Shown: one piece after another, positions 1 through 64,000 of the stretch | How the letters are laid out: each line of letters opens with the position of its first letter | Numbering within the stretch: position 1 is the first letter of the stretch | Assembly (NCBI RefSeq): GCF_019801145.1 | Contig: NZ_JAHVJQ010000001.1 | Location: 868,001 to 932,000, forward strand | Reading direction: 5' to 3' | DNA length: 64,000 bases | Origin: Leisingera aquaemixtae | Lineage (GTDB): Bacteria > Pseudomonadota > Alphaproteobacteria > Rhodobacterales > Rhodobacteraceae | The notes under the pieces: generated by a model | Seen by the model: the letters and a program-made list of their open reading frames with translations, nothing else | Told to the model about the DNA's origin: nothing | Databases searched by the model: none | Program-made: the position numbers and the translations under genes

Positions 1-1
1 C

Positions 2-946
2 GAGCCGCAGGACTTCTATTTCCTGCTGCTGCCCAAGGCGACGATGCTGCCGGTGGCCGCCGCCATCGAACCCCTGCGCATTGCCAACCAGGTGACCGGC
101 ACCCGGCTGTACCGCTGGTTCATCATGACAGAGGACGGCCAGCCGGTGCGCTGCTCCAACGGCATGGTGGTGACGCCGGACACCCAGCTGCAGCCGCTGC
201 CCTCGGATTCTATGGGGTTTGTCTGCGCCGGGGTGGAACCGCACGCCGCTGCCAGCGAAATCACCCTGAACTGGCTGCGCCGCGAAAGCCGCTTTGGCCG
301 GTCCATCGGCGGCATCTGCACCGGCGCCTTTGCGCTGGCCCAGGCCGGGCTGATCAAGAATCACAAGTTCACCCTGCACTGGGAGAACCAGCCGGGCTTT
401 CTGGAAAGCTATCCGAACCTGGAGCCCTCGCCGAATATCTTTGAGATTTCCGGTCCGCTGATGACCTGCGGCGGCGGCAATGCCGCAACCGACATGATGC
501 TGCACCTGATCGAGGAGCGCCACGGCAAGCAGCTGGCGATCATCGTCGCCGACATGTGCCTCCACGTGCGCTCTGGTGGCCAGGCGGCGCCGCAAAAGTC
601 GAACTACGCTGTGGCCATCGGCAGCCGCAACCAGCGCCTTCTGAATGCGCTGCAGCTGATGCAGGAATCGATCGAGGAGCCGCTGTCGATCGGCGAGCTG
701 TGCGACCGGCTCGACATCTCCCGCCGCCAGCTGGAGCGGCTGTTCTCGCGCTATCTGAACCAGAGCCCGATGCACGTCTATTTCGACATGCGCCTCAGCC
801 ATGCCTTTGCGCTGATGAACGAGACCTCGATGAGCGTGACCGAAATCGCGCTGGCCTCGGGCTTCAACTCCGCCACCCACTTCTCGCGCCAGTTCAAGCG
901 CAAGTTCGGCGCATCCCCGCATTTCTTCCGCAAGGGCTGGAGCTGA
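2..946 (+). CDS. GlxA-family AraC-type transcriptional regulator (5' end outside window)
   Basis: The reading frame is open from the first bases of the window, so the N-terminus is missing; about 314 residues are visible. The first ~190 resemble the DJ-1/PfpI-like (GATase1) domain of GlxA regulators, with the nucleophile-elbow-like segment GGICTGAFALAQ. The last ~100 residues form an AraC-type double helix-turn-helix (ISRRQLERLFSRYLNQSP, then VTEIALASGFNSATHFSRQF). In this family the N-terminal domain senses small molecules, often choline, carnitine or glycine-betaine derivatives, but nothing here identifies the ligand. The U32 gene starts 88 bp downstream on the same strand. Class assignment is firm; target genes are unknown because the upstream neighbourhood is cut off. 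Confidence 0.9.
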   Translation, partial: EPQDFYFLLLPKATMLPVAAAIEPLRIANQVTGTRLYRWFIMTEDGQPVRCSNGMVVTPDTQLQPLPSDSMGFVCAGVEPHAAASEITLNWLRRESRFGRSIGGICTGAFALAQAGLIKNHKFTLHWENQPGFLESYPNLEPSPNIFEISGPLMTCGGGNAATDMMLHLIEERHGKQLAIIVADMCLHVRSGGQAAPQKSNYAVAIGSRNQRLLNALQLMQESIEEPLSIGELCDRLDISRRQLERLFSRYLNQSPMHVYFDMRLSHAFALMNETSMSVTEIALASGFNSATHFSRQFKRKFGASPHFFRKGWS

Positions 947-993
947 ACGCCCCGGTTTGATCCAGCGCAAATCGCGGAACGGAATACCTGCGT

Positions 994-1018
994 AAAGGAG
1001 CACCTCAAACACTCCTTT
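994..1018 (+). terminator. weak hairpin between glxA-like and U32 genes
   Basis: Seven-base arms AAAGGAG (994-1000) and CTCCTTT (1012-1018) flank an 11-nt loop. It follows the regulator stop by about 48 nt and precedes the U32 start by 16 nt. It could be a weak terminator or a 5'-leader structure; there is no separate T-run beyond the arm. Confidence 0.3.
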
Positions 1019-1034
1019 TCGCCAGGCCGGACCG

Positions 1035-2696
1035 ATGACTTCCAAGCGCTCTGAACTGCTGATGCCCGCGGGCAATCTGCGCAAACTGAAAATGGCAATC
1101 CTCTATGGCGCCGATGCCGTCTATCTCGGCACCCCGGACATGAGCCTGCGCACTAAGTCCGAGTTCTCGCTGGAGGAGGTGATCGAGGGGGTGGAGTTCT
1201 GCCACCGGCACGGCCGGCGCGCCTATCTCACGCTGAACCTGTTCTCGCACAACAAGGACATCCCCAAGCTGGACGAGTACATCGAGACCGTCCGCAAGGT
1301 GCAGCCGGACGGTCTGATTATCGCCGACCCGGGGGTGTTCCAGTACGTGAAGGACCGCGCGCCGGAAATCCCGCTGCATGTCTCCACCCAGGCCAACATC
1401 TGCTCCTGGCTGTCAGTGAAATTCTGGCAGGACCAGGGGGCCGATCTGGTGGTGCTGGCGCGCGAGGTCTCCTACCCGGAATTGGTGGAGATCCGGGAGA
1501 AATGCCCGGAGATCAAGCTTGAGGCCTTTGTCCACGGCGCCATGTGCATGACCTATTCGGGCCGCTGCCTGCTGTCGAACTTTATGGCAGAACGTGGCGC
1601 CAACCAGGGCAACTGCGCCAACAGTTGCCGCTGGAACTACGGCGTGCGGATGCGGCTCAAGGACGGCACCGTGCAGGAGCTGGACATCAACGAAAGCAAT
1701 GCGGGCATGTTCGAGTTTCTGCTGGAGGAAGGCTGCCGCCCCGGCGAGCTGATGCCGATCGAGGAAGACGGCCGCGGCTCCTACATCCTGAATTCCCGCG
1801 ATCTCTGCATCATGCCGAAACTTGACGAGTACCTGAAGATCGGGGTCGACAGCCTCAAGGTCGAGGGCCGCGGCAAATCGGAATATTACGCCGCCATCGT
1901 TGCCCGCGCCTACCGGATGGCGATCGACGACTATTACGCCGACCCGGAAAACTGGGACCCGAAGCCCTACATGCGCGAGCTGGAGGCCGTCGGCAACCGA
2001 GGCTACACGCTCGCCTTCCACGACGGTCGCCTCAGCAACCTCGCGCATGACTACGAACACACGGCCTCGCTGGCGCAATGGGAATACGCCGGTGTTGTGA
2101 CCGAAGTAGCCGATGACGCCTTCCACGTTCTGGTCAAGGCCAAGCTGACCGCTGGCGAAGTGCTGGAGTTCGTTTCCCCCATCGCCCGCGAAACGGTGCT
2201 GCTGCGGGTCTATGACTTCGAGGTGGCCAAGGACGGCGGCCGCACGGAGGTGGTGCATGGCAGTACCCAGACCGTGATCCGCCTGCCGTTCACCCTGTTC
2301 GATCATGAGGATATCGACGCCCTCAAGGCCCGCTTCCCTGCCTTTACCGTCTTGCGCAAGGAACGCGCCCTGACGGAGGAGCAATGGAACCGCGTCCGCT
2401 TTGACAAGCTGACGCAGGCGCTTGAAATATCTGGAAAAGACAATCCCAAAGCCTATGCGCGCCGCCGCGACGCGTTGGCGGACAGCATTGCGCAGGACAG
2501 CAACGAGAGGCGCTTCAAGACCAACCGCGTCGGCACCGAAGGATGCTGCGGCAAGGGATGCAACGGCTGCCTCATCTTCTGGCAGGACCCGCAATACGAG
2601 CTGGCCCGCGCGGCGCTTCAGAAGCGCAAGCAGGGCGAAATGCTGAACCGGGCGGAAGCCGCAGAGCTGAAAAGGGCCGCAGGCGAGCCTGCTTAA
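1035..2696 (+). CDS. Peptidase U32-family protein, TrhP (YegQ)-like tRNA hydroxylation factor
   Basis: 553 residues. The N-terminus LLMPAGNLRKLKMAILYGAD and the central EAFVHGAMCMTYSGRC / GNCANSCRW segments are the U32 signature with the conserved cysteines that in this superfamily bind an Fe-S cluster. Size and N-terminus fit TrhP, which is needed for prephenate-dependent 5-hydroxylation of uridine-34 in tRNAs, rather than the shorter UbiU/UbiV. The C-terminus is longer than E. coli YegQ (about 450 residues) and carries an extra cluster CCGKGCNGC at about residues 504-512. The start ATG at 1035 has no strong ribosome site close by; AGGAG lies about 35 nt upstream within a hairpin. Role as a tRNA modification factor is inferred from family; a collagenase-like annotation would be misleading. 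Confidence 0.8.
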   Translation: MTSKRSELLMPAGNLRKLKMAILYGADAVYLGTPDMSLRTKSEFSLEEVIEGVEFCHRHGRRAYLTLNLFSHNKDIPKLDEYIETVRKVQPDGLIIADPGVFQYVKDRAPEIPLHVSTQANICSWLSVKFWQDQGADLVVLAREVSYPELVEIREKCPEIKLEAFVHGAMCMTYSGRCLLSNFMAERGANQGNCANSCRWNYGVRMRLKDGTVQELDINESNAGMFEFLLEEGCRPGELMPIEEDGRGSYILNSRDLCIMPKLDEYLKIGVDSLKVEGRGKSEYYAAIVARAYRMAIDDYYADPENWDPKPYMRELEAVGNRGYTLAFHDGRLSNLAHDYEHTASLAQWEYAGVVTEVADDAFHVLVKAKLTAGEVLEFVSPIARETVLLRVYDFEVAKDGGRTEVVHGSTQTVIRLPFTLFDHEDIDALKARFPAFTVLRKERALTEEQWNRVRFDKLTQALEISGKDNPKAYARRRDALADSIAQDSNERRFKTNRVGTEGCCGKGCNGCLIFWQDPQYELARAALQKRKQGEMLNRAEAAELKRAAGEPA

Positions 2697-3023
2697 AACG
2701 CACGCCCAGCCGTGCCGCAACGGGCCTGCGGCACAGAATGCCTGGCCCTAACAGCGTCACCAGCCCGCCCGGAGCCTGGCCGCCCGCCGTTGCGGTGAAA
2801 TCTGCCTGTCCGCCGGTGCAGAGCGCAGCGGTCGGGCGCAATCGCTGCAGGCCGCCGGACCTAAATCGCTGCCCGGAACAAGTTTTCTTTGGCCACAGCT
2901 TGCAGATTTGCTAAGCGCTCATGCAAGATATGCTGACTATACGCACACCCCGGGGCAGCAGTGACGGCCTGAACCGGGTAAGCAACAGGAGCGCAGCGCG
3001 CCAGCGCCACCCGGGAGACGAAG
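2697..3023. other. 327-bp gap without a gene
   Basis: No convincing reading frame on either strand. It holds a hairpin just after the U32 gene (2712-2734) and, upstream of the ArsR gene, a spaced repeat CTTGCA (2899-2904) / TGCAAG (2922-2927) and an AT-richer stretch near 2925-2942 that may contain the ArsR promoter. A good ribosome site GGGAG lies just before the ArsR start. Confidence 0.5.
2712..2734 (+). terminator. terminator-like hairpin after U32 gene
   Basis: Perfect 8-bp arms GTGCCGCA (2712-2719) and TGCGGCAC (2727-2734) with a 7-nt loop, 16 nt after the U32 stop codon. No T-run follows, so termination strength is uncertain. Confidence 0.45.
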
Positions 3024-3362
3024 ATGGCCCTACCGCAGATTTCCGCCGATATGGATCCGGAAGAGATGGACAAGATGGTTGAGAACGCAACCAAGGCCTC
3101 CAGCTTCCTCAAGGCCATTAGCCACGAAGGCCGGCTGATGATCCTGTGCCATCTGGTCTCCGGCGAGAAATCGGTTACCGAACTGGAAGCGCTGCTGTCG
3201 GCCCGCCAGGCCGCCGTTTCCCAGCAACTGTCCCGGCTGCGCCTGGAAGGCCTGGTTCTGCCCCGCCGCGAAGGCAAGGCAATCTACTACCGCTTGGCAG
3301 ATGACAAGCCGCGCCGTATCCTCGAAGTTGTCTACGAACTGTTTTGCAAGGACAGCGGCTGA
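3024..3362 (+). CDS. ArsR-family repressor, SqrR/BigR-like persulfide sensor
   Basis: 112 residues with a winged helix-turn-helix (SVTELEALLSARQAAVSQQL, then the wing VLPRREGKAIYYRL). Only two cysteines are present, C42 (LMILCHL) and C108 (YELFCKDSG). This spacing matches the C41/C107 pair that in SqrR of Rhodobacter capsulatus and BigR of Xylella forms a tetrasulfide link when reactive sulfur accumulates, releasing DNA. Zinc or arsenic ligand sets of other ArsR proteins are not seen. SqrR-type regulators usually control sulfide:quinone reductase or BLH/rhodanese genes; here the next gene, 83 bp downstream, is a PhoX-family protein, so the regulon cannot be read from the context. Sensor type is inferred from the cysteine positions. 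Confidence 0.8.
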   Translation: MALPQISADMDPEEMDKMVENATKASSFLKAISHEGRLMILCHLVSGEKSVTELEALLSARQAAVSQQLSRLRLEGLVLPRREGKAIYYRLADDKPRRILEVVYELFCKDSG

Positions 3363-3445
3363 AGGCTGGCCGCACAGGGACGCTAGCGCCTGCGGCAGAT
3401 CGCAAGACTGCCCTCGCCAGACCGCACGCACACCGGAGGCCGGCA

Positions 3446-5479
3446 ATGAACCGCAAGCAGATCACCGGCGCATCGCAGACCGGAAACAAGGCGGAAACCT
3501 TTGAGGCCGCAGACAACATTCCAGCCAACCCGGACCTTTCCCGCACCATCGGCAGCGTGATCGCCACCCGTTACGGACGCCGGAATATGCTGAAGGGGAT
3601 GCTCGGCGTTTCTGCCGCCGCTGCCCTGTTCGGCGCCCCTGCCCTCACCGCGGCGCGCCAGGCCAGTGCTGCCGCCGCTGCCGCGCGCAGCCGCTATGTT
3701 TTTGATGAACTGGAGGCGGGTGTTGACGAGACCCACCACGTCGCCGCCGGCTATGACGCGGACATCCTGCTGCGCTGGGGCGATCCCATCACCGCAGACG
3801 CGCCGGAGTTCGACGTGATGAACCAGAGCGCAGAGGCCCAGCTGCAGCAGTTTGGCTACAACAACGACTATGTTGGCTTCCTGCCCTTGAACGCTGAGGG
3901 CTCCCGGGGCCTCCTGTGCGTCAATCATGAATACACCAATGAAGAGGTGATGTTCCCCGGCCTAGGCCGTCAGGACAAGGCGGAGTTTACCGGCATGACG
4001 AAGGAGCTGGTGGACATCGAAATGGCCGCCCATGGCGGCTCGGTGGTGGAAATCGCCCGCAACGCAGATGGCAAATGGCATGTGGTCCGGAACGGCAAGC
4101 TGAACCGCCGCATCTCGCCCCTGAACACTGTGATGGGGATTGACGGCCCTGCCGCGGGCCACCCGCGGATGCAGACCAGCGCTGATCCAAAGGGGCGCGA
4201 AGTCATCGGCACCTTGAACAACTGTGCTGGCGGCATGACCCCCTGGGGCACCTGGCTGATGGCCGAAGAGAACTTCCACGGCTACTTCTGGACCGACCAG
4301 CTGGACGCCGATGGCGAGCCCGATGTGACCGGCCAGGCCGAGGCCCGGCAGATGCAGCGCTACAATGTCCCCTCCATGTGGTACGCTTGGGGCAAATACC
4401 ACGACCGTTTCGACATCGCCAAAGAACCCAATGAAGTGAACCGCTTCGGCTGGGTGGTTGAAGTGGATCCGCGCAACCCTGAGGCCAGGCCGGTGAAGCA
4501 CACCGCCCTCGGCCGCTTCGCGCATGAAGGTGCGGAGACCACGCTGTCCCCGGACGGCCGCCTGGTGATCTACATGGGGGACGACGCACGCTTTGAATAC
4601 GTCTACAAATACGTCTCCGACGGCGCAGTGTCAGAGGACCGCGCCGCCAATTCCCGGTTGCTGAGCAAAGGCACGCTCTACGCCGCACGATTTGACCCGG
4701 ACGGCTCGTTGCATTGGCTGCCGCTTGTGCACGGGCACGGGCCACTGACGGCTGCGAACGGCTTTGCCAGCCAGGCGGATGTGCTGATTGATGCGCGTCT
4801 GGCCGCGGATGCGCTGGGGGCTACACCGATGGACCGGCCCGAAGATGTCTCGCCCCGCGGCGACGGCACCGCCTATGTGATGCTCACCAACAATTCCAAA
4901 CGCAAACCCGGCCAGACCGACGCCGCCAACCCTCGGGCAGAATCGGATTTCGGCCACATCATCGAGATCAAGGAAGAGAACGGCGACCACGCTGCAACCC
5001 GCGGCAGATGGTCCATCCTGGTGCAATGCGGCGATCCGGGCATTGCCGCCGTGGGCGCCCAGTGGAACCCGGATACCTCGGAAAACGGCTGGTTCGCCTC
5101 CCCGGACAACAGTGCCATTGATGCAGGCGGGCGGCTTTGGGTCGCCACCGACCAGGGCCGCAGGTGGGACAAGACCGGCAAATCCGACGGGCTTTACGGG
5201 GTCGAGACCGAAGGCAGCTTGCGCGGCCATTCCAAGCTGTTTTTCCGCTGCCCGGTCGGGGCAGAGCTCTGCGGCCCCTATTTCACCCCGAGCGGGGAAA
5301 CCCTGTTCCTGGCGGTCCAGCACCCCGGGACCGACGGCACCAGGAACCTGAAAGGTTTCGAACGCGACTCCACCTTCGAGGACCCGGCCACCCGCTGGCC
5401 CGATTTCGACCCGCAGATGCCGCCGCGCCCCTCGGTGGTGGTGGTGACCAGACAGGGCGGCGGTAAGATCGCCACCTGA
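3446..5479 (+). CDS. PhoX-family (DUF839) Tat-exported phosphatase-like protein
   Basis: 677 residues. The start ATG at 3446 is preceded by GGAGG (3435-3439). A twin-arginine signal is visible: TRYGRRNMLKG at 41-51 followed by a hydrophobic Ala-rich segment ending near residue 80. The rest is a PhoX/DUF839 beta-propeller phosphatase: GLLCVNHEYTNEE, CAGGMTPWGTWL and HEGAETTLSPDGR are typical blocks. PhoX enzymes are periplasmic or secreted iron/calcium alkaline phosphatases active on phosphomonoesters. The segment usually read as TCEEN (from memory, its Cys ligates iron) is LMAEEN at 271-276, without cysteine. The enzyme could therefore be altered or be a non-phosphatase family member. No Pho box was recognised upstream. 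Confidence 0.8.
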   Translation: MNRKQITGASQTGNKAETFEAADNIPANPDLSRTIGSVIATRYGRRNMLKGMLGVSAAAALFGAPALTAARQASAAAAAARSRYVFDELEAGVDETHHVAAGYDADILLRWGDPITADAPEFDVMNQSAEAQLQQFGYNNDYVGFLPLNAEGSRGLLCVNHEYTNEEVMFPGLGRQDKAEFTGMTKELVDIEMAAHGGSVVEIARNADGKWHVVRNGKLNRRISPLNTVMGIDGPAAGHPRMQTSADPKGREVIGTLNNCAGGMTPWGTWLMAEENFHGYFWTDQLDADGEPDVTGQAEARQMQRYNVPSMWYAWGKYHDRFDIAKEPNEVNRFGWVVEVDPRNPEARPVKHTALGRFAHEGAETTLSPDGRLVIYMGDDARFEYVYKYVSDGAVSEDRAANSRLLSKGTLYAARFDPDGSLHWLPLVHGHGPLTAANGFASQADVLIDARLAADALGATPMDRPEDVSPRGDGTAYVMLTNNSKRKPGQTDAANPRAESDFGHIIEIKEENGDHAATRGRWSILVQCGDPGIAAVGAQWNPDTSENGWFASPDNSAIDAGGRLWVATDQGRRWDKTGKSDGLYGVETEGSLRGHSKLFFRCPVGAELCGPYFTPSGETLFLAVQHPGTDGTRNLKGFERDSTFEDPATRWPDFDPQMPPRPSVVVVTRQGGGKIAT

Positions 5480-5564
5480 CCCGGCGCCGCCTGCCGCACG
5501 CGATTGTGAGCCTCAAACCCGCAGCGATGCCTTAAATGTGGGCAAGCACGCCTTGGAGAGCCCC

Positions 5565-6035
5565 ATGTTTTTCAGACACCTGACCGCCGCATTGATCCTG
5601 ACTGCCGCAACAGCCTCTGCAGGCAGCATCGCCCCGCGCGACGGCTGGGCAGTACATGAAACCTCCAAACCATTCGAACAGCTGATCGCGGACGTCAAAG
5701 CCGCCGCCAAGGCAGAGGGCCTCGGCGTTGTCACCCAGGCTGGCCCGACCCAGGCCGCCGCCGCCCGCGGCATCACCATCCCCGGCAACAGGGTGATTGG
5801 CCTCTTCAACAACGACTTCGCGGTGAAAATCCTGGCGCTCTCCACCGCGGCGATGATCGAGGCGCCGGTGCGCATGTATGTGACCGAAGAGGCGGACGGC
5901 AGCGCCACCCTGTCCTACAAGCTGCCCACTCATGTCTTTGCGCCTTATGCGGATGAGGGCGGCGCGGGACTGGCTGCCCTGGCAGGCCAGCTCGACCGCC
6001 GCTTTGCGCTGATCGCGGAACGGGCGCAGAAATAG
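5565..6035 (+). CDS. Secreted DUF302-domain protein
   Basis: 156 residues from the ATG at 5565, chosen because GGAGAG lies at 5555-5560 and the first residues form a clean Sec signal peptide (MFFRHLTAALILTAATASAG). An in-frame GTG at 5538 would place charged residues before the signal. The mature part is a DUF302 domain: alternation around DVKAAAKAEGLGVV, GNRVIGLFNNDFAVKIL, and the MYVTEE / SYKLPTHVF strands. DUF302 proteins have no settled biochemical function. It sits 85 bp after the PhoX-like gene on the same strand and may be cotranscribed with it. Confidence 0.8.
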   Translation: MFFRHLTAALILTAATASAGSIAPRDGWAVHETSKPFEQLIADVKAAAKAEGLGVVTQAGPTQAAAARGITIPGNRVIGLFNNDFAVKILALSTAAMIEAPVRMYVTEEADGSATLSYKLPTHVFAPYADEGGAGLAALAGQLDRRFALIAERAQK

Positions 6036-6103
6036 CCGACTGCTTCATTCTAGTCACAATCCCCCGAACCGCCGCCATTTGCGCCGAATCCCGCCGCAGC
6101 ATT

Positions 6104-6121
6104 TCTCACACTGGCGTGAGA
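6104..6121. promoter_or_regulatory. Inverted repeat upstream of TPP enzyme gene
   Basis: TCTCAC (6104-6109) and GTGAGA (6116-6121) flank six bases, about 62 nt upstream of the thiamine-diphosphate enzyme start. It could be an operator or a leader hairpin; no regulator gene is adjacent. Confidence 0.25.
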
Positions 6122-6183
6122 GGGCTTGCGCAGAGGCGCAGCCTCGGCAATCTGACGGCAATTCAACGGATTGGACGGACAAG

Positions 6184-7797
6184 ATGACAGAGACCCTGCG
6201 CACAGCCGATGTTCTGGCCCGGCGGCTTTACGAGGCGGGCTGCCGCCATGCCTTCGGGATGCCCGGCGGCGAGGTGCTGACGCTGGTCGACGCGCTGACC
6301 AAGGCGGGCATCACCTTTCACCTGGCCAAGCATGAAAACTGCGCTGGTTTCATGGGCGAAGGCGTGCATCACGCCGACGGCGCGCCGGTCATCTTGGTAG
6401 CCACCCTCGGCCCCGGGGCGCTGAACGGTATCAATGTAGTGGCCAACGCCCATCAGGACCGGGTGCCGATGCTGGTGCTCACCGGCTGCGTCGATGCGGC
6501 AGAGGAGCAGAGCTACACCCACCAGGTGCTCGACCACCGCGCGGTGTTCACCCCGATCACCAAGGCCACTTTCCGGCTCGATCCAGACGCTGCGGACCTG
6601 ATCGCAGACAAGGCGGTTGCCATCGCAACCGAGCCCCGGAACGGTCCGGTGCATATCGACGTGCCGATCTCGGTGGCAGATACTCCGGCCAGGGACCGCG
6701 GCATCCGCCGCGCGCCTGCAAGCCCGGCCGCGCCAAGCGGCGAAGCGCTGGCGCAGGCGCGGTCCTGGCTGGCGGCTGCCGAACGCCCGGTGGCGGTAAT
6801 CGGCCTCGATGCGCTGCAGGAAAACGCAGGCCCGGCCCTGCACGCCTTTCTCGAAAAACACCAGATCCCTTTCGTCACCAGCTACAAGGCCAAGGGCATC
6901 CTCCCCGAAGACCACACGCTTGCCTTGGGCGGCGCGGGCCTGTCGCCGCTGGCGGACAAGAACCTGCTGCCCCTGGTGCGGGAGGCCGATCTGGTTCTCT
7001 CCATCGGCTATGACCCGATCGAGATGCGCCCCGGCTGGCGCAATGTCTGGGACGTGGAAACCCAGAACGCCATCGACATCGCACCGGAGGCCAACACCCA
7101 TTACATGCATCAGGCTGGGCTGAACTTGCTGACCGCCATCGCCCCAACGCTGGAAGCCCTCTCCGAAGGCACCGCCCCGCGCGAAACCTGGGCCAATGGC
7201 CGCCCGGCAGCTGTCAAATCCGCACTAGCCAAAGCCTTCCCGCAGGATGAAGACTGGGGTCCGGCCGGCGTCATCGGCGAGTGCCGAGGCACGCTGCCCC
7301 CGGAAACCCTCGCCACCGCCGACAGCGGTGCCCACCGCATTCTGCTCAGCCAGATGTGGGAGTGTTCCGAGCCGCGCGGTCTGATCCAGTCCTCCGGCCT
7401 CTGCACCATGGGCTGCGCCGTGCCGATGGCAATCGGGCGCAAGCTGGCACAGCCGGACCGGCCCGTGGTCAGCTTCTCCGGTGATGCGGGCTTCCTGATG
7501 GTAGCGGGCGAGCTTGCCACCGCCGCGGAACTGGGCGTGGCGCCGATCTTCGTGGTCTTCGCCGACGCCAGCCTCGCCCTGATTGAGCTGAAACAGCGCC
7601 AGCGCCAGCTTGCCAATGGCGGCGTCGATTTTGCCGCGCATGATTTTGCCGCGATGGGCCGCGCCTTTGGTGGCAACGGCGTCACGGTCACGAGCCGAAG
7701 CGAATTGCGCGCAGCGCTGCAGGACGCAATGAAAGCAGACACCTTCACCGTCATCTCGGCAGTGATCGACCGCGGAGGCTACGATGGCCGCATCTGA
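6184..7797 (+). CDS. Thiamine-diphosphate-dependent enzyme, acetolactate synthase-like
   Basis: 537 residues with the three domains of the acetohydroxyacid synthase/oxalyl-CoA decarboxylase superfamily. The ThDP-activating glutamate is E51 (AKHENCAGF). The central domain starts near residue 200 (ARSWLAAAERPVAVIG). The cofactor motif is FSGDAGFLMVAGELATA near 434, with GDA instead of GDG and AD where NN is usual (VVFADAS), so metal binding is plausible. The start at 6184 (MTETLRTADVL) matches the family N-terminus. The stop overlaps the CoA-transferase start by 14 nt, so the two are almost certainly one unit. The substrate is not known; valine/isoleucine synthesis is unlikely because no small subunit or ilvC is near, and the protein lacks clear Oxc-specific features. 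Confidence 0.8.
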   Translation: MTETLRTADVLARRLYEAGCRHAFGMPGGEVLTLVDALTKAGITFHLAKHENCAGFMGEGVHHADGAPVILVATLGPGALNGINVVANAHQDRVPMLVLTGCVDAAEEQSYTHQVLDHRAVFTPITKATFRLDPDAADLIADKAVAIATEPRNGPVHIDVPISVADTPARDRGIRRAPASPAAPSGEALAQARSWLAAAERPVAVIGLDALQENAGPALHAFLEKHQIPFVTSYKAKGILPEDHTLALGGAGLSPLADKNLLPLVREADLVLSIGYDPIEMRPGWRNVWDVETQNAIDIAPEANTHYMHQAGLNLLTAIAPTLEALSEGTAPRETWANGRPAAVKSALAKAFPQDEDWGPAGVIGECRGTLPPETLATADSGAHRILLSQMWECSEPRGLIQSSGLCTMGCAVPMAIGRKLAQPDRPVVSFSGDAGFLMVAGELATAAELGVAPIFVVFADASLALIELKQRQRQLANGGVDFAAHDFAAMGRAFGGNGVTVTSRSELRAALQDAMKADTFTVISAVIDRGGYDGRI

Positions 7798-8983
7798 CAT
7801 GCTCCCCCACGGCGCGCTGAAGGGCGTCAAGGTTCTCGACCTCTCCCGCATTCTGGCAGGCCCGACCTGCACCCAGCTGCTGGGCGATCTCGGCGCTACG
7901 GTGATAAAGGTGGAAAACCCCAAGACCGGCGGCGACGACACCCGCCAGTGGGGGCCGCCCTATGTCGTGGATGCCGACGGGCAGCAATCCGATCTCTCCG
8001 CCTATTTCATGGCCGCCAACCGCAACAAGCGCTCGGTCGCTATCGACATTGCCACGGAGGAAGGCCAGCAGGCGATCCGCCGCCTGGCGGCAGAGGCGGA
8101 CATCCTGATCGAGAACTTCAAACCCGGCGGGCTGGCAAAATACGGATTGGATTACGCGAGCCTCAAGGACGAGCTCCCCGGCCTGATCTTCTGCTCGATT
8201 TCCGGCTACGGCCAGACCGGCCCCAACAGCCACAAGCCCGGCTATGACATCATGGCCCAGGGGTTCGGCGGCATCATGTCATTGACCGGGGAGCCCGAAG
8301 GCCAGCCGATGAAGGCGGGCGTCGGCATCGCCGATGTAATGTGCGGCATGTATGCTTGCATCGGTATCCTCTCGGCCCTGCACCACCGCGAGAAAACAGG
8401 CGAGGGCCAGCAGATCGACTTGGCGCTGGTCGATGCACAGATCGCCTGGCTGATCAACGAAGGCGTCGCCTATCTGAACACCGGCCAGATCCCCAAGCGA
8501 CGCGGCAACGAACACCCCAGCATCATGCCCTATGGCGTTTATGAAACCGCGGACGGCCATGTGATCCTGGCCGTGGGCAACGACAGCCAGTTCCGCCGTT
8601 TCATGGAGTTCCTGAAGCTCGAAGGCCTGGCCGAGGATGCCCGCTTTGCCACCAACCCGGCCCGGCTGCAAAACCGCGACGCGCTGAACAGCGTGCTGAT
8701 CCCTTCCGTGCAGCGCTTCACCACGGACGCGGTGCTGGCGGCAATGGAGGCCCGCAAGGTGCCCGCAGGCCCGGTGCAAAACCTGGAAACCCTGTTCGCC
8801 ACCGATCAGGTCGAGGCACGCGGCATGGCGATCGGTATGGACACCGCGGCCGGCCCGGTCAGGCTTCTGGGCAACCCGCTGAATTTTTCCCGCACGCCGG
8901 TCACATACCGCCATGCGCCGCCCCAATGCGGCGAGGGCACGGGGGAGATTCTGGACGCCTCTGCCCCCTTCGGGCAGCCCTGA
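7784..8983 (+). CDS. CaiB/BaiF (class III) CoA-transferase
   Basis: 399 residues. The N-terminus LKGVKVLDLSRILAGPTCTQ, the NRNKRSVAIDI block and PGYDIMAQGFGG are typical of class III CoA-transferases; the catalytic aspartate is D155 in GYDIMAQ. These enzymes move CoA between carboxylic acids (formyl/oxalate, carnitine/crotonobetaine, succinate/itaconate and others). The start at 7784 has GGAGG at 7774-7778 and lies inside the end of the ThDP enzyme gene, indicating translational coupling. The oxc-frc pair of oxalate catabolism has the same gene order, but the partner here does not look like oxalyl-CoA decarboxylase, so substrate remains open. A terminator follows at 9031. Confidence 0.88.
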   Translation: MAASDMLPHGALKGVKVLDLSRILAGPTCTQLLGDLGATVIKVENPKTGGDDTRQWGPPYVVDADGQQSDLSAYFMAANRNKRSVAIDIATEEGQQAIRRLAAEADILIENFKPGGLAKYGLDYASLKDELPGLIFCSISGYGQTGPNSHKPGYDIMAQGFGGIMSLTGEPEGQPMKAGVGIADVMCGMYACIGILSALHHREKTGEGQQIDLALVDAQIAWLINEGVAYLNTGQIPKRRGNEHPSIMPYGVYETADGHVILAVGNDSQFRRFMEFLKLEGLAEDARFATNPARLQNRDALNSVLIPSVQRFTTDAVLAAMEARKVPAGPVQNLETLFATDQVEARGMAIGMDTAAGPVRLLGNPLNFSRTPVTYRHAPPQCGEGTGEILDASAPFGQP

Positions 8984-9030
8984 CAGCCGAAATCCGCGGC
9001 GGCATTCCGCCAAGTGTTACAGTTTCCGGC

Positions 9031-9060
9031 AAAACACCGCCAAACCGGCGGTGTTTTTGT
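9031..9060 (+). terminator. Rho-independent terminator after CoA-transferase
   Basis: Arms AAAACACCGCC (9031-9041) and GGCGGTGTTTT (9047-9057) with a 5-nt loop and a T-rich tail, 48 nt after the stop codon. Confidence 0.85.
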
Positions 9061-9241
9061 TGTCTGCGGGCCCGGCCTCTTGCGGAATTTTCCCGGGAAA
9101 TCCTACACATCCGGCGAATTTCAAGGCCGAGTGCACACAGCCCATCACCAAACCGCGAGCAGGGTTCGCCCGGACCGTTGCTATGATCTACTCTCCATCG
9201 GGACAGGAACCCGCGCTTAAATTAACAGAGATTGGACTCCG

Positions 9242-10603
9242 ATGACGCATGATATTTTCGGCCAGGACAGCAGCCTGACTGACACCGCCGCGCTGCAGGA
9301 TTGGAACGACGTGCAGTTGGGTGTTCTGGCCCACGCGGCTGCAACCGCGGATCATCTGGGCGCCGTGCTCAGGGCGGCTCCGGAGTTTGCCTTGGCCCAT
9401 GCGCTCAAAGGATTGTCGCTGCTGATGCTGGGGCGCAGCGAACTGCTGCCCACCGCCCGTGAGGCGCTGCGCGACGCAAAGAGCTTTTACGAAGGCGCGC
9501 TGCCGCGCGAACGTAAATATATCGACGCGCTGGAGAACTGGCTTGCAGGACGCCCGAGCCTCGCGATTCAGCGGATGGAGGAAGTCCTAGACGCATTTCC
9601 GCAAGACACCCTGGCGATGAAACTCAGCCACGGCATCCGCTTCATGATGGGCGACCCCGCCGGCATGCGAGCCTCGATCGAGCGGGTGCTGCCGTCTTAC
9701 GAGCCGGACCACGCGGGCCGCGGCTACTTGTTGGGCTGCCACTCCTTCGCGCTGGAGGAAACCGGTGAATTCGAACGTGCCGCCAACACCGGCCGCCAGG
9801 CGCTGTGGATGGCGCCGGATGACGCCTGGGGCCTGCACGCGGTTGCGCACGTTCATGACATGACCGGCAACGCCAAGGCGGGGTTGGAGTGGCTGGAAGG
9901 CCGCGAGGAAGCATGGTCCCACTGCAACAACTTCCGCTATCACGTCTGGTGGCACAAGGCGCTGATGCATCTGGACCTGGGCCGGATGGATGAGGCGCTC
10001 GCGCTGTACGACACCGAGGTCCGCAAGGACAAGACCGATGACTACCGCGACATCTCCAATGCAACCTCGCTGCTGATGCGGCTGGAGCTGGAAGGCATTG
10101 ATGTCGGCTCCCGCTGGGAGGAGCTGGCGAATCTCTGTGCCAACCGGACCGAGGATGGAAGCCTGATTTTTGCCGATTTGCACTACCTCCTGGCCCTGAC
10201 CGGCCACCGCAAGGAGGAGGCGCACCGGCTGGTTCAGCGGATTCACGCCGATGCGGCGGCCGGCGGCTCGGAAGCCAAAGAGCGGATGGCGGCTCCCGGC
10301 TGCGCCGCCGCCGACGGGCTGGAGGCCTTCGGAGACGGTAATTACAAGGCCGCATTCACAAATTTATCCACAGCCCGCGACAGCCTTGTGCTGGCCGGCG
10401 GCAGCCACGCGCAACGCGATGTTTTCGAACGGATAACCATCGACGCCGGCCTGCGTGCAGGACGGCTTGACGAAGTCGAAGCAATCCTGGATGACCGCCG
10501 CGTCAAGCGCGGTGGCACCGAGGATAATTACGCCCTCGCCCGCCGCTCCCTGATCGCCGAAGGGCGGAACCCTTCCGGCGCCAAAAGCGTTCCCGCCGAA
10601 TAA
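9242..10603 (+). CDS. Tetratricopeptide repeat protein (TTC38-like)
   Basis: 453 residues, mostly helical, no signal peptide or membrane segment. Repeated helix pairs such as LAHALKGLSLLMLGR, GEFERAANTGRQALWMAPDDAW and HKALMHLDLGRMDEALALYD are TPR-like; the overall form resembles the bacterial TTC38 group. It begins 258 bp after the CoA-transferase stop, beyond a terminator, and ends 23 bp before opgC, so it probably heads the glucan operon transcript. A role in glucan synthesis or its assembly is possible from position only; nothing in the sequence shows enzymatic activity. Confidence 0.8.
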   Translation: MTHDIFGQDSSLTDTAALQDWNDVQLGVLAHAAATADHLGAVLRAAPEFALAHALKGLSLLMLGRSELLPTAREALRDAKSFYEGALPRERKYIDALENWLAGRPSLAIQRMEEVLDAFPQDTLAMKLSHGIRFMMGDPAGMRASIERVLPSYEPDHAGRGYLLGCHSFALEETGEFERAANTGRQALWMAPDDAWGLHAVAHVHDMTGNAKAGLEWLEGREEAWSHCNNFRYHVWWHKALMHLDLGRMDEALALYDTEVRKDKTDDYRDISNATSLLMRLELEGIDVGSRWEELANLCANRTEDGSLIFADLHYLLALTGHRKEEAHRLVQRIHADAAAGGSEAKERMAAPGCAAADGLEAFGDGNYKAAFTNLSTARDSLVLAGGSHAQRDVFERITIDAGLRAGRLDEVEAILDDRRVKRGGTEDNYALARRSLIAEGRNPSGAKSVPAE

Positions 10604-10626
10604 GACCCTCAAGGACCAAACATCCA

Positions 10627-11889
10627 ATGTCCAGCGTTGCGCCCTTCCCCGGGCCTCAGAAAGATCCCAGTGCCGCCAACCGTGCAGCACCTCCGCCGCA
10701 GGCGGCCCAGCCGCGCGTCCGCGATCCGCGGCTCGACTTCTACCGCGGCATTGCGATGTTCATCATCCTCGTGGCCCATATCCCGGGCAACCGCTGGGCC
10801 AGCTGGATTCCGGCACGGTTCGGCTTTTCGGACGCAACCGAGATCTTTGTCTTCTGCTCCGGCATGGCTTCGGCCATAGCCTTCGGCAGTTCCTTTGCCC
10901 GGCAGGGATGGTGGCTGGGCTCCGCCCGCGTGGTGTTCCGCTGCTGGCAGGTCTACTGGGCCCATATCGGCCTGTTCTTTTTCCTTGCCGCTTCAATGGC
11001 GTTGCTCGACCTCTATGGTGGCTTCGACAAGAGCTATATCGGTTCCTTGAACCTGCACTGGTTCTTCACCAATACCGTGCAGCAACTGACCGGCCTGTTC
11101 ACTCTTACCTATGTGCCGAACTACTTCGACATCCTGCCGATGTATCTGGTGGTGCTGCTGCTGATGCCGCTGATGATGGGGCTGGAGAAGGCGGGCCTGT
11201 GGACCGTGGCCGCCGCCAGCATCCTGATCTGGCTCACCGCGAACCCCTATATGATCGGCCTCGGCCCCAACGGCGTCTCCTTCCCGGCCGAGCCCTGGTC
11301 CGACCGCGAGTGGTTCTTCAACCCGCTCGGCTGGCAGCTGCTGTTCTTTACCGGCTTTGCCTTCATGAAGGGCTGGCTGCCCGCGCCGCCGGTGTCCAAG
11401 GCACTGGTTGTTCTGGCCGCAGCCTTTGTGATCCTGTCAGCGCCGTTCGGCTCCTGGAAAGTGTTCCTGTGGGTGGAAGCCGCGAACAAGGATCTGGCCG
11501 ACCTGATCCGCCCAACATGGGAGATCACTGCGGAGTGGCGCGAAAAGACCGACTTCGGCCTGCTGCGCTACGCCCATTTCCTGTCGCTGGCCTATCTCGG
11601 CTGGGTGGCTGCAGGTACCGGCGGCAAGCGCCTGATCGCAACCGGCAATTCTCTGGCCGCGCGCGTCTGGGCAGTGCTGCTGCAGCTTGTGACCAAGGTC
11701 GGCCAGCAATCGCTTGCGGTGTTTGTTTTTTCCATGGCGCTGGCCCGTTTCATCGGCTTTGCGCTTGACCAGACCGACCGCGCGGTTATGACCACGGCAT
11801 TCGCCAACCTGGTTGGCTTTTTCCTAATCATTGTCTGCGCTTACACCGCAGCCTGGTTCAAGTCACAGCCTTGGAGAGCCAAAAAATGA
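10627..11889 (+). CDS. opgC: OpgC-type glucan succinyltransferase, integral membrane
   Basis: 420 residues with about ten hydrophobic segments. The opening DPRLDFYRGIAMFIILVAHI with Arg and His in the first helix is the signature of OpgC and related acyltransferase-3-like membrane enzymes. OpgC proteins add succinyl groups to osmoregulated periplasmic glucans in Rhodobacter and Brucella. The N-terminal ~35 residues are Pro/Ala-rich and cytoplasmic. The stop overlaps the start of the following opgG/D gene as ATGA (11886-11889), supporting one operon of modification and synthesis genes. Confidence 0.88.
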   Translation: MSSVAPFPGPQKDPSAANRAAPPPQAAQPRVRDPRLDFYRGIAMFIILVAHIPGNRWASWIPARFGFSDATEIFVFCSGMASAIAFGSSFARQGWWLGSARVVFRCWQVYWAHIGLFFFLAASMALLDLYGGFDKSYIGSLNLHWFFTNTVQQLTGLFTLTYVPNYFDILPMYLVVLLLMPLMMGLEKAGLWTVAAASILIWLTANPYMIGLGPNGVSFPAEPWSDREWFFNPLGWQLLFFTGFAFMKGWLPAPPVSKALVVLAAAFVILSAPFGSWKVFLWVEAANKDLADLIRPTWEITAEWREKTDFGLLRYAHFLSLAYLGWVAAGTGGKRLIATGNSLAARVWAVLLQLVTKVGQQSLAVFVFSMALARFIGFALDQTDRAVMTTAFANLVGFFLIIVCAYTAAWFKSQPWRAKK

Positions 11890-13394
11890 GCTCTTTTACC
11901 CGTAGATCGTTCCTAGCCGCCGCGCTTGGCAGCACCGCCCTGGCCTCGCTGCCTGCCTTGGCTAGCGAAGCCACCACCTTTACCCGCGACGTGGTCGTGG
12001 AAAAGGCGCGCGCGCTTGCCAGCAAAGACTATGCCGAGCGCCCGGCCGTGCCGCAGGACTGGCTGGACCAGTCCTATGACGACTACAAGGCCCGCTGGTT
12101 CCGCACCAAGGACGCGCTGTGGTCAAAGACCGACCGCAGCTACAACGTCGATTTCTTCCTGCCCGGCCTCTATTTCCCGCGCGCCGTGCAGATCAACACC
12201 GTGGCAGACGGCCTGGCCAAGCCGGTGGCTTTCGACCTGTCGCTGTTCGACAAGACCGACAAGGCACCGGAGCTGACCACCGACGGGCATCTGGGCTACT
12301 CCGGCCTGCGCCTGCGCACCGAGCAATCCGAACCCGGCAAGAAAACCGAATTCTGCGTCTTTCAGGGCGCCAGCTACTTCCGCGCCATCGGCACCGGCAA
12401 TGCCTACGGGCTGTCGGCCCGCGGCCTGGCCCTGAAGACCGCCGATCCCGAGGGCGAGGAATTTCCCGAATTCATCGAGTTCTGGCTCGAGGCCCCCGCC
12501 CCCGGCCAGCGCTCCATGGTGGTGCATGCGCTGATGGACTCCCCTTCCGTGACCGGTGCCTACCGGTTCACCATCACCCCCGGCAGCAGCGCCGTGATGG
12601 ATGTGGAGGCCACCCTGTTCGCCCGCGAGGAGCTGACCCACGCAGGGCTGGCGCCGCTCACTTCGATGTTCCTGTTCGATGCCACCAACCGCAGCCGCTT
12701 CGACGATTTCCGCCCGGCGGTGCATGACAGCGACGGCCTTCTGGTGCAGAACGGCAATGGCGAAACCCTGTGGCGGCCGCTGGCCAACCCAAAGCGCCTG
12801 CAGGTGTCCTCCTTCGTCGATGAGAACCCCAAGGGCTTCGGGCTGATGCAGCGCGCGCGCAGGCTGTCGGACTTCAACGACCTGGAAGCCTTCTATCACG
12901 ACCGCCCCTGCCTGTGGGTGGAACCCAGGAAAGACTGGGGCAAAGGCGCCGTCACCCTGGTGGAAATCCCCGCCGACAAAGAAATCTACGACAACATCGT
13001 TGCCTACTGGCGCCCGCGCGAGCCCTATGCCGCCGGATCGGAGATCAGCCTCAACTACCGCCTCACCTGGGGCGAGGAACCGGTGCTGTCGGTGCCGCGG
13101 GTTATCGACACCGCCGAGGGCGCGCGGATCTTCGGCGGGCCGGGCCGGATCGTCACCATCGATTTCGATGCGCACCCGCTATTTGATGGCGGTCCCGAGA
13201 CCCTTGACGTCCACATCCACTCTCCCCATGTGGCGACCAGCGAAGGCGTGCTGCAGCGCAACCCTGAAACGGGCGGTCTGCGGCTCGCCTTTTACTTCGA
13301 TCCCGGCGACCGGGATCACGTCGAACTTCGCGCCCAGCTCAGGAAAGGCGGCAGCCCCGCTTCCGAAGTCTGGCTTTACAGGTGGACCGCATGA
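11886..13394 (+). CDS. opgG: Periplasmic glucan biosynthesis protein OpgG/OpgD, Tat-type signal
   Basis: 502 residues. The start at 11886 overlaps the opgC stop; an in-frame codon at 11871 is less likely. The signal SSFTRRSFLAAALGSTALAS has a twin-arginine motif, as in E. coli OpgD, whereas E. coli OpgG uses Sec, so the name opgD is an alternative. The mature protein has the MdoG blocks: PRAVQINTVADG, FCVFQGASYFRAIG, YGLSARGLAL, FPEFIEFWLE and SMFLFDATNRSRFDDFRPAVHDSDGL. The protein acts in the periplasm on the nascent glucan backbone made by OpgH. It overlaps opgH by ATGA at 13391-13394. Confidence 0.92.
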   Translation: MSSFTRRSFLAAALGSTALASLPALASEATTFTRDVVVEKARALASKDYAERPAVPQDWLDQSYDDYKARWFRTKDALWSKTDRSYNVDFFLPGLYFPRAVQINTVADGLAKPVAFDLSLFDKTDKAPELTTDGHLGYSGLRLRTEQSEPGKKTEFCVFQGASYFRAIGTGNAYGLSARGLALKTADPEGEEFPEFIEFWLEAPAPGQRSMVVHALMDSPSVTGAYRFTITPGSSAVMDVEATLFAREELTHAGLAPLTSMFLFDATNRSRFDDFRPAVHDSDGLLVQNGNGETLWRPLANPKRLQVSSFVDENPKGFGLMQRARRLSDFNDLEAFYHDRPCLWVEPRKDWGKGAVTLVEIPADKEIYDNIVAYWRPREPYAAGSEISLNYRLTWGEEPVLSVPRVIDTAEGARIFGGPGRIVTIDFDAHPLFDGGPETLDVHIHSPHVATSEGVLQRNPETGGLRLAFYFDPGDRDHVELRAQLRKGGSPASEVWLYRWTA

Positions 13395-15268
13395 CTGCAT
13401 GTGATCTGATGCCTCCGGAACAGCCCCTGGCGATGCCGGAACAGGACTTCAGCAAGGACTTCCGCGACTCGGCCGCCCCCGGCGGCGCCGCGCCTGGCCA
13501 GGTGGCGCTGTGGCGCCTGCTGGCCTTCTCGCCTGCGATGGCGGCGACAGGAGTGCTCACTTGGATCATGGGCGGCTGGTTCACCGACGGCGGTTTCTCG
13601 GTGCTGGAGGTGATCCTGCTGGCGCTGATCGCCTTCAACTTCTTCTGGATCGCCTTCACCGTCTCCACCGTGCTGCTCGGCCTCTACGGTCTGTCGCGCC
13701 GCGAACGCACGGTCACCCGCGGCGCGGCCCGGCCGATGAAGGTGGCGCTGCTGATGCCGGTCTACAACGAGGTGCCCTGGTATGTGCTGGGTAACGCCCA
13801 GACCATGCTGCAGGAGCTTCATGGCCGTGGCGGCCTGCATGAATACGCGATGTTCATCCTGTCGGACACCCGCGACGACGCCATTGCCGCGCAGGAGCGT
13901 GCCAGCGTCGAGGCGCTGCGCACCATGCTGCCGGAAGGCACTGAGCTTTACTACCGCCGCCGCGACGACAACGAAGGCCGCAAGGTCGGCAATATCTCCG
14001 ACTGGGTGCGCCGCTGGGGCGCGGGCTACGAGGCGATGCTGGTGCTGGACGCCGACAGCCTGATGACTGGCCGCGCCATCGCCCGGCTGGCCGATGCGCT
14101 GGCGCGCGATCCCGGCGCCGGCCTGATCCAGAGCTACCCGCAGCTGATCGGCGCGCAGTCGGTCTTTGGCCGCATGCAGCAGTTTGCCAACGGCGTCTAC
14201 GGCCTGGCGCTGGCCGAAGGCCTGGCCCGCTGGGCCGGCCACGAGGGCAACTACTGGGGCCACAACGCCATCATCCGCACCCGCGCGTTTGCCGCCTGCG
14301 CCGGCCTGCCGCTCTTGCGCTCGCGCTTCGGCGGCGGCGACAAGCTGATCATGAGCCACGATTTCGTCGAGGCAGGCCTGTTGCGCCGGGCAGGCTGGTC
14401 GGTGCGCTTCCTGCCCCGCATCCGCGGCTCCTATGAGGAAACCCCCGCCACCCTGATCGACCACATCCTGCGCGACCGCCGCTGGTGCCAGGGCAACCTG
14501 CAGCACCTGAACCTGCTGCACGCCAAGGGCTTCCGCGCGATCTCCCGCTTCCACCTGTTTGCCGGCGCGATCGGCTACCTGATGGCACCGGTCTGGTTTG
14601 CGCTGCTGGTGCTTTGGGCGGTGATCGGCCGCAGCGAGGAAGCCTCGGTGATCAGCTACTTCAGCGAGGCCAACCCCTTCCGCCCCAGCTGGCCGGACAT
14701 GTCCGAGCCCAAGCATGTTCTGGTGATCATCCTGATCTACGCAATGCTGCTGGCGCCCAAGATGCTGGCCGCAGCGGCGCTGCCGATGACCGGCAGCCGG
14801 TTTTCTGAGTACGGCGGCCCGGTGCATTTCGCGCTGTCCTTCCTCTCCGAGGTGGTGCTGGCCATCCTCTATGCGCCGATCCTGATGGTGCAGCAGATGA
14901 TCGCCGTGTTCCGCACCGCGCTTGGCCTGCAGCGCGGCTGGGCGCCGCAGGCACGCGACGGCGGCAGCTATTCCCTGCGCACGCTGATCACTTGCCACGC
15001 GCTGGAAACCGTCAGCGGCGTTGCGCTCTGGGCCGGCATATTGACCGGCACCGTGTCGCTGTGGCTGGCGCCGATTGCGCTGTCGCTGGTGCTGGCGGTG
15101 CCGCTGTCGGCGCTGTCCGGCGTCAAGACCGTCAACCGCATCCGCCACTGGATGGCTACCCGGGAGGAGTTCACTGAGCCTCAGATCACCCGCGCAGCCC
15201 GTGCTGCCCGCGCCGAGCTGAAGGCCCTGCTGGACGGCAGCGCGCCGCACGGCACCCCGGCAGAGTAA
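13391..15268 (+). CDS. opgH: Glucans biosynthesis glucosyltransferase OpgH
   Basis: 625 residues; shorter than E. coli OpgH (about 850), as is common in alphaproteobacteria. The start ATG at 13391 overlaps the opgG stop; a GTG at 13382 is less likely. Family-2 glycosyltransferase features are clear: VALLMPVYNEVP, the DAD motif D220-A-D222 (LVLDADSLM), and RDRRWCQGN at 361-369 in place of QxxRW. Two membrane segments precede the catalytic domain and several follow it (about residues 390-560). It polymerises the beta-1,2-linked glucose backbone from UDP-glucose at the inner membrane and passes it to the periplasm. It is the last gene of the operon; a modest hairpin (CCCGGC/GCCGGG, 15307-15322) follows. 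Confidence 0.93.
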   Translation: MTACDLMPPEQPLAMPEQDFSKDFRDSAAPGGAAPGQVALWRLLAFSPAMAATGVLTWIMGGWFTDGGFSVLEVILLALIAFNFFWIAFTVSTVLLGLYGLSRRERTVTRGAARPMKVALLMPVYNEVPWYVLGNAQTMLQELHGRGGLHEYAMFILSDTRDDAIAAQERASVEALRTMLPEGTELYYRRRDDNEGRKVGNISDWVRRWGAGYEAMLVLDADSLMTGRAIARLADALARDPGAGLIQSYPQLIGAQSVFGRMQQFANGVYGLALAEGLARWAGHEGNYWGHNAIIRTRAFAACAGLPLLRSRFGGGDKLIMSHDFVEAGLLRRAGWSVRFLPRIRGSYEETPATLIDHILRDRRWCQGNLQHLNLLHAKGFRAISRFHLFAGAIGYLMAPVWFALLVLWAVIGRSEEASVISYFSEANPFRPSWPDMSEPKHVLVIILIYAMLLAPKMLAAAALPMTGSRFSEYGGPVHFALSFLSEVVLAILYAPILMVQQMIAVFRTALGLQRGWAPQARDGGSYSLRTLITCHALETVSGVALWAGILTGTVSLWLAPIALSLVLAVPLSALSGVKTVNRIRHWMATREEFTEPQITRAARAARAELKALLDGSAPHGTPAE

Positions 15269-15535
15269 GCCTGTCGCACCAAGCGGCACCCGCACCCGCG
15301 GGATGCCCCGGCTCTTGCCGGGACGCCTTGGCAGCCTTGGACCAGGCGCCGCGCTGATGCGCGGCGCGGCCCGCGGCAGACGCCATGCAACAGCTCCGCA
15401 AGCGTCTTCTTTTCATGAATAACGGCCGCAGCGCGCCCGCCAGGGCGCGCTGCCCGGCCCAACGCTTTGCCGCAAATCTGTGATTTTCGGGCAAAGGGGC
15501 GGGCGCTCTTGCGTCTTGCGCAATGCTGCCGCTGC

Positions 15536-16369
15536 TCAGCGCACCGCAGGCAGATCCTCGAACCAATCCGCCATCAGCTCCGCCCAGCCCTCGGGCAGCG
15601 TATGGCCGCCGTCAAACAGCACCAGCTCAATATCCGCACCCGCCCCGCAATCCCAGCGGCGGCGCATTAGGCCCTCGGCGCTCCACGCCCGGTCCGGCGC
15701 GTGCGAGGCACAGCCATTGGCCGCGCGCCAAACCTGCAGCGCGGCAAACACATCCCCCTGTTCGAAGCGTCCGCCGCCCAGCACCCGGCCCTCCAGCGGC
15801 ACCACTTCATCACTCCAGCCATGCACTTGCAACAGCCGCACCGGCCCTGCGCAGCGCTCCGGTTGCGGCCGCCAGAACGCCCCCGAAACCGGCGCATAAG
15901 CAGCAAAGGCTGCAGGATCGCGGCAGGCCAGGTAATGCACCATGAAGGCTCCGGCCGAAAACCCGGCCAGCACCGTCTTCGACTTTGAGGTGCCGAACCG
16001 CGCCGCCGCATCCGCCAGCACCGCGGCAAAGAATGCGCCCTCGTCCCGGCCGCCCGTGAACGGGCCGAAGCCCCAGGACTGCGGGCCGCTGCCGTCCCGC
16101 CTCAGCCCCTCGGGCGCAATCACCGCATAGCCGCGCCGCGTCAGCCCCTCCACCAGGCTCCTGTTGCGCAGAACGCTGCTTCCGCTGCCGCCGTAACCAT
16201 GCAGGAACATCACCACCGGGGCGGCGGCGGCGCGTTCCGGCAATGCGATATGATAGTTGCCGCCCTCGGCACTGCACTTGGCTGCTTCCCCGCCGCAGCC
16301 GGCTGCCGCCACGCCGGCCCGCAGCGCAAAGACCGCTGCCGCCGCCGCGCCCAGCAGCGCTTTCCTCAT
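15536..16369 (-). CDS. Secreted alpha/beta-hydrolase esterase, LpqC/PHB-depolymerase-like
   Basis: 277 residues from the ATG at 16369, whose ATGA overlaps the rhodanese stop; a start three codons earlier would lie inside that gene. A Sec signal (about residues 1-24, ending AGVAAAG) leads into a mature domain with two early cysteines. The hydrolase features are the oxyanion segment FLHGYGGSG, the nucleophile GFSAG with S138, the acid in VHGWSDEVV and the histidine in FDGGHTLPEGW. Members are carboxyl esterases, feruloyl esterases or short-chain PHB depolymerases; substrate is not predictable. It is translationally coupled to the membrane rhodanese upstream. Confidence 0.82.
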   Translation of the reverse strand: MRKALLGAAAAAVFALRAGVAAAGCGGEAAKCSAEGGNYHIALPERAAAAPVVMFLHGYGGSGSSVLRNRSLVEGLTRRGYAVIAPEGLRRDGSGPQSWGFGPFTGGRDEGAFFAAVLADAAARFGTSKSKTVLAGFSAGAFMVHYLACRDPAAFAAYAPVSGAFWRPQPERCAGPVRLLQVHGWSDEVVPLEGRVLGGGRFEQGDVFAALQVWRAANGCASHAPDRAWSAEGLMRRRWDCGAGADIELVLFDGGHTLPEGWAELMADWFEDLPAVR

Positions 16370-16839
16370 TCTGTCCACCGGGCCACCGGCAGATTGCCCG
16401 CAATCCAGCCCGGCCCGGCGCCGGAGCCCAGCATGCCCTCGGGCACGTCGATCACGTTGGAATACCCCGCCTCAGCCAGCGCCAGCGTCATCCGGGCGGA
16501 GCGCACGCCGCGGGCGCAGATCAGCGCCACCGGCGCCGCAGGGTCCGGTCCTGCTGCCGCCTGCAGGGCTTCGATGAAATCCGGGCGCCGCATGTCGATC
16601 TGATGGCTGCCCGCAGGCACCCCCGAGGCCCGCCATTCCCGCGGCGTGCGGATGTCCACCAGGGTAATCTCCCCTGCCTGCGCCAGCGCGAAAGCCTCTG
16701 TTGCCGTTAGCCGCGGATGATCATGCACCGGCGGCTGCCGCCGGTGCCACCAATAGCCGTAGCCCGCCGCCGCCGCGGCGCCGCCCAGCAGCATCAGCCG
16801 CCGCGTAAGCTTCGGGCTCTGCACCTCTGCCTCAGGCAT
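16366..16839 (-). CDS. Membrane-anchored rhodanese-domain protein
   Basis: 157 residues; start at 16839 chosen because GGAGGAAGG lies immediately upstream. The N-terminus LTRRLMLLGGAAAAAGYGYWW is a twin-arginine-like signal anchor, so the domain is probably periplasmic. The rhodanese domain runs from about residue 43, with VDIRTPREWRASGVPAGSHQ and the active-site loop ICARGVRSA, nucleophile C108. Such proteins carry persulfides or act as sulfurtransferases. The downstream esterase overlaps it. There is no adjacent sulfur-oxidation gene; the SqrR-like repressor is 13 kb away, so a functional link is speculative. Confidence 0.82.
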   Translation of the reverse strand: MPEAEVQSPKLTRRLMLLGGAAAAAGYGYWWHRRQPPVHDHPRLTATEAFALAQAGEITLVDIRTPREWRASGVPAGSHQIDMRRPDFIEALQAAAGPDPAAPVALICARGVRSARMTLALAEAGYSNVIDVPEGMLGSGAGPGWIAGNLPVARWTE

Positions 16840-16950
16840 CCTTCCTCCGCCGCCTGCAGTTTGCACCGGCCCGCTGGCGGGCCTGCCCCCAGAACTAGCA
16901 GCACAGGCGCCGTCAATCACCAGAAACAGACCGAATCCGCCGGTCAAGTT

Positions 16951-16992
16951 CTTGTTATTGCGCGTCCGTTGCCCAATTATGCCCGTAACAAG
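16951..16992. promoter_or_regulatory. Spaced inverted repeat upstream of mrp operon
   Basis: CTTGTTA (16951-16957) and TAACAAG (16986-16992) are perfect 7-base arms 28 nt apart, in the 280-bp gap between the divergent rhodanese and Mrp genes. The spacing of about 3.5 turns is more operator-like than hairpin-like. No regulator is adjacent. Confidence 0.25.
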
Positions 16993-17119
16993 CGTATTCA
17001 CTCCGCCTCTGGCTGCGGTATTACCACTGCACCAGGGGCGGCCGGGTGGCTGCGGGCAACAAAATTGTCTAGCACTGGCCCAATAACAACGAAGCGCCAA
17101 CCCGACAGGAGACTTGCAC

Positions 17120-19981
17120 GTGTCCCTTTTCCTGATTGCGGCCCTGCCCTTCCTCGGAGCCGTCTTTCCCGCGCTATTGATCCGCGCCGGGCGCAATGCT
17201 GCGGCCTCGGCCGCCGGGCTGACCACGCTGCTCGCCTTTATCGGGCTGATGCTGCACATTCCCGCCGTGTTCCGCGGCGAGACAGTCTACGCCGCCGTGG
17301 ACTGGCTGCCCGCACTCGGCGTCAACGCGCATTTCTTTCTCGACGGGCTCGGCTTCCTGTTTGCGGCGATGATCCTTGGCATCGGCCTCTTGATCATCCT
17401 CTACGCCCGCTACTACCTGTCGCGCGAAGATCCGATGGGGCAGTTCTACAGCTACCTCTTGCTGTTCCAGGGCGCGATGGTCGGCATCGTGCTGTCCGAC
17501 AACATCCTGCTTCTGCTGGTTTTCTGGGAGCTCACCTCGCTTAGTTCCTTCCTGCTGATCGGCTACTGGAAACACCTGCCCGAAGGCCGCCAAGGCGCGC
17601 GCATGGCGCTGACCGTCACCGGTTCCGGCGGGCTGGCGATGATTGCCGGCATGCTGATGCTGGGTCATATCGCAGGTTCCTATGATCTCAGTGTCATTCT
17701 CCAGAACAAGGAAGCGATCCAATCCTCGGATCTCTACCTGCCCGCACTGATCCTGATCCTGCTGGGTGCCTTCACCAAATCGGCGCAGTTTCCGTTCCAT
17801 TTCTGGCTGCCGCACGCGATGGCGGCGCCAACACCGGTTTCGGCCTATTTGCACTCCGCCACCATGGTAAAGGCGGGGCTGTTCCTGATGGCCCGCCTGT
17901 GGCCGGTGCTGGCCGGCACGCCGGAGTGGTTCTACATCGTCGCCACCACAGGCCTTGTTACCATGCTGGTCGGCGCGGTAATTGCTCTGTTCAAGGACGA
18001 CCTCAAGGCGCTGCTGGCGTTCTCCACCGTCAGCCACCTGGGCCTGATCACCATGCTGCTGGGCTTCGGCACCAAGATCGCGGCGGTGGCGGCGGTCTTC
18101 CACATCATCAACCATGCCACCTTCAAGGCGGCGCTGTTCATGACTGCGGGCATCGTCGACCACGAGGCCGGCACCCGCAACATCAAGCGCTTGGGCGGAC
18201 TGCGCCACCTGATGCCGGTCACTTTCACCATCGGCATGGTGGCGGCTTTGTCGATGGCCGGCATCCCGCCGCTCAACGGCTTCCTGTCCAAGGAGATGAT
18301 GCTGGAGGAAACCGCCCACACCATCTGGAACGGCTCGCATCTGATCGTGCCTGCTCTGGCCACGGTGGCGGCGCTGTTCTCAGCCGCCTATTCCTTCCGC
18401 TTCATCGCCCATGTGTTCCTCGGCCGCAAGCGCGACGACTATCCCGGACACCCGCATGACCCGAACACCGGCATGTGGATCGGCCCGGCGTTCCTGGTGG
18501 TACTGGTGGTTTTGATCGGCCTCGCCTCGGCCAAGATTGCAGGCCCGATGGTCGCGACAGCCGCAGGCGCGGTGACCGGCGGCGGCGAGCTGCCCTATTA
18601 CTCGCTCAAGCTCTGGCACGGGCTGACCCCGGCACTCTACATGTCGGTGGCAGCCACCATCGGCGGCCTCGCCCTGCTGGCGCTGCATGCGCCCCTGCAG
18701 CGGATCTGGAACGCCCTGCCCCGGCCTGAGGCCAAGACCATATTCGATGCCCTGATCGGCGCCTTCACCCGTCTCAGCCAGTTCGTGACCGAAGGGCTGC
18801 ACAACGGTGTCCTGACCCGGTACGCCGCAATCATGGTCGCCTTCACAGTGGCAATCGGCTATTTTGCCTACCGCGGCGGCACCCTGGGCACTGAGACCCG
18901 CCAGTTGCAGGAGCCGGGCATGCTTCCGGTAGTCGGCTGGTTCGCGCTGGTGGTGGCGACGCTGTTCATCGTCGCCAAGCACCGCAACCGACTGCTGGCG
19001 CTGGTTCTGATCGGCGTCGTCGGCCTGGTCGTCTCCATGGCCTTCAACTACCTTTCGGCCCCCGACCTGGCGCTGACCCAGATCTCGGTTGAGGTGGTCA
19101 CCATCATCCTGATGCTGCTGGCCCTCAACTTCATGCCCAAGGAAACCCCGGTGGAAACCCCGGCCCTCACCCGCCTGCGCGACGGCGCGATCTCGGTGGT
19201 GGCGGGACTGGGCGCCGGCGGGCTGATCTATGCGCTCTTGATGCGGGACTTTGCCTTCCCGACGATATCGGATTTCCACCTCGCCAATTCCTACAAGGGC
19301 GGCGGCGGCACCAACGTGGTGAACGTGATTCTCGTCGACTTCCGCGGCTACGACACCTTCGGCGAGATCATCGTGCTGGGCATCGCCGCCATGGTGATCT
19401 TCGCCCTGACCGAGGCGGTGCTGGCCTCCAAGGTCCGTGCCTATCTGCTGAACCGAAAACCGGACCTGCCGCAGGCAGGCGACAGCCATCCGCTGATGAT
19501 GGTGGTAGCGACCCGGGTGATGATGCCGCTGGCGCTGATGGTTGCGGCCTATATCTTCTTCCGCGGCCACAACCTGCCGGGCGGCGGCTTCATCGCCGGG
19601 CTGGTCGCCGCAATCGCCATCATCATGCAATACATGGCCTCCGGCTTTGCCTGGGCGACCGAGCGGCAGCGCTACCCCTATCACGCCATCATCGGCTCAG
19701 GCGTGCTGATCGCCGCCGCCACCGGCATGGGGGCCTGGTTCAACGGAAAGCCGTTCCTGACCAGCGATTTCGGCTACCTGCACTGGGCGCCGCTGGAGGA
19801 GTTCGAATGGGCCACCGCCGCGCTTTTCGACCTCGGCGTCTTCCTCGCCGTTGTGGGCGCGGTGCTCTTGGCACTGGAAAGCCTGTCGCGCTTCGCCTGG
19901 CAGCCGGGCATCAGCTCTGAGCACGCAATGGACATCAACCCGGCCCGCGACGAAGCGGCCAAGACCGGGACGGAGGGATAA
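17120..19981 (+). CDS. Mrp/Pha-type cation:proton antiporter, fused subunits A and B
   Basis: 953 residues, almost wholly membrane-embedded. GTG at 17120 has AGGAGA seven bases upstream; a TTG two codons earlier is less likely. Residues ~1-500 are the NuoL-like MrpA core with the key glutamate in FWELTSLSSFLLIGYW and the lysine in GAFTKSAQFPFHFWLP. The MrpA C-terminal extension follows, and the last ~160 residues (MVVATRVMMPLALMVAAYIF, GHNLPGGGFIAGL) are MrpB. This A-B fusion is the PhaAB form found in rhizobia and Rhodobacteraceae. The complex exchanges Na+ or K+ for H+ and supports pH and salt tolerance; ion preference cannot be told from sequence. First gene of a tight operon through 23047. 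Confidence 0.95.
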   Translation: MSLFLIAALPFLGAVFPALLIRAGRNAAASAAGLTTLLAFIGLMLHIPAVFRGETVYAAVDWLPALGVNAHFFLDGLGFLFAAMILGIGLLIILYARYYLSREDPMGQFYSYLLLFQGAMVGIVLSDNILLLLVFWELTSLSSFLLIGYWKHLPEGRQGARMALTVTGSGGLAMIAGMLMLGHIAGSYDLSVILQNKEAIQSSDLYLPALILILLGAFTKSAQFPFHFWLPHAMAAPTPVSAYLHSATMVKAGLFLMARLWPVLAGTPEWFYIVATTGLVTMLVGAVIALFKDDLKALLAFSTVSHLGLITMLLGFGTKIAAVAAVFHIINHATFKAALFMTAGIVDHEAGTRNIKRLGGLRHLMPVTFTIGMVAALSMAGIPPLNGFLSKEMMLEETAHTIWNGSHLIVPALATVAALFSAAYSFRFIAHVFLGRKRDDYPGHPHDPNTGMWIGPAFLVVLVVLIGLASAKIAGPMVATAAGAVTGGGELPYYSLKLWHGLTPALYMSVAATIGGLALLALHAPLQRIWNALPRPEAKTIFDALIGAFTRLSQFVTEGLHNGVLTRYAAIMVAFTVAIGYFAYRGGTLGTETRQLQEPGMLPVVGWFALVVATLFIVAKHRNRLLALVLIGVVGLVVSMAFNYLSAPDLALTQISVEVVTIILMLLALNFMPKETPVETPALTRLRDGAISVVAGLGAGGLIYALLMRDFAFPTISDFHLANSYKGGGGTNVVNVILVDFRGYDTFGEIIVLGIAAMVIFALTEAVLASKVRAYLLNRKPDLPQAGDSHPLMMVVATRVMMPLALMVAAYIFFRGHNLPGGGFIAGLVAAIAIIMQYMASGFAWATERQRYPYHAIIGSGVLIAAATGMGAWFNGKPFLTSDFGYLHWAPLEEFEWATAALFDLGVFLAVVGAVLLALESLSRFAWQPGISSEHAMDINPARDEAAKTGTEG

Positions 19982-19983
19982 GA

Positions 19984-20337
19984 ATGGAACTTCTCGTTGC
20001 CTCGGCCGTGGGCATCCTGACGGCGGCCGGCGTCTACCTGATCCTGCGCCGCCGCAGCTTCCCGGTGATCCTGGGCCTGTCGCTGCTGACCTATGCGGTC
20101 AACGTGTTCCTGTTCGCCACCGGCAGGTTGGTCACCGGTGCGCCGCCAATCCTGAACAAGTACAAGGAAGTCGCCTATACCGACCCGCTGCCGCAGGCGC
20201 TGGTGCTCACGGCCATCGTGATCTCCTTCGGCATGACCGCCGTGGTGGTAATGATCGCGCTGGGGGCCTACCTCTCGTCTCGCGATGACGGCACCGCCAT
20301 GCCGGTTGAGGCAGACGGCGCAGAGGAGGAGGCATGA
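19984..20337 (+). CDS. mrpC: Mrp antiporter subunit C (NuoK-like)
   Basis: 117 residues with three hydrophobic helices (ASAVGILTAAGVYLILRR; VILGLSLLTYAVNVFLFATG; ALVLTAIVISFGMTAVVVMI). The NuoK-like pattern and the TDPLPQALVLTAIVI segment are diagnostic of MrpC/PhaC. It starts 2 nt after the AB subunit stop with GGAGGG upstream and overlaps subunit D at ATGA. Confidence 0.95.
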   Translation: MELLVASAVGILTAAGVYLILRRRSFPVILGLSLLTYAVNVFLFATGRLVTGAPPILNKYKEVAYTDPLPQALVLTAIVISFGMTAVVVMIALGAYLSSRDDGTAMPVEADGAEEEA

Positions 20338-21875
20338 TGGAGCATCTGCTGATCGCGCCGGTGGTGCTGCCCGCCCTTGTTGCGCCCTTCATCATCATGG
20401 TGCTGCGCCACCATCTGGACCTGCAGCGGATCTTCTCGCTCGCCAGCGCGGTGCTGCTGGCAGGCATCACCTTGGCGCTGGCCGCACAGGCCGCGGACGG
20501 CACCGTCAAGGTCTATGAGCTGGGCGACTGGCCCGCGCCCTTTGGCATCGTGCTGGTGCTGGACCGGCTGTCAGCCATGATGATCGTGCTCACGTCGTTG
20601 CTGGCGCTGCCGGTGCTGCTCTATGCCATCGGCTCCGGCTGGGACACCCGCGGCAGCAACTTCCACGCGCTGTTCCAGTTCCAGCTGATGGGCATCATGG
20701 GCGCCTTCCTGACCGGCGACGCCTTCAACCTGTTCGTCTTCTTCGAGGTGCTGCTGATCGCCTCCTATGGCCTGATGATCCACTCCGGCGGCACCCGCCG
20801 GTTCCATGCCGGCGTGCAGTATGTGGTGTTCAACCTCCTGGGCTCCACCCTGTTTCTGTTTGCGCTTGGCACGCTTTATGCGGTGACCGGCACGCTTAAC
20901 ATGGCCGACCTCGCGGTGAAGGTCGCCCAGATCCCGGCAGAGGACACGGCCCTCCTGCGGGTCGGCGCGGTGATGCTCCTGCTGGTCTTCGCCATCAAGG
21001 CATCGCTCCTGCCGCTGCATTTCTGGCTGCCCTCGGCCTATGCCAACGCGCCGATGCCGGTGGCGGCGCTCTTTGCGATCATGACCAAGGTCGGCGCCTA
21101 TTCGATCCTGCGCATTTACACGCTGGTCTTCGGCCCTGAGGTCGAGGCCACAGCGGGCCTGACGGAGGCCTGGCTGCTGCCCGCCGCGCTGCTGACACTT
21201 GGCGCAGGCGCCATCGGAGTGCTCGGCTCCAAGAAGCTGGGGCGCCTCGCGGCCTTCGGCGCCATCGCCTCCATGGGCACGCTGCTGATTGCGGTTTCGC
21301 TGTTCACCCAAACCGCCGCCGCCGCTGCGCTCTACTACCTGGTGCACTCCACCCTCGCCGCAGCGCTGCTGTTCCTGGTTGCCGACCTAGTGATGGAACG
21401 CCAGGGCCAGTGGATCCTGCCGCAACTGCCAATGCCGCAGACCGGGCTGATCTCGGCGCTGTTCTTCGCTGCCGCCATCGCGCTGGCGGGGATGCCGCCG
21501 CTGTCGGGCTTCCTAGGCAAGCTCCTGGTGCTGGACGCCACCCGCGGCGCCGATCTGGCGCCCTGGATCTGGGGGGTGATCCTGCTGGGCTCGCTCGTCA
21601 CCATCATCGGCATGGCCCGCGCAGGCTCGCTACTGTTCTGGAAGGGCCATGGGCTGGAGTCCGAAGAACCCGCCACCAGCGAGGCGCCGCCCGTGGACAC
21701 ATTGCCCGCCAAACCGGCGCAGCTGCCCTTTGTGGCGTGCTTCGGCCTCCTTGGCGGGCTGGTGGCGCTCACTGTCTTTGCAGGCCCCGCCACACGCTAT
21801 GCCGAGGCAACGGCTGCGCAGCTCTATGCGCCTGCAGCCTATATCGACACCGTGCTTGGGAGGACCGCGGAATGA
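20334..21875 (+). CDS. mrpD: Mrp antiporter subunit D (NuoN/M-like)
   Basis: 513 residues, about 14 membrane helices. It has the proton-channel family features: the glutamate in FNLFVFFEVLLIASYGLM and the lysines in AIKASLLPLHFWLPSAYANAP. There are two adjacent ATGs (20334, 20337); the first overlaps the subunit C stop and follows GGAGGAGG. It is part of the antiporter core with subunit A. Its stop overlaps the subunit E start (ATGA, 21872-21875). Confidence 0.95.
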   Translation: MMEHLLIAPVVLPALVAPFIIMVLRHHLDLQRIFSLASAVLLAGITLALAAQAADGTVKVYELGDWPAPFGIVLVLDRLSAMMIVLTSLLALPVLLYAIGSGWDTRGSNFHALFQFQLMGIMGAFLTGDAFNLFVFFEVLLIASYGLMIHSGGTRRFHAGVQYVVFNLLGSTLFLFALGTLYAVTGTLNMADLAVKVAQIPAEDTALLRVGAVMLLLVFAIKASLLPLHFWLPSAYANAPMPVAALFAIMTKVGAYSILRIYTLVFGPEVEATAGLTEAWLLPAALLTLGAGAIGVLGSKKLGRLAAFGAIASMGTLLIAVSLFTQTAAAAALYYLVHSTLAAALLFLVADLVMERQGQWILPQLPMPQTGLISALFFAAAIALAGMPPLSGFLGKLLVLDATRGADLAPWIWGVILLGSLVTIIGMARAGSLLFWKGHGLESEEPATSEAPPVDTLPAKPAQLPFVACFGLLGGLVALTVFAGPATRYAEATAAQLYAPAAYIDTVLGRTAE

Positions 21876-22369
21876 AACTGATCTGGCGGCTGTTCCCGCA
21901 CCCGTTTCTCACCCTTCTGCTCACCCTCACCTGGCTTCTGATGGTAAACCGCTGGTCGCTGAACTCATTGGTCTTCGGCTTCATGCTAGGCGTGATCATC
22001 CCCTTCGTGACACAGCCCTACTGGCCCAACCGCCCCAACCTGCGCCGCCCGCTGAAGATCGCGGAGTACATTCTGGTGGTGCTGATGGACATCATCCAAG
22101 CCAATATCATCGTGGCCCGCATCGTGCTGTTCAAACCCAACGCCGACCGCCGCCCCAACTGGATCACCATCCCGCTGGAGCTGAAAACCCCGGAGGCGAT
22201 CACCGCCCTCGCGGGCACCATCACCATGACCCCCGGCACCTTGTCGGCGGATGTCTCAGACGAGGGCCACGCCCTTCTGGTCCACTGCCTGGACGCCCCC
22301 AACCCGGACGCGGTGCGGGATGAGATCAAACAGCGCTACGAGCGCCGGCTGATGGAGATTTTCGAATGA
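21872..22369 (+). CDS. mrpE: Mrp antiporter subunit E
   Basis: 165 residues: two or three N-terminal membrane helices (LTLLLTLTWLLMVNRWSLNS, FGFMLGVIIPFV) and a C-terminal soluble domain with the MrpE signature ALAGTITMTPGTLSADV. The start is fixed by the ATGA overlap with subunit D and GGGAGGA just upstream. It overlaps subunit F by ATGA (22366-22369). Confidence 0.95.
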   Translation: MKLIWRLFPHPFLTLLLTLTWLLMVNRWSLNSLVFGFMLGVIIPFVTQPYWPNRPNLRRPLKIAEYILVVLMDIIQANIIVARIVLFKPNADRRPNWITIPLELKTPEAITALAGTITMTPGTLSADVSDEGHALLVHCLDAPNPDAVRDEIKQRYERRLMEIFE

Positions 22370-22635
22370 TCGAAAGCGCTGCCACCTTCGCCTTCGCCTG
22401 CTTCGCGCTCGCCATGCTGATGAACCTCTGGAAGGTCGTCACCGCCCCCGACGTGGCCGACCGTATCCTGGCACTCGACACCATGTTCATCAATGCCATC
22501 GCCCTGATGGTCCTTTACGGCATGGCCCTGGGAACTGAGATCTTCTTCGAGGCCGCGATGATCATCGCCATGCTCGGCTTTGTCTCCACCGTGGCCTACG
22601 CGCGCTTTATCCTGCGCGGCAACATTATCGAGTGA
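22366..22635 (+). CDS. mrpF: Mrp antiporter subunit F
   Basis: 89 residues with three hydrophobic helices. The central DVADRILALDTMFINAIALM is the MrpF hallmark. Coupled by overlap to subunit E; 10 nt before subunit G. Confidence 0.95.
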   Translation: MIESAATFAFACFALAMLMNLWKVVTAPDVADRILALDTMFINAIALMVLYGMALGTEIFFEAAMIIAMLGFVSTVAYARFILRGNIIE

Positions 22636-22645
22636 GGGCAAATCC

Positions 22646-23047
22646 ATGGAAAACCTGTTTGAACTCCTCGTTGCCGCCTTCCTGGTGATTGCCGGGATCT
22701 TCGGCATTGTCGGCTCATTCGGGCTGATCAAGCTGAACGACCCGATGTCGCGGCTGCACGCCCCGACCAAGGCCACCACCCTGGGCGTCGGCGGCGTGCT
22801 GCTTGCTTCGATGCTGCATGCGGCCGCGTTCGAGGAGCACTTCTCCTACCACGAACTGATGATCACCCTGTTCCTGTTCCTGACCGCGCCGATCACCGCG
22901 AACTTCATCGCCAAGGTGCATATCCACCGGCAGGAGACCCGCGAAACCATGCCCGAGGCCGGCGGCGACGATCACTGGGCCACCCACGACACGCCTGAGG
23001 ACGAGGAACGCCGGCACGCAGCCCATAACCCGCCCGCCGAAGAGTAA
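22646..23047 (+). CDS. mrpG: Mrp antiporter subunit G
   Basis: 133 residues. Three N-terminal helices hold the MrpG signature FGLIKLNDPMSRLHAPTKAT. The last ~45 residues are hydrophilic and charged, a tail rich in Glu, Asp and His (ending HAAHNPPAEE), which is longer than in many MrpG proteins. Start at 22646 with GAGGGCA upstream. It closes the antiporter operon; the selD fusion begins about 30 nt later and may be read through. Confidence 0.93.
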   Translation: MENLFELLVAAFLVIAGIFGIVGSFGLIKLNDPMSRLHAPTKATTLGVGGVLLASMLHAAAFEEHFSYHELMITLFLFLTAPITANFIAKVHIHRQETRETMPEAGGDDHWATHDTPEDEERRHAAHNPPAEE

Positions 23048-23078
23048 GTGCGGGGCAGTCAGGAAGGCACAAACCGTG

Positions 23079-25241
23079 ATGGACACCTCCCGCTTGCCGC
23101 TAACCCGAGATCTGGTGCTGGTCGGCGGCGGCCACACCCACGCGCTGGTGCTGCGCAAATGGGGCATGAAACCCCTGCCCGGTGCCCGGCTGACCGTCAT
23201 CAACCCTGGCCCTACCGCGCCCTATTCCGGCATGCTGCCCGGTTTTGTTGCAGGCCATTACGGGCGCGAGGAGCTGGACATTGACCTGGTCCGCCTCGCC
23301 CGTTTTGCCGGCGCCCGCGTGGTGCTGGGAGCGGCAGAGCATATCGACACCAGAGCCCAGTTGGTGCATGTGCCGGGCCGCCCGCCGATTGCCTATGACG
23401 TTGCTTCCATCGACATCGGCATCACCTCCGCCATGCCGGATCTGCCGGGCTTTGCCGAGCACGGCATCCCGGCCAAGCCGCTGGGCCGCTTCGCCGCCCA
23501 ATGGGCCGCATTCCGCGAGGCGGACGGCCCCGCCCATGTCGCGGTGATCGGCGGCGGCGTTGCCGGGGCGGAGCTGATCCTGGCCATGGCCTATGCCCTC
23601 AAATCACGCGGCCGCCTCGCCCAGGCGACGCTGATCGACAGCGACGAGGCCCTTCGCGCCATTGGCGAAAAGGCCGGCCAGAAGCTGCGCCGCGCCTTGG
23701 TCGAACATGGCGTGCAGCTGGAGGAGAACGCCCGCATCGAGCGCATCGAAGACGGCTACATAACACTGCAGGACGGCAGCGAGATCCTGTCCGATTTCAC
23801 CACCGGCGCCGCCGGCGCCCGCCCCTACCGCTGGCTCGCGGACAGCGGGCTGGCCCTGCAGGACGGGTTCATCCGGGTCGGCGAGACCCTGCAAAGCTCC
23901 ACCGCCAATGTCTTTGCCGCCGGCGACTGTGCCCATATGGATTTTGCCCCGCGCCCCAAGGCAGGCGTCTATGCCGTGCGCCAGTCGCCGGTGCTCTACC
24001 ACAACCTGCGCGCCCAGTTGACCGGCGATCCCCTGCGCAAATACCGGCCACAGAAGGATTACCTGAAACTGATCTCCATGGGCGCGCGCGAGGCGCTTGG
24101 CGAACGCTTCGGCACCACCCTTGCCGGCCCGCTGATGTGGAGCTGGAAGGACCGCATCGACCAGGCCTTCATGGAGAAATTCCGCGACCTGCCTGCGATG
24201 GAGGGCCCACCGCTGCCGGCCGAACACACGCTGGACATGGAGGAGGCGCTGGGAGACAAGCCCATGTGCGGCGGTTGCGGTGCCAAGGTCGGGCGAGATG
24301 CCCTGCTCGGCACGCTTGCCGGTCTCAGCAATACGAGCCGCGACGACATAACGCCCCTGCCCGGCGATGACGCGGCGCTGCTGACCACCGGCGGCGTCAA
24401 ACAAGTGATCAGCACCGACCACCTGCGCAGTTTCACAAACGACCCGGTTTTAATGACCCGCATCGCGGCCGTGCACGCGCTTGGCGACATCTGGGCAATG
24501 GGGGCAGTGCCGCAGGCCGCCACCGCCAACCTGATCCTGCCGCGCATGTCGCCCGCCCTGCAGGCCCGCACCCTGCAGGAGATCATGGGGGCCGCATCTG
24601 AGGTCATGCAAGAAGCCGGCGCCGCCATCATCGGCGGCCATACCTCGCTGGGCGATGAGCTGACCATTGGCTTCACCGTCACTGGTCTTTGCCCCCGCCC
24701 CGTGATCACCCTCGCCGGCGCCGAACCCGGCGATGCGCTGGTCCTGACCAAGCCCCTCGGCTCCGGCGTGCTGATGGCTGCGGAAATGGCGGGTGCGGCC
24801 AAGGGAGACTGGGTGGCCGCTGCGCTGGAACAGATGAGCCAGCCGCAAGGCGCCGCTGCCCGCATCCTGCAGGACGCCCACTCAATGACCGATGTCACTG
24901 GCTTTGGCCTGCTCGGGCATTTGCTTGGTATCTGTGAGGCATCCGGCACAGGCGCAGAGCTGTTCACCACCCGGATCCCCCTGATGCAGGGCGCCGCAGA
25001 ACTGGCGGACAACGGCATCCGTTCCTCGCTGTTTCCCGCCAACCAGGCCGCCGTGCCGGAGCTCAAGACCACCGGCTGGCAAGACCTGCTGTTCGATCCG
25101 CAAACCGCGGGCGGCTTGCTGGCAGCGGTTGCCGCAGATCGGGCTGATGAGGTGCTGGAACAGCTGCGCGCAGCCGGCTACCCGGCGGCCCTCATCGGCA
25201 AGGTCACAGAACGTGTAGGTGCGATCACGCTCAGCGCCTGA
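23079..25241 (+). CDS. selD: Fusion of FAD-dependent oxidoreductase and selenide, water dikinase (SelD)
   Basis: 720 residues from ATG 23079 (an adjacent GTG at 23076 is possible; AGGAAGG lies at 23061-23067). Residues ~1-385 are an NDH-2-like pyridine-nucleotide-disulfide oxidoreductase with two dinucleotide folds (LVLVGGGHTHALVL and VAVIGGGVAGAELIL) and the FAD-binding TANVFAAGDCAHM. Residues ~395-720 are SelD: CGGCGAKVG with C400 and K403 at the positions of the catalytic Cys17/Lys20 of E. coli, plus PGDDAALL, STDHLRSF and GGHTSLGDEL. SelD makes selenophosphate from selenide and ATP. The fused oxidoreductase is a known arrangement and is thought to supply reduced selenium. No selenocysteine genes are nearby; the convergent mnmH is the likely consumer. 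Confidence 0.93.
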   Translation: MDTSRLPLTRDLVLVGGGHTHALVLRKWGMKPLPGARLTVINPGPTAPYSGMLPGFVAGHYGREELDIDLVRLARFAGARVVLGAAEHIDTRAQLVHVPGRPPIAYDVASIDIGITSAMPDLPGFAEHGIPAKPLGRFAAQWAAFREADGPAHVAVIGGGVAGAELILAMAYALKSRGRLAQATLIDSDEALRAIGEKAGQKLRRALVEHGVQLEENARIERIEDGYITLQDGSEILSDFTTGAAGARPYRWLADSGLALQDGFIRVGETLQSSTANVFAAGDCAHMDFAPRPKAGVYAVRQSPVLYHNLRAQLTGDPLRKYRPQKDYLKLISMGAREALGERFGTTLAGPLMWSWKDRIDQAFMEKFRDLPAMEGPPLPAEHTLDMEEALGDKPMCGGCGAKVGRDALLGTLAGLSNTSRDDITPLPGDDAALLTTGGVKQVISTDHLRSFTNDPVLMTRIAAVHALGDIWAMGAVPQAATANLILPRMSPALQARTLQEIMGAASEVMQEAGAAIIGGHTSLGDELTIGFTVTGLCPRPVITLAGAEPGDALVLTKPLGSGVLMAAEMAGAAKGDWVAAALEQMSQPQGAAARILQDAHSMTDVTGFGLLGHLLGICEASGTGAELFTTRIPLMQGAAELADNGIRSSLFPANQAAVPELKTTGWQDLLFDPQTAGGLLAAVAADRADEVLEQLRAAGYPAALIGKVTERVGAITLSA

Positions 25242-25279
25242 CCCGCTCCCGTTGGCGGAAGATCCCCTTCCCGCCGGCC

Positions 25280-26332
25280 TCAAATGCCGGTCATGATCTC
25301 CGCAACCTGCGCCGCGGCGGCATCCAGCCCTGCCTCATCCAGCGTTCCGGCCTCGACCGTGGCGGCCACCACCGCGCCAATCGCGGCGCGGGATTTGCGG
25401 TAGGCCGGGTCGTAATGCTCAACCATCAGCGCCTCGGTCAATCCAGCCTTGTCCCCTGCATCGATGCAATCAAACCAGCCGTCCACCACCGCGCCGGAGC
25501 GATGGGCGCGCAGCGGCCCCAGCTTCTCGCGCAGCCGCTCCGAGTCTGACAGGATGTCGTCGTAAGCCTGCACCAGATACCGGCACCGGGCCGCAACCGG
25601 CACATGCAGCTCGATCCTCGGCGCCTGCTTCATCGCTTCCCAGACCGCGGGCGGAATGATCCGCTGGCCGATCTTATTCGATTCTGCCTCCACCAGCACC
25701 GGGCGGGCCGGGTCCAGCCGCATCAGCGCACCGGCCACCGCCGATTCGAACGCTTTCTGCGAAGGCTGCGGTGTGGGCATATCGCCAAGCAAAGAGCCGC
25801 GGTGATTGGCCAGCCCCTCCAGGTCCAGCACCTGCGCGCCCAGTTCCCCGGCGCGCTTCAGCACCTCGGTCTTGGCCGATCCGGTATAGCCGTCCAGCGC
25901 CACCAGCCTATGCGGCAGCGCGGTTTCATACATCGCCTTGTGCACCAGGCGGCGGTAGGTCTGATAGCCGCCTTCCACCACCTCGGCGCGCCAGCCGATC
26001 TGCTGCAGCATCCAGGTGAACGACCCGGACCGCTGGCCGCCGCGCCAGCAGTAGACCAGCGGCTTCCAGCCGCCGTCGTGATGGCTCAGGCTCTGTTCGA
26101 TGTGGTTGGCGGCATTGCGGAACACCAGCGCCGCCCCAAGCTTGCGTGCCTTGAAGGGGCTGTCCTGCACATAGATGGTGCCGACCTTGGCGCGCTCTTC
26201 GTTGTTCAGCACCGGCAGGCTGATTGCGCCGGGCACGTGGTCCTCGGCATGTTCCGCCGGGCTGCGCACGTCGATCACGGTGTCGAACCCGTGGGCATAG
26301 AACTCTTGCAGGGAGGTGAATTTCAGCGCCAT
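25280..26332 (-). CDS. mnmH: tRNA 2-selenouridine synthase MnmH (SelU/YbbB)
   Basis: 350 residues. The N-terminal rhodanese domain carries the catalytic C95 in YCWRGGQRSGS, which is the MnmH-specific loop. The C-terminal part is a P-loop domain with GYTGSAKT at 148-155 and the conserved LDLEGLANHRGS. The enzyme geranylates 2-thiouridine and then replaces sulfur with selenium at wobble U34 of tRNAs for Lys, Glu and Gln, using selenophosphate. It lies tail-to-tail with the selD fusion, 38 nt apart, so supplier and consumer of selenophosphate are adjacent. Confidence 0.95.
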   Translation of the reverse strand: MALKFTSLQEFYAHGFDTVIDVRSPAEHAEDHVPGAISLPVLNNEERAKVGTIYVQDSPFKARKLGAALVFRNAANHIEQSLSHHDGGWKPLVYCWRGGQRSGSFTWMLQQIGWRAEVVEGGYQTYRRLVHKAMYETALPHRLVALDGYTGSAKTEVLKRAGELGAQVLDLEGLANHRGSLLGDMPTPQPSQKAFESAVAGALMRLDPARPVLVEAESNKIGQRIIPPAVWEAMKQAPRIELHVPVAARCRYLVQAYDDILSDSERLREKLGPLRAHRSGAVVDGWFDCIDAGDKAGLTEALMVEHYDPAYRKSRAAIGAVVAATVEAGTLDEAGLDAAAAQVAEIMTGI

Positions 26333-26497
26333 GCCCCAGCTCTACCGCGCGCATTGGGCAAGGAAAAGCCGCAAATCCCCGGCTTGCGGCAATATAACTT
26401 GCGCGCACTGAGCACGGGGCGCTAAGGCAAGCCTTGCAAGCAGAACCGCCGGGGCAGACGCACCCGGGACGACCAAACCGGCAAGGACCAGAAGGCC

Positions 26498-26989
26498 ATG
26501 ACGACCGACCCGTTGGACATCCACACCCTGCCCGGCCACCTTATCCGGCGGCTGCACCAGATTTCCGTGGCCCAGTTCATGGACCAGATGGCGGCAGAGG
26601 GCGTGGACCTCACCCCGGTGCAGTTTTCCGCCATGGCCGCAATCCGCCGCCATCCCGGCATCGACCAGGCGTCGGTTGCGGGCCTCATCGCCTATGACCG
26701 CGCGACACTGGGCAAGGTGGTGGACCGGCTGGTGGACAAGGGGTTTGTGGAGCGCCGCGTCTCCAAGGCCGACCGCCGTGCCCGCGAGGTCAGCCTGACC
26801 CGCGGCGGCGAAGCGCTGCTGGACCGCGTCCTGCCCATCGTGCGGGCCTCCCAGCCCGGCATTCTGACCGGCCTCACGGAAGCTGAGCAGGAAACCTTCG
26901 TGGCGCTGCTGCAAAAGGCGACGCTTGCAGGCAACGACCTCAGCCGCGCACCGCAGCGCGACCTGCCGGCCCGCCACGCTGCCGAATAA
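26498..26989 (+). CDS. MarR-family transcriptional regulator
   Basis: 163 residues with the MarR winged helix: PVQFSAMAAIRRHPGIDQ, SVAGLIAYDRATLGKVVDRL as recognition region, and the wing RVSKADRRAREVSLT. The start at 26498 follows AAGGACCAGAAGGCC. It is divergent from mnmH across 165 bp; that gap holds overlapping short palindromes (GCAAG-C-CTTGC at 26427-26437) which could be its operator, though this is weak. No effector is predictable. It ends 3 nt before the convergent SRAP gene. Confidence 0.88.
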   Translation: MTTDPLDIHTLPGHLIRRLHQISVAQFMDQMAAEGVDLTPVQFSAMAAIRRHPGIDQASVAGLIAYDRATLGKVVDRLVDKGFVERRVSKADRRAREVSLTRGGEALLDRVLPIVRASQPGILTGLTEAEQETFVALLQKATLAGNDLSRAPQRDLPARHAAE

Positions 26990-26992
26990 CGC

Positions 26993-27682
26993 TCAGATCA
27001 GCTGCCCGCGCGGGATATCATCTTCCCCGAACGGCTCGATCAGCTCCGGCCCCTCGGCGCGGTTGGAGTTCACCGCCGGATCGACCCGGTGGTAGTCCAG
27101 CACGCCCTCCGGCCCCGGCTGCATCAGCCTGGCGGCGCCATGGCCCTCCTCCCCCAGCCATTTGCCCCAGTCCTCCGCCTCCAGGATCAGCGGCATCCGG
27201 TGGTGGATGGCAGACAGCCCCTGATTGGCGGCGGTGGTGACGATGGCGCAGGTCTTGACCGGATCGTCGGTTCCCCAGTTTTGCCAGACGGCGGCAAAGG
27301 CAATCGGCGCGCCGTCGCTGCGGTGGATGTACCAGGGCAGCCGGGCGCCGTCCTCCGACTTGGTCCATTCATAAAACCCGGTGGCCGGGATCAGGCAGCG
27401 CCGTTCCCGGGCAGCCTTCGCAAAGGCGGGCTTTTCCGCTATCGTCTCCGCCCGCGCGTTGATCAACAGCGGCCCGGCGCTTTCGCTTTTGTACCAATGC
27501 GGCAGGAACCCCCAGCGCATCGAAACCAGCTGCCGTCCCGTATCGCCCGCCTGCACGACATGCACCGGGTTGGTGGGGCAGACGTTGAAGTTCGGCACCT
27601 TGGGCAGATCATTCGCAGGCTGCGCCGCAAACAGCTGCGCCATTGCATCGGTGGGCAGGGTTATGGCAAATCGTCCGCACAT
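26993..27682 (-). CDS. SOS-response-associated peptidase / abasic-site shield (SRAP, YedK/HMCES family)
   Basis: 229 residues from the ATG at 27682, which places the essential cysteine at position 2 (MCGRF) after Met removal. The other active-site residues sit exactly where E. coli YedK has them: N75 (LLINARAET), E105 (GFYEW) and H160 (AIHHRMP). These proteins crosslink through Cys2 to abasic sites in single-stranded DNA and protect replication forks. A longer upstream reading frame exists but would bury Cys2, so it is rejected. No LexA-type box was recognised. Confidence 0.95.
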   Translation of the reverse strand: MCGRFAITLPTDAMAQLFAAQPANDLPKVPNFNVCPTNPVHVVQAGDTGRQLVSMRWGFLPHWYKSESAGPLLINARAETIAEKPAFAKAARERRCLIPATGFYEWTKSEDGARLPWYIHRSDGAPIAFAAVWQNWGTDDPVKTCAIVTTAANQGLSAIHHRMPLILEAEDWGKWLGEEGHGAARLMQPGPEGVLDYHRVDPAVNSNRAEGPELIEPFGEDDIPRGQLI

Positions 27683-27772
27683 GCTGATTTCTAACCCGGC
27701 CCGGGGCGCAGATGCAAAACCTGCCTTGGCCACCGTATTTCAGCCGCCCTGACAGGATGATAGATAGGCCTC

Positions 27773-29521
27773 ATGACTCTTCAGAACGATCTCCAGTCCG
27801 CCTTGGGTTTTCTCAACCAAGGCAAGTTCAAACAGGCGCTGAAGCAGTCCAAGGGCGGCATGAAGCGGCACAAGAGCCACCCGGATTTCCCCAATATCGC
27901 CGGCATCTCCCTGTCGGGCCTCGGCAAGCACCGCGATGCCGTCCCGTATTTCAAGAAGGCGCTGGCGCTCGCCCCCGGCTTTCACGACGCACGCAAGAAC
28001 CTGGCGCAGACGCTCTTGTTCCTGCAGCAGGGCGAACAGGCGATGAAACTGCTGGAACGGGTGCTGAAGGACCAGCCCGGCGATCAGGCAGCTCTGTATC
28101 TGCAGGCGCAGGCGCATCTGGTGATGAACGACGCCGAGGCCGCGGTCGAGACCGCAACTGCCGCGCTGGCCCGCGATCCGCGCCAGCCGCGGATGCTGCG
28201 GCTGCGCGCCACCGCTTGGAACACGCTGGGCGACGAAAAAGCGACGCTGGCGGACTACCAGGCCGCGCTGAAGGTGAACCCCAACGACGCCGACGCGCTG
28301 CAGAACGCCAGCCTGCTGCTGGCCCGGCTGATGCGGCAGGAGGAGGCCACTGCGGCCGCGCAGAAGGCCGTTGCCGTGGCGCCGCAAAACGCCGAGGCAC
28401 GCCGCCGCTTGGCCAGCCAGCTGATCTCCAACGGTGAAAGCGACGCTGCCCGCGAGCAATGCCTGGCGCTGCTGGAGCTGGACCCCAAGGACACTCAGGT
28501 GCTGGAGATGCTGGCCCGCATCAGCAGCCGCGAGCAGAACGCAGAGCTGCTGCCCATCGCGCAAAAGGCGCTGAAGGCCGCCGCGCCCCGCTCGCTCGAC
28601 CGTGCCAACGTGAGCTTTGCCCTGGCCCGGATCGCGGATCAGGCAGGCGACAAGGAGGCTTTTGCCGCCCATAATGACGAAGCAAACGCCTGTATGGCGG
28701 CACAGACCCCCTATGACTACGAGGCAAGTGAACGCCAGTTCAGCTTCATTATGGCGGCCTTCCCGGCGGAGATCACCCCGGCAGAGACCAGTCCAGAAGG
28801 ACCGCGTCCGATTTATGTGGTGGGGATGCCCCGCTCCGGCACCACGCTGACCGAGACCGTGATCGGCCTGCACCCCGACGTTTTCCCGCTGGGCGAACGC
28901 GGCGTGCCGGCCTTCCTGCTGCATCCCTATCTGGACAAGGATCAGGACTTCACCCCCGAGGCCGCACGCAACTTCGTGGCAGGGGACATCAGCCGCCTGC
29001 CCGAAATGCCAGAGGGCACGGCAGCCTATGTCGACAAGATGCCCGACAATTACCGCCTGCTGGGCCACCTGCTGACCGCCTACCCGGATGCACGCTTTGT
29101 TCATCTTTGCCGCGATCCGCGCGATGTGGCGCTGTCGATCTGGCGCGGCTATTTCTCCGGCAGCTCGCTCACCTATGCCTACGACCTCAAGGCGATGGCG
29201 CACCGCTTCAACCTCTATGGCCGGCTGATGCAGCACTGGCGGCAGGTGATGCCGGGCCGGATCTATGATCTGCGCTATGAGAGCTTCGTTGCCGATATTG
29301 AGGGCGAAAGCCGCAAGCTGGCAGAGTTCTGCGGGCTGGACTGGGTTGAGGACATGGCCCACCCGGAACGCCACGAGGGCCAGGTGCTGACGCTGTCGAA
29401 CACCCAGGTGCGGCAGACAGCGCACACACGCTCAATCGGCAAGTGGGAGAAATACGCCGATGTATTGGCGCCTCTCATCGACGGGCTGGACCCGGAAATT
29501 TGGCCGGAAATCAAAGGTTAG
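27773..29521 (+). CDS. TPR-sulfotransferase fusion protein
   Basis: 582 residues. The first ~300 are tetratricopeptide repeats (for example GKHRDAVPYFKKALALAPGF, GEQAMKLLERVLKDQPGD, NPNDADALQNASLLLA). The rest is a sulfotransferase domain with the PAPS 5'-phosphosulfate loop MPRSGTTLTETVI at 352 and the 3'-phosphate motif LCRDPRDVALSIWRGYF. No signal peptide or membrane segment. In this class a TPR array is thought to hold the acceptor; tyrosylprotein or carbohydrate sulfation are possible but not shown. It converges on the DUF1992 gene with 6 nt between stops. Confidence 0.88.
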   Translation: MTLQNDLQSALGFLNQGKFKQALKQSKGGMKRHKSHPDFPNIAGISLSGLGKHRDAVPYFKKALALAPGFHDARKNLAQTLLFLQQGEQAMKLLERVLKDQPGDQAALYLQAQAHLVMNDAEAAVETATAALARDPRQPRMLRLRATAWNTLGDEKATLADYQAALKVNPNDADALQNASLLLARLMRQEEATAAAQKAVAVAPQNAEARRRLASQLISNGESDAAREQCLALLELDPKDTQVLEMLARISSREQNAELLPIAQKALKAAAPRSLDRANVSFALARIADQAGDKEAFAAHNDEANACMAAQTPYDYEASERQFSFIMAAFPAEITPAETSPEGPRPIYVVGMPRSGTTLTETVIGLHPDVFPLGERGVPAFLLHPYLDKDQDFTPEAARNFVAGDISRLPEMPEGTAAYVDKMPDNYRLLGHLLTAYPDARFVHLCRDPRDVALSIWRGYFSGSSLTYAYDLKAMAHRFNLYGRLMQHWRQVMPGRIYDLRYESFVADIEGESRKLAEFCGLDWVEDMAHPERHEGQVLTLSNTQVRQTAHTRSIGKWEKYADVLAPLIDGLDPEIWPEIKG

Positions 29522-29527
29522 CAGGAT

Positions 29528-29845
29528 TTACTTCGTGTAAGCCTTGCGCGCGATCTCGATCCGCGCGTCCATCATCGACATCTCTTTTAGGATCTCCTGC
29601 CGACGGCTGCGGTCGCCGACCTCGCGCAGCTCCGCCCGCAGGCGCTGCAGTTCGCGCGACAGGCTCACGAACTCCGGCACCCCGCCGCTCTCGCGCACCA
29701 GCCGGTTGACCAGCTCATTCTCCGGGTCCTCACATTTCGGCAGCGGTTTGCCTGCGCCCGCCAGATTGTCAAAGGCGCCGTCCTTTTCGGCGGCTTCGAT
29801 ACGGGCATTGACGAGGTCGATCAGCGGGTGGTCCATGACCTGCAT
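29528..29845 (-). CDS. DUF1992 (DnaJ-C28 conserved domain) protein
   Basis: 105 residues from 29845; an internal ATG at 29836 (MDHPLIDL) is equally possible. The motif AAEKDGAFDNLAGAGKPLP is the DUF1992 hallmark, followed by a basic helical C-terminus (LSRELQRLRAELREVGDRSR). It is shared with the DnaJ homologue DNAJC28 but the J domain is absent. Function is unknown. It lies downstream of the 5'-nucleotidase gene and a perfect palindrome. A longer frame reaching 29968 would run through that palindrome and is not supported by family alignment. Confidence 0.85.
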   Translation of the reverse strand: MQVMDHPLIDLVNARIEAAEKDGAFDNLAGAGKPLPKCEDPENELVNRLVRESGGVPEFVSLSRELQRLRAELREVGDRSRRQEILKEMSMMDARIEIARKAYTK

Positions 29846-29946
29846 TCTGCCATGCGCGCGCGGGCGGCGAAAGCCCCTGGCGGCCGTTAAGGAACAGGCC
29901 GCAAAGCTTAACAATCCCTGAAAATAATGCGGCAGTATTCTTGCCT

Positions 29947-29970
29947 GAATGTTTCGCGCGCGAAACATTC
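29947..29970. promoter_or_regulatory. 24-bp perfect palindrome
   Basis: The half-site GAATGTTTCGCG (29947-29958) is followed immediately by its exact reverse complement (29959-29970), with no spacer. It lies 30 bp after the 5'-nucleotidase stop and about 100 bp upstream of the DUF1992 start (both minus strand). No T-run follows on either strand, which argues against a classical terminator, and zero loop disfavours a stable hairpin, so a dimeric protein binding site is likely. Confidence 0.6.
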
Positions 29971-30000
29971 TAGCAGCAACGCTGACCTATTTCGGCCCGC

Positions 30001-31581
30001 CTATTTCACCTGCGAAATCCGCCCGTCGGTATAGGGCGTATAAGGGCCTTGGGCAGCCAGGTATTCCGCCAGCACATCCGCCAGGTCCGGGCCGAAATCA
30101 TAGGCATTCTTGTCGTCGCCCTCGAACATCGCATAGCCGTCGCCGCCATTGCGGACGTAATCGTTGGTGACGACAACATAGGTCCTGGCCGGATCAACCG
30201 GCACAAACCCTTCACCCTCCGCCACCAGCACCTCCTGCACCCGGCCCGCGTTCGGCGCGGCAGAGCTGTCCCAGCTGAATTTCAGCCCTGAGACCTGCGG
30301 GAACCGGCCCTTGACGTCCTCCACTTGGCTGACGCCGTTCTCCAGCGCCGCCACCAGGGTTTTGCCGTCAATTTCAAAGGTCGAGAGCGTGTTCTGAAAC
30401 GGCAGGATGGTCAGCACCTCGCCCATGGTGACCTCCCCTGCATCCAGGCTGGCACGGATGCCGCCAGAGTTGGCAATGGCGATGGTCACGCCCTGGTCCT
30501 TGACCCGGTCCAGCATTGCATCGGCCACGAGGTTGCCCATCTGGCACTCCTGCACCCGGCACACATCGCGGCTGCCTTCGATGGGCTCCGCCGCCTCTGC
30601 CACCACCTTGTTGCGGATCTCATCCAGCGGCTGGGCCAGCTCCGCGATCCGGTCCAGCGTGGCCGCATCCTCACTGACGGCCGCATCCATGATCAGCGGC
30701 TCGCCAGTGGCGCTGACCACATGGCCCGCGTCGTCAAAACTCACATTCAGCTCTCCAAGGAACTTGCCATAGGCATAGGCCTGCACGATCTGCACCCCGT
30801 TCACCACGGTCGGATACGGCCCGACCGCCTTGTCCGAGCTGTTGGACAGGTAGGTGTTGCTGTGCCCGCCTACAATCACGTCCACCCCAGTGGTCTCCGC
30901 CGCAACCCGCTGGTCCACCCCATAGCCGGAGTGGCTGAGCACCACGATCTTGTTGACGCCCTCGGCGGTCAGCCTGTCGACCTCAGCCTGCACCGCCGCC
31001 ACGGGATCGGAGAAATGCACGTTCTTTCCAGGGCTTGCCAGCTCATGCGTATCCTCCGGCGTCAGGCCAATGAGGCCGATCATCCCGCCGCCGCGCTCAA
31101 TCACCGTGGATTTCTTCAGCACATCCGCCAGCGCCGGCTCCTGTGACACATCCGCATTCGACATCAGGACCGGAAAGCCCACCGCATCCATGAAACCACG
31201 CAGCACTTCCGGTCCGTCGTCGAATTCATGGTTGCCGACGGTCATCCCGTCATAGCCCAGCTTGGTCATGAACTCCGCAGCAGCCTTGCCCTTGTAATAG
31301 GTGTAGAACAGCGATCCCTGGAACTGGTCGCCGCCATCAACCAGGATCGCGTTCTCCGCCCGCGCACGCGCGTCTGCAATCGCCGTCACCAGCCGCGCAG
31401 TGCCGCCGAAACATTTGCCCTCGGCCTGATCTTCGGCGTCACAGGTGCTGTCGTATTTGTTGATCGGCTCGAACCGCGAATGGAAATCGTTGGTGTGCAG
31501 GATGGTCAGCTTGTACTCCGCCGCCGCGCTGCCGACTGTCAGCGCCAGGGCTGCAACCGATGTGAGAATGCGTGCAATCAT
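30001..31581 (-). CDS. Periplasmic 5'-nucleotidase / UshA-type metallophosphatase
   Basis: 526 residues from ATG 31581, the start that gives a signal peptide (MIARILTSVAALALTVGSAAA). The N-terminal calcineurin-like domain has the metal motifs HTNDFHSRFEP, DGGDQFQGS, GNHEFDDGPE and GGHSNTYLS. The C-terminal 5'-nucleotidase domain has NSGGIRASLDAGEV and NDYVRNGGDGYAMF. Such enzymes hydrolyse nucleotides, and some act on UDP-sugars or 2',3'-cyclic nucleotides, to scavenge phosphate and nucleosides. A cysteine pair in the insertion STCDAEDQAEGKCFGG may form a disulfide. It is divergent from the DUF952-pyrD operon. Confidence 0.93.
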   Translation of the reverse strand: MIARILTSVAALALTVGSAAAEYKLTILHTNDFHSRFEPINKYDSTCDAEDQAEGKCFGGTARLVTAIADARARAENAILVDGGDQFQGSLFYTYYKGKAAAEFMTKLGYDGMTVGNHEFDDGPEVLRGFMDAVGFPVLMSNADVSQEPALADVLKKSTVIERGGGMIGLIGLTPEDTHELASPGKNVHFSDPVAAVQAEVDRLTAEGVNKIVVLSHSGYGVDQRVAAETTGVDVIVGGHSNTYLSNSSDKAVGPYPTVVNGVQIVQAYAYGKFLGELNVSFDDAGHVVSATGEPLIMDAAVSEDAATLDRIAELAQPLDEIRNKVVAEAAEPIEGSRDVCRVQECQMGNLVADAMLDRVKDQGVTIAIANSGGIRASLDAGEVTMGEVLTILPFQNTLSTFEIDGKTLVAALENGVSQVEDVKGRFPQVSGLKFSWDSSAAPNAGRVQEVLVAEGEGFVPVDPARTYVVVTNDYVRNGGDGYAMFEGDDKNAYDFGPDLADVLAEYLAAQGPYTPYTDGRISQVK

Positions 31582-31743
31582 GAAGAGCGCTCCCGTGTTC
31601 TGTTTTAAGGGGAGCCTGCGCCCAAAGGCCGCGCCGGTCAAAGGGGAAAAGGGTCCATACTGCCTCCCCTGACGTCAGCATTGCACGGCCGCATACGGCC
31701 GATCCCCCTTGATTCCTTTGCAAACGCAGGGCATCAGGCCGAT

Positions 31744-32082
31744 ATGCTGATTTACAAGATTTTCCGGGCGGACGAATGGGCCGCGCTGCAGGCCGCGGGC
31801 GAGACCCGGGGCGCGCCGATTGATGTTGCGGACGGCTATGTCCATTTCTCCACCGCATCCCAGGCGGCTGAGACCGCGGCCAAGCATTTTGCAGACGCCG
31901 AAGGGCTGACGCTGCTGGCCTGCGATGCAGACGCGATGGGTGCGGACCTGAAGTGGGAAGTGTCCCGCGGCGGTGCCGAGTTCCCGCATCTTTACCGCAT
32001 GATCCGCATGGCGGATGTGGTCTGGGCCAAGCCGCTGCCGCTGGTGGAGGGCACCCATCAGTTCCCGGAGGAAATGGCATGA
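31744..32082 (+). CDS. DUF952 family protein
   Basis: 112 residues from ATG 31744. [36 protein letters not shown] and [20 protein letters not shown] are the DUF952 blocks. Members have a small alpha/beta fold related to ADP-ribosyltransferase-like folds, without known activity. The stop overlaps the pyrD start as ATGA (32079-32082), a coupling that is recurrent in alphaproteobacteria. Confidence 0.88.
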
Positions 32083-33137
32083 AGCTGACAGAGAAACTGG
32101 CCCTGGCCGCGATGCACCGGATCGACCCGGAGGCGGCGCATGGTCTTTCGGTCAAGGCGCTGACCATGGGGCTGGCCCCGGCCCCCGGCCCCGTGACCTC
32201 AGCCCGGCTCAAAACCACGCTGGCCGGGATAGACCTGCCGAACCCGGTTGGCCTAGCCGCCGGCTATGACAAGAATGCCGAAGCGCTGGCGCCGCTGGCG
32301 AAATCCGGTTTTGGCTTTATCGAGGTCGGCGCCGCCACCCCGCGCCCGCAGCCCGGAAACCCCAAGCCGCGCCTGTTCCGCCTGACCGAGGACCAAGCGG
32401 CGATCAACCGCTTCGGCTTCAACAACGAGGGCATGGAGGCGATCGGCGCCCGGCTGGCGCAGCGCCCGCGCGATGCGGTAATCGGCTTGAACCTCGGCGC
32501 CAACAAGGACAGCGAGGACCGCGCCGCGGATTTCGCCAAGGTGCTGGCCCACTGCGGCGCGCATCTGGATTTTGCCACCGTCAACGTGTCCTCCCCCAAC
32601 ACCGAGAAGCTGCGCGACCTGCAGGGCAAGGCAGCACTTTCGGCGCTGCTGGCAGGCGTGATCGAGACCCGCGAGGGCCTTTCCCGCCGGGTGCCGGTGT
32701 TCCTGAAAATTGCCCCGGATCTGGACCGCGCAGGGATCGAGGACATTGCCGCCGTCGCGCTGGAGACCGGCATCGACGCGGTGATTGCCACCAATACCAC
32801 GCTGTCGCGCGACGGCTTGCGCAGTGCCCACAAAGGCGAATCCGGGGGCCTCTCCGGCGCGCCGCTGTTTGACAAATCCACCCGGGTTCTGGCGCAGCTG
32901 TCGGAGCTTCTGGACGGCAAGGTGCCGCTGGTCGGCGTCGGCGGCATCAGCACGGCAGAGCAGGCTTATGCCAAGATCTGCGCCGGGGCCTCAGCCGTGC
33001 AGTTCTACACCGCAATGGTCTATGGCGGGCTGTCGCTGGCCGGTGATATTGCCCGCGGGCTGGACGTGCTGCTGGCACGGGACGGGTTTGAGAACGTCGC
33101 GCAAGCGGTTGGAACCAAACGGAAGGATTGGCTGTGA
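32079..33137 (+). CDS. pyrD: Dihydroorotate dehydrogenase (quinone), class 2
   Basis: 352 residues. The class-2 features are present: N-terminal membrane-associating helices ([20 protein letters not shown]), [20 protein letters not shown], the catalytic-serine region [22 protein letters not shown] and the FMN phosphate site LVGVGGIST. It oxidises dihydroorotate to orotate at the inner membrane with ubiquinone, the fourth step of pyrimidine synthesis. Start is fixed by overlap with DUF952; its TGA overlaps the GTG start of the ArsC-like gene. Confidence 0.96.
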
Positions 33138-33475
33138 TCACCTATTGGCATTACCCGAAGTGCTCGAAATCCCGCGCGGGCCTTGCGCTGATCGAGGCGC
33201 GTGGCGCAGAGGTGCAGACGCGTGCCTATCTGGAAGATGCGCCCTCGGTTGAGGAACTGAAGGCGGTGCAAACCGCTCTTGGCGTCTCCGCGGCGGAAAT
33301 GATGCGGACCGGCGAGAAGGTCTTTAAGGAGCTGGGCCTGTCCAAGGACAGCGCAGAGGAAGAGCTGCTGGCGGCGATGGCCGCGCATCCGATCCTGATC
33401 GAACGCCCGATTGCCATCAAGGACGGCAAGGCAGTGATCGGCCGCCCGACCGAAGCTATTGAGACACTGCTGTAG
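33134..33475 (+). CDS. ArsC/YfgD-like arsenate reductase-family thioredoxin-fold protein
   Basis: 113 residues. GTG at 33134 (overlapping the pyrD stop as GTGA) gives [14 protein letters not shown], with the ArsC-type active site C-S-K-S. The later [18 protein letters not shown] supplies the arginine and proline conserved in the family. YfgD-type proteins are glutaredoxin-coupled and often not involved in arsenic; no arsB, acr3 or arsH is nearby. A weak hairpin (33485-33502) follows, between this gene and the convergent MATE gene. Confidence 0.85.
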
Positions 33476-33484
33476 TCGGCTGGG

Positions 33485-33505
33485 GCGGGCCTGTTGGCCC
33501 GCTCT
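33485..33505. terminator. Short terminator between convergent arsC-like and MATE genes
   Basis: Arms GCGGGCC (33485-33491) and GGCCCGC (33496-33502), loop TGTT, then TCTTC. It fits the space between two convergent stops. Confidence 0.5.
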
Positions 33506-33511
33506 TCACAC

Positions 33512-34831
33512 TTATGCACCAACCTGCGCCTCCAGCCGCGGGTAGCGCAGGCCCAGCGTCACACCGCGGGCCAGGTTCAGAACCATCAGCGATGCCCAGA
33601 GGCCGTGATTGCCAAAAGTTGGCACCAGGATCAGCAGCGCCGCCGCATAGATTGCCACCGATTGCAGCATTGCCCGCCGCATGGCGCCGGTCCAGGTGGC
33701 GCCGATGTAGATGCCATCGAACATCCAGCTTGCGACGCTTAGCACCGGCATTGCCACGGCCCAGATCAGGAACACCCGTCCCGCCTCGCGGACTTCCGGC
33801 GAAGTGGACATGAGATCGATCAGCCAAGGGCCGCCAGCCGCAAAGGTGACGCCCAGAAGCACTGCGCCGCCCACGCCCCATTGCGACGTGACCACCGACG
33901 CCCGGCGCACGCGGTCCCGCGCCTTGGCGCCAACCGCTCCACCCACCAATGCCTCGGCCGAGAAGGCAAAGCCATCGAGCGCAAAGGCCGTGATCTCGAC
34001 AAATTGCAGCAGGATCTGGTTGGCGGCGAGATTCACGTCGCCAATGCCGGAGCCGATGAACAGGAAAGTGGTGAAGGAACCGGTGAGCAGCACCGAGCGC
34101 ACCATGATGTCGCCGTTCACCTGCATCATCCGTCTGAGCCGCGCCGGATCGAACACCCGCGCCCAGTCGCGCCACTGATCGCCGGCAAAAGCACTGCGGC
34201 ACAGGTACAGCCCCAGCGCCAGCCCGCTCCATTCAGCGATCAGCGTGGCGATAGCAACGCCCTCCACACCCCAGCCGAGCCCCAGCACGAACCAAAGATC
34301 CAGCACGATGTTCAGCCCGTTCATCCAGACCTGCAGCAGGAACACGCCGCGGGTGCGCTCCACCGCGATCAGCCAGCCGGTGACCGCATAAAGCGCAATG
34401 GTGGCAGGCGCCCCCCAGATGCGGATCTGCAGGTAGTCGCGGGCCAGGCTTTCAACCTCGGCACTGGCGGGCGCCAGCGCAAAGGCGCCCCAGAACACCG
34501 CTGCCTGGGCAATGATGAAGACGGCTCCGGCGGCAAAGGCCAAGAGCAGCCCGCGCATCAGAAGGGCACCGGTTTCGGCCCAGTCCCCTGCCCCGCGCGC
34601 CTGCGCAGCCAAACCGGTAGTGCCCATCCGCAGGAAACCGAAGATCCAGTAGATCGTCGCCAGAATCACCGCACCGATGCCCACGGCACCGATCGGTGCA
34701 GCCTCGCCCATCTGGCCGACGACGCCGGTATCCACGGCGCCCAGTATGGGTACCGTGGCGTTCGACAGAACAATCGGCAAAGCGATCGTCAGCACCCGTT
34801 TGTGGGTGATGTCCGCATCAGCGCTGATCAT
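33512..34831 (-). CDS. MATE-family multidrug/DinF-type efflux transporter
   Basis: 439 residues with about 12 hydrophobic helices in two repeated halves. The first half shows LPIVLSNATVPILGAVDTGVVGQ, and FRMGTTGLAAQARGAGD-like blocks (FLRMGTTGLAAQARG) typical of DinF-branch MATE proteins; the second half repeats NLAANQILLQFVEITAFALDG. MATE transporters export cationic or other drugs with Na+ or H+. Substrate is unknown. It begins 6 nt after the thioesterase stop on the same strand, so it may be cotranscribed with the two thioesterases upstream. Confidence 0.92.
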   Translation of the reverse strand: MISADADITHKRVLTIALPIVLSNATVPILGAVDTGVVGQMGEAAPIGAVGIGAVILATIYWIFGFLRMGTTGLAAQARGAGDWAETGALLMRGLLLAFAAGAVFIIAQAAVFWGAFALAPASAEVESLARDYLQIRIWGAPATIALYAVTGWLIAVERTRGVFLLQVWMNGLNIVLDLWFVLGLGWGVEGVAIATLIAEWSGLALGLYLCRSAFAGDQWRDWARVFDPARLRRMMQVNGDIMVRSVLLTGSFTTFLFIGSGIGDVNLAANQILLQFVEITAFALDGFAFSAEALVGGAVGAKARDRVRRASVVTSQWGVGGAVLLGVTFAAGGPWLIDLMSTSPEVREAGRVFLIWAVAMPVLSVASWMFDGIYIGATWTGAMRRAMLQSVAIYAAALLILVPTFGNHGLWASLMVLNLARGVTLGLRYPRLEAQVGA

Positions 34832-34837
34832 GGCCGT

Positions 34838-35356
34838 TCAGCCTTCGCCGTTCTTGTCCTGCGGCATCAGGAAATGGCCGGTGGCCTGGGCAAACAGCTT
34901 GTCCTTGTGATCCTGCCAGGCCTCCACATGCACCGAGGCATAGCGGCGGCCGGAGCGGTTCACCCGCGCCCGCGCATAGGCATCGCGCGGCAGGCCGGAG
35001 CGCAGGTAGTCGACGGTGAAGTCGATGGTCTTGGGCTGGCGCGGCAGGTTGCCCTTGGCCATTTCCGCCGGGTCCAGATCGCCGGATTCGATACGCTGCC
35101 ACAGGTGCGACCAGTTCAGCGTGATCATCGCGGTGATTTCCAGGAAGGCCGCGGTGACCCCGCCGTGAATCGCGGGCAGGAACGGGTTGCCGATCAGCTT
35201 GTCATCGAAATTCAGCTGCGCCGTCAGCTCATCGCCGCGGCGCTCAAAAGTGACGTTCAGGAAGCGGATGTAAGGCACCGAATCCACCAGCGCCGACAGG
35301 GCTGCATCGCGGCGCTGCTTGACCACCTGGATCGGTTCGGGACGGGGGCGGCTCAA
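34838..35356 (-). CDS. PaaI-type hotdog thioesterase, second of tandem pair
   Basis: 172 residues. The hotdog signature [19 protein letters not shown] and the strand [20 protein letters not shown] mark an acyl-CoA thioesterase of the PaaI/4HBT class. The best start is TTG at 35356, overlapping the upstream thioesterase stop as TTGA; no ATG exists near the expected N-terminus. Substrate is unknown. It lies between another PaaI protein and a MATE exporter. Confidence 0.85.
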
Positions 35357-35775
35357 AACTTCTTCTCCACGGTAAAGGCGCCGGAGGCGGTGGCGACGGG
35401 GCGGTCCTCATCCTCGTCCATCGCCACGGCGCGGACAAAGGCAACGGTGCGGGTGATGTGGTGGCAGGTGGCACGGGTGGTGATCGCCTGCCCCGGAGTG
35501 GCGGGGCGCATGTAATCGATGCGCAGGTCGATGGTGGCGGTGCCGCCGGGGGCGGACGGGTGGCTCATCACCGCTGCGCCGCAGCAGGTGTCCATCAGGG
35601 CTGAGACCGCACCGCCGTGAATGACGCCGGTGGCCGGATCGCCGATCAGCTTGTCATCATAGGCCATGCGGATCTCGGCGGTGCCGTCGCCGATCTCAGT
35701 CAGCTTCATCCCCAGCTGCTTGGCATGGGGAATTGCTTCGATGAACTGGCGCGCGAGCTCGGTCTTGTCGGCCAT
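35353..35775 (-). CDS. PaaI-type hotdog thioesterase, first of tandem pair
   Basis: 140 residues from ATG 35775, with GGGACCGCC upstream. It has [25 protein letters not shown] with the HGG/Asp-region typical of PaaI thioesterases and [17 protein letters not shown]. The neighbouring copy resembles it only partly, so the pair may form a heteromer or differ in substrate. It is divergent from the first MerR gene, which introduces a beta-oxidation region, suggesting acyl-CoA hydrolysis in the same metabolic setting. Confidence 0.88.
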
Positions 35776-35850
35776 GGGGCGGTCCCTTTGAAATGTCTCC
35801 CTCATCTTTGGCCCTGCCCCGGCAAAAGCGCAAGTGTGCCGCCGCGGAGG

Positions 35851-35879
35851 TTGCACTGTTCGCTGCAAGTGCATAGGTT
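35851..35879 (+). promoter_or_regulatory. Candidate promoter with spacer dyad for first MerR gene
   Basis: TTGCAC (35851-35856) and TAGGTT (35874-35879) are 17 bp apart and could be -35 and -10 elements. The spacer contains the dyad TGCACT (35852-35857) / AGTGCA (35868-35873), the usual place for a MerR-family operator. It sits 21-49 bp upstream of the ATG. Autoregulation is an inference. Confidence 0.35.
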
Positions 35880-35899
35880 CCCGGCAAGGGAGACGACGG

Positions 35900-36268
35900 A
35901 TGACCGACAACAGATTGTCATTCAAGGAAATGTGCGCCGAGTTCGAGGTCACGCCTCGGACGCTGCGCTACTATGAATACATCGAATTGCTGCAGCCGGA
36001 CCGCGAAGGCCGGTCACGGTTCTATGGCGCGCGCGAGCGCGCCCGGATGAAGCTGATCCTGCGCGGGCGCAAGTTCGGCTTTCAGCTGGAAGAGATCCGC
36101 CAGTGGCTGCTGATCTATGAAAAAGAGGGCAATGACGCCCAGAACCATGCGTTCATGGAAATGGCCGACCGCCAGCTGGTCGAGCTGGAAAAGCAGCGCG
36201 AGCAGATCAATGAGGCCATTGAGGAACTCAGCGAACTGCGTGAAAGCACCCGGGCGCTGCTGAAGTAA
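35900..36268 (+). CDS. MerR-family regulator, first of tandem pair
   Basis: 122 residues from ATG 35900, with AAGGGAG upstream. The MerR helix-turn-helix is [20 protein letters not shown] and the wing follows ([17 protein letters not shown]). A dimerising coiled coil occupies ~80-122 ([20 protein letters not shown]). There is no C-terminal effector domain or cysteine cluster, so it is not a metal or SoxR-type sensor. It is closely similar to the second MerR gene 280 bp downstream. Its position before the beta-oxidation operon points to acyl-CoA or lipid sensing, as in LiuR-type regulators; this is inference. Confidence 0.9.
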
Positions 36269-36291
36269 CCCGCACAACTCTTGCCGGAACC

Positions 36292-36326
36292 AAAGCCCCG
36301 CCCTTGTGGCGGGGTTTTCCTTTTTT
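36292..36326 (+). terminator. Rho-independent terminator after first MerR gene
   Basis: Arms CCCCGCC (36296-36302) and GGCGGGG (36308-36314), 5-nt loop, followed by TTTTCCTTTTTT. It separates the first MerR gene from the second regulator and operon. Confidence 0.9.
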
Positions 36327-36402
36327 CGGCCGCCACAGGATTCGCCTGTTTCCCGGACTGATCCGTTGCCGAAACGGCCTGCGGGCCGTCGGCGGACCGG
36401 TA

Positions 36403-36463
36403 ACGTCGCGTCACAATATGTTCGTTTTGCGAACTTCCGCCCATCCCGAAAGTGACGCGACGT
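36403..36463. promoter_or_regulatory. Nested inverted repeats upstream of second MerR gene
   Basis: Outer arms of 12 bases, ACGTCGCGTCAC (36403-36414) and its exact complement GTGACGCGACGT (36452-36463), enclose an inner hairpin GTTCG (36420-36424) / CGAAC (36430-36434). The element lies directly before the TTACGT dyad. It may be a two-site operator that allows looping, or a transcript structure. Confidence 0.55.
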
Positions 36464-36468
36464 AGAAC

Positions 36469-36482
36469 TTACGTAAACGTAA
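36469..36482. promoter_or_regulatory. TTACGT-AA-ACGTAA dyad, probable MerR operator
   Basis: A perfect 6+6 dyad with 2-bp spacer (TTACGT 36469-36474, ACGTAA 36477-36482), 69 bp upstream of the second MerR start. From memory it resembles the operators of MerR-type regulators of branched-chain amino acid and fatty acid catabolism such as LiuR. It probably serves autoregulation and control of the following operon. Confidence 0.55.
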
Positions 36483-36550
36483 AGTCAGTCTTGATCGAAA
36501 TCCGAACTGCGCACAGCTTGGTCCTGCACCAAGCCGTAAGAGTGACGACG

Positions 36551-36952
36551 ATGACCGAAGAAACCATGACCATCCGCGAGATGTGCGAGGCCTTTGACGT
36601 GACGCCCCGCACGCTCCGGTTCTACGAAGCCAAGGAACTGCTGTTCCCGATCCGCGACGGCCAGAAGCGGCTGTTCACCAAACGCGACCGCGCCCGGCTG
36701 AAGCTGATCCTGCGCGGCAAGCGGTTCGGGTTCAGCCTGGAGGAGATCCGCCAGCTGCTGGAACTGTACCACGTCGGCGACCAGCAGGTGACCCAGCTCA
36801 CCAAAACCTATGAGGTCGCGCGTGACCGGCTCGCCGATATGGAGCGCCAGCGCGAGGAGCTGACCGAGGCAATCGAGGACCTGAAGGACCAGCTGGCCTG
36901 GGGCGAGAAGATGATCGCTTCGATGAAGGCCAAGCAGGAGGCGGCCGAATAG
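36551..36952 (+). CDS. MerR-family regulator, second of tandem pair
   Basis: 133 residues from ATG 36551; codons further upstream would run through the operator-like dyad. The helix-turn-helix [20 protein letters not shown] and the wing [20 protein letters not shown] are near-copies of the first MerR protein. The coiled coil is longer ([21 protein letters not shown] onward). No cysteine or effector domain. It begins 73 bp before the acyl-CoA dehydrogenase and is likely the operon's own regulator. Confidence 0.9.
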
Positions 36953-37025
36953 GCCGCTGCCCCGCCCTTTCCCGCCGGCCTGCCCGGCATTGACCACGAT
37001 CACCAAGACCCTGAAGAGGACCGCA

Positions 37026-38807
37026 ATGCCTTCCTATCGAGCCCCTGCCAAAGACGCCCAGTTTGTCCTGCACGATGTGCTGAAAGTCACTGGCCGAGAC
37101 ATCCCGGGATACAGCGAGCTGGACCCGGAGTTCACCGGAGCCGTGCTGGAAGAGGCAGGCAAGATCGCCAGCGCAGTGCTGCACCCGCTGAATGTGGTGG
37201 GCGATCAGGAGGGCTGCCGCCTGGAAAACGGCGTGGTCTACACCCCCAAGGGGTTCAAGGACGCCTTCGAGCAGATGAAGGAAGGCGGCTGGACCGGGCT
37301 CGACATGCCCGAAGAGTTCGGCGGCCAGAACATGCCCTATGTGATGGGCACCGCAGTGGGGGAGTTCTTCTCGGCCGCGAACCAGGCGTTCACCATGTAC
37401 CAGGGCCTGACCCATGGCGCGGCGTCGGCGATCCTGGCGCATGGCACGGATGAGCAGAAGGCCACCTATCTGCCCAACATGATCAGCTGCCAGTGGACCG
37501 GCACCATGAACCTGACCGAGCCGCACTGCGGCACCGACCTGGGCCTGATGCGCACCAAGGCGGAACCGCAGGGGGACGGCAGTTTCAAGATTTCGGGGCA
37601 GAAGATCTTCATCTCCTCCGGCGATCACGACATGGCCGAGAACATCGTGCACCTGGTGCTGGCCAAGATCCCCGGCGGCCCCGAGGGCATCAAGGGCGTC
37701 AGCCTGTTCATCGTGCCCAAATTCCTGGTGAACGCGGACGGCAGCTTGGGTGAGCGCAACGGCGTCTCGGTCGGCAAGATCGAGGAGAAGATGGGCATTC
37801 ACGGCAACTCCACCTGCGTGATGAACTATGACGGCGCAACCGGCTGGCTGCTGGGCGAGGAACACAAGGGCATGCGCGCCATGTTCACCATGATGAACGA
37901 GGCCCGCCTGGGCGTCGGCATGCAGGGACTGGCGCAGGCCGAGGCCGCCTATCAGAACGCGGTGGAATACGCCAAGGACCGGCTGCAGGGCCGCGACGTG
38001 ACCGGCGCCAAGAACCCGGACGGCCCGGCGGACCCGCTGATCGTGCACCCGGACATCCGCCGCTCGCTGATGGATCAGAAAAGCTTTGCCGAGGGCGCGC
38101 GCGCGTTCCTGCTGTGGGGCGCCACCCTGATCGACCAGGCGCACCGCGCCGGTGACAAGGATGCGGACGGTCTGATCTCGCTGATGACGCCGGTGATAAA
38201 GGGCTTCCTGACCGATCAGGGCTATGACATGACCGTGCTGGCACAGCAGGTCTATGGCGGCCACGGCTACATCGAGGAATGGGGCATGTCGCAATACACC
38301 CGCGACGCCCGCATCGCGATGATCTACGAGGGCGCCAACGGCGTGCAGGCACTGGATCTGGTGGGCCGCAAGCTGGGCCAGCACGGCGGCAAATACGTCC
38401 TTGCTTTCTTCGATATGGTGAAGACCTTCTGCCAGGAAAACAAAGATATTTCAGAAGCCTTCAGCAAGGACTTCATTGACCCGCTGAAGGCGGCGTCGAA
38501 GGATCTGCAGGCGGCCGGCATGTTCTTCATGCAAAACGGCATGAAGGATCCGAACCAGGCGCTGGCGGGGTCTTATGACTTCATGCATCTGTTCGGCCAG
38601 GTCTGCCTCGGCCTGATGTGGGCGAAGATGGGCAAGGCAGCGCAGGAAGCGCTTGACGCCGGGGCCGATGACGCGGCGTTCTATGAGACGAAACTCGCAA
38701 CCGGCCGGTATTACATGGCACGGCGGCTGCCCGCGACCAAGCTGCACCTGGCCCGCATCGAAAGCGGCGCGGACACGGTGATGGCGCTGGACGCAGACGC
38801 CTTCTGA
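37026..38807 (+). CDS. Acyl-CoA dehydrogenase, long type with C-terminal domain (DmdC-like)
   Basis: 593 residues; ATG 37026 follows AGAGGACC. The family core is clear: [39 protein letters not shown] (FAD/substrate loop), [15 protein letters not shown], and [20 protein letters not shown]. The extra ~150-residue C-terminal helical domain and length match the group that includes DmdC, the methylmercaptopropionyl-CoA dehydrogenase of DMSP breakdown, and long-chain acyl-CoA dehydrogenases of Roseobacters. No dmdD or dmdA lies beside it, so fatty acyl-CoA is at least as likely a substrate. First enzyme gene of the beta-oxidation operon. Confidence 0.9.
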
Positions 38808-38881
38808 TGCCTTCGGGCGCCCTGTCGCGGGGCGCCCTATCCAAGCCCCGGCTGGTGCTTTGACACACAAAGGACCGCAAG

Positions 38882-39094
38882 ATGCCGAAACGTTTCCGCC
38901 TGACCCGCCGCCTGCCGATTGCGATGACGGAGGACGGCTACCGCAGGCTAAAGAGGTTCGCCCAGGAGGCGGGGCTGGATGAGGGGGAAGCGCTGTCATT
39001 CCTGTTCGAGAACTTCGACAGCGTGACGGACTACGAGAACCTGAGCCACCGGCTGCGGCTGTTCAACGCCGAGCTGGAGGCCCGCAAGAGATAA
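38882..39094 (+). CDS. Small basic protein, ribbon-helix-helix-like, unknown function
   Basis: 70 residues, starting at an ATG with AAAGGACC upstream, in the 315-bp space between two acyl-CoA dehydrogenase genes. The stretch [20 protein letters not shown] followed by [17 protein letters not shown] has the strand-helix-turn-helix rhythm of CopG/Arc-type DNA-binding proteins (one strand, then two helices with a Gly turn). The tail ([18 protein letters not shown]) is helical and charged. I do not recognise a named family. Codon use fits its neighbours and ribosome site and spacing support a real gene. Confidence 0.75.
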
Positions 39095-39122
39095 GGCCCG
39101 CAACCGGGCCGAAGGGAGAAAG

Positions 39123-40271
39123 ATGACCAGCACGCACTCCGCATGGATGACGGAAGAGCACCAGATGCTTGGGGAGATGACGGCCCAGTTCATCACCAAC
39201 GAATGGGCGCCGAAGTTCGAGACCTGGCGCAAGCAGGGGCTGATGGAGCGGGAGACTTGGAACCAGGCCGGCGCGCTGGGCCTGCTGTGCCCGTCGATCC
39301 CTGAAAGCTATGGCGGCGCCGGCGGAGATTTCGGCCATGAGGCGGTGATCCTGATGGAAGGCAGCCGCGCCAACCTGGCCAGCTGGGGCAATGGCATCCA
39401 TTCCGGCATTGTTGCGCATTACATCCTGGCCTATGGCACCGAGGAGCAGAAACAGCGCTGGCTGCCGATGATGGTGACCGGCGAGCTGGTCGGCGCGCTG
39501 GCGATGACCGAGCCCTCCACCGGCTCCGACGTGCAGGCGATCAAGACCAAGGCGGTGAAGGACGGCAATGCCTACCGGCTGTCGGGGCAGAAGACCTTCA
39601 TCACCAACGGCCAGCACGCCAACCTGATCCTGGTGGCGGCCAAGACCGACCCGGCTTTGGGCGCCAAGGGCGTGTCGCTGGTGGCGGTGGAAACTGACGG
39701 CGCCGAAGGTTTCAGCCGCGGCCGCAACCTCGACAAGATCGGCTGCCACGCAGCAGACACGTCTGAGCTGTTCTTCAGCGATGTGGAAATCCCGCCGGAG
39801 AACATCCTGGGAGGCGTTGAGGGCCAGGGGTTCTATCAGATGATGCAGCAGCTGCCGCAGGAGCGGCTGATCATCGCCTGCGGCGCGGTCGGCGCGATGG
39901 AGGGCGCGGTCGCGCGCACGGTGGCCTACTGCAAAGAGCGCGAGGCCTTTGGCGGCCCGCTGACGCAGTTTCAGAACACCCGTTTCAAGCTGGCCGAATG
40001 CCTGACCAAGACCAAGGTCGCCCGTGCCTTTCTGGACGAATGCATCGCCGAACATTTGCAGGGCAAGCTTACCGTCGAAAAGGCGGCGATGGCGAAATAC
40101 TGGATCACCGACACCCAGGGAGAGGTGCTGGACGAATGCCTGCAGCTGCATGGCGGCTACGGCTACATGCAGGAATACGCGGTGGGCGAGATGTGGGCAG
40201 ATGCGCGGGTCCAGCGGATCTACGGCGGCACCAATGAGATCATGAAGGAGCTGATTGCGCGGTCGCTGTAG
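39123..40271 (+). CDS. Acyl-CoA dehydrogenase, short/medium-chain type
   Basis: 382 residues. Standard family blocks: [57 protein letters not shown], and the C-terminal [20 protein letters not shown] and [17 protein letters not shown]. It oxidises an acyl-CoA to the trans-2-enoyl-CoA and passes electrons to ETF. AAGGGAG precedes the start; it lies 28 nt after the small RHH-like gene. It is a second dehydrogenase of different size from the first gene, covering a different chain length. Confidence 0.92.
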
Positions 40272-40320
40272 CCGCAGGGGCCGCGGCGGGATCGCGGGAG
40301 GCGGGTTAACGCCCCATCAT

Positions 40321-40347
40321 CTTTCCGAAAAATACTCCACGGGGGTG
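40321..40347. repeat. Dispersed intergenic element, copy 1
   Basis: The core CTTTCCGAAAAATACTCC followed by ACGGGGGTG resembles the segment at 46636-46660. A G-rich/C-rich complementary stretch (GGGGG and CCCCCC) follows. From memory similar AAATACTCCGGGGG elements are spread through Rhodobacteraceae intergenic regions. It lies between the acyl-CoA dehydrogenase and GST genes. Confidence 0.55.
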
Positions 40348-40393
40348 CGGGGATGTGACCCCCCGCTCCGCCAGCAGACACAGGGAGCAACAG

Positions 40394-41026
40394 ATGACAA
40401 TCAAACTGCATTGCTTCGGCGAAAGCGGCCATTCCTACAAGGCGGCGCTGGCGCTGGAACTGTCCGGCCTGGCGTGGGAGCCGGTCTTTGTCGACTTCTT
40501 CAGCGGCGCGCACCGCAGCGATGATTACCGCGGCCTCAACGTAATGGCAGAGGCGCCGGTGCTGGTGGACGGCGATCTGCGCCTGTCGCAGTCCGGCGTG
40601 ATCCAGCAGTATATCAGCGACAAGACCGGCAAGTTCGCAGGCACCCCGGAAGACAAATACGAAGTTCTGCGCTGGATCCTGTGGGACAACCACAAACTGT
40701 CCAGCCAGGCAGGCATGACCCGGTTCCTGATGAATTTCCTGCCCGAGGACAAGCGCCCGCAGGAAGTGATCGCCTTCATGCAGGGCCGCCTGAAGGCTGC
40801 CTTCACCACCTTGAACACCCATTTGCAGGGCCGCGAGTGGATCGTGGGCGACGGCCTCACCAACGCCGATCTGACCTGCTGCGGCTACCTGTTTTATCCG
40901 GAGCCCTTTGGCTTTGACCGGGCCGACTGGCCCCATATCGACGCCTGGCTGGACCGCATCAGCGCCCTGCCCGGCTGGAAACACCCCTATGACTTGATGC
41001 CCGGCAACCCGTCGGACCGGGCCTGA
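40394..41026 (+). CDS. Glutathione S-transferase family protein
   Basis: 210 residues from ATG 40394 (AGGGAGC upstream). The N-terminal thioredoxin-fold domain starts KLHCFGESGHSYKAALALEL with Ser in the usual catalytic place and has the MAEAPVLVDGDLRLSQSGVI segment that binds the glutathione gamma-glutamyl group. The C-terminal helical domain carries GDGLTNADLTCCGYLFYP. Bacterial GSTs of this form act in conjugation, dehalogenation or isomerisation. It sits in the middle of the beta-oxidation operon, 10 nt before the thiolase; a role in detoxifying enals or thio-compounds is possible but unproven. Confidence 0.88.
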   Translation: MTIKLHCFGESGHSYKAALALELSGLAWEPVFVDFFSGAHRSDDYRGLNVMAEAPVLVDGDLRLSQSGVIQQYISDKTGKFAGTPEDKYEVLRWILWDNHKLSSQAGMTRFLMNFLPEDKRPQEVIAFMQGRLKAAFTTLNTHLQGREWIVGDGLTNADLTCCGYLFYPEPFGFDRADWPHIDAWLDRISALPGWKHPYDLMPGNPSDRA

Positions 41027-41036
41027 GGAGAGCACA

Positions 41037-42248
41037 ATGACAGACGCATATATCTATGACGCGCTGCGCACCCCGCGCGGCAAGGGACGCAAGGACGGAT
41101 CCTTGCATGAGGTGACCGCGGTCCGCCTGTCTGCCCTGACGCTGAACGCGATCAAGGAACGCAACAACCTGGAAGGCCACGCGGTCGAGGACGTTATCTG
41201 GGGCAACGTGACCCAGGTAATGGAACAGGGCGGCTGCCTGGCACGCTCGGCAGTTCTAGCCTCGGATCTGGACGAACGCATTCCGGGTCTTGCGATCAAC
41301 CGCTTCTGCGCCTCCGGCATGGAAGCGGTGAACCTGGCGGCAAACCAGGTGAAGGGCGGCGCGGGCGATGCCTATATCGCGGGCGGCGTCGAGATGATGG
41401 GCCGGGTGGCCATGGGAAGTGACGGCGCGGCAATTGCGGTTGATCCCTCACTGGCGATGGAAACCTATTTCGTGCCGCAGGGCATCTCGGCCGACATCAT
41501 CGCCACCGAATACGGCTTTACCCGTGATCAGGCGGACGCTCTGGCGATGGAGAGCCAGCGCCGTGCTGCCAAGGCCTGGGAAGAGAAGCGGTTCGACAAA
41601 TCGGTGATCACCGTCACCGACCAGAACGGCCTTCCGATCCTGAGCCACGATGAATACATGCGCCCCGGCACCGACATGCAAGCTCTGGGGTCGCTGAACC
41701 CCGCGTTCCAGATGATGGGCGAGCAGATGCCGGGCTTCGACAAGGTGGCGATGCTGAAATACCCGCATCTGGAACGGATCAACCACATCCACCACGCGGG
41801 CAACTCCTCTGGCATCGTGGATGGCGCTGCGGCGCTGCTGATCGGCAACAAGGAGTTTGGTGAGCGTCACGGCCTGAAGCCGCGCGCCCGCATCAAGGCC
41901 ACCGCCAAGATCGGTACCGATCCGACCATCATGCTGACCGGTCCGGTGCCGGTGACCGAGAAGATCCTGGCCGACAACGGCATGACCATCGGCGATCTGG
42001 ACCTGTTCGAGGTGAACGAGGCCTTTGCATCCGTCGTGCTGCGGTTCCAGCAGGCGTTCGACGTGGACCCGGGGCTGGTGAACGTCAACGGCGGCTCCAT
42101 CGCCATGGGCCACCCGCTGGGCGCCACCGGTGCGATCATCATCGGCACCCTGCTGGATGAGCTGGAGCGGCAGGACAAGGAAACAGGCCTCGCCACCCTG
42201 TGCATCGCATCGGGCATGGGCGCCGCAACCATCATCGAGCGCGTCTGA
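41037..42248 (+). CDS. Acetyl-CoA C-acyltransferase (thiolase), FadA/FadI type
   Basis: 403 residues; GAGGAGAG precedes the start. The catalytic residues are visible: C91 in NRFCASGMEAV, H359 in GHPLGATGA and C389 in LCIASGMGAA. It cleaves 3-ketoacyl-CoA with CoA to acetyl-CoA and a shortened acyl-CoA, the last beta-oxidation step, pairing with the multifunctional protein two genes downstream. The stop overlaps the cupin start (TGATG). Confidence 0.94.
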   Translation: MTDAYIYDALRTPRGKGRKDGSLHEVTAVRLSALTLNAIKERNNLEGHAVEDVIWGNVTQVMEQGGCLARSAVLASDLDERIPGLAINRFCASGMEAVNLAANQVKGGAGDAYIAGGVEMMGRVAMGSDGAAIAVDPSLAMETYFVPQGISADIIATEYGFTRDQADALAMESQRRAAKAWEEKRFDKSVITVTDQNGLPILSHDEYMRPGTDMQALGSLNPAFQMMGEQMPGFDKVAMLKYPHLERINHIHHAGNSSGIVDGAAALLIGNKEFGERHGLKPRARIKATAKIGTDPTIMLTGPVPVTEKILADNGMTIGDLDLFEVNEAFASVVLRFQQAFDVDPGLVNVNGGSIAMGHPLGATGAIIIGTLLDELERQDKETGLATLCIASGMGAATIIERV

Positions 42249-42733
42249 TGCCAAAGCTGGACCTATCCCAACTGCCCTGGCGGACCGGATCGGGCTACCC
42301 CAGCAAGCTGGCCGAGGCCTGTGCGGGCCGCAGCGTGCAGCCGCTGGGCGACCCTGGCGGGCTCAGCCAGTTCGGCGTCAACATCGTGCGGCTGGAGCCC
42401 GGCGCGGCCTCTTCCCTGCGCCACTACCACATGGAGCAGGACGAGTTCGTGATGGTGACAGAGGGCATCTGCACCCTGATCGACGATCAGGGCGCGCATG
42501 AGATGATGCCGGGCGACTGCGCCGCCTTTCCGGCGGGCGAGGAGAACGGCCACCATCTGGTGAACCGTTCGGACAAGCCCGCAGCGTTCCTGGTGGTGGG
42601 CACCCGCACCCCAACAGAGACCGGCTATTACAGCGATTTGGACATGATGGTGAAATTCGCAGGCGGCGAGTTCACATTCACCCGCAAGGACGGCAGCCCG
42701 CTGACGGCTGACCAGACCGGAGAAGACACATGA
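42248..42733 (+). CDS. Single-domain cupin protein
   Basis: 161 residues; start fixed by TGATG overlap with the thiolase. Both cupin motifs are present: SSLRHYHMEQDEFVMVTEG (H, H and E metal ligands) and PGDCAAFPAGEENGHHLVN (third histidine). An extended C-terminal strand region follows. Proteins of this type occur widely in Proteobacteria without defined reaction. It is coupled on both sides (overlaps thiolase and fadJ), so it is made with the beta-oxidation enzymes; its contribution is unknown. Confidence 0.88.
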   Translation: MPKLDLSQLPWRTGSGYPSKLAEACAGRSVQPLGDPGGLSQFGVNIVRLEPGAASSLRHYHMEQDEFVMVTEGICTLIDDQGAHEMMPGDCAAFPAGEENGHHLVNRSDKPAAFLVVGTRTPTETGYYSDLDMMVKFAGGEFTFTRKDGSPLTADQTGEDT

Positions 42734-44931
42734 GCGATTTCAAATACGACGTGGACGCAGACGGCGTCGCAATCATCACCTGGGACGCCGAGGGCAAGAG
42801 CATGAACGTCCTCACCCGCGAGGCCTTTGGCCTGGTGGGGGAATACGTGGACCGGGCACTGGAAGACGAGGCCGTGAAGGGCATCGTGATCACCAGCGGC
42901 AAGAAGGACTTTGCCGGCGGCATGGACCTGAACGTGCTGGCCACCATCCGCGAAGAGTCGGGTGAGAACCCGGCTCAGGGGTTGTTCGACTTCACCATGG
43001 GCGGCCACCGCATCCTGCGCAAGCTGGAGCTGGCAGGCATGGACCCCAAGACCAAGAAGGGCGGCAAGCCGGTGGCCTGTGCGATCAACGGCACCTGCGC
43101 CGGCATCGGCACCGAGATTGCACTGGCCTGCCATCACCGGGTGATGACCTCCAATCCCAAGGCCAAGATCGGCCTGCCGGAAATCATGATCGGCATCTTC
43201 CCCGGCGGCGGCGGCACCACGCGGTACTCCCGCATGGTGGGCGCGATGGCAGCAGCCCCGGTCCTGCTGGAAGGCAAGATGATGGACCCGAAGAAAGCCA
43301 AGGGCGCGCAGCTGATCGACGCCGTGTCCGATGATGCGCTGGCCGCAGCCAAGGAATGGGTGCTGAACGCCAAGGACGGTGATCTGGTCAAGCCCTGGGA
43401 TGCCAAGGGCTACAAGATGCCGGGCGGCGCGCCCTATCATCCCGCTGGTTTCATGACCTTTGTCGGTGCTTCCGCCATGGTAAACGGCAAGACCCAGGGC
43501 GCCTTCCCGGCGGCCAAGGCGCTGCTGTCCTCCATCTACGAGGGCGCGCTGGTCGATTTCGACACCGCACTGAAGATCGAGGCGCGCTGGTTCACCAACG
43601 TGCTGATGAACCCCTCGTCCTCCGCGATGATCCGCAGCTTGTTCCTGAACAAGCAGGCGCTGGAAAAAGGCGCCGTGCGGCCCAAGGATGTGCCGGACCA
43701 GTCGGTCAAGAAAATCGGCGTGCTGGGTGCGGGCATGATGGGCGCTGGCATTGCGCTGGTCTCGGCCCAGGCCGGTATGGAAGTGGTGCTGATCGACCGT
43801 GACCAGGAGGCCGCCGACAAGGGCAAGGCCTATTCCGCCGCCTATATGGACAAGGGCATCAAGCGCGGCAAGGCGACCGAGGAGAAGAAAGAAGCGCTGC
43901 TGGCGCAGATCACCGCCACCCCGGATATCGACGCGCTGAAGGGCTGCGACCTGATCATCGAGGCGGTGTTCGAAGACCCGGGCGTCAAGGCCGAGATGAC
44001 CCAGAAGGTCGAGGCGATCATTCCCGAGGACTGCATCTTTGCCTCCAACACCTCCACTCTGCCGATCACCGAACTGGCCAAGGCCTCCAGCCGGCCGGAG
44101 CAGTTCATCGGTATCCACTTCTTCTCGCCCGTCGAGAAGATGTTCCTGGTGGAGATCATCAAGGGCAAGGAAACCGGCGACCGTGCGGTAGCCAAGGCGC
44201 TGGACTACGTGCGCCAGATCCGCAAGACGCCGATCGTGGTGAATGACGCGCGCTTCTTCTACGCCAACCGCTGCATCCTGCCCTATATCAACGAGGGCCT
44301 GCGGATGATCACCGAGGGCGTCAGCCCGGTGCTGATCGACAACGCCGCACGGCAGCTGGGCTTCCCGGTGGGGCCGGTGCAGCTGACCGATGAGACCTCG
44401 ATTGATCTGGGCGCCAAGATTGCCCGCGCCACCAAGGCGGCGATGGGCGATGCCTACCCGGAAAGCCCGGCGGACGACCTGATCTTCTGGATGGAGGAAC
44501 AGGGCCGTCTGGGCCGCAAGGCCAATGCCGGCTTCTTCGAATATGACGACAAGGGTAAGCGTGTTGAATACTGGAAGGGCCTACAGGAGAAGTACCCGTT
44601 GGCGGCGGAACAGCCCGATCTGATCGAGGTGCAGGAGCGGCTGATGTTCGCGCAGGTGCTGGAAGCAGTGCGGGCGCTGGAGGAAGGCGTGCTGATGGAT
44701 ATCCGCGAGGGCGACGTCGGCGCCATCCTGGCCTGGGGCTTCGCGCCGTGGTCCGGCGGTCCTCTCAGCTGGCTGGACATCCTCGGCACGCCTTACGCGG
44801 CAGAGCGCTGCGACAGCCTGACCGAACAGTTCGGCGAGCGCTTCGCCTGCCCGGCGCTGCTACGCGAGATGGCGGAGAAGGGCCAGAGCTTCTACACGCG
44901 CTTTGCGCCAGAGAAATCCGCCGCCGCCTGA
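42730..44931 (+). CDS. fadJ: Multifunctional fatty acid oxidation protein (enoyl-CoA hydratase / 3-hydroxyacyl-CoA dehydrogenase)
   Basis: 733 residues. The N-terminal crotonase domain (~1-190) has the two glutamates E129 (GIGTEIALACHHRV) and E151 (GLPEIMIGIFPGGGG). The NAD-binding hydroxyacyl-CoA dehydrogenase domain starts near 328 with IGVLGAGMMGAGIAL and has the catalytic histidine in IGIHFFSPVEKM. Two C-terminal dehydrogenase domains follow (FYANRCILPYINEGL; MFAQVLEAVRALEEGV). It hydrates enoyl-CoA and oxidises 3-hydroxyacyl-CoA. ATGA overlap with the cupin sets the start. A strong terminator closes the operon. FadB is an alternative name. Confidence 0.94.
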   Translation: MSDFKYDVDADGVAIITWDAEGKSMNVLTREAFGLVGEYVDRALEDEAVKGIVITSGKKDFAGGMDLNVLATIREESGENPAQGLFDFTMGGHRILRKLELAGMDPKTKKGGKPVACAINGTCAGIGTEIALACHHRVMTSNPKAKIGLPEIMIGIFPGGGGTTRYSRMVGAMAAAPVLLEGKMMDPKKAKGAQLIDAVSDDALAAAKEWVLNAKDGDLVKPWDAKGYKMPGGAPYHPAGFMTFVGASAMVNGKTQGAFPAAKALLSSIYEGALVDFDTALKIEARWFTNVLMNPSSSAMIRSLFLNKQALEKGAVRPKDVPDQSVKKIGVLGAGMMGAGIALVSAQAGMEVVLIDRDQEAADKGKAYSAAYMDKGIKRGKATEEKKEALLAQITATPDIDALKGCDLIIEAVFEDPGVKAEMTQKVEAIIPEDCIFASNTSTLPITELAKASSRPEQFIGIHFFSPVEKMFLVEIIKGKETGDRAVAKALDYVRQIRKTPIVVNDARFFYANRCILPYINEGLRMITEGVSPVLIDNAARQLGFPVGPVQLTDETSIDLGAKIARATKAAMGDAYPESPADDLIFWMEEQGRLGRKANAGFFEYDDKGKRVEYWKGLQEKYPLAAEQPDLIEVQERLMFAQVLEAVRALEEGVLMDIREGDVGAILAWGFAPWSGGPLSWLDILGTPYAAERCDSLTEQFGERFACPALLREMAEKGQSFYTRFAPEKSAAA

Positions 44932-44943
44932 GTGAGAGCACGA

Positions 44944-44984
44944 AATGGAAAAGGCCGGCGCCCGCGCGCCGGCCTTTTTCCATT
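44944..44984. terminator. Strong bidirectional terminator
   Basis: Core arms GGCCGGCGC (44953-44961) and GCGCCGGCC (44966-44974) with loop CCGC; the stem is extended by AATGGAAAA / TTTTTCCATT on the outside, giving U-runs in both directions. It serves fadJ (+) and the convergent Hint gene (-). Confidence 0.93.
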
Positions 44985-45014
44985 CTGGCAAGAGGTTGAA
45001 CGCCTAAGCTGATC

Positions 45015-45689
45015 CTACATTCTGACCGCGGTCTGCGCCGCACCTTCAGCGGCACCAGCAGGCCAGAAGTCCTCCTCCGCCATCATCGACAGAACCAGGC
45101 CGCGCGCCTCTTCTGGCGGCAGCACCCGGTAGGCGCCTGCCTCGGAATACACCCGCCCGCACATTAGGTTCGCCGGAGCCGCTGCATAGCCTAGCATCCC
45201 GGCCTCCAGATAGATCACCTGATCCTCGGCAAAGCGCGGCATGACCAGCTCAAGCTGGGCTCCCGGATGCATCCGGCGGATGCCGCGGTAGCCTTCCAGC
45301 GTGCAGGCCGGAACGATGGCAAAGGGATCGCCCTGGGCGTCCTCCACCAGCTCGCTTTCCAACAGCACGCCTTGGTCCGGCATCAGCCACATCGGCACCC
45401 GGTTCATCAGCGCGTCGCGCGGCACGAACAGCGGGCAGCGGGCCGGTTCCAGATCGCCCTCTGCCGGGATCATGACTTCGCGCTGCAGTTCCACCACGGT
45501 CTGCATGCCGTGATCGAAGGTCAGCACCTTGTCGCCCGGCGTCAGCGCCTCTACCGGGCGCCAGCCGAGATTGGACGCCACATGGGTTCCGGCCAGAAAC
45601 CCGCCCTGGCCAACCGGGACCAGCGGGAAGCCGCTGTTCATCACCCGGTCCGCCGGGACATGCGTGCGTTTCAGAAGCCAATCCAGCAT
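45015..45689 (-). CDS. Hint-domain protein lacking the nucleophile cysteine
   Basis: 224 residues from ATG 45689 with AAAGGA upstream. Residues ~28-65 (GGFLAGTHVASNLGWRPVEA, then LTPGDKVLTFDHGMQTV) match the start of Hedgehog/intein-type Hint_2 domains common in Roseobacters. The splice-site cysteine usually just before the (F/L)xAGT segment is glycine here, and no cysteine occurs before residue ~84. Later parts (MPDQGVLLESELVEDAQGDP, EGYRGIRRMHPGAQLELVMP) are typical of the family. Autoprocessing is therefore unlikely. No signal peptide. Function unknown. Confidence 0.82.
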   Translation of the reverse strand: MLDWLLKRTHVPADRVMNSGFPLVPVGQGGFLAGTHVASNLGWRPVEALTPGDKVLTFDHGMQTVVELQREVMIPAEGDLEPARCPLFVPRDALMNRVPMWLMPDQGVLLESELVEDAQGDPFAIVPACTLEGYRGIRRMHPGAQLELVMPRFAEDQVIYLEAGMLGYAAAPANLMCGRVYSEAGAYRVLPPEEARGLVLSMMAEEDFWPAGAAEGAAQTAVRM

Positions 45690-45870
45690 CTGCGATCCTT
45701 TCCTGCGGCCGCGGCAGCCACGCTGCTGGCCATCCCGATCTTTTTCTTTGATCCTTGCCACTTATGGGCCGGAATTAAGGCAAAAACCGGGCATTGTTCA
45801 CTTTGGCGCGCCAATCAGCCTGCATGGGCCGGATCAGCTTCCGGCCAGGCGCTGCCAACGCTGCACTGCG

Positions 45871-46536
45871 CTATCTGGATAGGAGAGAATCGTTAAAAGA
45901 GTATTCAAATTGTGCAATGTCCCGGGCGCAGGCTGCTGCGACGGCTTCGGCGGCGGCATCGTCGTAATAGGCGCGCCAGTCCCGCTGCCGGCCGCTTTCG
46001 TTGACCACGGGCAGCTCAAGCGAAAACCCGAGATGATCAAACAAGGGCTGCGCGTCGTCGCGGAAATGCTCCAGCCGGATATAAAGCTGGCACTGCTCCG
46101 TCCCGTCTGCATGGCGCATATAAGAGGATGCCGGGGTGCCGCGGAAGGCTGCGATGATCTCCGGGTGCTGCACGAAGGCGCGGAACTCGAGTCTGTGTGC
46201 CAGGCCGATGGCCGGATGATCGAAGCTCTGTTCGCGCAGCCAGTGGTAATAGCTGACCGCCCGGTCCCAGGGGTTGCGCACCAGGGTGAAGGCGAACAGG
46301 CCTCTCATTACCTCATCCGGAACCAGCCCTTCGATGTCGGCCAGGGTGGAGTGCTTCCACAGCCGCCCGCGCGTCTCAGTATCCTTCAGGCGGCGCCGGC
46401 GCTTCAGCGCTTTCGGCGTGTCGCCCAGCATCATGTCATCCGCCATCGCGCGTGCCTCCAGCGCCAGCGCCAGCGCGGTGCCGCCGGTTTTGGGGATATG
46501 GACAAAAACGTACCGGCGGCCTTGGGACAGGATCAT
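45871..46536 (-). CDS. Sulfotransferase-family protein
   Basis: 221 residues. The N-terminal PAPS loop is YVFVHIPKTGGTALALAL, and the second motif is TLVRNPWDRAVSYYHWL, both characteristic of the Sulfotransfer_2 (carbohydrate sulfotransferase-like) family. In bacteria such proteins sulfate or merely bind surface polysaccharide; acceptor unknown. It is separated by 181 bp from the Hint gene and by a repeat element from the EamA permease, so it is probably a single-gene unit. Confidence 0.85.
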   Translation of the reverse strand: MILSQGRRYVFVHIPKTGGTALALALEARAMADDMMLGDTPKALKRRRRLKDTETRGRLWKHSTLADIEGLVPDEVMRGLFAFTLVRNPWDRAVSYYHWLREQSFDHPAIGLAHRLEFRAFVQHPEIIAAFRGTPASSYMRHADGTEQCQLYIRLEHFRDDAQPLFDHLGFSLELPVVNESGRQRDWRAYYDDAAAEAVAAACARDIAQFEYSFNDSLLSR

Positions 46537-46635
46537 GTCCCGACCCTATGGTATTGACCCGCTGTTGGAAATGCTGATTTGCGCGATGCGGCGGAGCGGG
46601 CAGCAGCGCGAACGCACGGCACCCAGCCCCTTTCA

Positions 46636-46695
46636 CCTTTGCGCAAATACTCCGGGGTGAATTGGCCCCTCGGGGCCAAGAGGGGCAGCGCCCCT
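46636..46695. repeat. Dispersed intergenic element, copy 2, with two hairpins
   Basis: The core CCTTTGCGCAAATACTCCGG resembles copy 1 at 40321. It is followed by two hairpins, TTGGCCCC/GGGGCCAA (46662-46679) and AGGGGC/GCCCCT (46681-46695). It ends 8 bp before the EamA permease stop codon and may act as its terminator. Confidence 0.6.
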
Positions 46696-46702
46696 CCGCC
46701 TT

Positions 46703-47626
46703 CTACCTGGAGCGCAGCGCAATGGTGGCTCCGGCCGCAATGATCAGACCAATGCCCAGCACCTGCCAGATGTTCAGCGCCTGCCCCCAATAGGCCCAAG
46801 CAACCCCCGGGCCGACGATCATCACCGAGTATTCGAACACGGCGACATAAGACGCCTCGCCCAGCTGGTAGGCCTTGGTGATCAGGAACACGCCGCCCAC
46901 CGCCGCGCAGCCCTGCAGCAGGATCAGGTGGGCAATGTCCCACAGCGGCCAGACCCAGCCGCGGGTGACAAAACCGTCTGCGCCCGCGGGCACCGCCTGC
47001 GGCCAGATCTCCAGCCCTGCCAGCAGCATGGCGCCAAGCACGCCTTGCACCAGCAGGTAGATGAACAGCATCGCCACCGTGCTTTCACCCTGGCAATACA
47101 GCCCGGTCGCGAGCGAGCCGAGCGCGTAGAACAGCCCGCCCGCCACCGGCACCAGGATCAGCCAGTTGAAGGCGGCCGGATCCGGCTGCAGCACCATCAG
47201 GACGCCTGCAAAGCCGCAAAGAACGGCCGCAATCCGGATCCAGCCGATCCGCATCCTAAGGAACAGGACGGAAATCACCACGATCAGGATCGGCGAGGTG
47301 AACAGCCCGGCCAGCGCCTGGGCAATCGGCATCAGCGCCACGGCGGAGAAGTAGAACACCATCGACACCGCCACCAGCACCGCCCGCAAGAGCACCGCGC
47401 CGAAGTTGCGGGATCTCAGCCCGCCCAGCCCGGCGCGCGCCATCAGCCACAGGAACGGCAGTGCGACAAATGTGCGCAACAAGTAGAACTGGCCCAGCCC
47501 GATGGTCTCTGCCATCAGCGGCACGGCGTTGTCGGTGATGCCGATAATCAGCATCGCCGCCAGCATCGACTGCGCGGCTGCGGTCTGGCTGGTGCCCGGG
47601 GCGGAGAGTGCGGCTGTTTGTTTCAT
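46703..47626 (-). CDS. EamA/DMT-family permease
   Basis: 307 residues from ATG 47626 (GGGAAGGG upstream), about ten membrane helices in two EamA repeats. First repeat: ITDNAVPLMAETIGLGQFYL to AQALAGLFTSPILIVVISVL. Second repeat ends with VAVFEYSVMIVGPGVAWAYW and GIGLIIAAGATIAL. Family members export amino acids, purines or other metabolites. Substrate unknown. It is divergent from the acyl-CoA synthetase gene. Confidence 0.9.
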   Translation of the reverse strand: MKQTAALSAPGTSQTAAAQSMLAAMLIIGITDNAVPLMAETIGLGQFYLLRTFVALPFLWLMARAGLGGLRSRNFGAVLLRAVLVAVSMVFYFSAVALMPIAQALAGLFTSPILIVVISVLFLRMRIGWIRIAAVLCGFAGVLMVLQPDPAAFNWLILVPVAGGLFYALGSLATGLYCQGESTVAMLFIYLLVQGVLGAMLLAGLEIWPQAVPAGADGFVTRGWVWPLWDIAHLILLQGCAAVGGVFLITKAYQLGEASYVAVFEYSVMIVGPGVAWAYWGQALNIWQVLGIGLIIAAGATIALRSR

Positions 47627-47702
47627 ACCCTTCCCATTGCCCGCAACTTTCCGCAATATCTGTCCTCTAAGCGACACCAAAGTGATTCAGGGGAGGAAAC
47701 TG

Positions 47703-49331
47703 ATGGGGTGGATGGCGGAAGAAACCGGTCTGGAGAAGACCGCCGCAAATTATGTGCCGCTGACGCCGCTTTCGCATCTGCAACGTGCGGCACAGGTGTT
47801 TCCGGACCGTCTGGCGGTCAGCTATGGCAAGCACCGCAAGAGTTATGCCGAGTACTATGAGCGCTGCACCCGCCTGGCTTCCGGCCTGGTCAAGCTGGGG
47901 GTGAAGCCCGGCGATGTGGTGGCCACCCTGATGCCGAACATCCCCGCCCAGGCAGAGGCGCATTTCGGCGTGCCCGCCTGCGGCGCGGTGCTGAACACCA
48001 TCAACACCCGGCTGGATGTGGGCACGGTTGCCTATATCTTCGAGCATGGCGAGGCCAAGGTGGTGCTTGTCGATCCTCAGTTCATTGAGCTGGCGGAGGC
48101 TGCAGTGGAGGAAATGGAAGGGCCCGCGCCCATCCTGATCGAAGTGGCCGACGACCAGGCCAGCTGGCACGCCACCGGCCGCCACACGGAATACGAGGCG
48201 CTGCTGGCCGGCGGCGATCCTGAGTTCCAGTGGATCATGCCTGAGGACGAATGGGAAAGCCTGGCGCTGAACTATACCTCCGGCACCACCGGGCGGCCCA
48301 AGGGCGTGGTCTATCACCACCGCGGCGCCTACCTGATGACCATGGGCACGGTGGTGTCCTGGCGGATGGTGCTGCATCCGGTCTATCTGACCATCGTGCC
48401 GCTGTTCCACTGCAACGGCTGGAACCACACCTGGATGATGCCGCTGGTCGGCGGCACTCTGGTCTGCTGCCGCGATATCACCGCGCAGAACATCTACAAC
48501 GCCATCCATTACGAGGGCGTCACCCATTTCGGCGGCGCGCCGATCGTGCTGAACATGATCGTCAACGCGCTGGACGAGGAGCGCCGCACCTTTGATCACA
48601 CGGTGGAGGTCTTCACCGCCGGCGCCCCGCCTGCCCCCGCAACGCTGTCGAAGATCGAGAACCTCGGCTTTAACATCACCCATGTCTACGGGCTGACCGA
48701 GACCTTCGGCCATGTCACCGAATGCTACTGGAAGGCAGAGGACTGGGACGGGCTGGACAAGGCCGGGATTGCCGCCAAGAAATCGCGCCAAGGTGTTGCC
48801 ATGCCGATGCTGGAGCCGGTGGTGGTGCGCGACAGCGAGCACAACGTGCTGCCGAAAGACGGCCAAGCCCAAGGCGAGATCGCACTGCGCGGCAATGTGG
48901 TGATGAAAGGGTATCTCAAGAACCCCGAAGCCACCGCCGAAGCCTTCAAGGGAGGCTATTTCAACTCCGGCGACCTCGCCGTCCAGCACCCCGACGGCTA
49001 CATCCAGATCGCCGACCGGGCCAAGGACATCATCATCTCCGGCGGCGAGAACATCTCCTCTGTCGAGGTGGAGGGCGTGCTGATGGCGCACCCCGATGTG
49101 CTGCTGGCCGCGGTTGCGGCCATGCCGGATGAGAAATGGGGCGAAGTGCCCTGCGCCTTTGTCGAGCTGAAACCGGGCGCCAAGGAGGACGCGGCGGCGC
49201 TGATTGCATTTACCCGCGAAACCCTGGCGGGCTTCAAGGCGCCCAAGAAAGTTGTGTTCCAGGAGCTGCCCAAAACCTCCACCGGCAAGATCCAGAAGTT
49301 CGAACTGAGGAAAATCGCCAAGAACCTGTGA
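47703..49331 (+). CDS. AMP-binding acyl-CoA synthetase
   Basis: 542 residues; GGGGAGGAAA precedes ATG 47703. Adenylation motifs: LNYTSGTTGRPKGVVYHH (P-loop), VYGLTETFG, FNSGDLAVQHPDGYIQIADR, and the C-terminal catalytic lysine in LPKTSTGKIQKFELRK. It activates a carboxylic acid through an acyl-adenylate to the acyl-CoA. The size and CNGWNHTWM segment match a group of medium-chain acid ligases that includes methylmercaptopropionate-CoA ligase DmdB relatives; which acid it uses is not decidable here. It could feed the beta-oxidation operon 3 kb upstream. A terminator follows. Confidence 0.9.
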   Translation: MGWMAEETGLEKTAANYVPLTPLSHLQRAAQVFPDRLAVSYGKHRKSYAEYYERCTRLASGLVKLGVKPGDVVATLMPNIPAQAEAHFGVPACGAVLNTINTRLDVGTVAYIFEHGEAKVVLVDPQFIELAEAAVEEMEGPAPILIEVADDQASWHATGRHTEYEALLAGGDPEFQWIMPEDEWESLALNYTSGTTGRPKGVVYHHRGAYLMTMGTVVSWRMVLHPVYLTIVPLFHCNGWNHTWMMPLVGGTLVCCRDITAQNIYNAIHYEGVTHFGGAPIVLNMIVNALDEERRTFDHTVEVFTAGAPPAPATLSKIENLGFNITHVYGLTETFGHVTECYWKAEDWDGLDKAGIAAKKSRQGVAMPMLEPVVVRDSEHNVLPKDGQAQGEIALRGNVVMKGYLKNPEATAEAFKGGYFNSGDLAVQHPDGYIQIADRAKDIIISGGENISSVEVEGVLMAHPDVLLAAVAAMPDEKWGEVPCAFVELKPGAKEDAAALIAFTRETLAGFKAPKKVVFQELPKTSTGKIQKFELRKIAKNL

Positions 49332-49355
49332 CTTTCCTTGGCAAAACTGCGTTGA

Positions 49356-49387
49356 GGGGCGGCAAAGCAAATTGCCGCCCCTGTTTT
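49356..49387 (+). terminator. Rho-independent terminator after acyl-CoA synthetase
   Basis: Arms GGGGCGGCAA (49356-49365) and TTGCCGCCCC (49372-49381), 6-nt loop, then TGTTTT. Confidence 0.92.
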
Positions 49388-49436
49388 ATGTGATTATTCT
49401 GGCACCAACGATAAGCATGGGGGCCGGGCGGGCTGC

Positions 49437-50447
49437 ATGACGGCATTGAAGGAATTCGAGCGGCTGGAAGCCGCCGGGCTGTGGCGCGCTGATCCGCAGG
49501 CGCAGCGGCGGGACGTGATCGTGTCGCTGGGCGATGCGACTTTGACCATTGCCAGCATGAACGACCGGCCGCTGGCTCATTGGTCGCTGGCGGCGGTGGA
49601 GCGCGCCAACCCCGGTGAATTCCCTGCCCTGTTCCATCCCGATGGCGATCCCGGCGAAACGCTGGAGCTGGGGGAGGACGAGACCGCGATGCTGGAAGCC
49701 ATCGCCCGGGTGCAGAACGCCATCGGCCGGTCGCGGGCGCGGCCCGGGCGGCTGCGCGCGGTCAGCATTCTGGGCACGCTGGCGCTGGTGCTGGCGCTGC
49801 TGGTTCTGTGGCTGCCGGGCGCCGTGACCCGGCATGCGGTCAGCGTGGTGCCGGACATCAAGCGCAAGGCCATCGGCCAGGCGCTGGTGGGGCGGATAGA
49901 GCGGGTCTCCGGCCCCGCCTGCGCCACGCCAGAGGCGGCACCGATCCTGAAGGACCTGGCGCAGCGCACCGGGGTCCGGCAGTTGGCAATCCTGCGGGCC
50001 GGCATCCCCGGCAGCCTCCATCTTCCCGGCGGCATCGTGCTGCTTAACCGTGCCTTTGTGGAGGATTACGAGGATCCGGCGGTGGCGGCGGGTGCCATCC
50101 TGGCCGAACGCGCCCGGGCCGGGGCCAGCGATCCGATGCTGGAGCTGCTGGAAGCCGGCGGCTTTTTGGCGACCTTCCATCTGCTGACCACGGGCGAGCT
50201 CGACCGCGCCGCGCTGGACGCCTATGCCGAGGCGACATTGGCCCGGCCCCGGCCCGACGTGCCGGATGAGGCCCTGCTGGCGGAGTTCGCCCGCGCCGCC
50301 CTGCCCTCTGCGCCTTACGCCTATGCGCTGGACATCACCGGTGAAACGGTTCTGGGGCTGATCGAAGCCGACCCGATGGCCGGCCGCGAGCTGGAACCGG
50401 TGCTGAACGACCGCGACTGGGTGCAGCTGCAGAACATCTGCGGCTGA
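49437..50447 (+). CDS. Membrane protein with degenerate M48-like peptidase domain, no HExxH
   Basis: 336 residues. The N-terminal ~105 are soluble, a single membrane helix spans ~109-130 (ILGTLALVLALLVLWLPGAV), and the rest is probably periplasmic. Residues 193-230 read SLHLPGGIVLLNRAFVEDY then AILAERARAG, which follows the M48 peptidase pattern (xALPGGxIxxxxGLL...AVLAHELAH), but the zinc-binding HExxH is replaced by AERAR. A pair ACAT...early cysteine is present near 162. I do not recognise a named family; it is probably a catalytically dead M48 relative with a structural or regulatory job. It is monocistronic by context. Confidence 0.7.
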   Translation: MTALKEFERLEAAGLWRADPQAQRRDVIVSLGDATLTIASMNDRPLAHWSLAAVERANPGEFPALFHPDGDPGETLELGEDETAMLEAIARVQNAIGRSRARPGRLRAVSILGTLALVLALLVLWLPGAVTRHAVSVVPDIKRKAIGQALVGRIERVSGPACATPEAAPILKDLAQRTGVRQLAILRAGIPGSLHLPGGIVLLNRAFVEDYEDPAVAAGAILAERARAGASDPMLELLEAGGFLATFHLLTTGELDRAALDAYAEATLARPRPDVPDEALLAEFARAALPSAPYAYALDITGETVLGLIEADPMAGRELEPVLNDRDWVQLQNICG

Positions 50448-50548
50448 GCCGACCTCCCCCAAACAGCCCCGCCAGTCGCCTGAAGGCGCCCGATCTGGTA
50501 GGATCGTGAAATCTGCGCAATACGCACGTTCAGGAGGGGAAATGAACC

Positions 50549-51361
50549 ATGCCGGAGAATGCAGCCAGCTTCACGGGGGATATTCCCAGCCACTATGACA
50601 CGGGTCTGGGGCCGGTCATCTTTTATGACTACGCGGAAGACCTCAGCGGGCGCTGCAGAAGCCTTGACCCGCAGCATGTCCTTGAACTGGCCGCAGGTAC
50701 CGGGATTGTCTCGCTGCGTCTGCGGCACAGACTGCCGGCGGCGTGCAATCTGACAGTCACCGACCTGAACGAACCGATGCTGAAACTGGCTGAAAAGAAA
50801 CTCTCCGGCGCCGGCAATACGCGATTTCAAGCTGCTGATGCGATGGAGCTGCCCTTTGCAGACCACAGCTTTGATCTGATTGCCTGCCAATTCGGGGTGA
50901 TGTTCTTTCCGGACAAGGCAGCCGCCTTCCGGGAGGCCGCGCGGGTTCTGAAACCGGGCGGGCACTATGTTTTCAACCTCTGGGCGCCGATGGCCCGGAA
51001 CCCGTTTGCGGAAATTGCCGACTCCGCTGCGGCAGAGTTTTTCCCGGAGGATCCGCCCGGCTTCTACAAGGTGCCGTTCCATTACGGCGATCCCGAGGCG
51101 GTGAAGGCAGATCTGAACGGTGCGGACTGGTCTGATATCAGTCATGAGACCATCACCCAGGACAAGACCATCCACAATGCGGAAAAATTTGCAGAGGCGC
51201 TGGTCTACGGCAACCCGATGATCGACGAGATCCGCACCCGGGGCGGCGTGGATCCCGATGAGGTCGCCAGCGCCATCCTGGATGCGTTGCACGGCCGCTT
51301 TGGGCCGCCGCCGTTGCGGATGCCGCTTGAGGCCGTTGTATTCACCTGCCGCCGGCAGTAG
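50549..51361 (+). CDS. Class I SAM-dependent methyltransferase (UbiE/Methyltransf_11 type)
   Basis: 270 residues; AGGAGGGGA precedes the ATG. SAM-binding motif I is VLELAAGTGIVSLRL, motif II region is LTVTDLNEPMLKLAEKK, followed by AADAMELPFADHSFDLIACQ and ARVLKPGGHYVFNLW. The C-terminal ~100 residues form a substrate-capping region. The acceptor is not predictable; UbiE itself is unlikely because its specific motifs and neighbours are absent. It converges on the SPOR gene. Confidence 0.85.
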   Translation: MPENAASFTGDIPSHYDTGLGPVIFYDYAEDLSGRCRSLDPQHVLELAAGTGIVSLRLRHRLPAACNLTVTDLNEPMLKLAEKKLSGAGNTRFQAADAMELPFADHSFDLIACQFGVMFFPDKAAAFREAARVLKPGGHYVFNLWAPMARNPFAEIADSAAAEFFPEDPPGFYKVPFHYGDPEAVKADLNGADWSDISHETITQDKTIHNAEKFAEALVYGNPMIDEIRTRGGVDPDEVASAILDALHGRFGPPPLRMPLEAVVFTCRRQ

Positions 51362-51405
51362 CGGCCCGGCTGCGAGCAGGCAGCTTGCACAGTCCGGAAA
51401 AAGCA

Positions 51406-51431
51406 AAAGGCCGGGCTGCACCCCGGCCTTT
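51406..51431. terminator. Bidirectional terminator between methyltransferase and SPOR genes
   Basis: Arms AAAGGCCGGG (51406-51415) and CCCGGCCTTT (51422-51431) with a 6-nt loop; T-rich continuation is better on the minus strand (TGCTTTTTCC). Confidence 0.88.
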
Positions 51432-51454
51432 CCGCGCCTTCCCTGACGGCAGAG

Positions 51455-52783
51455 TTACTTGCTGAGCCGGGCACCGCTGAACCCGGCAGCCTGCGCCTTG
51501 GCCAGCGCGGCAGCGGCCTGGATGCTGTCGCGGTAGGGGCCTGCCAGAACCACCTTGAAGGGCTGACCCTTGCGGCTGACCGTGCCAAGCCGCACTGTCA
51601 GGCCGGCGGAGGCCAGCCTGCGGGCTGCGGCCTTTGCCTGGCCTGCATCCGCATAGGTAGCCGCCCGCACATAGCGCTGCGCGGCCGCGGATTTCTGCGG
51701 CGCTGCGGCGCCCGCCGCCGAACGGGTGGACAGCCGGAGGCCTGAGGGCTGTGTCTCGGCCGGGCTGCGGCGCGCCTCGCGCGGCAGTTTCACCACCCGG
51801 CGGTCCAGCGGCAGCTGCACCAGCCTGCGCGGCACGCCATTGGTCCAGATCCGCGCCATCTGCGCGTCCCCTTCCGCAGTGCGCGATCCGCGCAGCGGGT
51901 TCATGCGCCCGTCTTCGCGTTCCACCACCTCATATCCTGCAGGGGCCTGCGAAAAGCCGGTCACGACAGCGGGCCGCACCGTCCGCACCGCCCGCTGCGG
52001 GTTCAGCCGCCCATCGGTCCAGACCGGGCGGTAGCCCTTGGGCACGGTGAAGCTGTTGGCGAGACGGCGGTCCTGGTAGATGTGCTTCTGCACCACGCGG
52101 GTGTTCGGAGTGAGCTTCACAGAGGATTGCGGCCCGTCATAGCTGACAGGCGCCTCTTCCTGCGGGCCGCAGCGCACGCCGGAGGAATTCGTGTACTGGC
52201 GGCTGATATCCGACAAATCTGCGCAGGCAGTGCTGCCTGCCGGCTTCTGTGCAGCTGCGGCCGGTGCCGCGGCGGGGGCCGGTTTCGGCGTTACCTGCAC
52301 CACTTCCTTGGCCGCAGGCTTGGGGGCTGCGGACACCGCCGCAACGGCGGCGGCCTGCGGCGCGCGAACCGGCTTTGCGGTTGTCACCACCTTGGGCGGC
52401 GCGCTGGCTGCGGTTTCCGGTGCAGGCGCGGCGGCCGCAGGCTTGGCTGACGCGGTTTGCGCGGGCTGCTGGCTGGGTTCGAGCGTGATCAGTTCCGGAG
52501 CCGCCGCAACGGGCCGCTGCTTGGTGGTGCCTGCCAGTCTGGTCGGCGCGTAGCCGCAGAGCTGCTTGCGCGAGCGGTTGACCCGCGGCACCCAGGCGAC
52601 ATTTCCGTCAATGCCTGCGCGGATGTAAATGCAGCCACGGCTGTCCACATACTGTTTGCCCTTGTAGGAGAGCGGCGGGTATTCGGCGGGCGGGCTGCTA
52701 TCACGCAGGGTTTGTGCCTGTATCCCTGCGGCGCCTGCCGCCCCCGCGATGATGGCCAGTGCAATAATTCTAGTTATTTTCAT
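51455..52783 (-). CDS. Secreted SPOR-domain protein with Ala/Pro-rich linker
   Basis: 442 residues from ATG 52783 with CAGGA upstream. A signal peptide (MKITRIIALAIIAGAAGAAG) is followed by a small cysteine-containing domain (YVDSRGCIYIRAGIDGNVAW, LCGYAPTRL), a long Ala/Pro/Lys linker (~95-200), and a repeat region with GYRPVWTDGRLNPQRAVRT, GYEVVEREDGRMNPLRGSRT and a partial IWTNGVPRRL. The last ~75 residues are a SPOR domain (YVRAATYADAGQAKAAARRL; KVVLAGPYRDSIQAAAAL), which binds denuded peptidoglycan at the division septum. The architecture suggests an envelope protein acting in cell division or cell-wall remodelling. Confidence 0.85.
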   Translation of the reverse strand: MKITRIIALAIIAGAAGAAGIQAQTLRDSSPPAEYPPLSYKGKQYVDSRGCIYIRAGIDGNVAWVPRVNRSRKQLCGYAPTRLAGTTKQRPVAAAPELITLEPSQQPAQTASAKPAAAAPAPETAASAPPKVVTTAKPVRAPQAAAVAAVSAAPKPAAKEVVQVTPKPAPAAAPAAAAQKPAGSTACADLSDISRQYTNSSGVRCGPQEEAPVSYDGPQSSVKLTPNTRVVQKHIYQDRRLANSFTVPKGYRPVWTDGRLNPQRAVRTVRPAVVTGFSQAPAGYEVVEREDGRMNPLRGSRTAEGDAQMARIWTNGVPRRLVQLPLDRRVVKLPREARRSPAETQPSGLRLSTRSAAGAAAPQKSAAAQRYVRAATYADAGQAKAAARRLASAGLTVRLGTVSRKGQPFKVVLAGPYRDSIQAAAALAKAQAAGFSGARLSK

Positions 52784-52906
52784 TCCTGAGCCCCACAATA
52801 TATGGCTGCAGGATGCCCGAAGCTGGCCGATGAGTAAAGATTCTGCGGCAACAATAAGACCGCAGTCCGGCAAATTTTGCGCGAATTGGAGCTAATGCAC
52901 GCTGCT

Positions 52907-52948
52907 CGCGCCAAAAGAATAGCCAAGGCGGGTTTGCCCCGCCTTGGC
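52907..52948 (-). terminator. Rho-independent terminator after upp
   Basis: Arms GCCAAGGCGGG (52922-52932) and CCCGCCTTGGC (52938-52948) with a 5-nt loop; on the minus strand it is followed by TATTCTTTT. It ends the nucleoside salvage unit. Confidence 0.9.
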
Positions 52949-52958
52949 GCCGGGCATT

Positions 52959-53591
52959 TTACTTGGTGCCGAACATCCGGTCGCCTGCATCGCCGAGGCC
53001 AGGCAGGATGTAGCCTTTCTTGTTCAGCTCCCGGTCCAGCGAGGCCGTGACAATCGGCACATCCGGATGCGCGTCCTTCATCCGCGCTACACCCTCGGGC
53101 GAGGCCAGCAGGCACAGGAAGCGGATGTTGTTGGCGCCGGCATCTTTCAGCAGGTCAATTGCAGCGGCGGAACTGTTGCCGGTGGCCAGCATCGGATCCA
53201 CGGCAATCACCAGCCGGTCCTTCAGCCCTTCAGGCGCCTTGAAGTAATACTGCACCGGCTCCAGGGTTTCCTCGTCACGGTAGAGGCCGACAAAGCCGAC
53301 GCGGGCGGAGGGGATCAGCTCCAGCACACCGTCCAGCATGCCGTTGCCCGCGCGCAGGATCGACACCAGCGCCAGCTTCTTGCCGGCTAGGATCGGTGCT
53401 TCCATCTCCTCCATCGGGGTTTCGATGGCCGTTGTGGTCAGCGGCATTTCGCGGGTGATCTCATAGGCTAAAAGCTGGGTGATCTCGCGCAGCAGGCGGC
53501 GGAAACCGGCAGTGGACGTGCCCTTGTCGCGCATCAGGGTCAGCTTGTGCTGCACAAGCGGGTGATCAACAACGGTCAGGTGGTCGGTCAT
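52959..53591 (-). CDS. upp: Uracil phosphoribosyltransferase
   Basis: 210 residues, the usual length. The N-terminus [40 protein letters not shown], and the PRPP loop [19 protein letters not shown] are diagnostic. It converts uracil and PRPP to UMP. GGAGTG precedes the start. It lies 76 bp downstream of deoB with its own operator-like repeat upstream, so it may be both part of the cdd-deoA-deoB unit and separately controlled. Confidence 0.96.
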
Positions 53592-53654
53592 GGGGCACTC
53601 CTAAAGTTTTGTTTTGCGCGCTTTTACGGGCTTGGCCGCGCCAGGCAAGCGTGT

Positions 53655-53672
53655 TTTGACCATGAGGTCAAA
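53655..53672. promoter_or_regulatory. Operator-like repeat upstream of upp (site 1 of shared pair)
   Basis: Perfect arms TTTGACC (53655-53661) and GGTCAAA (53666-53672) around ATGA. It overlaps the deoB stop and lies 64 bp upstream of the upp start. The same pattern occurs upstream of cdd at 56591-56608. Confidence 0.6.
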
Positions 53673-54879
53673 GAAAGCTCTTGCCGGGGCCTTGGGCCGG
53701 AACGTTCAGATGGGCAGCGATGGAGGCCGCCACATCGGCGAATTTGATCTGCCCGATGGTGCCCGCGTCAAGCCCGGCGATCAGCACCGGCACCTGTTCG
53801 CGGGTGTGGTCGGAGCCGGGCCAGCTGGGGTCATTGCCATGATCGGCGGTCAGCACCAGCATGTCGCCCTTACGCAGCCTGGGCAGCAGGCGGTCAAGTT
53901 CGGCGTCAAACCACTCCAGCGCCCTTGCATAGCCGGAGATGTCGCGGGTGTGGCCGTGCAGGGTGTCGAACTCGACGAAATTGGCAAAGGTCAGGCTGCC
54001 GTCCTCCGCCGTCTCCACCGCTTCAAAAAGATGCTCCATCAGCTTGGCATCCGACCCTTTTTTCAGGGTGTCGATACCGGTCATGGAGAAGATGTCGCCG
54101 ATCTTGCCGATGGCGTGGACCTTGCGTCCAGCGTCCTGCACCCAGTTGGTAAGAACTGGCGCCGGCGGGCTGATTGCGTAATCACGGCGGTTGGTGGTGC
54201 GAGTGAAGCCCTCTTCTGCCGAACCCAGGAAGGGACGCGCGATGACCCGGCCCACTTTCATGGCGTGGAGCCGCGGGGCAATGGCCTCGCAAAGCGCCAG
54301 CAGGCGGTCGAGGCCGAATGTTTCCTCATGCGCGGCGATCTGAAAGACGCTGTCGGCGGAGGTATAGCAAATTGGTTGGCCGGTGCGCATATGTTCGGCA
54401 CCCAGATCATCAAGGATCACCGTGCCGGAGGCGTGGCAGTTGCCAAGGATGCCATCGGTGCCCGCCTGCTCCGCCACAAAGGTGGTCAGATCATCGGGAA
54501 AGGACGGCGCCTGATCGGGGAAATAGTGCCAGTCCCAGGGCACCGGCAGGCCTGCCAGCTCCCAATGGCCCGACGGCGTGTCCTTGCCGCGGCTGAGCTC
54601 GCGGGCAGAGCCCCAGCGGCCCTGAGGCACTGCATCCAGGCCGGGAAACGGCACCGACGACGCCAGCCTCATCGCTGCACCGAGGCCGAGGCGTTCCATG
54701 TTCGGAACATGCAACGGGCCGCTGCGGCCCTCCTCCGCCTGCCCGGCAGTGCAGGCCTGGGTAATATGGGCCAGCGTGTTGGCGCCCAAGTCCGGCAGGT
54801 CGCCGTTGAAGAAAGTGCCGGCATCCGGCGCGCCGCCGATGCCAACGGAATCCATCACCACAAGGAAGGCACGGGGCAT
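53668..54879 (-). CDS. deoB: Phosphopentomutase
   Basis: 403 residues. PRAFLVVMDSVGIGGAPDA (metal-binding aspartate), DTPSGHWELAGLPV with the catalytic threonine region, and LVLTADHGNDPSWPGSDHT (metal ligands) are typical of DeoB. It interconverts (deoxy)ribose-1-phosphate and 5-phosphate in nucleoside breakdown. Start ATG 54879 overlaps the deoA stop by one base (TGATG), indicating coupling. Confidence 0.96.
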   Translation of the reverse strand: MPRAFLVVMDSVGIGGAPDAGTFFNGDLPDLGANTLAHITQACTAGQAEEGRSGPLHVPNMERLGLGAAMRLASSVPFPGLDAVPQGRWGSARELSRGKDTPSGHWELAGLPVPWDWHYFPDQAPSFPDDLTTFVAEQAGTDGILGNCHASGTVILDDLGAEHMRTGQPICYTSADSVFQIAAHEETFGLDRLLALCEAIAPRLHAMKVGRVIARPFLGSAEEGFTRTTNRRDYAISPPAPVLTNWVQDAGRKVHAIGKIGDIFSMTGIDTLKKGSDAKLMEHLFEAVETAEDGSLTFANFVEFDTLHGHTRDISGYARALEWFDAELDRLLPRLRKGDMLVLTADHGNDPSWPGSDHTREQVPVLIAGLDAGTIGQIKFADVAASIAAHLNVPAQGPGKSFL

Positions 54880-56183
54880 CAGGAGATCCTTTCGTGAACC
54901 AGCGGCGGCAGGGTGTCCGGCGCATCGCCGATGGCGATGGCCGCCTGGACCGCAGCCTCTGCCATGTCTGCTGCATCTTCGCTGGCGGCGTGGATGCGGG
55001 CAAGGGTGTCTCCTGCCCCGACCTTCCGGCCCAGGCGGGCAATGTCCGAGATGCCAACACCCGGTTGAATCTTGTCGCTTTCCACCATCCGGCCGCCGCC
55101 CAGAGCGACCACTGCCAGGCCAAGTGCCTCGCCATTCATGGCGGAGACATGCCCGGCTGCGGGGGCTTTGACTTCGCGCACCACTTCTGCGCCCGGAAGG
55201 TGATCCTGCCATTTTGAAGCAAAGTCCGCGGGGCCGCCCATGGCAGCAATCATCTTGGCAAAGCGTTCTGCCGCGCGGCCATCGGTAAGGGCTGCGCCGA
55301 TCCTGGCCGCGCCGTCATCAGCATCCGCTGCGAGGCCCGCGTGGGCCAGCAGCTCTCCGCCCAGTATTGCAGTGATCTCCGCCAGAGGCGCGGATGCGCC
55401 GCATGTCAGCACCCGCATCACCTCCGCCACCTCCAGCGCGTTGCCAAGCGCCGGTGCCAGCGGCTGGTTCATGTCGGTGATCAGCGCAGAGGTCTTACAG
55501 CCCGCAGCATTGGCGGTATCGCAAAGCGATTGCGCCAGCGCCCGGGCGTCATCGGCGGTCTTCATGAAAGCGCCGGAGCCGATCTTGACGTCCAGCACCA
55601 GCGCATCCGGCGAGGCCGCGAGTTTCTTGGAGAGGATCGAGGCGGTGATCAGGTCGAGGCTTTCCACCGTCGCGGTCACATCGCGGATTGCGTAAAGGCG
55701 TTTATCCGCGGGGGCGATCTGCGCCGTGGCGCCGACAATGGCACAGCCCATGTCCTGCATCATCCGGCGCAGGTGGTCTTCGCTGACGCTGGTGGAGACT
55801 CCGGGGATCGCTTCCAGCTTGTCCAGCGTGCCGCCGGTGTGGCCGAGCCCGCGGCCGGAGATCATCGGCACATAAGCCCCGCAGGCCGCCAGCGCAGGCG
55901 CCAGCAGCAGCGAGACGCAATCGCCCACACCGCCGGTGGAATGCTTGTCCAGCACCGGGCCGTCCAGGTCCCACGTCAGCACATCGCCGGTGTCGCGCAT
56001 CGCCAGCGTCAGGGCGCGGCGTCCTTCGACGCTGAGGCCTTGCAGGCAGACCGCCATGGCAAAGGCCCCGGCCTGCGCGTCCGAGACTGCGCCGCTGGCC
56101 AGGCCGTCGGCAAACCAGCGCAGCGCGTCCTCGCCGGGCGTTTCACCGCGCCGGAGCGTTGCGTTGATGGCGCGGGCGTCCAT
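54879..56183 (-). CDS. deoA: Thymidine phosphorylase
   Basis: 434 residues. The signature MISGRGLGHTGGTLDKLEA is complete, with DKHSTGGVGDCVSLLLAP (phosphate site) and KIGSGAFMKT. It phosphorolyses thymidine and deoxyuridine to base and deoxyribose-1-phosphate. It overlaps cdd upstream and deoB downstream by one base each (TGATG), so the three are one translational chain. Confidence 0.97.
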   Translation of the reverse strand: MDARAINATLRRGETPGEDALRWFADGLASGAVSDAQAGAFAMAVCLQGLSVEGRRALTLAMRDTGDVLTWDLDGPVLDKHSTGGVGDCVSLLLAPALAACGAYVPMISGRGLGHTGGTLDKLEAIPGVSTSVSEDHLRRMMQDMGCAIVGATAQIAPADKRLYAIRDVTATVESLDLITASILSKKLAASPDALVLDVKIGSGAFMKTADDARALAQSLCDTANAAGCKTSALITDMNQPLAPALGNALEVAEVMRVLTCGASAPLAEITAILGGELLAHAGLAADADDGAARIGAALTDGRAAERFAKMIAAMGGPADFASKWQDHLPGAEVVREVKAPAAGHVSAMNGEALGLAVVALGGGRMVESDKIQPGVGISDIARLGRKVGAGDTLARIHAASEDAADMAEAAVQAAIAIGDAPDTLPPLVHERIS

Positions 56184-56575
56184 CAGCTGCGCTCCATATG
56201 ATCCGCGTCAAAGGCGCCGGGCAGCAGCGCGGCGATGGTGGTTTCCTGCTCCTCGCCGTCGGTGGTGGCCATGATGACCTTGACGTCTCCGCTGGCGAAT
56301 TCCTTTATCTTCTGGCGGCAGCCGCCGCAGGGGGTGATCGGGGTCGGGCAGTCGGCGATCACATAGACCTCCGCCAGGTTTTTCTCCCCTGCAGCCACCA
56401 TCGAGGCGATGGCGCCGGCCTCGGCGCAGGTGCCCTCAGGATAGGCGACGTTTTCGACATTGCAGCCCACATAGATCTGGCCGGAGGCGGAGCGGACAGC
56501 GGCGCCGACCTTAAAGTTGGAATACGGCGCGTGGGCGTTTTCGCGGACGGCGGCGGCGGCGGCTTTGAGGCTCAT
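56183..56575 (-). CDS. cdd: Cytidine deaminase
   Basis: 130 residues from ATG 56575, preceded by GGGGAA; an upstream ATG at 56599 would overlap the operator-like repeat. The zinc-dependent deaminase motifs are CAEAGAI (H/C-A-E) and PCGGCRQ (PCxxC), with NFKVGAAV and NVENVAYPEGTC. It converts cytidine and deoxycytidine to uridine and deoxyuridine. First gene of the nucleoside salvage operon. Confidence 0.96.
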   Translation of the reverse strand: MSLKAAAAAVRENAHAPYSNFKVGAAVRSASGQIYVGCNVENVAYPEGTCAEAGAIASMVAAGEKNLAEVYVIADCPTPITPCGGCRQKIKEFASGDVKVIMATTDGEEQETTIAALLPGAFDADHMERS

Positions 56576-56590
56576 GGCGATTCCCCGGTT

Positions 56591-56608
56591 TTTGATCATT
56601 TGGTCAAG
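56591..56608. promoter_or_regulatory. Operator-like repeat upstream of cdd (site 2 of shared pair)
   Basis: TTTGATC (56591-56597), ATTT, GGTCAAG (56602-56608): the same length and spacing as site 1 before upp, with two changed bases. It lies 16-33 bp upstream of the cdd start, where a repressor would block the promoter or leader. Confidence 0.55.
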
Positions 56609-56679
56609 ATGCCGCAGGATAGCTGAATTACTCCGCGAAGCGGAAGCCCCCGGATGCAGTTCTTTGCCCAGATCCCCGC

Positions 56680-57765
56680 TCAGGCAAGCGCGGTATTGAA
56701 CACCCCCGGAAGCGTCACCTCCAGCAACTCCACATCGTCAGACGGCGCGTTGAGGCGCGTCTTCATGCCCGGCGGAATGACAAAGGCATCGCCCTGCTCC
56801 AAGCGGTAAGGCTCGCGGCCCTCACCCTCCAGCGTCACCTCGCCGTTCATCACAAAGGTAAAATGGATGTCGGTGTCATGCGCAGCCCATTGCGGATCGC
56901 CCTCGCCCCGGCGCACCACCTGCACGCCAGCGACGCCCTTGGTGTTTTCGGCAATGGTGGTGTCGCGGCAGATATAGCCCGGCAGTCGGAACGGCAACCA
57001 CTCGGCGCCTTCCGCCTTGTTGTAGACAAACCGCTGGCCCTGCCATTCCCGTTCGGGACGGTAGTGCGGCGTCGGCAGTGTCATCTCGTGGTCGATCTCC
57101 GTCACATGCTCAGCCGGAACGCCGATTTCGATCACCTGCACGTTGTCGCTGGCTTCCAGCACCCGGTGGCGGATTTCCGGCGGCTGGATGAAGCAGTCGC
57201 CCGCTGTGAGCCGCATCTTTTCGCCCTGATCCTCATAGACCACATCGACCCAGCCGTGGATGCAGAAGATCAGCTGGAAGCCAACCCGGTGGAAATGCAC
57301 CATGTCCGGCACCGGACCGCCGTCGGGAATGCGTATGTGACTGGCGATGATCGAGCCGCCTAGCCGGTCCGGCACCAGGTCGCGGTAGTGCATGCCTGCG
57401 CGGCCGATGATCCAGGGCGCCTGGTCCTTGAGACGGCGGACCACGAAACTGTGCACGGTCTCCGGCATCACCATCGGCGGGTGGCGGTCTTCAATTTCGA
57501 TCTTCGTGCCATTGGGTGCGGTCAGACGGCGCCGGCCTTCGGCAAATCCATCAGGATCTTCAGTCAAAATGCGGATTGTGCCGGGGCTTTCCTCGGCGCC
57601 TTTTTCGATCCTGAGGCGCAGGCTGTGGCCGGAGAACACCGCGACGCGCGGATCATCCGCCGGATAGATCATATCCATCTTCATACCCAACACCTTGGTA
57701 TAAAACGGAATATCATTGCGCAGCTCATCCGTCGGCAGGCGGATCTCGGCGATTGTTTCGCTCAT
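56680..57765 (-). CDS. VOC-bicupin fusion protein
   Basis: 361 residues; AGGGAGTG precedes the start. Residues ~1-60 plus following strands resemble half of a glyoxalase/VOC domain (ELRNDIPFYTKVLGMKMDMI, DDPRVAVFSGHSLRLRIEKG). Residues ~150-235 form a first cupin (VPDMVHFHRVGFQLIFCIHG, AGDCFIQPPEIRHRVLEAS) and ~270-350 a second (AAHDTDIHFTFVMNGEVTLE, QGDAFVIPPGMKTRLNAP). The first cupin has a full His set, the second fewer. Probably a dioxygenase- or isomerase-like cytosolic enzyme; substrate unknown. It is divergent from malic enzyme. Confidence 0.8.
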   Translation of the reverse strand: MSETIAEIRLPTDELRNDIPFYTKVLGMKMDMIYPADDPRVAVFSGHSLRLRIEKGAEESPGTIRILTEDPDGFAEGRRRLTAPNGTKIEIEDRHPPMVMPETVHSFVVRRLKDQAPWIIGRAGMHYRDLVPDRLGGSIIASHIRIPDGGPVPDMVHFHRVGFQLIFCIHGWVDVVYEDQGEKMRLTAGDCFIQPPEIRHRVLEASDNVQVIEIGVPAEHVTEIDHEMTLPTPHYRPEREWQGQRFVYNKAEGAEWLPFRLPGYICRDTTIAENTKGVAGVQVVRRGEGDPQWAAHDTDIHFTFVMNGEVTLEGEGREPYRLEQGDAFVIPPGMKTRLNAPSDDVELLEVTLPGVFNTALA

Positions 57766-57850
57766 TTTTCACTCCCTGATCTGTTGGCAGGACAGTGACC
57801 CTGCGGCAGTGTTTATGCAAGAACCCGCCGCCCTGGCTGCCGCCGCGTCC

Positions 57851-57904
57851 GTTTGCGTCAGTTTGCGCTATGTTTCCGGCAGAAAAAATGGTTTAACGCT
57901 AAAC
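57851..57904. promoter_or_regulatory. Short repeats in the cupin-malic enzyme intergenic region
   Basis: Two direct GTTTGCG repeats 10 bp apart (57851-57857, 57861-57867) and a small dyad GTTTA/TAAAC (57891-57895, 57900-57904) lie 25-78 bp before the malic enzyme start. The 10-bp phase is compatible with a regulator on one DNA face. Confidence 0.3.
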
Positions 57905-57928
57905 AATACCCTTTCCGAGGAGCGCCAG

Positions 57929-60202
<2,274 letters not shown>

Positions 60203-60246
60203 CTGCGCGGCCCCATTTGCCGGCCGCCCAACCAGGGAGGCCGGAC

Positions 60247-60639
60247 ATGAGAGGGCATTGCCACTGCGGCGCAGTGCATTGGGAGAGCCGGGCCGAGGCG
60301 GCCTGGAGCTGCTATTGCCACTGCGCCGACTGCCGCCGCAACTGCGCGGCACCTGTCACCGCGTTTTTCGGGCTGCCGCATGAGGCGGTGGAATGGTCCG
60401 GCGCCTCACCCAAGGTCTACAATTCATCAGAAGGCGTGGAGCGGCTGTTCTGCGGCGCCTGCGGCACGCAGATGGCCTATCGCACGGCCCGCGATCCGGT
60501 GAACATCCACCTTTACACCGCCACGCTGGAGAGCCCCAGCCAGATGCCTCCCAAGTTCCATGTGTTCCATTCAGACCATGTGAGCTGGCTGGAGCTGAAA
60601 GACAGCCTGCCCCGCTATGCCAAATCCTCAAGCGGGTGA
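60247..60639 (+). CDS. GFA/Mss4-like zinc protein (DUF636)
   Basis: 130 residues; GGGAGG upstream of ATG 60247. The zinc ligands are in CHCGAVHW, YCHCADCRRNC and FCGACGTQM, and TAFFGLPHEAVEW follows the family pattern. These proteins are called glutathione-dependent formaldehyde-activating-like, but most act in unknown ways. It lies 44 nt after malic enzyme and could be cotranscribed. Confidence 0.88.
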   Translation: MRGHCHCGAVHWESRAEAAWSCYCHCADCRRNCAAPVTAFFGLPHEAVEWSGASPKVYNSSEGVERLFCGACGTQMAYRTARDPVNIHLYTATLESPSQMPPKFHVFHSDHVSWLELKDSLPRYAKSSSG

Positions 60640-60674
60640 TTCCCGGCCGCGGATTTCGGCGGGCAGCGCCTAAA

Positions 60675-60755
60675 TTTGCAAGTTTGCAATCTTTTGGCGC
60701 TTTTCAGGATTATTCTGCAGCAAAGACCGGTTTGCAAAGCATGCGGGCTGCAAAG
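60675..60755. promoter_or_regulatory. TTTGCAA boxes upstream of prpE, ScfR/PccR-type operator
   Basis: TTTGCAA at 60675-60681 and 60683-60689 (tandem, 8-bp period) and TTTGCAAA at 60731-60738, with a partial TGCAAAG at 60749-60755. From memory, PccR of Rhodobacter sphaeroides (an ScfR-family regulator of propionyl-CoA carboxylase) and RamB use TTTGCAAA motifs. Position 150-230 bp before prpE fits propionate control. Confidence 0.6.
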
Positions 60756-60765
60756 CCGCGGCAGC

Positions 60766-60813
60766 CTGTAAATCCTGTAAACAGTTGGCAGAAATCCGGC
60801 CGGATGCTGTAAA
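60766..60813. repeat. Three CTGTAAA repeats upstream of prpE
   Basis: CTGTAAA at 60766-60772, 60775-60781 and 60807-60813. The first two are 9 bp apart. They lie between the TTTGCAA boxes and the prpE start and may form part of the same control region or the core promoter. Confidence 0.4.
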
Positions 60814-60902
60814 TTCATTGACGAACCTTGCCTGCGGATGCCGCAAAACTTGCCCGGCCGCCGGCTTCTCGCCTACGCAATTGGCAGGAGGAGATGAACA
60901 CC

Positions 60903-62792
60903 ATGGGATATCAGGATATTTACGCTGCCTGGAAACAGGATCCGGAAGGCTTCTGGATGGAGGCTGCCGGCGCGATCAGCTGGGACGAGGCGCCGAAACA
61001 GGCCCTGTCCGACAAGGGCGAGGGCCTTTATGAATGGTTTGCCGATGCCAAGGTGAACACCTGCTACAACGCCGTTGACCGCCATGTCGAACAGGGCCGC
61101 GGCGAGCAGACCGCGATCATCTACGACAGCCCGGTCACCCATACCAAGCGCGAAATCTCCTATGTCGAATTGCGCAACCGGGTCGCCACCCTGGCCGGCG
61201 CGCTGCGCGCCAAGGGTGTGGAAAAAGGCGACCGTGTCATCATCTATATGCCGATGATCCCCGAGGCGCTGGAGGCGATGCTGGCCTGCGCCCGCATCGG
61301 CGCAGTGCATTCGGTGGTGTTCGGCGGCTTTGCCTCCAACGAGCTGGCGGTGCGGATCGACGATGCCAAGCCCAAGGCGATCATCGCCGCCTCCTGCGGC
61401 ATTGAGCCGGGCCGGATCGTGCACTACAAACCGCTCCTGGACGGCGCCATCGACCTGGCCGCGCACAAGCCCGACTTCTGCGTGATCTTCCAGCGCGAGC
61501 AGGAAGTGGCGGATCTGGTCCCGGGCCGCGACGTCAACTGGCACGGCTTCCAGTACGGCGTGGAGCCTGCCGAATGTGTGCCGGTCGAGGGCAACCACCC
61601 CTCCTACATCCTCTACACTTCCGGCACCACCGGCCAGCCCAAGGGGGTGATCCGCCACACCGCAGGCCAGCTGGTGGCGCTGAACTGGACCATGAAGAAC
61701 ATCTACAACGTGGAGCCGGGCGACGTGTTCTGGGCCGCGTCCGATGTGGGCTGGGTCGTGGGCCACAGCTATATCTGTTACGGGCCGCTCATTCACGGCA
61801 ACACCACCATCGTGTTCGAGGGCAAGCCGGTCGGCACCCCGGATGCGGGCACCTTCTGGCGGGTGATCTCCGAACATAAGGTCAAGAGCTTCTTCACCGC
61901 CCCCACCGCCTTCCGCGCGGTAAAGCGGGAAGACCCCAAGGGCGAGTTCGTCAAGAAATACGACCTCAGCTGCCTCCAGCAGGTTTACCTGGCGGGCGAG
62001 CGCGCGGACCCGGACACCATCACCTGGGCGCAGGAACAGCTGAAGGTGCCGGTGGTCGACCACTGGTGGCAGACAGAGACCGGCTGGTCGATTGCGGCGA
62101 ACCCGCTGGGGATCGAGGAGCTGCCGACGAAACTGGGCTCCCCTGCCGTGCCGATGCCCGGGTATGACGTGGACATCCTGGACGAAGGCGGCAACCCGGT
62201 TGCGGCCGGCGAACTGGGCGCGATTGCGGTGAAACTGCCGCTGCCGCCGGGCACCCTGCCGACGCTGTGGAATGCCGAGGCCCGCTTCAAGAAGAGCTAT
62301 CTCAACACCTTCCCCGGCTACTATGAGACCGGCGACGCCGGCATGAAGGACGAGGACGGCTATCTCTACATCATGGCGCGCACCGATGACGTGATCAACG
62401 TGGCGGGCCACCGGCTGTCGACCGGCGGCATGGAAGAAGTGCTGGCAGGCCACCCGGATGTCGCCGAATGCGCGGTGATCGGGGTGGCGGACAGCCTCAA
62501 GGGCCAGATGCCGGTGGGCTTCCTCTGCCTCAATTCAGGCGCCGACCGCGACCATGGCGAGGTGGTGGCCGAGGTCGTCAAACTGGTGCGCGAGAAGATC
62601 GGCCCGGTCGCGGCCTTCAAGCTGGCGGTTGTCGTCGACCGGCTGCCCAAGACCCGCTCCGGCAAGATCCTGCGCGGCACCATGGTGAACATTGCCGACG
62701 GCACGCCGTGGAAGATGCCCGCCACCATCGACGATCCGGCAATCCTGGACGAGATCACCGCGGCGCTGCAGACCATCGGCTACGCCAAGTAA
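60903..62792 (+). CDS. prpE: Propionate-CoA ligase (propionyl-CoA synthetase)
   Basis: 629 residues from ATG 60903; AGGAGGAG at 60886-60893 is correctly spaced for this start and too close to the ATG at 60894. Adenylation motifs: YILYTSGTTGQPKGVIRH, DHWWQTETGWSIAANP, YYETGDAGMKDEDGY and the acetylation-prone lysine in TRSGKILRGTM. The Phe/Trp-rich acetyl-CoA synthetase-like core with WAASDVGWVVGHSYI and length fit PrpE rather than Acs. It activates propionate to propionyl-CoA, feeding the methylmalonyl-CoA route typical of this group. Confidence 0.94.
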   Translation: MGYQDIYAAWKQDPEGFWMEAAGAISWDEAPKQALSDKGEGLYEWFADAKVNTCYNAVDRHVEQGRGEQTAIIYDSPVTHTKREISYVELRNRVATLAGALRAKGVEKGDRVIIYMPMIPEALEAMLACARIGAVHSVVFGGFASNELAVRIDDAKPKAIIAASCGIEPGRIVHYKPLLDGAIDLAAHKPDFCVIFQREQEVADLVPGRDVNWHGFQYGVEPAECVPVEGNHPSYILYTSGTTGQPKGVIRHTAGQLVALNWTMKNIYNVEPGDVFWAASDVGWVVGHSYICYGPLIHGNTTIVFEGKPVGTPDAGTFWRVISEHKVKSFFTAPTAFRAVKREDPKGEFVKKYDLSCLQQVYLAGERADPDTITWAQEQLKVPVVDHWWQTETGWSIAANPLGIEELPTKLGSPAVPMPGYDVDILDEGGNPVAAGELGAIAVKLPLPPGTLPTLWNAEARFKKSYLNTFPGYYETGDAGMKDEDGYLYIMARTDDVINVAGHRLSTGGMEEVLAGHPDVAECAVIGVADSLKGQMPVGFLCLNSGADRDHGEVVAEVVKLVREKIGPVAAFKLAVVVDRLPKTRSGKILRGTMVNIADGTPWKMPATIDDPAILDEITAALQTIGYAK

Positions 62793-62843
62793 CACACGCG
62801 GTTCCCTGCACCGGAAACGGCCAAAATCCTGCGAGCATCTTTC

Positions 62844-62872
62844 AAGGCTCCGCCATCAGGCGGAGCCTTTTT
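62844..62872 (+). terminator. Rho-independent terminator after prpE
   Basis: Arms AAGGCTCCGCC (62844-62854) and GGCGGAGCCTT (62859-62869), loop ATCA, then a T-run. Confidence 0.93.
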
Positions 62873-62982
62873 GCCACCCCGGAAAGCGGGCCGGACGCCC
62901 CGCGGGATTCCGGCTGCCTGCCGTCCGGTTTTGCTTGCAACTCCGCCCTGCCTGCCTAGGCTGCAGCCAGGGAGGCTTGCGC

Positions 62983-64000
62983 ATGACACAACCGGACATC
63001 TGGCAGCTGAGCGCCGCAGAGCTCACGTCGCTGACCCGCACCGGAGGGCTGAGCGCGGAAACCGCAGTCCAGGCCTCCATTGACCGGATGAACGCAGTCA
63101 ACCCGGCTCTGAATGCAGTGGTCGAGGACCTGAGCGCCGAGGCGCTGGAACGCGCTCGCGCGCTGGACAAGGCGCGCGCGGATGGCGCCAAACCCGGCCC
63201 GCTGCACGGCGTGCCGGTCACCATCAAGATCAATGTGGATCAGGCGGGCCACGCCACCTCCAACGGCGTCACTGCGCTGAAGGACCTGATTGCCCCGGCA
63301 GACGCGCCAGTGGTGGAAAACCTGCACAAAGCCGGCGCGGTGGTGATCGGGCGCACCAACACGCCGGAGTTTTCTTTCCGGGCAGATACCGACAACCCGC
63401 TGCACGGCCGCACCCACAACCCCTGGGGGCAGCACATCTCTCCGGGCGGTTCGTCCGGCGGCGCGGGGGCGGCAGTGATGGCCGGGATCGGCGCGCTGGC
63501 CCATGGCAATGACATCGGCGGCTCCCTGCGCTTTCCCGCCGCCGCCAACGGCGCGGTCACGGTGAAGCCGGGCCTCGGCCGGGTGCCCGCCTGGAACCCC
63601 AGCCAGACGGCGGAACGCGGGCTGCTGGCGCAGCTGATGTCGGTGCAGGGGCTGATCGCCCGCAGTGCGGAAGACCTGCATCTGTCGATGCCATCGCTGA
63701 TTGCCCCGGATCCGCGCGACCCGTTCCATGTTCCCTTGGCCTGGCGCGGCGCGGCGCTGGCCGGCCCTGTCAAGGTCGCCTTCACCAAGAACACCCACGG
63801 CTACGATCTGCACCCCGAAGTGGAGGCAGCGCTGGATTTCGCCCGCGACGCGCTGCGCGATGCGGGCTATCTGGTCGAGGAGGCGGAGCCTCCCAATGTG
63901 TTCGACGCCGGGCGCACCGGCTACCGCGCCCTGATGGGCGAGATCTATGCGCTGATGAAAAACGACGTGGACACGGCTGGCTCGCAGACCGTGCGCGACA
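62983..64000 (+). CDS. Amidase signature family enzyme (3' end outside window)
   Basis: At least 339 residues; the frame is still open at the window end. GGAGG at 62971-62975 precedes ATG 62983. The Ser-cisSer-Lys triad is visible: K82 (VPVTIKINVD), S157 (SPGGSSGGAG) and S181 (NDIGGSLRFPA), with the 24-residue spacing of the two serines seen in fatty acid amide hydrolase. Also PLHGVPV and GRTNTPEFSF blocks are typical. It hydrolyses an unknown amide; GatA is unlikely because no gatC/gatB is adjacent and the gene is on its own after a terminator. Confidence 0.9.
   Translation, partial: MTQPDIWQLSAAELTSLTRTGGLSAETAVQASIDRMNAVNPALNAVVEDLSAEALERARALDKARADGAKPGPLHGVPVTIKINVDQAGHATSNGVTALKDLIAPADAPVVENLHKAGAVVIGRTNTPEFSFRADTDNPLHGRTHNPWGQHISPGGSSGGAGAAVMAGIGALAHGNDIGGSLRFPAAANGAVTVKPGLGRVPAWNPSQTAERGLLAQLMSVQGLIARSAEDLHLSMPSLIAPDPRDPFHVPLAWRGAALAGPVKVAFTKNTHGYDLHPEVEAALDFARDALRDAGYLVEEAEPPNVFDAGRTGYRALMGEIYALMKNDVDTAGSQTVRD

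Follow-up and report, generated by a model that had tools for sequence, protein, structure and literature searches.

Two palindromes in a salvage operon

Two 18-bp palindromes stand in a pyrimidine salvage cluster within the window, the whole 64,000-nucleotide stretch of DNA analysed here. Which regulator acts on them, if any, was the question addressed. The first-pass annotation had assigned both to the same salvage cluster, and profile searches confirmed its four genes, all on the minus strand: cdd, cytidine deaminase (56183..56575; NF004064, 139.9 bits, cut-off 74), deoA, thymidine/pyrimidine-nucleoside phosphorylase (54879..56183; NF004490, 573 bits, cut-off 269), deoB, phosphopentomutase (53668..54879; NF003766, 480.4 bits, cut-off 256), and upp, uracil phosphoribosyltransferase (52959..53591; NF001097, 292.9 bits, cut-off 114). 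The cdd start was best placed at 56575. The closest named relatives by Cdd were Leisingera sp. ANG59 and JC1 (96%), and the genus referred to below is Leisingera-like.

Both 18-mers were present in the window where they had been annotated: TTTGATCATTTGGTCAAG at 56591-56608, ahead of the cdd-deoA-deoB-upp operon, and TTTGACCATGAGGTCAAA at 53655-53672, at the deoB/upp junction. Read on the coding (minus) strand, the cdd box is CTTGACCAAATGATCAAA, 16-33 nt ahead of the cdd start, and the upp box is TTTGACCTCATGGTCAAA, 64-81 nt upstream of upp. The upp box does lie across the end of deoB, as had been noticed; it contains the deoB stop codon, and the deoB end with its TGA runs into the box in 21/21 genus genomes. 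The description of both sites as having 7-base arms held for the upp site, a perfect 7-4-7 palindrome with all arm bases paired, but not for the cdd site, where only 5 of the 7 arm positions pair.

With up to two mismatches, the shared pattern TTTGAYC-N4-GGTCAAR gave 5 strand-matches in the window, compared with 0.69 expected, and the two sites supplied four of them. None of 100 shuffles of the window reached 5 strand-matches. Across the whole genome, 20 strand-matches with at most one mismatch were counted, versus 7 for a backwards-read control. The annotation had seen chance frequency genome-wide as the danger to its reading. Instead, the exact pattern occurred at three places only, each at pyrimidine genes, and the third of these (C1:837553) fell between the gene of a Zn-dependent amidase and a divergent TetR-family gene, rutR.

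A RutR-type regulator and its predicted boxes

The rutR-type gene (C1:837704-838315) lies outside the window, 83 kb from the upp site. The annotation had found no regulator nearby, and no DNA-binding regulator domain (Pfam) was detected in the seven flanking genes (49.4-62.8 kb). Among solved structures, the best relatives of the encoded protein were those of E. coli RutR (E 3e-52, residues 13-180), with the next other protein at 8.5e-14. Its domains TetR_C_3 (YcdC-like; PF08362, 154.3 bits) and TetR_N (PF00440, 60.7 bits) both scored above gathering. All seven uracil-pocket and DNA-contact residues taken from the accessible part of PMC10891134 (K52, K62, W77, Y97, W167, Q171 and Q179, E. coli numbering) were identical. 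The protein scored below the NCBIfam RutR equivalog cut-offs (TIGR03613, 213.5 vs 368; NF011584, 192.7 vs 230) and is therefore called RutR-type here, not a strict equivalog. Genes of pyrimidine breakdown accompany its gene: those of dihydropyrimidinase, of the DPD subunit PreA, of an allantoate amidohydrolase-type amidase and of a Fer4_20 oxidoreductase, which together point to the reductive pyrimidine route; an NMT1/THI5-type ABC transporter is also found among the neighbours.

The RutR box consensus is often quoted as TTGACCANNTGGTCAA. With one genome taken per genus, 102 of 120 in the family gave a RutR match (E <= 1e-20), a few of these matches being just 35-36% identical. Among the best 30 of these 102 genomes, own genome included, 28 of the 30 rutR loci had a box that agreed with the consensus at 13-16 of 16 letters and ended 90-213 nt ahead of rutR. 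An identical box preceded rutR in 20/20 genus loci, again counting the own genome. A weight matrix was trained on the rutR-promoter boxes of 27 of the 30 loci, from 27 other genera; the own genome was left out, as were L020 and L031, each below 13/16.

This matrix, which has a maximum score of 33.8 bits, ranked the upp site first (23.6 bits) and the cdd site second (22.9 bits) in the window, with the third place at 11.1 bits. Assuming independent bases, chance would produce 0.001 sites scoring 22.9 bits or more per 64 kb and 0.08 per genome. On fetched E. coli stretches, its best match was 19.3 bits upstream of carA and only 10.2 bits in the rutA-rutR gap; both regions are named as RutR targets in the accessible part of PMC10891134. 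Raw pattern counts, summed over genomes, gave 105 places in the genus for the 14-letter pattern with at most one mismatch, versus 25 for the backwards-read control. For the bare TTGACCN4GGTCAA family-wide, the enrichment was mild (102 places versus 71). The case for RutR boxes rests on where the boxes stand, rather than on such counts.

Beyond the operon, the matrix placed boxes between the amidase gene and rutR (32.9 bits), before the ABC binding-protein gene (24.4 bits) and before the Fer4_20 oxidoreductase gene adjoining preA (21.4 bits). Two more precede a class III aminotransferase gene, at a distance of 42 nt (22.9 bits), and an NCS2 uracil-permease-like gene, at 98 nt (22.2 bits). In genus stretches carrying a similar box, the permease lay downstream in 6/6 and the aminotransferase in 7/8; the stretches were selected for holding such a box, and these counts show position, not frequency. 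Other genus boxes, in L415 and L416 (23.2 bits) and L414 (17.9 bits), matched neither of these two genes. Among the one-mismatch places of the genome, C4:245445 (17.2 bits) falls inside long reading frames and was not counted as a target. Five others (C2:156085, C4:504073, C15:49619, C1:306279 and C1:349013) scored 9.1-12.4 bits, and C4:28358 and C2:171037 stayed below 8 bits, with a separate 13.6-bit match 1.7 kb from C2:171037.

Taken from sequence comparison, both palindromes are very likely, with a probability of about 90%, operators of the RutR-type TetR regulator encoded on C1. The annotation had proposed a dedicated dimeric repressor of salvage acting in trans. The predicted regulator would act in trans, and its family binds DNA as dimers according to the accessible text of PMC10891134, but it would not be dedicated to salvage, because the same box precedes its own gene and the catabolic, ABC transporter, permease-like and aminotransferase genes. 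RutR would take the place of the guessed dedicated repressor.

Another regulator could bind the same boxes, either a RutR paralogue or a dedicated salvage repressor with the same motif, but we regard this as improbable. A RutR-like paralogue, 46% identical, is indeed encoded in the genome (contig C16) and keeps the uracil pocket. However, it has a T where K52 of RutR contacts a base, its gene adjoins coenzyme F420 genes, and no box above 8 bits was found in the fetched stretch around it (best 7.2 bits). It is also patchy in the genus, being present in 10/21 genomes (apart from a 39% relative in G138), whereas the boxes are present in 21/21. A dedicated salvage repressor near the cluster is disfavoured by the seven flanking genes, in which no DNA-binding regulator domain was seen, and by the exact motif, which leads to rutR.

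Promoter context and conservation

At cdd, a candidate -10 hexamer, TATCCT (56616..56621, minus strand), ends 7 nt before the box, and TA(T/G)NCT is found at exactly this distance in 21/21 genus genomes. With the hexamer 7 nt upstream, the box would begin at about +1, a classic place for a repressor. At upp, a candidate -35 block of an internal promoter, CTTGCC (53644..53649, minus strand), lies 5 nt downstream of the box and is followed at fixed spacing by a candidate -10 block, TAAAAG (53621..53626, minus strand). The arrangement box-5-CTTGCC-17-TAAAAG is kept in 21/21 genus genomes, and the gap from TAAAAG to the ATG varies between 28 and 44 nt. A sigma-70 consensus scan found no promoter at cdd or upp; the candidate blocks are proposed from their conserved spacing.

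The fixed spacing supports a separate upp promoter built from these candidate blocks, and with it the internal control of upp that the first-pass annotation had suggested. If transcription starts 7 nt after TAAAAG, the upp box spans about -58 to -41. It would then stand upstream of the -35 block, a position unlike that of a plain repressor.

Both boxes were kept in 21/21 genus genomes (own genome included), with 13-14 of 16 consensus letters at cdd and 14-15 of 16 at upp. Further upstream of the cdd site, base conservation was poor. At upp, the downstream block was about as conserved as the box, so that conservation does not single out the upp box. One of the 21 genomes, G134, carries both boxes and has no RutR match; it is 90% complete in about 410 contigs, and the missing match is perhaps an assembly gap.

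The palindromes might act instead as RNA hairpins, as an attenuator or a processing site, and the upp site taken alone does fold well as RNA (-7.9 kcal/mol, z -4.1). Against this, the cdd site barely folds (-0.6 kcal/mol, z -0.56), shuffled sequences fold as well as the wider leaders do (z -0.37 and 0.61), and the arms are almost invariant in the genus, with no covariation. Rfam gave no match at gathering scores, and the same motif stands ahead of several other promoters. An RNA element is thus disfavoured, above all at cdd with its weak fold, and has very little probability left beside DNA operators for RutR.

The family scan covered one genome per genus and up to 300 nt upstream, at a threshold of 8 bits, own genome included. 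A cdd box was found in 18 of 113 genera (95 without) and a upp box in 3 of 116 (113 without). The scan left unscored a partial upp match in G019 (of 117), a partial cdd match in G021 (of 114) and a second cdd match in G032. In all but one of these 18 genera, 8-40 nt separate the end of the cdd box from the start. As controls, 60 column-permuted palindromic matrices gave a mean of 0.47 and a maximum of 6 matches at cdd, compared with 18, and the backwards-read matrix gave 4/113 at cdd and 0/116 at upp. Outside the genus, the upp box was strong in G041 and weak (8.8 bits) in G081, a genome without a RutR match. Conservation upstream of cdd and upp, which the annotation had wanted checked in relatives, is therefore complete in the genus, but in the family it is confined to a minority of genera at cdd and is rare at upp.

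Presence of the cdd box was also compared with that of RutR. The box was absent from all 15 scored genomes that lacked a RutR match and present in 18 of the 98 that had one (Fisher p 0.061); with the threshold raised to 13 bits, the figures were 0/15 and 13/98 (p 0.14). This co-occurrence is only suggestive.

In a further set of 80 titled loci, 30 had a cdd box, among them 15/15 Ruegeria. The junction box was placed there solely by its offset from cdd (+2900 to +2959); by this measure, 10 loci had a box of at least 13 bits at the deoB-upp junction, six of them outside the Leisingera group (L327, L334, L340, L346, L351 and L385). From these comparisons, both sites are real yet lineage-restricted.

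Chance palindromes with no function would suit the absence of boxes (at least 8 bits) from most genera, but are hardly credible given the 0.001 sites expected per window at such scores, the genus-wide conservation, with the cdd box amid poorly conserved flanks, and the three exact genome matches, all of which stand at pyrimidine genes.

Proposed mechanism and relation to known systems

In the absence of uracil, a RutR dimer would occupy the boxes. At cdd, the box over the likely transcription start would keep cdd-deoA-deoB-upp repressed. At the deoB/upp junction, the box just upstream of the likely upp promoter would either repress that promoter or stop transcription that reads through from deoB. 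Once uracil (or thymine) is supplied by Cdd and DeoA or by uptake, the boxes would be freed, and UMP salvage, uptake and reductive breakdown would increase together. Cdd and DeoA lead to uracil and Upp from there to UMP, with the catabolic genes degrading the excess. We infer that a single uracil-sensing repressor over all of these genes would be physiologically coherent.

For the upp junction, a rather different role is conceivable, though we hold it to be unlikely: RutR may serve there as a roadblock to deoB read-through or as a helper of the upp promoter, and not as a plain promoter repressor. If so, uracil would tune nucleoside breakdown relative to UMP salvage inside a single operon, and the operon genes would not all be raised alike. 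A possible model is the carAB P1 promoter of E. coli, where a RutR box stands at a promoter without plain repression. RutR activates this promoter indirectly, by interfering with PepA, according to the accessible part of PMC10891134.

Operators for RutR at both sites would give marine roseobacters a concrete uracil-responsive regulon, with pyrimidine uptake, breakdown and recycling under one regulator. The patchy family distribution suggests that salvage genes enter and leave the RutR regulon between genera. Within the accessible literature, no paper was found that joins RutR with Rhodobacteraceae, or with RegPrecise and uracil. For the product names of cdd and upp, RutR was absent among the matches listed.

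RutR and RutR boxes are already known. Regulons of RutR have been described across Proteobacteria, covering 68 genomes in 13 groups with 10.9 targets per genome, and taxon-specific substitutions in the motif were reported (both from the accessible part of PMC5343134). As far as that part goes, those regulons and the one predicted here have in common RutR as a regulator of pyrimidine catabolism. Like E. coli RutR, the regulator belongs to the TetR family, has a YcdC-type C-terminal domain and shares the DNA- and uracil-contact residues checked. The palindrome of E. coli RutR, of about 16 bp in the accessible text of PMC10891134, is similar to the boxes found here. Unlike in E. coli, the regulator gene stands beside the reductive (dihydropyrimidine) route instead of the Rut pathway, and nucleoside salvage carries boxes as well, at the cdd operon and at upp. 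The predicted control of salvage by RutR would extend a known control system and not establish a new one.

Predicted RutR-type boxes beyond the window

On contig C4 of the source genome, a predicted RutR-type box was located 42 nt upstream of a class III aminotransferase gene (C4:523952-525285; positions 753-2086 of extracted stretch L175). The best models for its product were glutamate-1-semialdehyde aminomutases, with scores under their cut-offs. The pairing of box and aminotransferase was found again in seven other genus genomes, in stretches picked for having a similar box. As a guess, the enzyme perhaps performs a beta-alanine or 3-aminoisobutyrate step. Two genus genomes had an additional box of 23.2 bits (L415:1284 and L416:1285), adjoining neither permease nor aminotransferase.

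Both boxes also occur on a contig titled 'Nocardioides marinus' DP1N28-1 (L323), whose cdd region is Leisingera-like (82% in Cdd); the record is probably mislabelled.

Second RutR-like genes

In the family survey, several genera carried a second RutR-like gene, 36-40% identical, at most 300 bases from rutR (e.g., G051:C4:1902303-1903709 and G100:C1:118425-119703, among others). In survey genome G008, a 35% relative was the only RutR match, and a box lay ~100 nt before its gene.

The source genome encodes a second RutR-like regulator on contig C16, 46% identical to its RutR-type protein. Sequence comparison showed that the five uracil-pocket residues are retained, and T occupies the position of the DNA-contact residue K52 (E. 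coli RutR numbering).

Coenzyme F420 operon beside the C16 paralogue

The C16 paralogue gene is preceded by a coenzyme F420 operon (whole region C16:1359-7731; L168:360-6732), comprising genes for a CofH-type radical SAM protein, CofD, CofC and CofE, together with one gene resembling those of F420-dependent NADP oxidoreductases and another that encodes an F420-dependent LLM oxidoreductase (TIGR03842, 505 bits). The LLM gene adjoins the paralogue in all ten genus paralogue loci. The paralogue might regulate an F420-dependent, pyrimidine-type breakdown, an idea worth testing because E. coli RutA is a luciferase-like enzyme as well.
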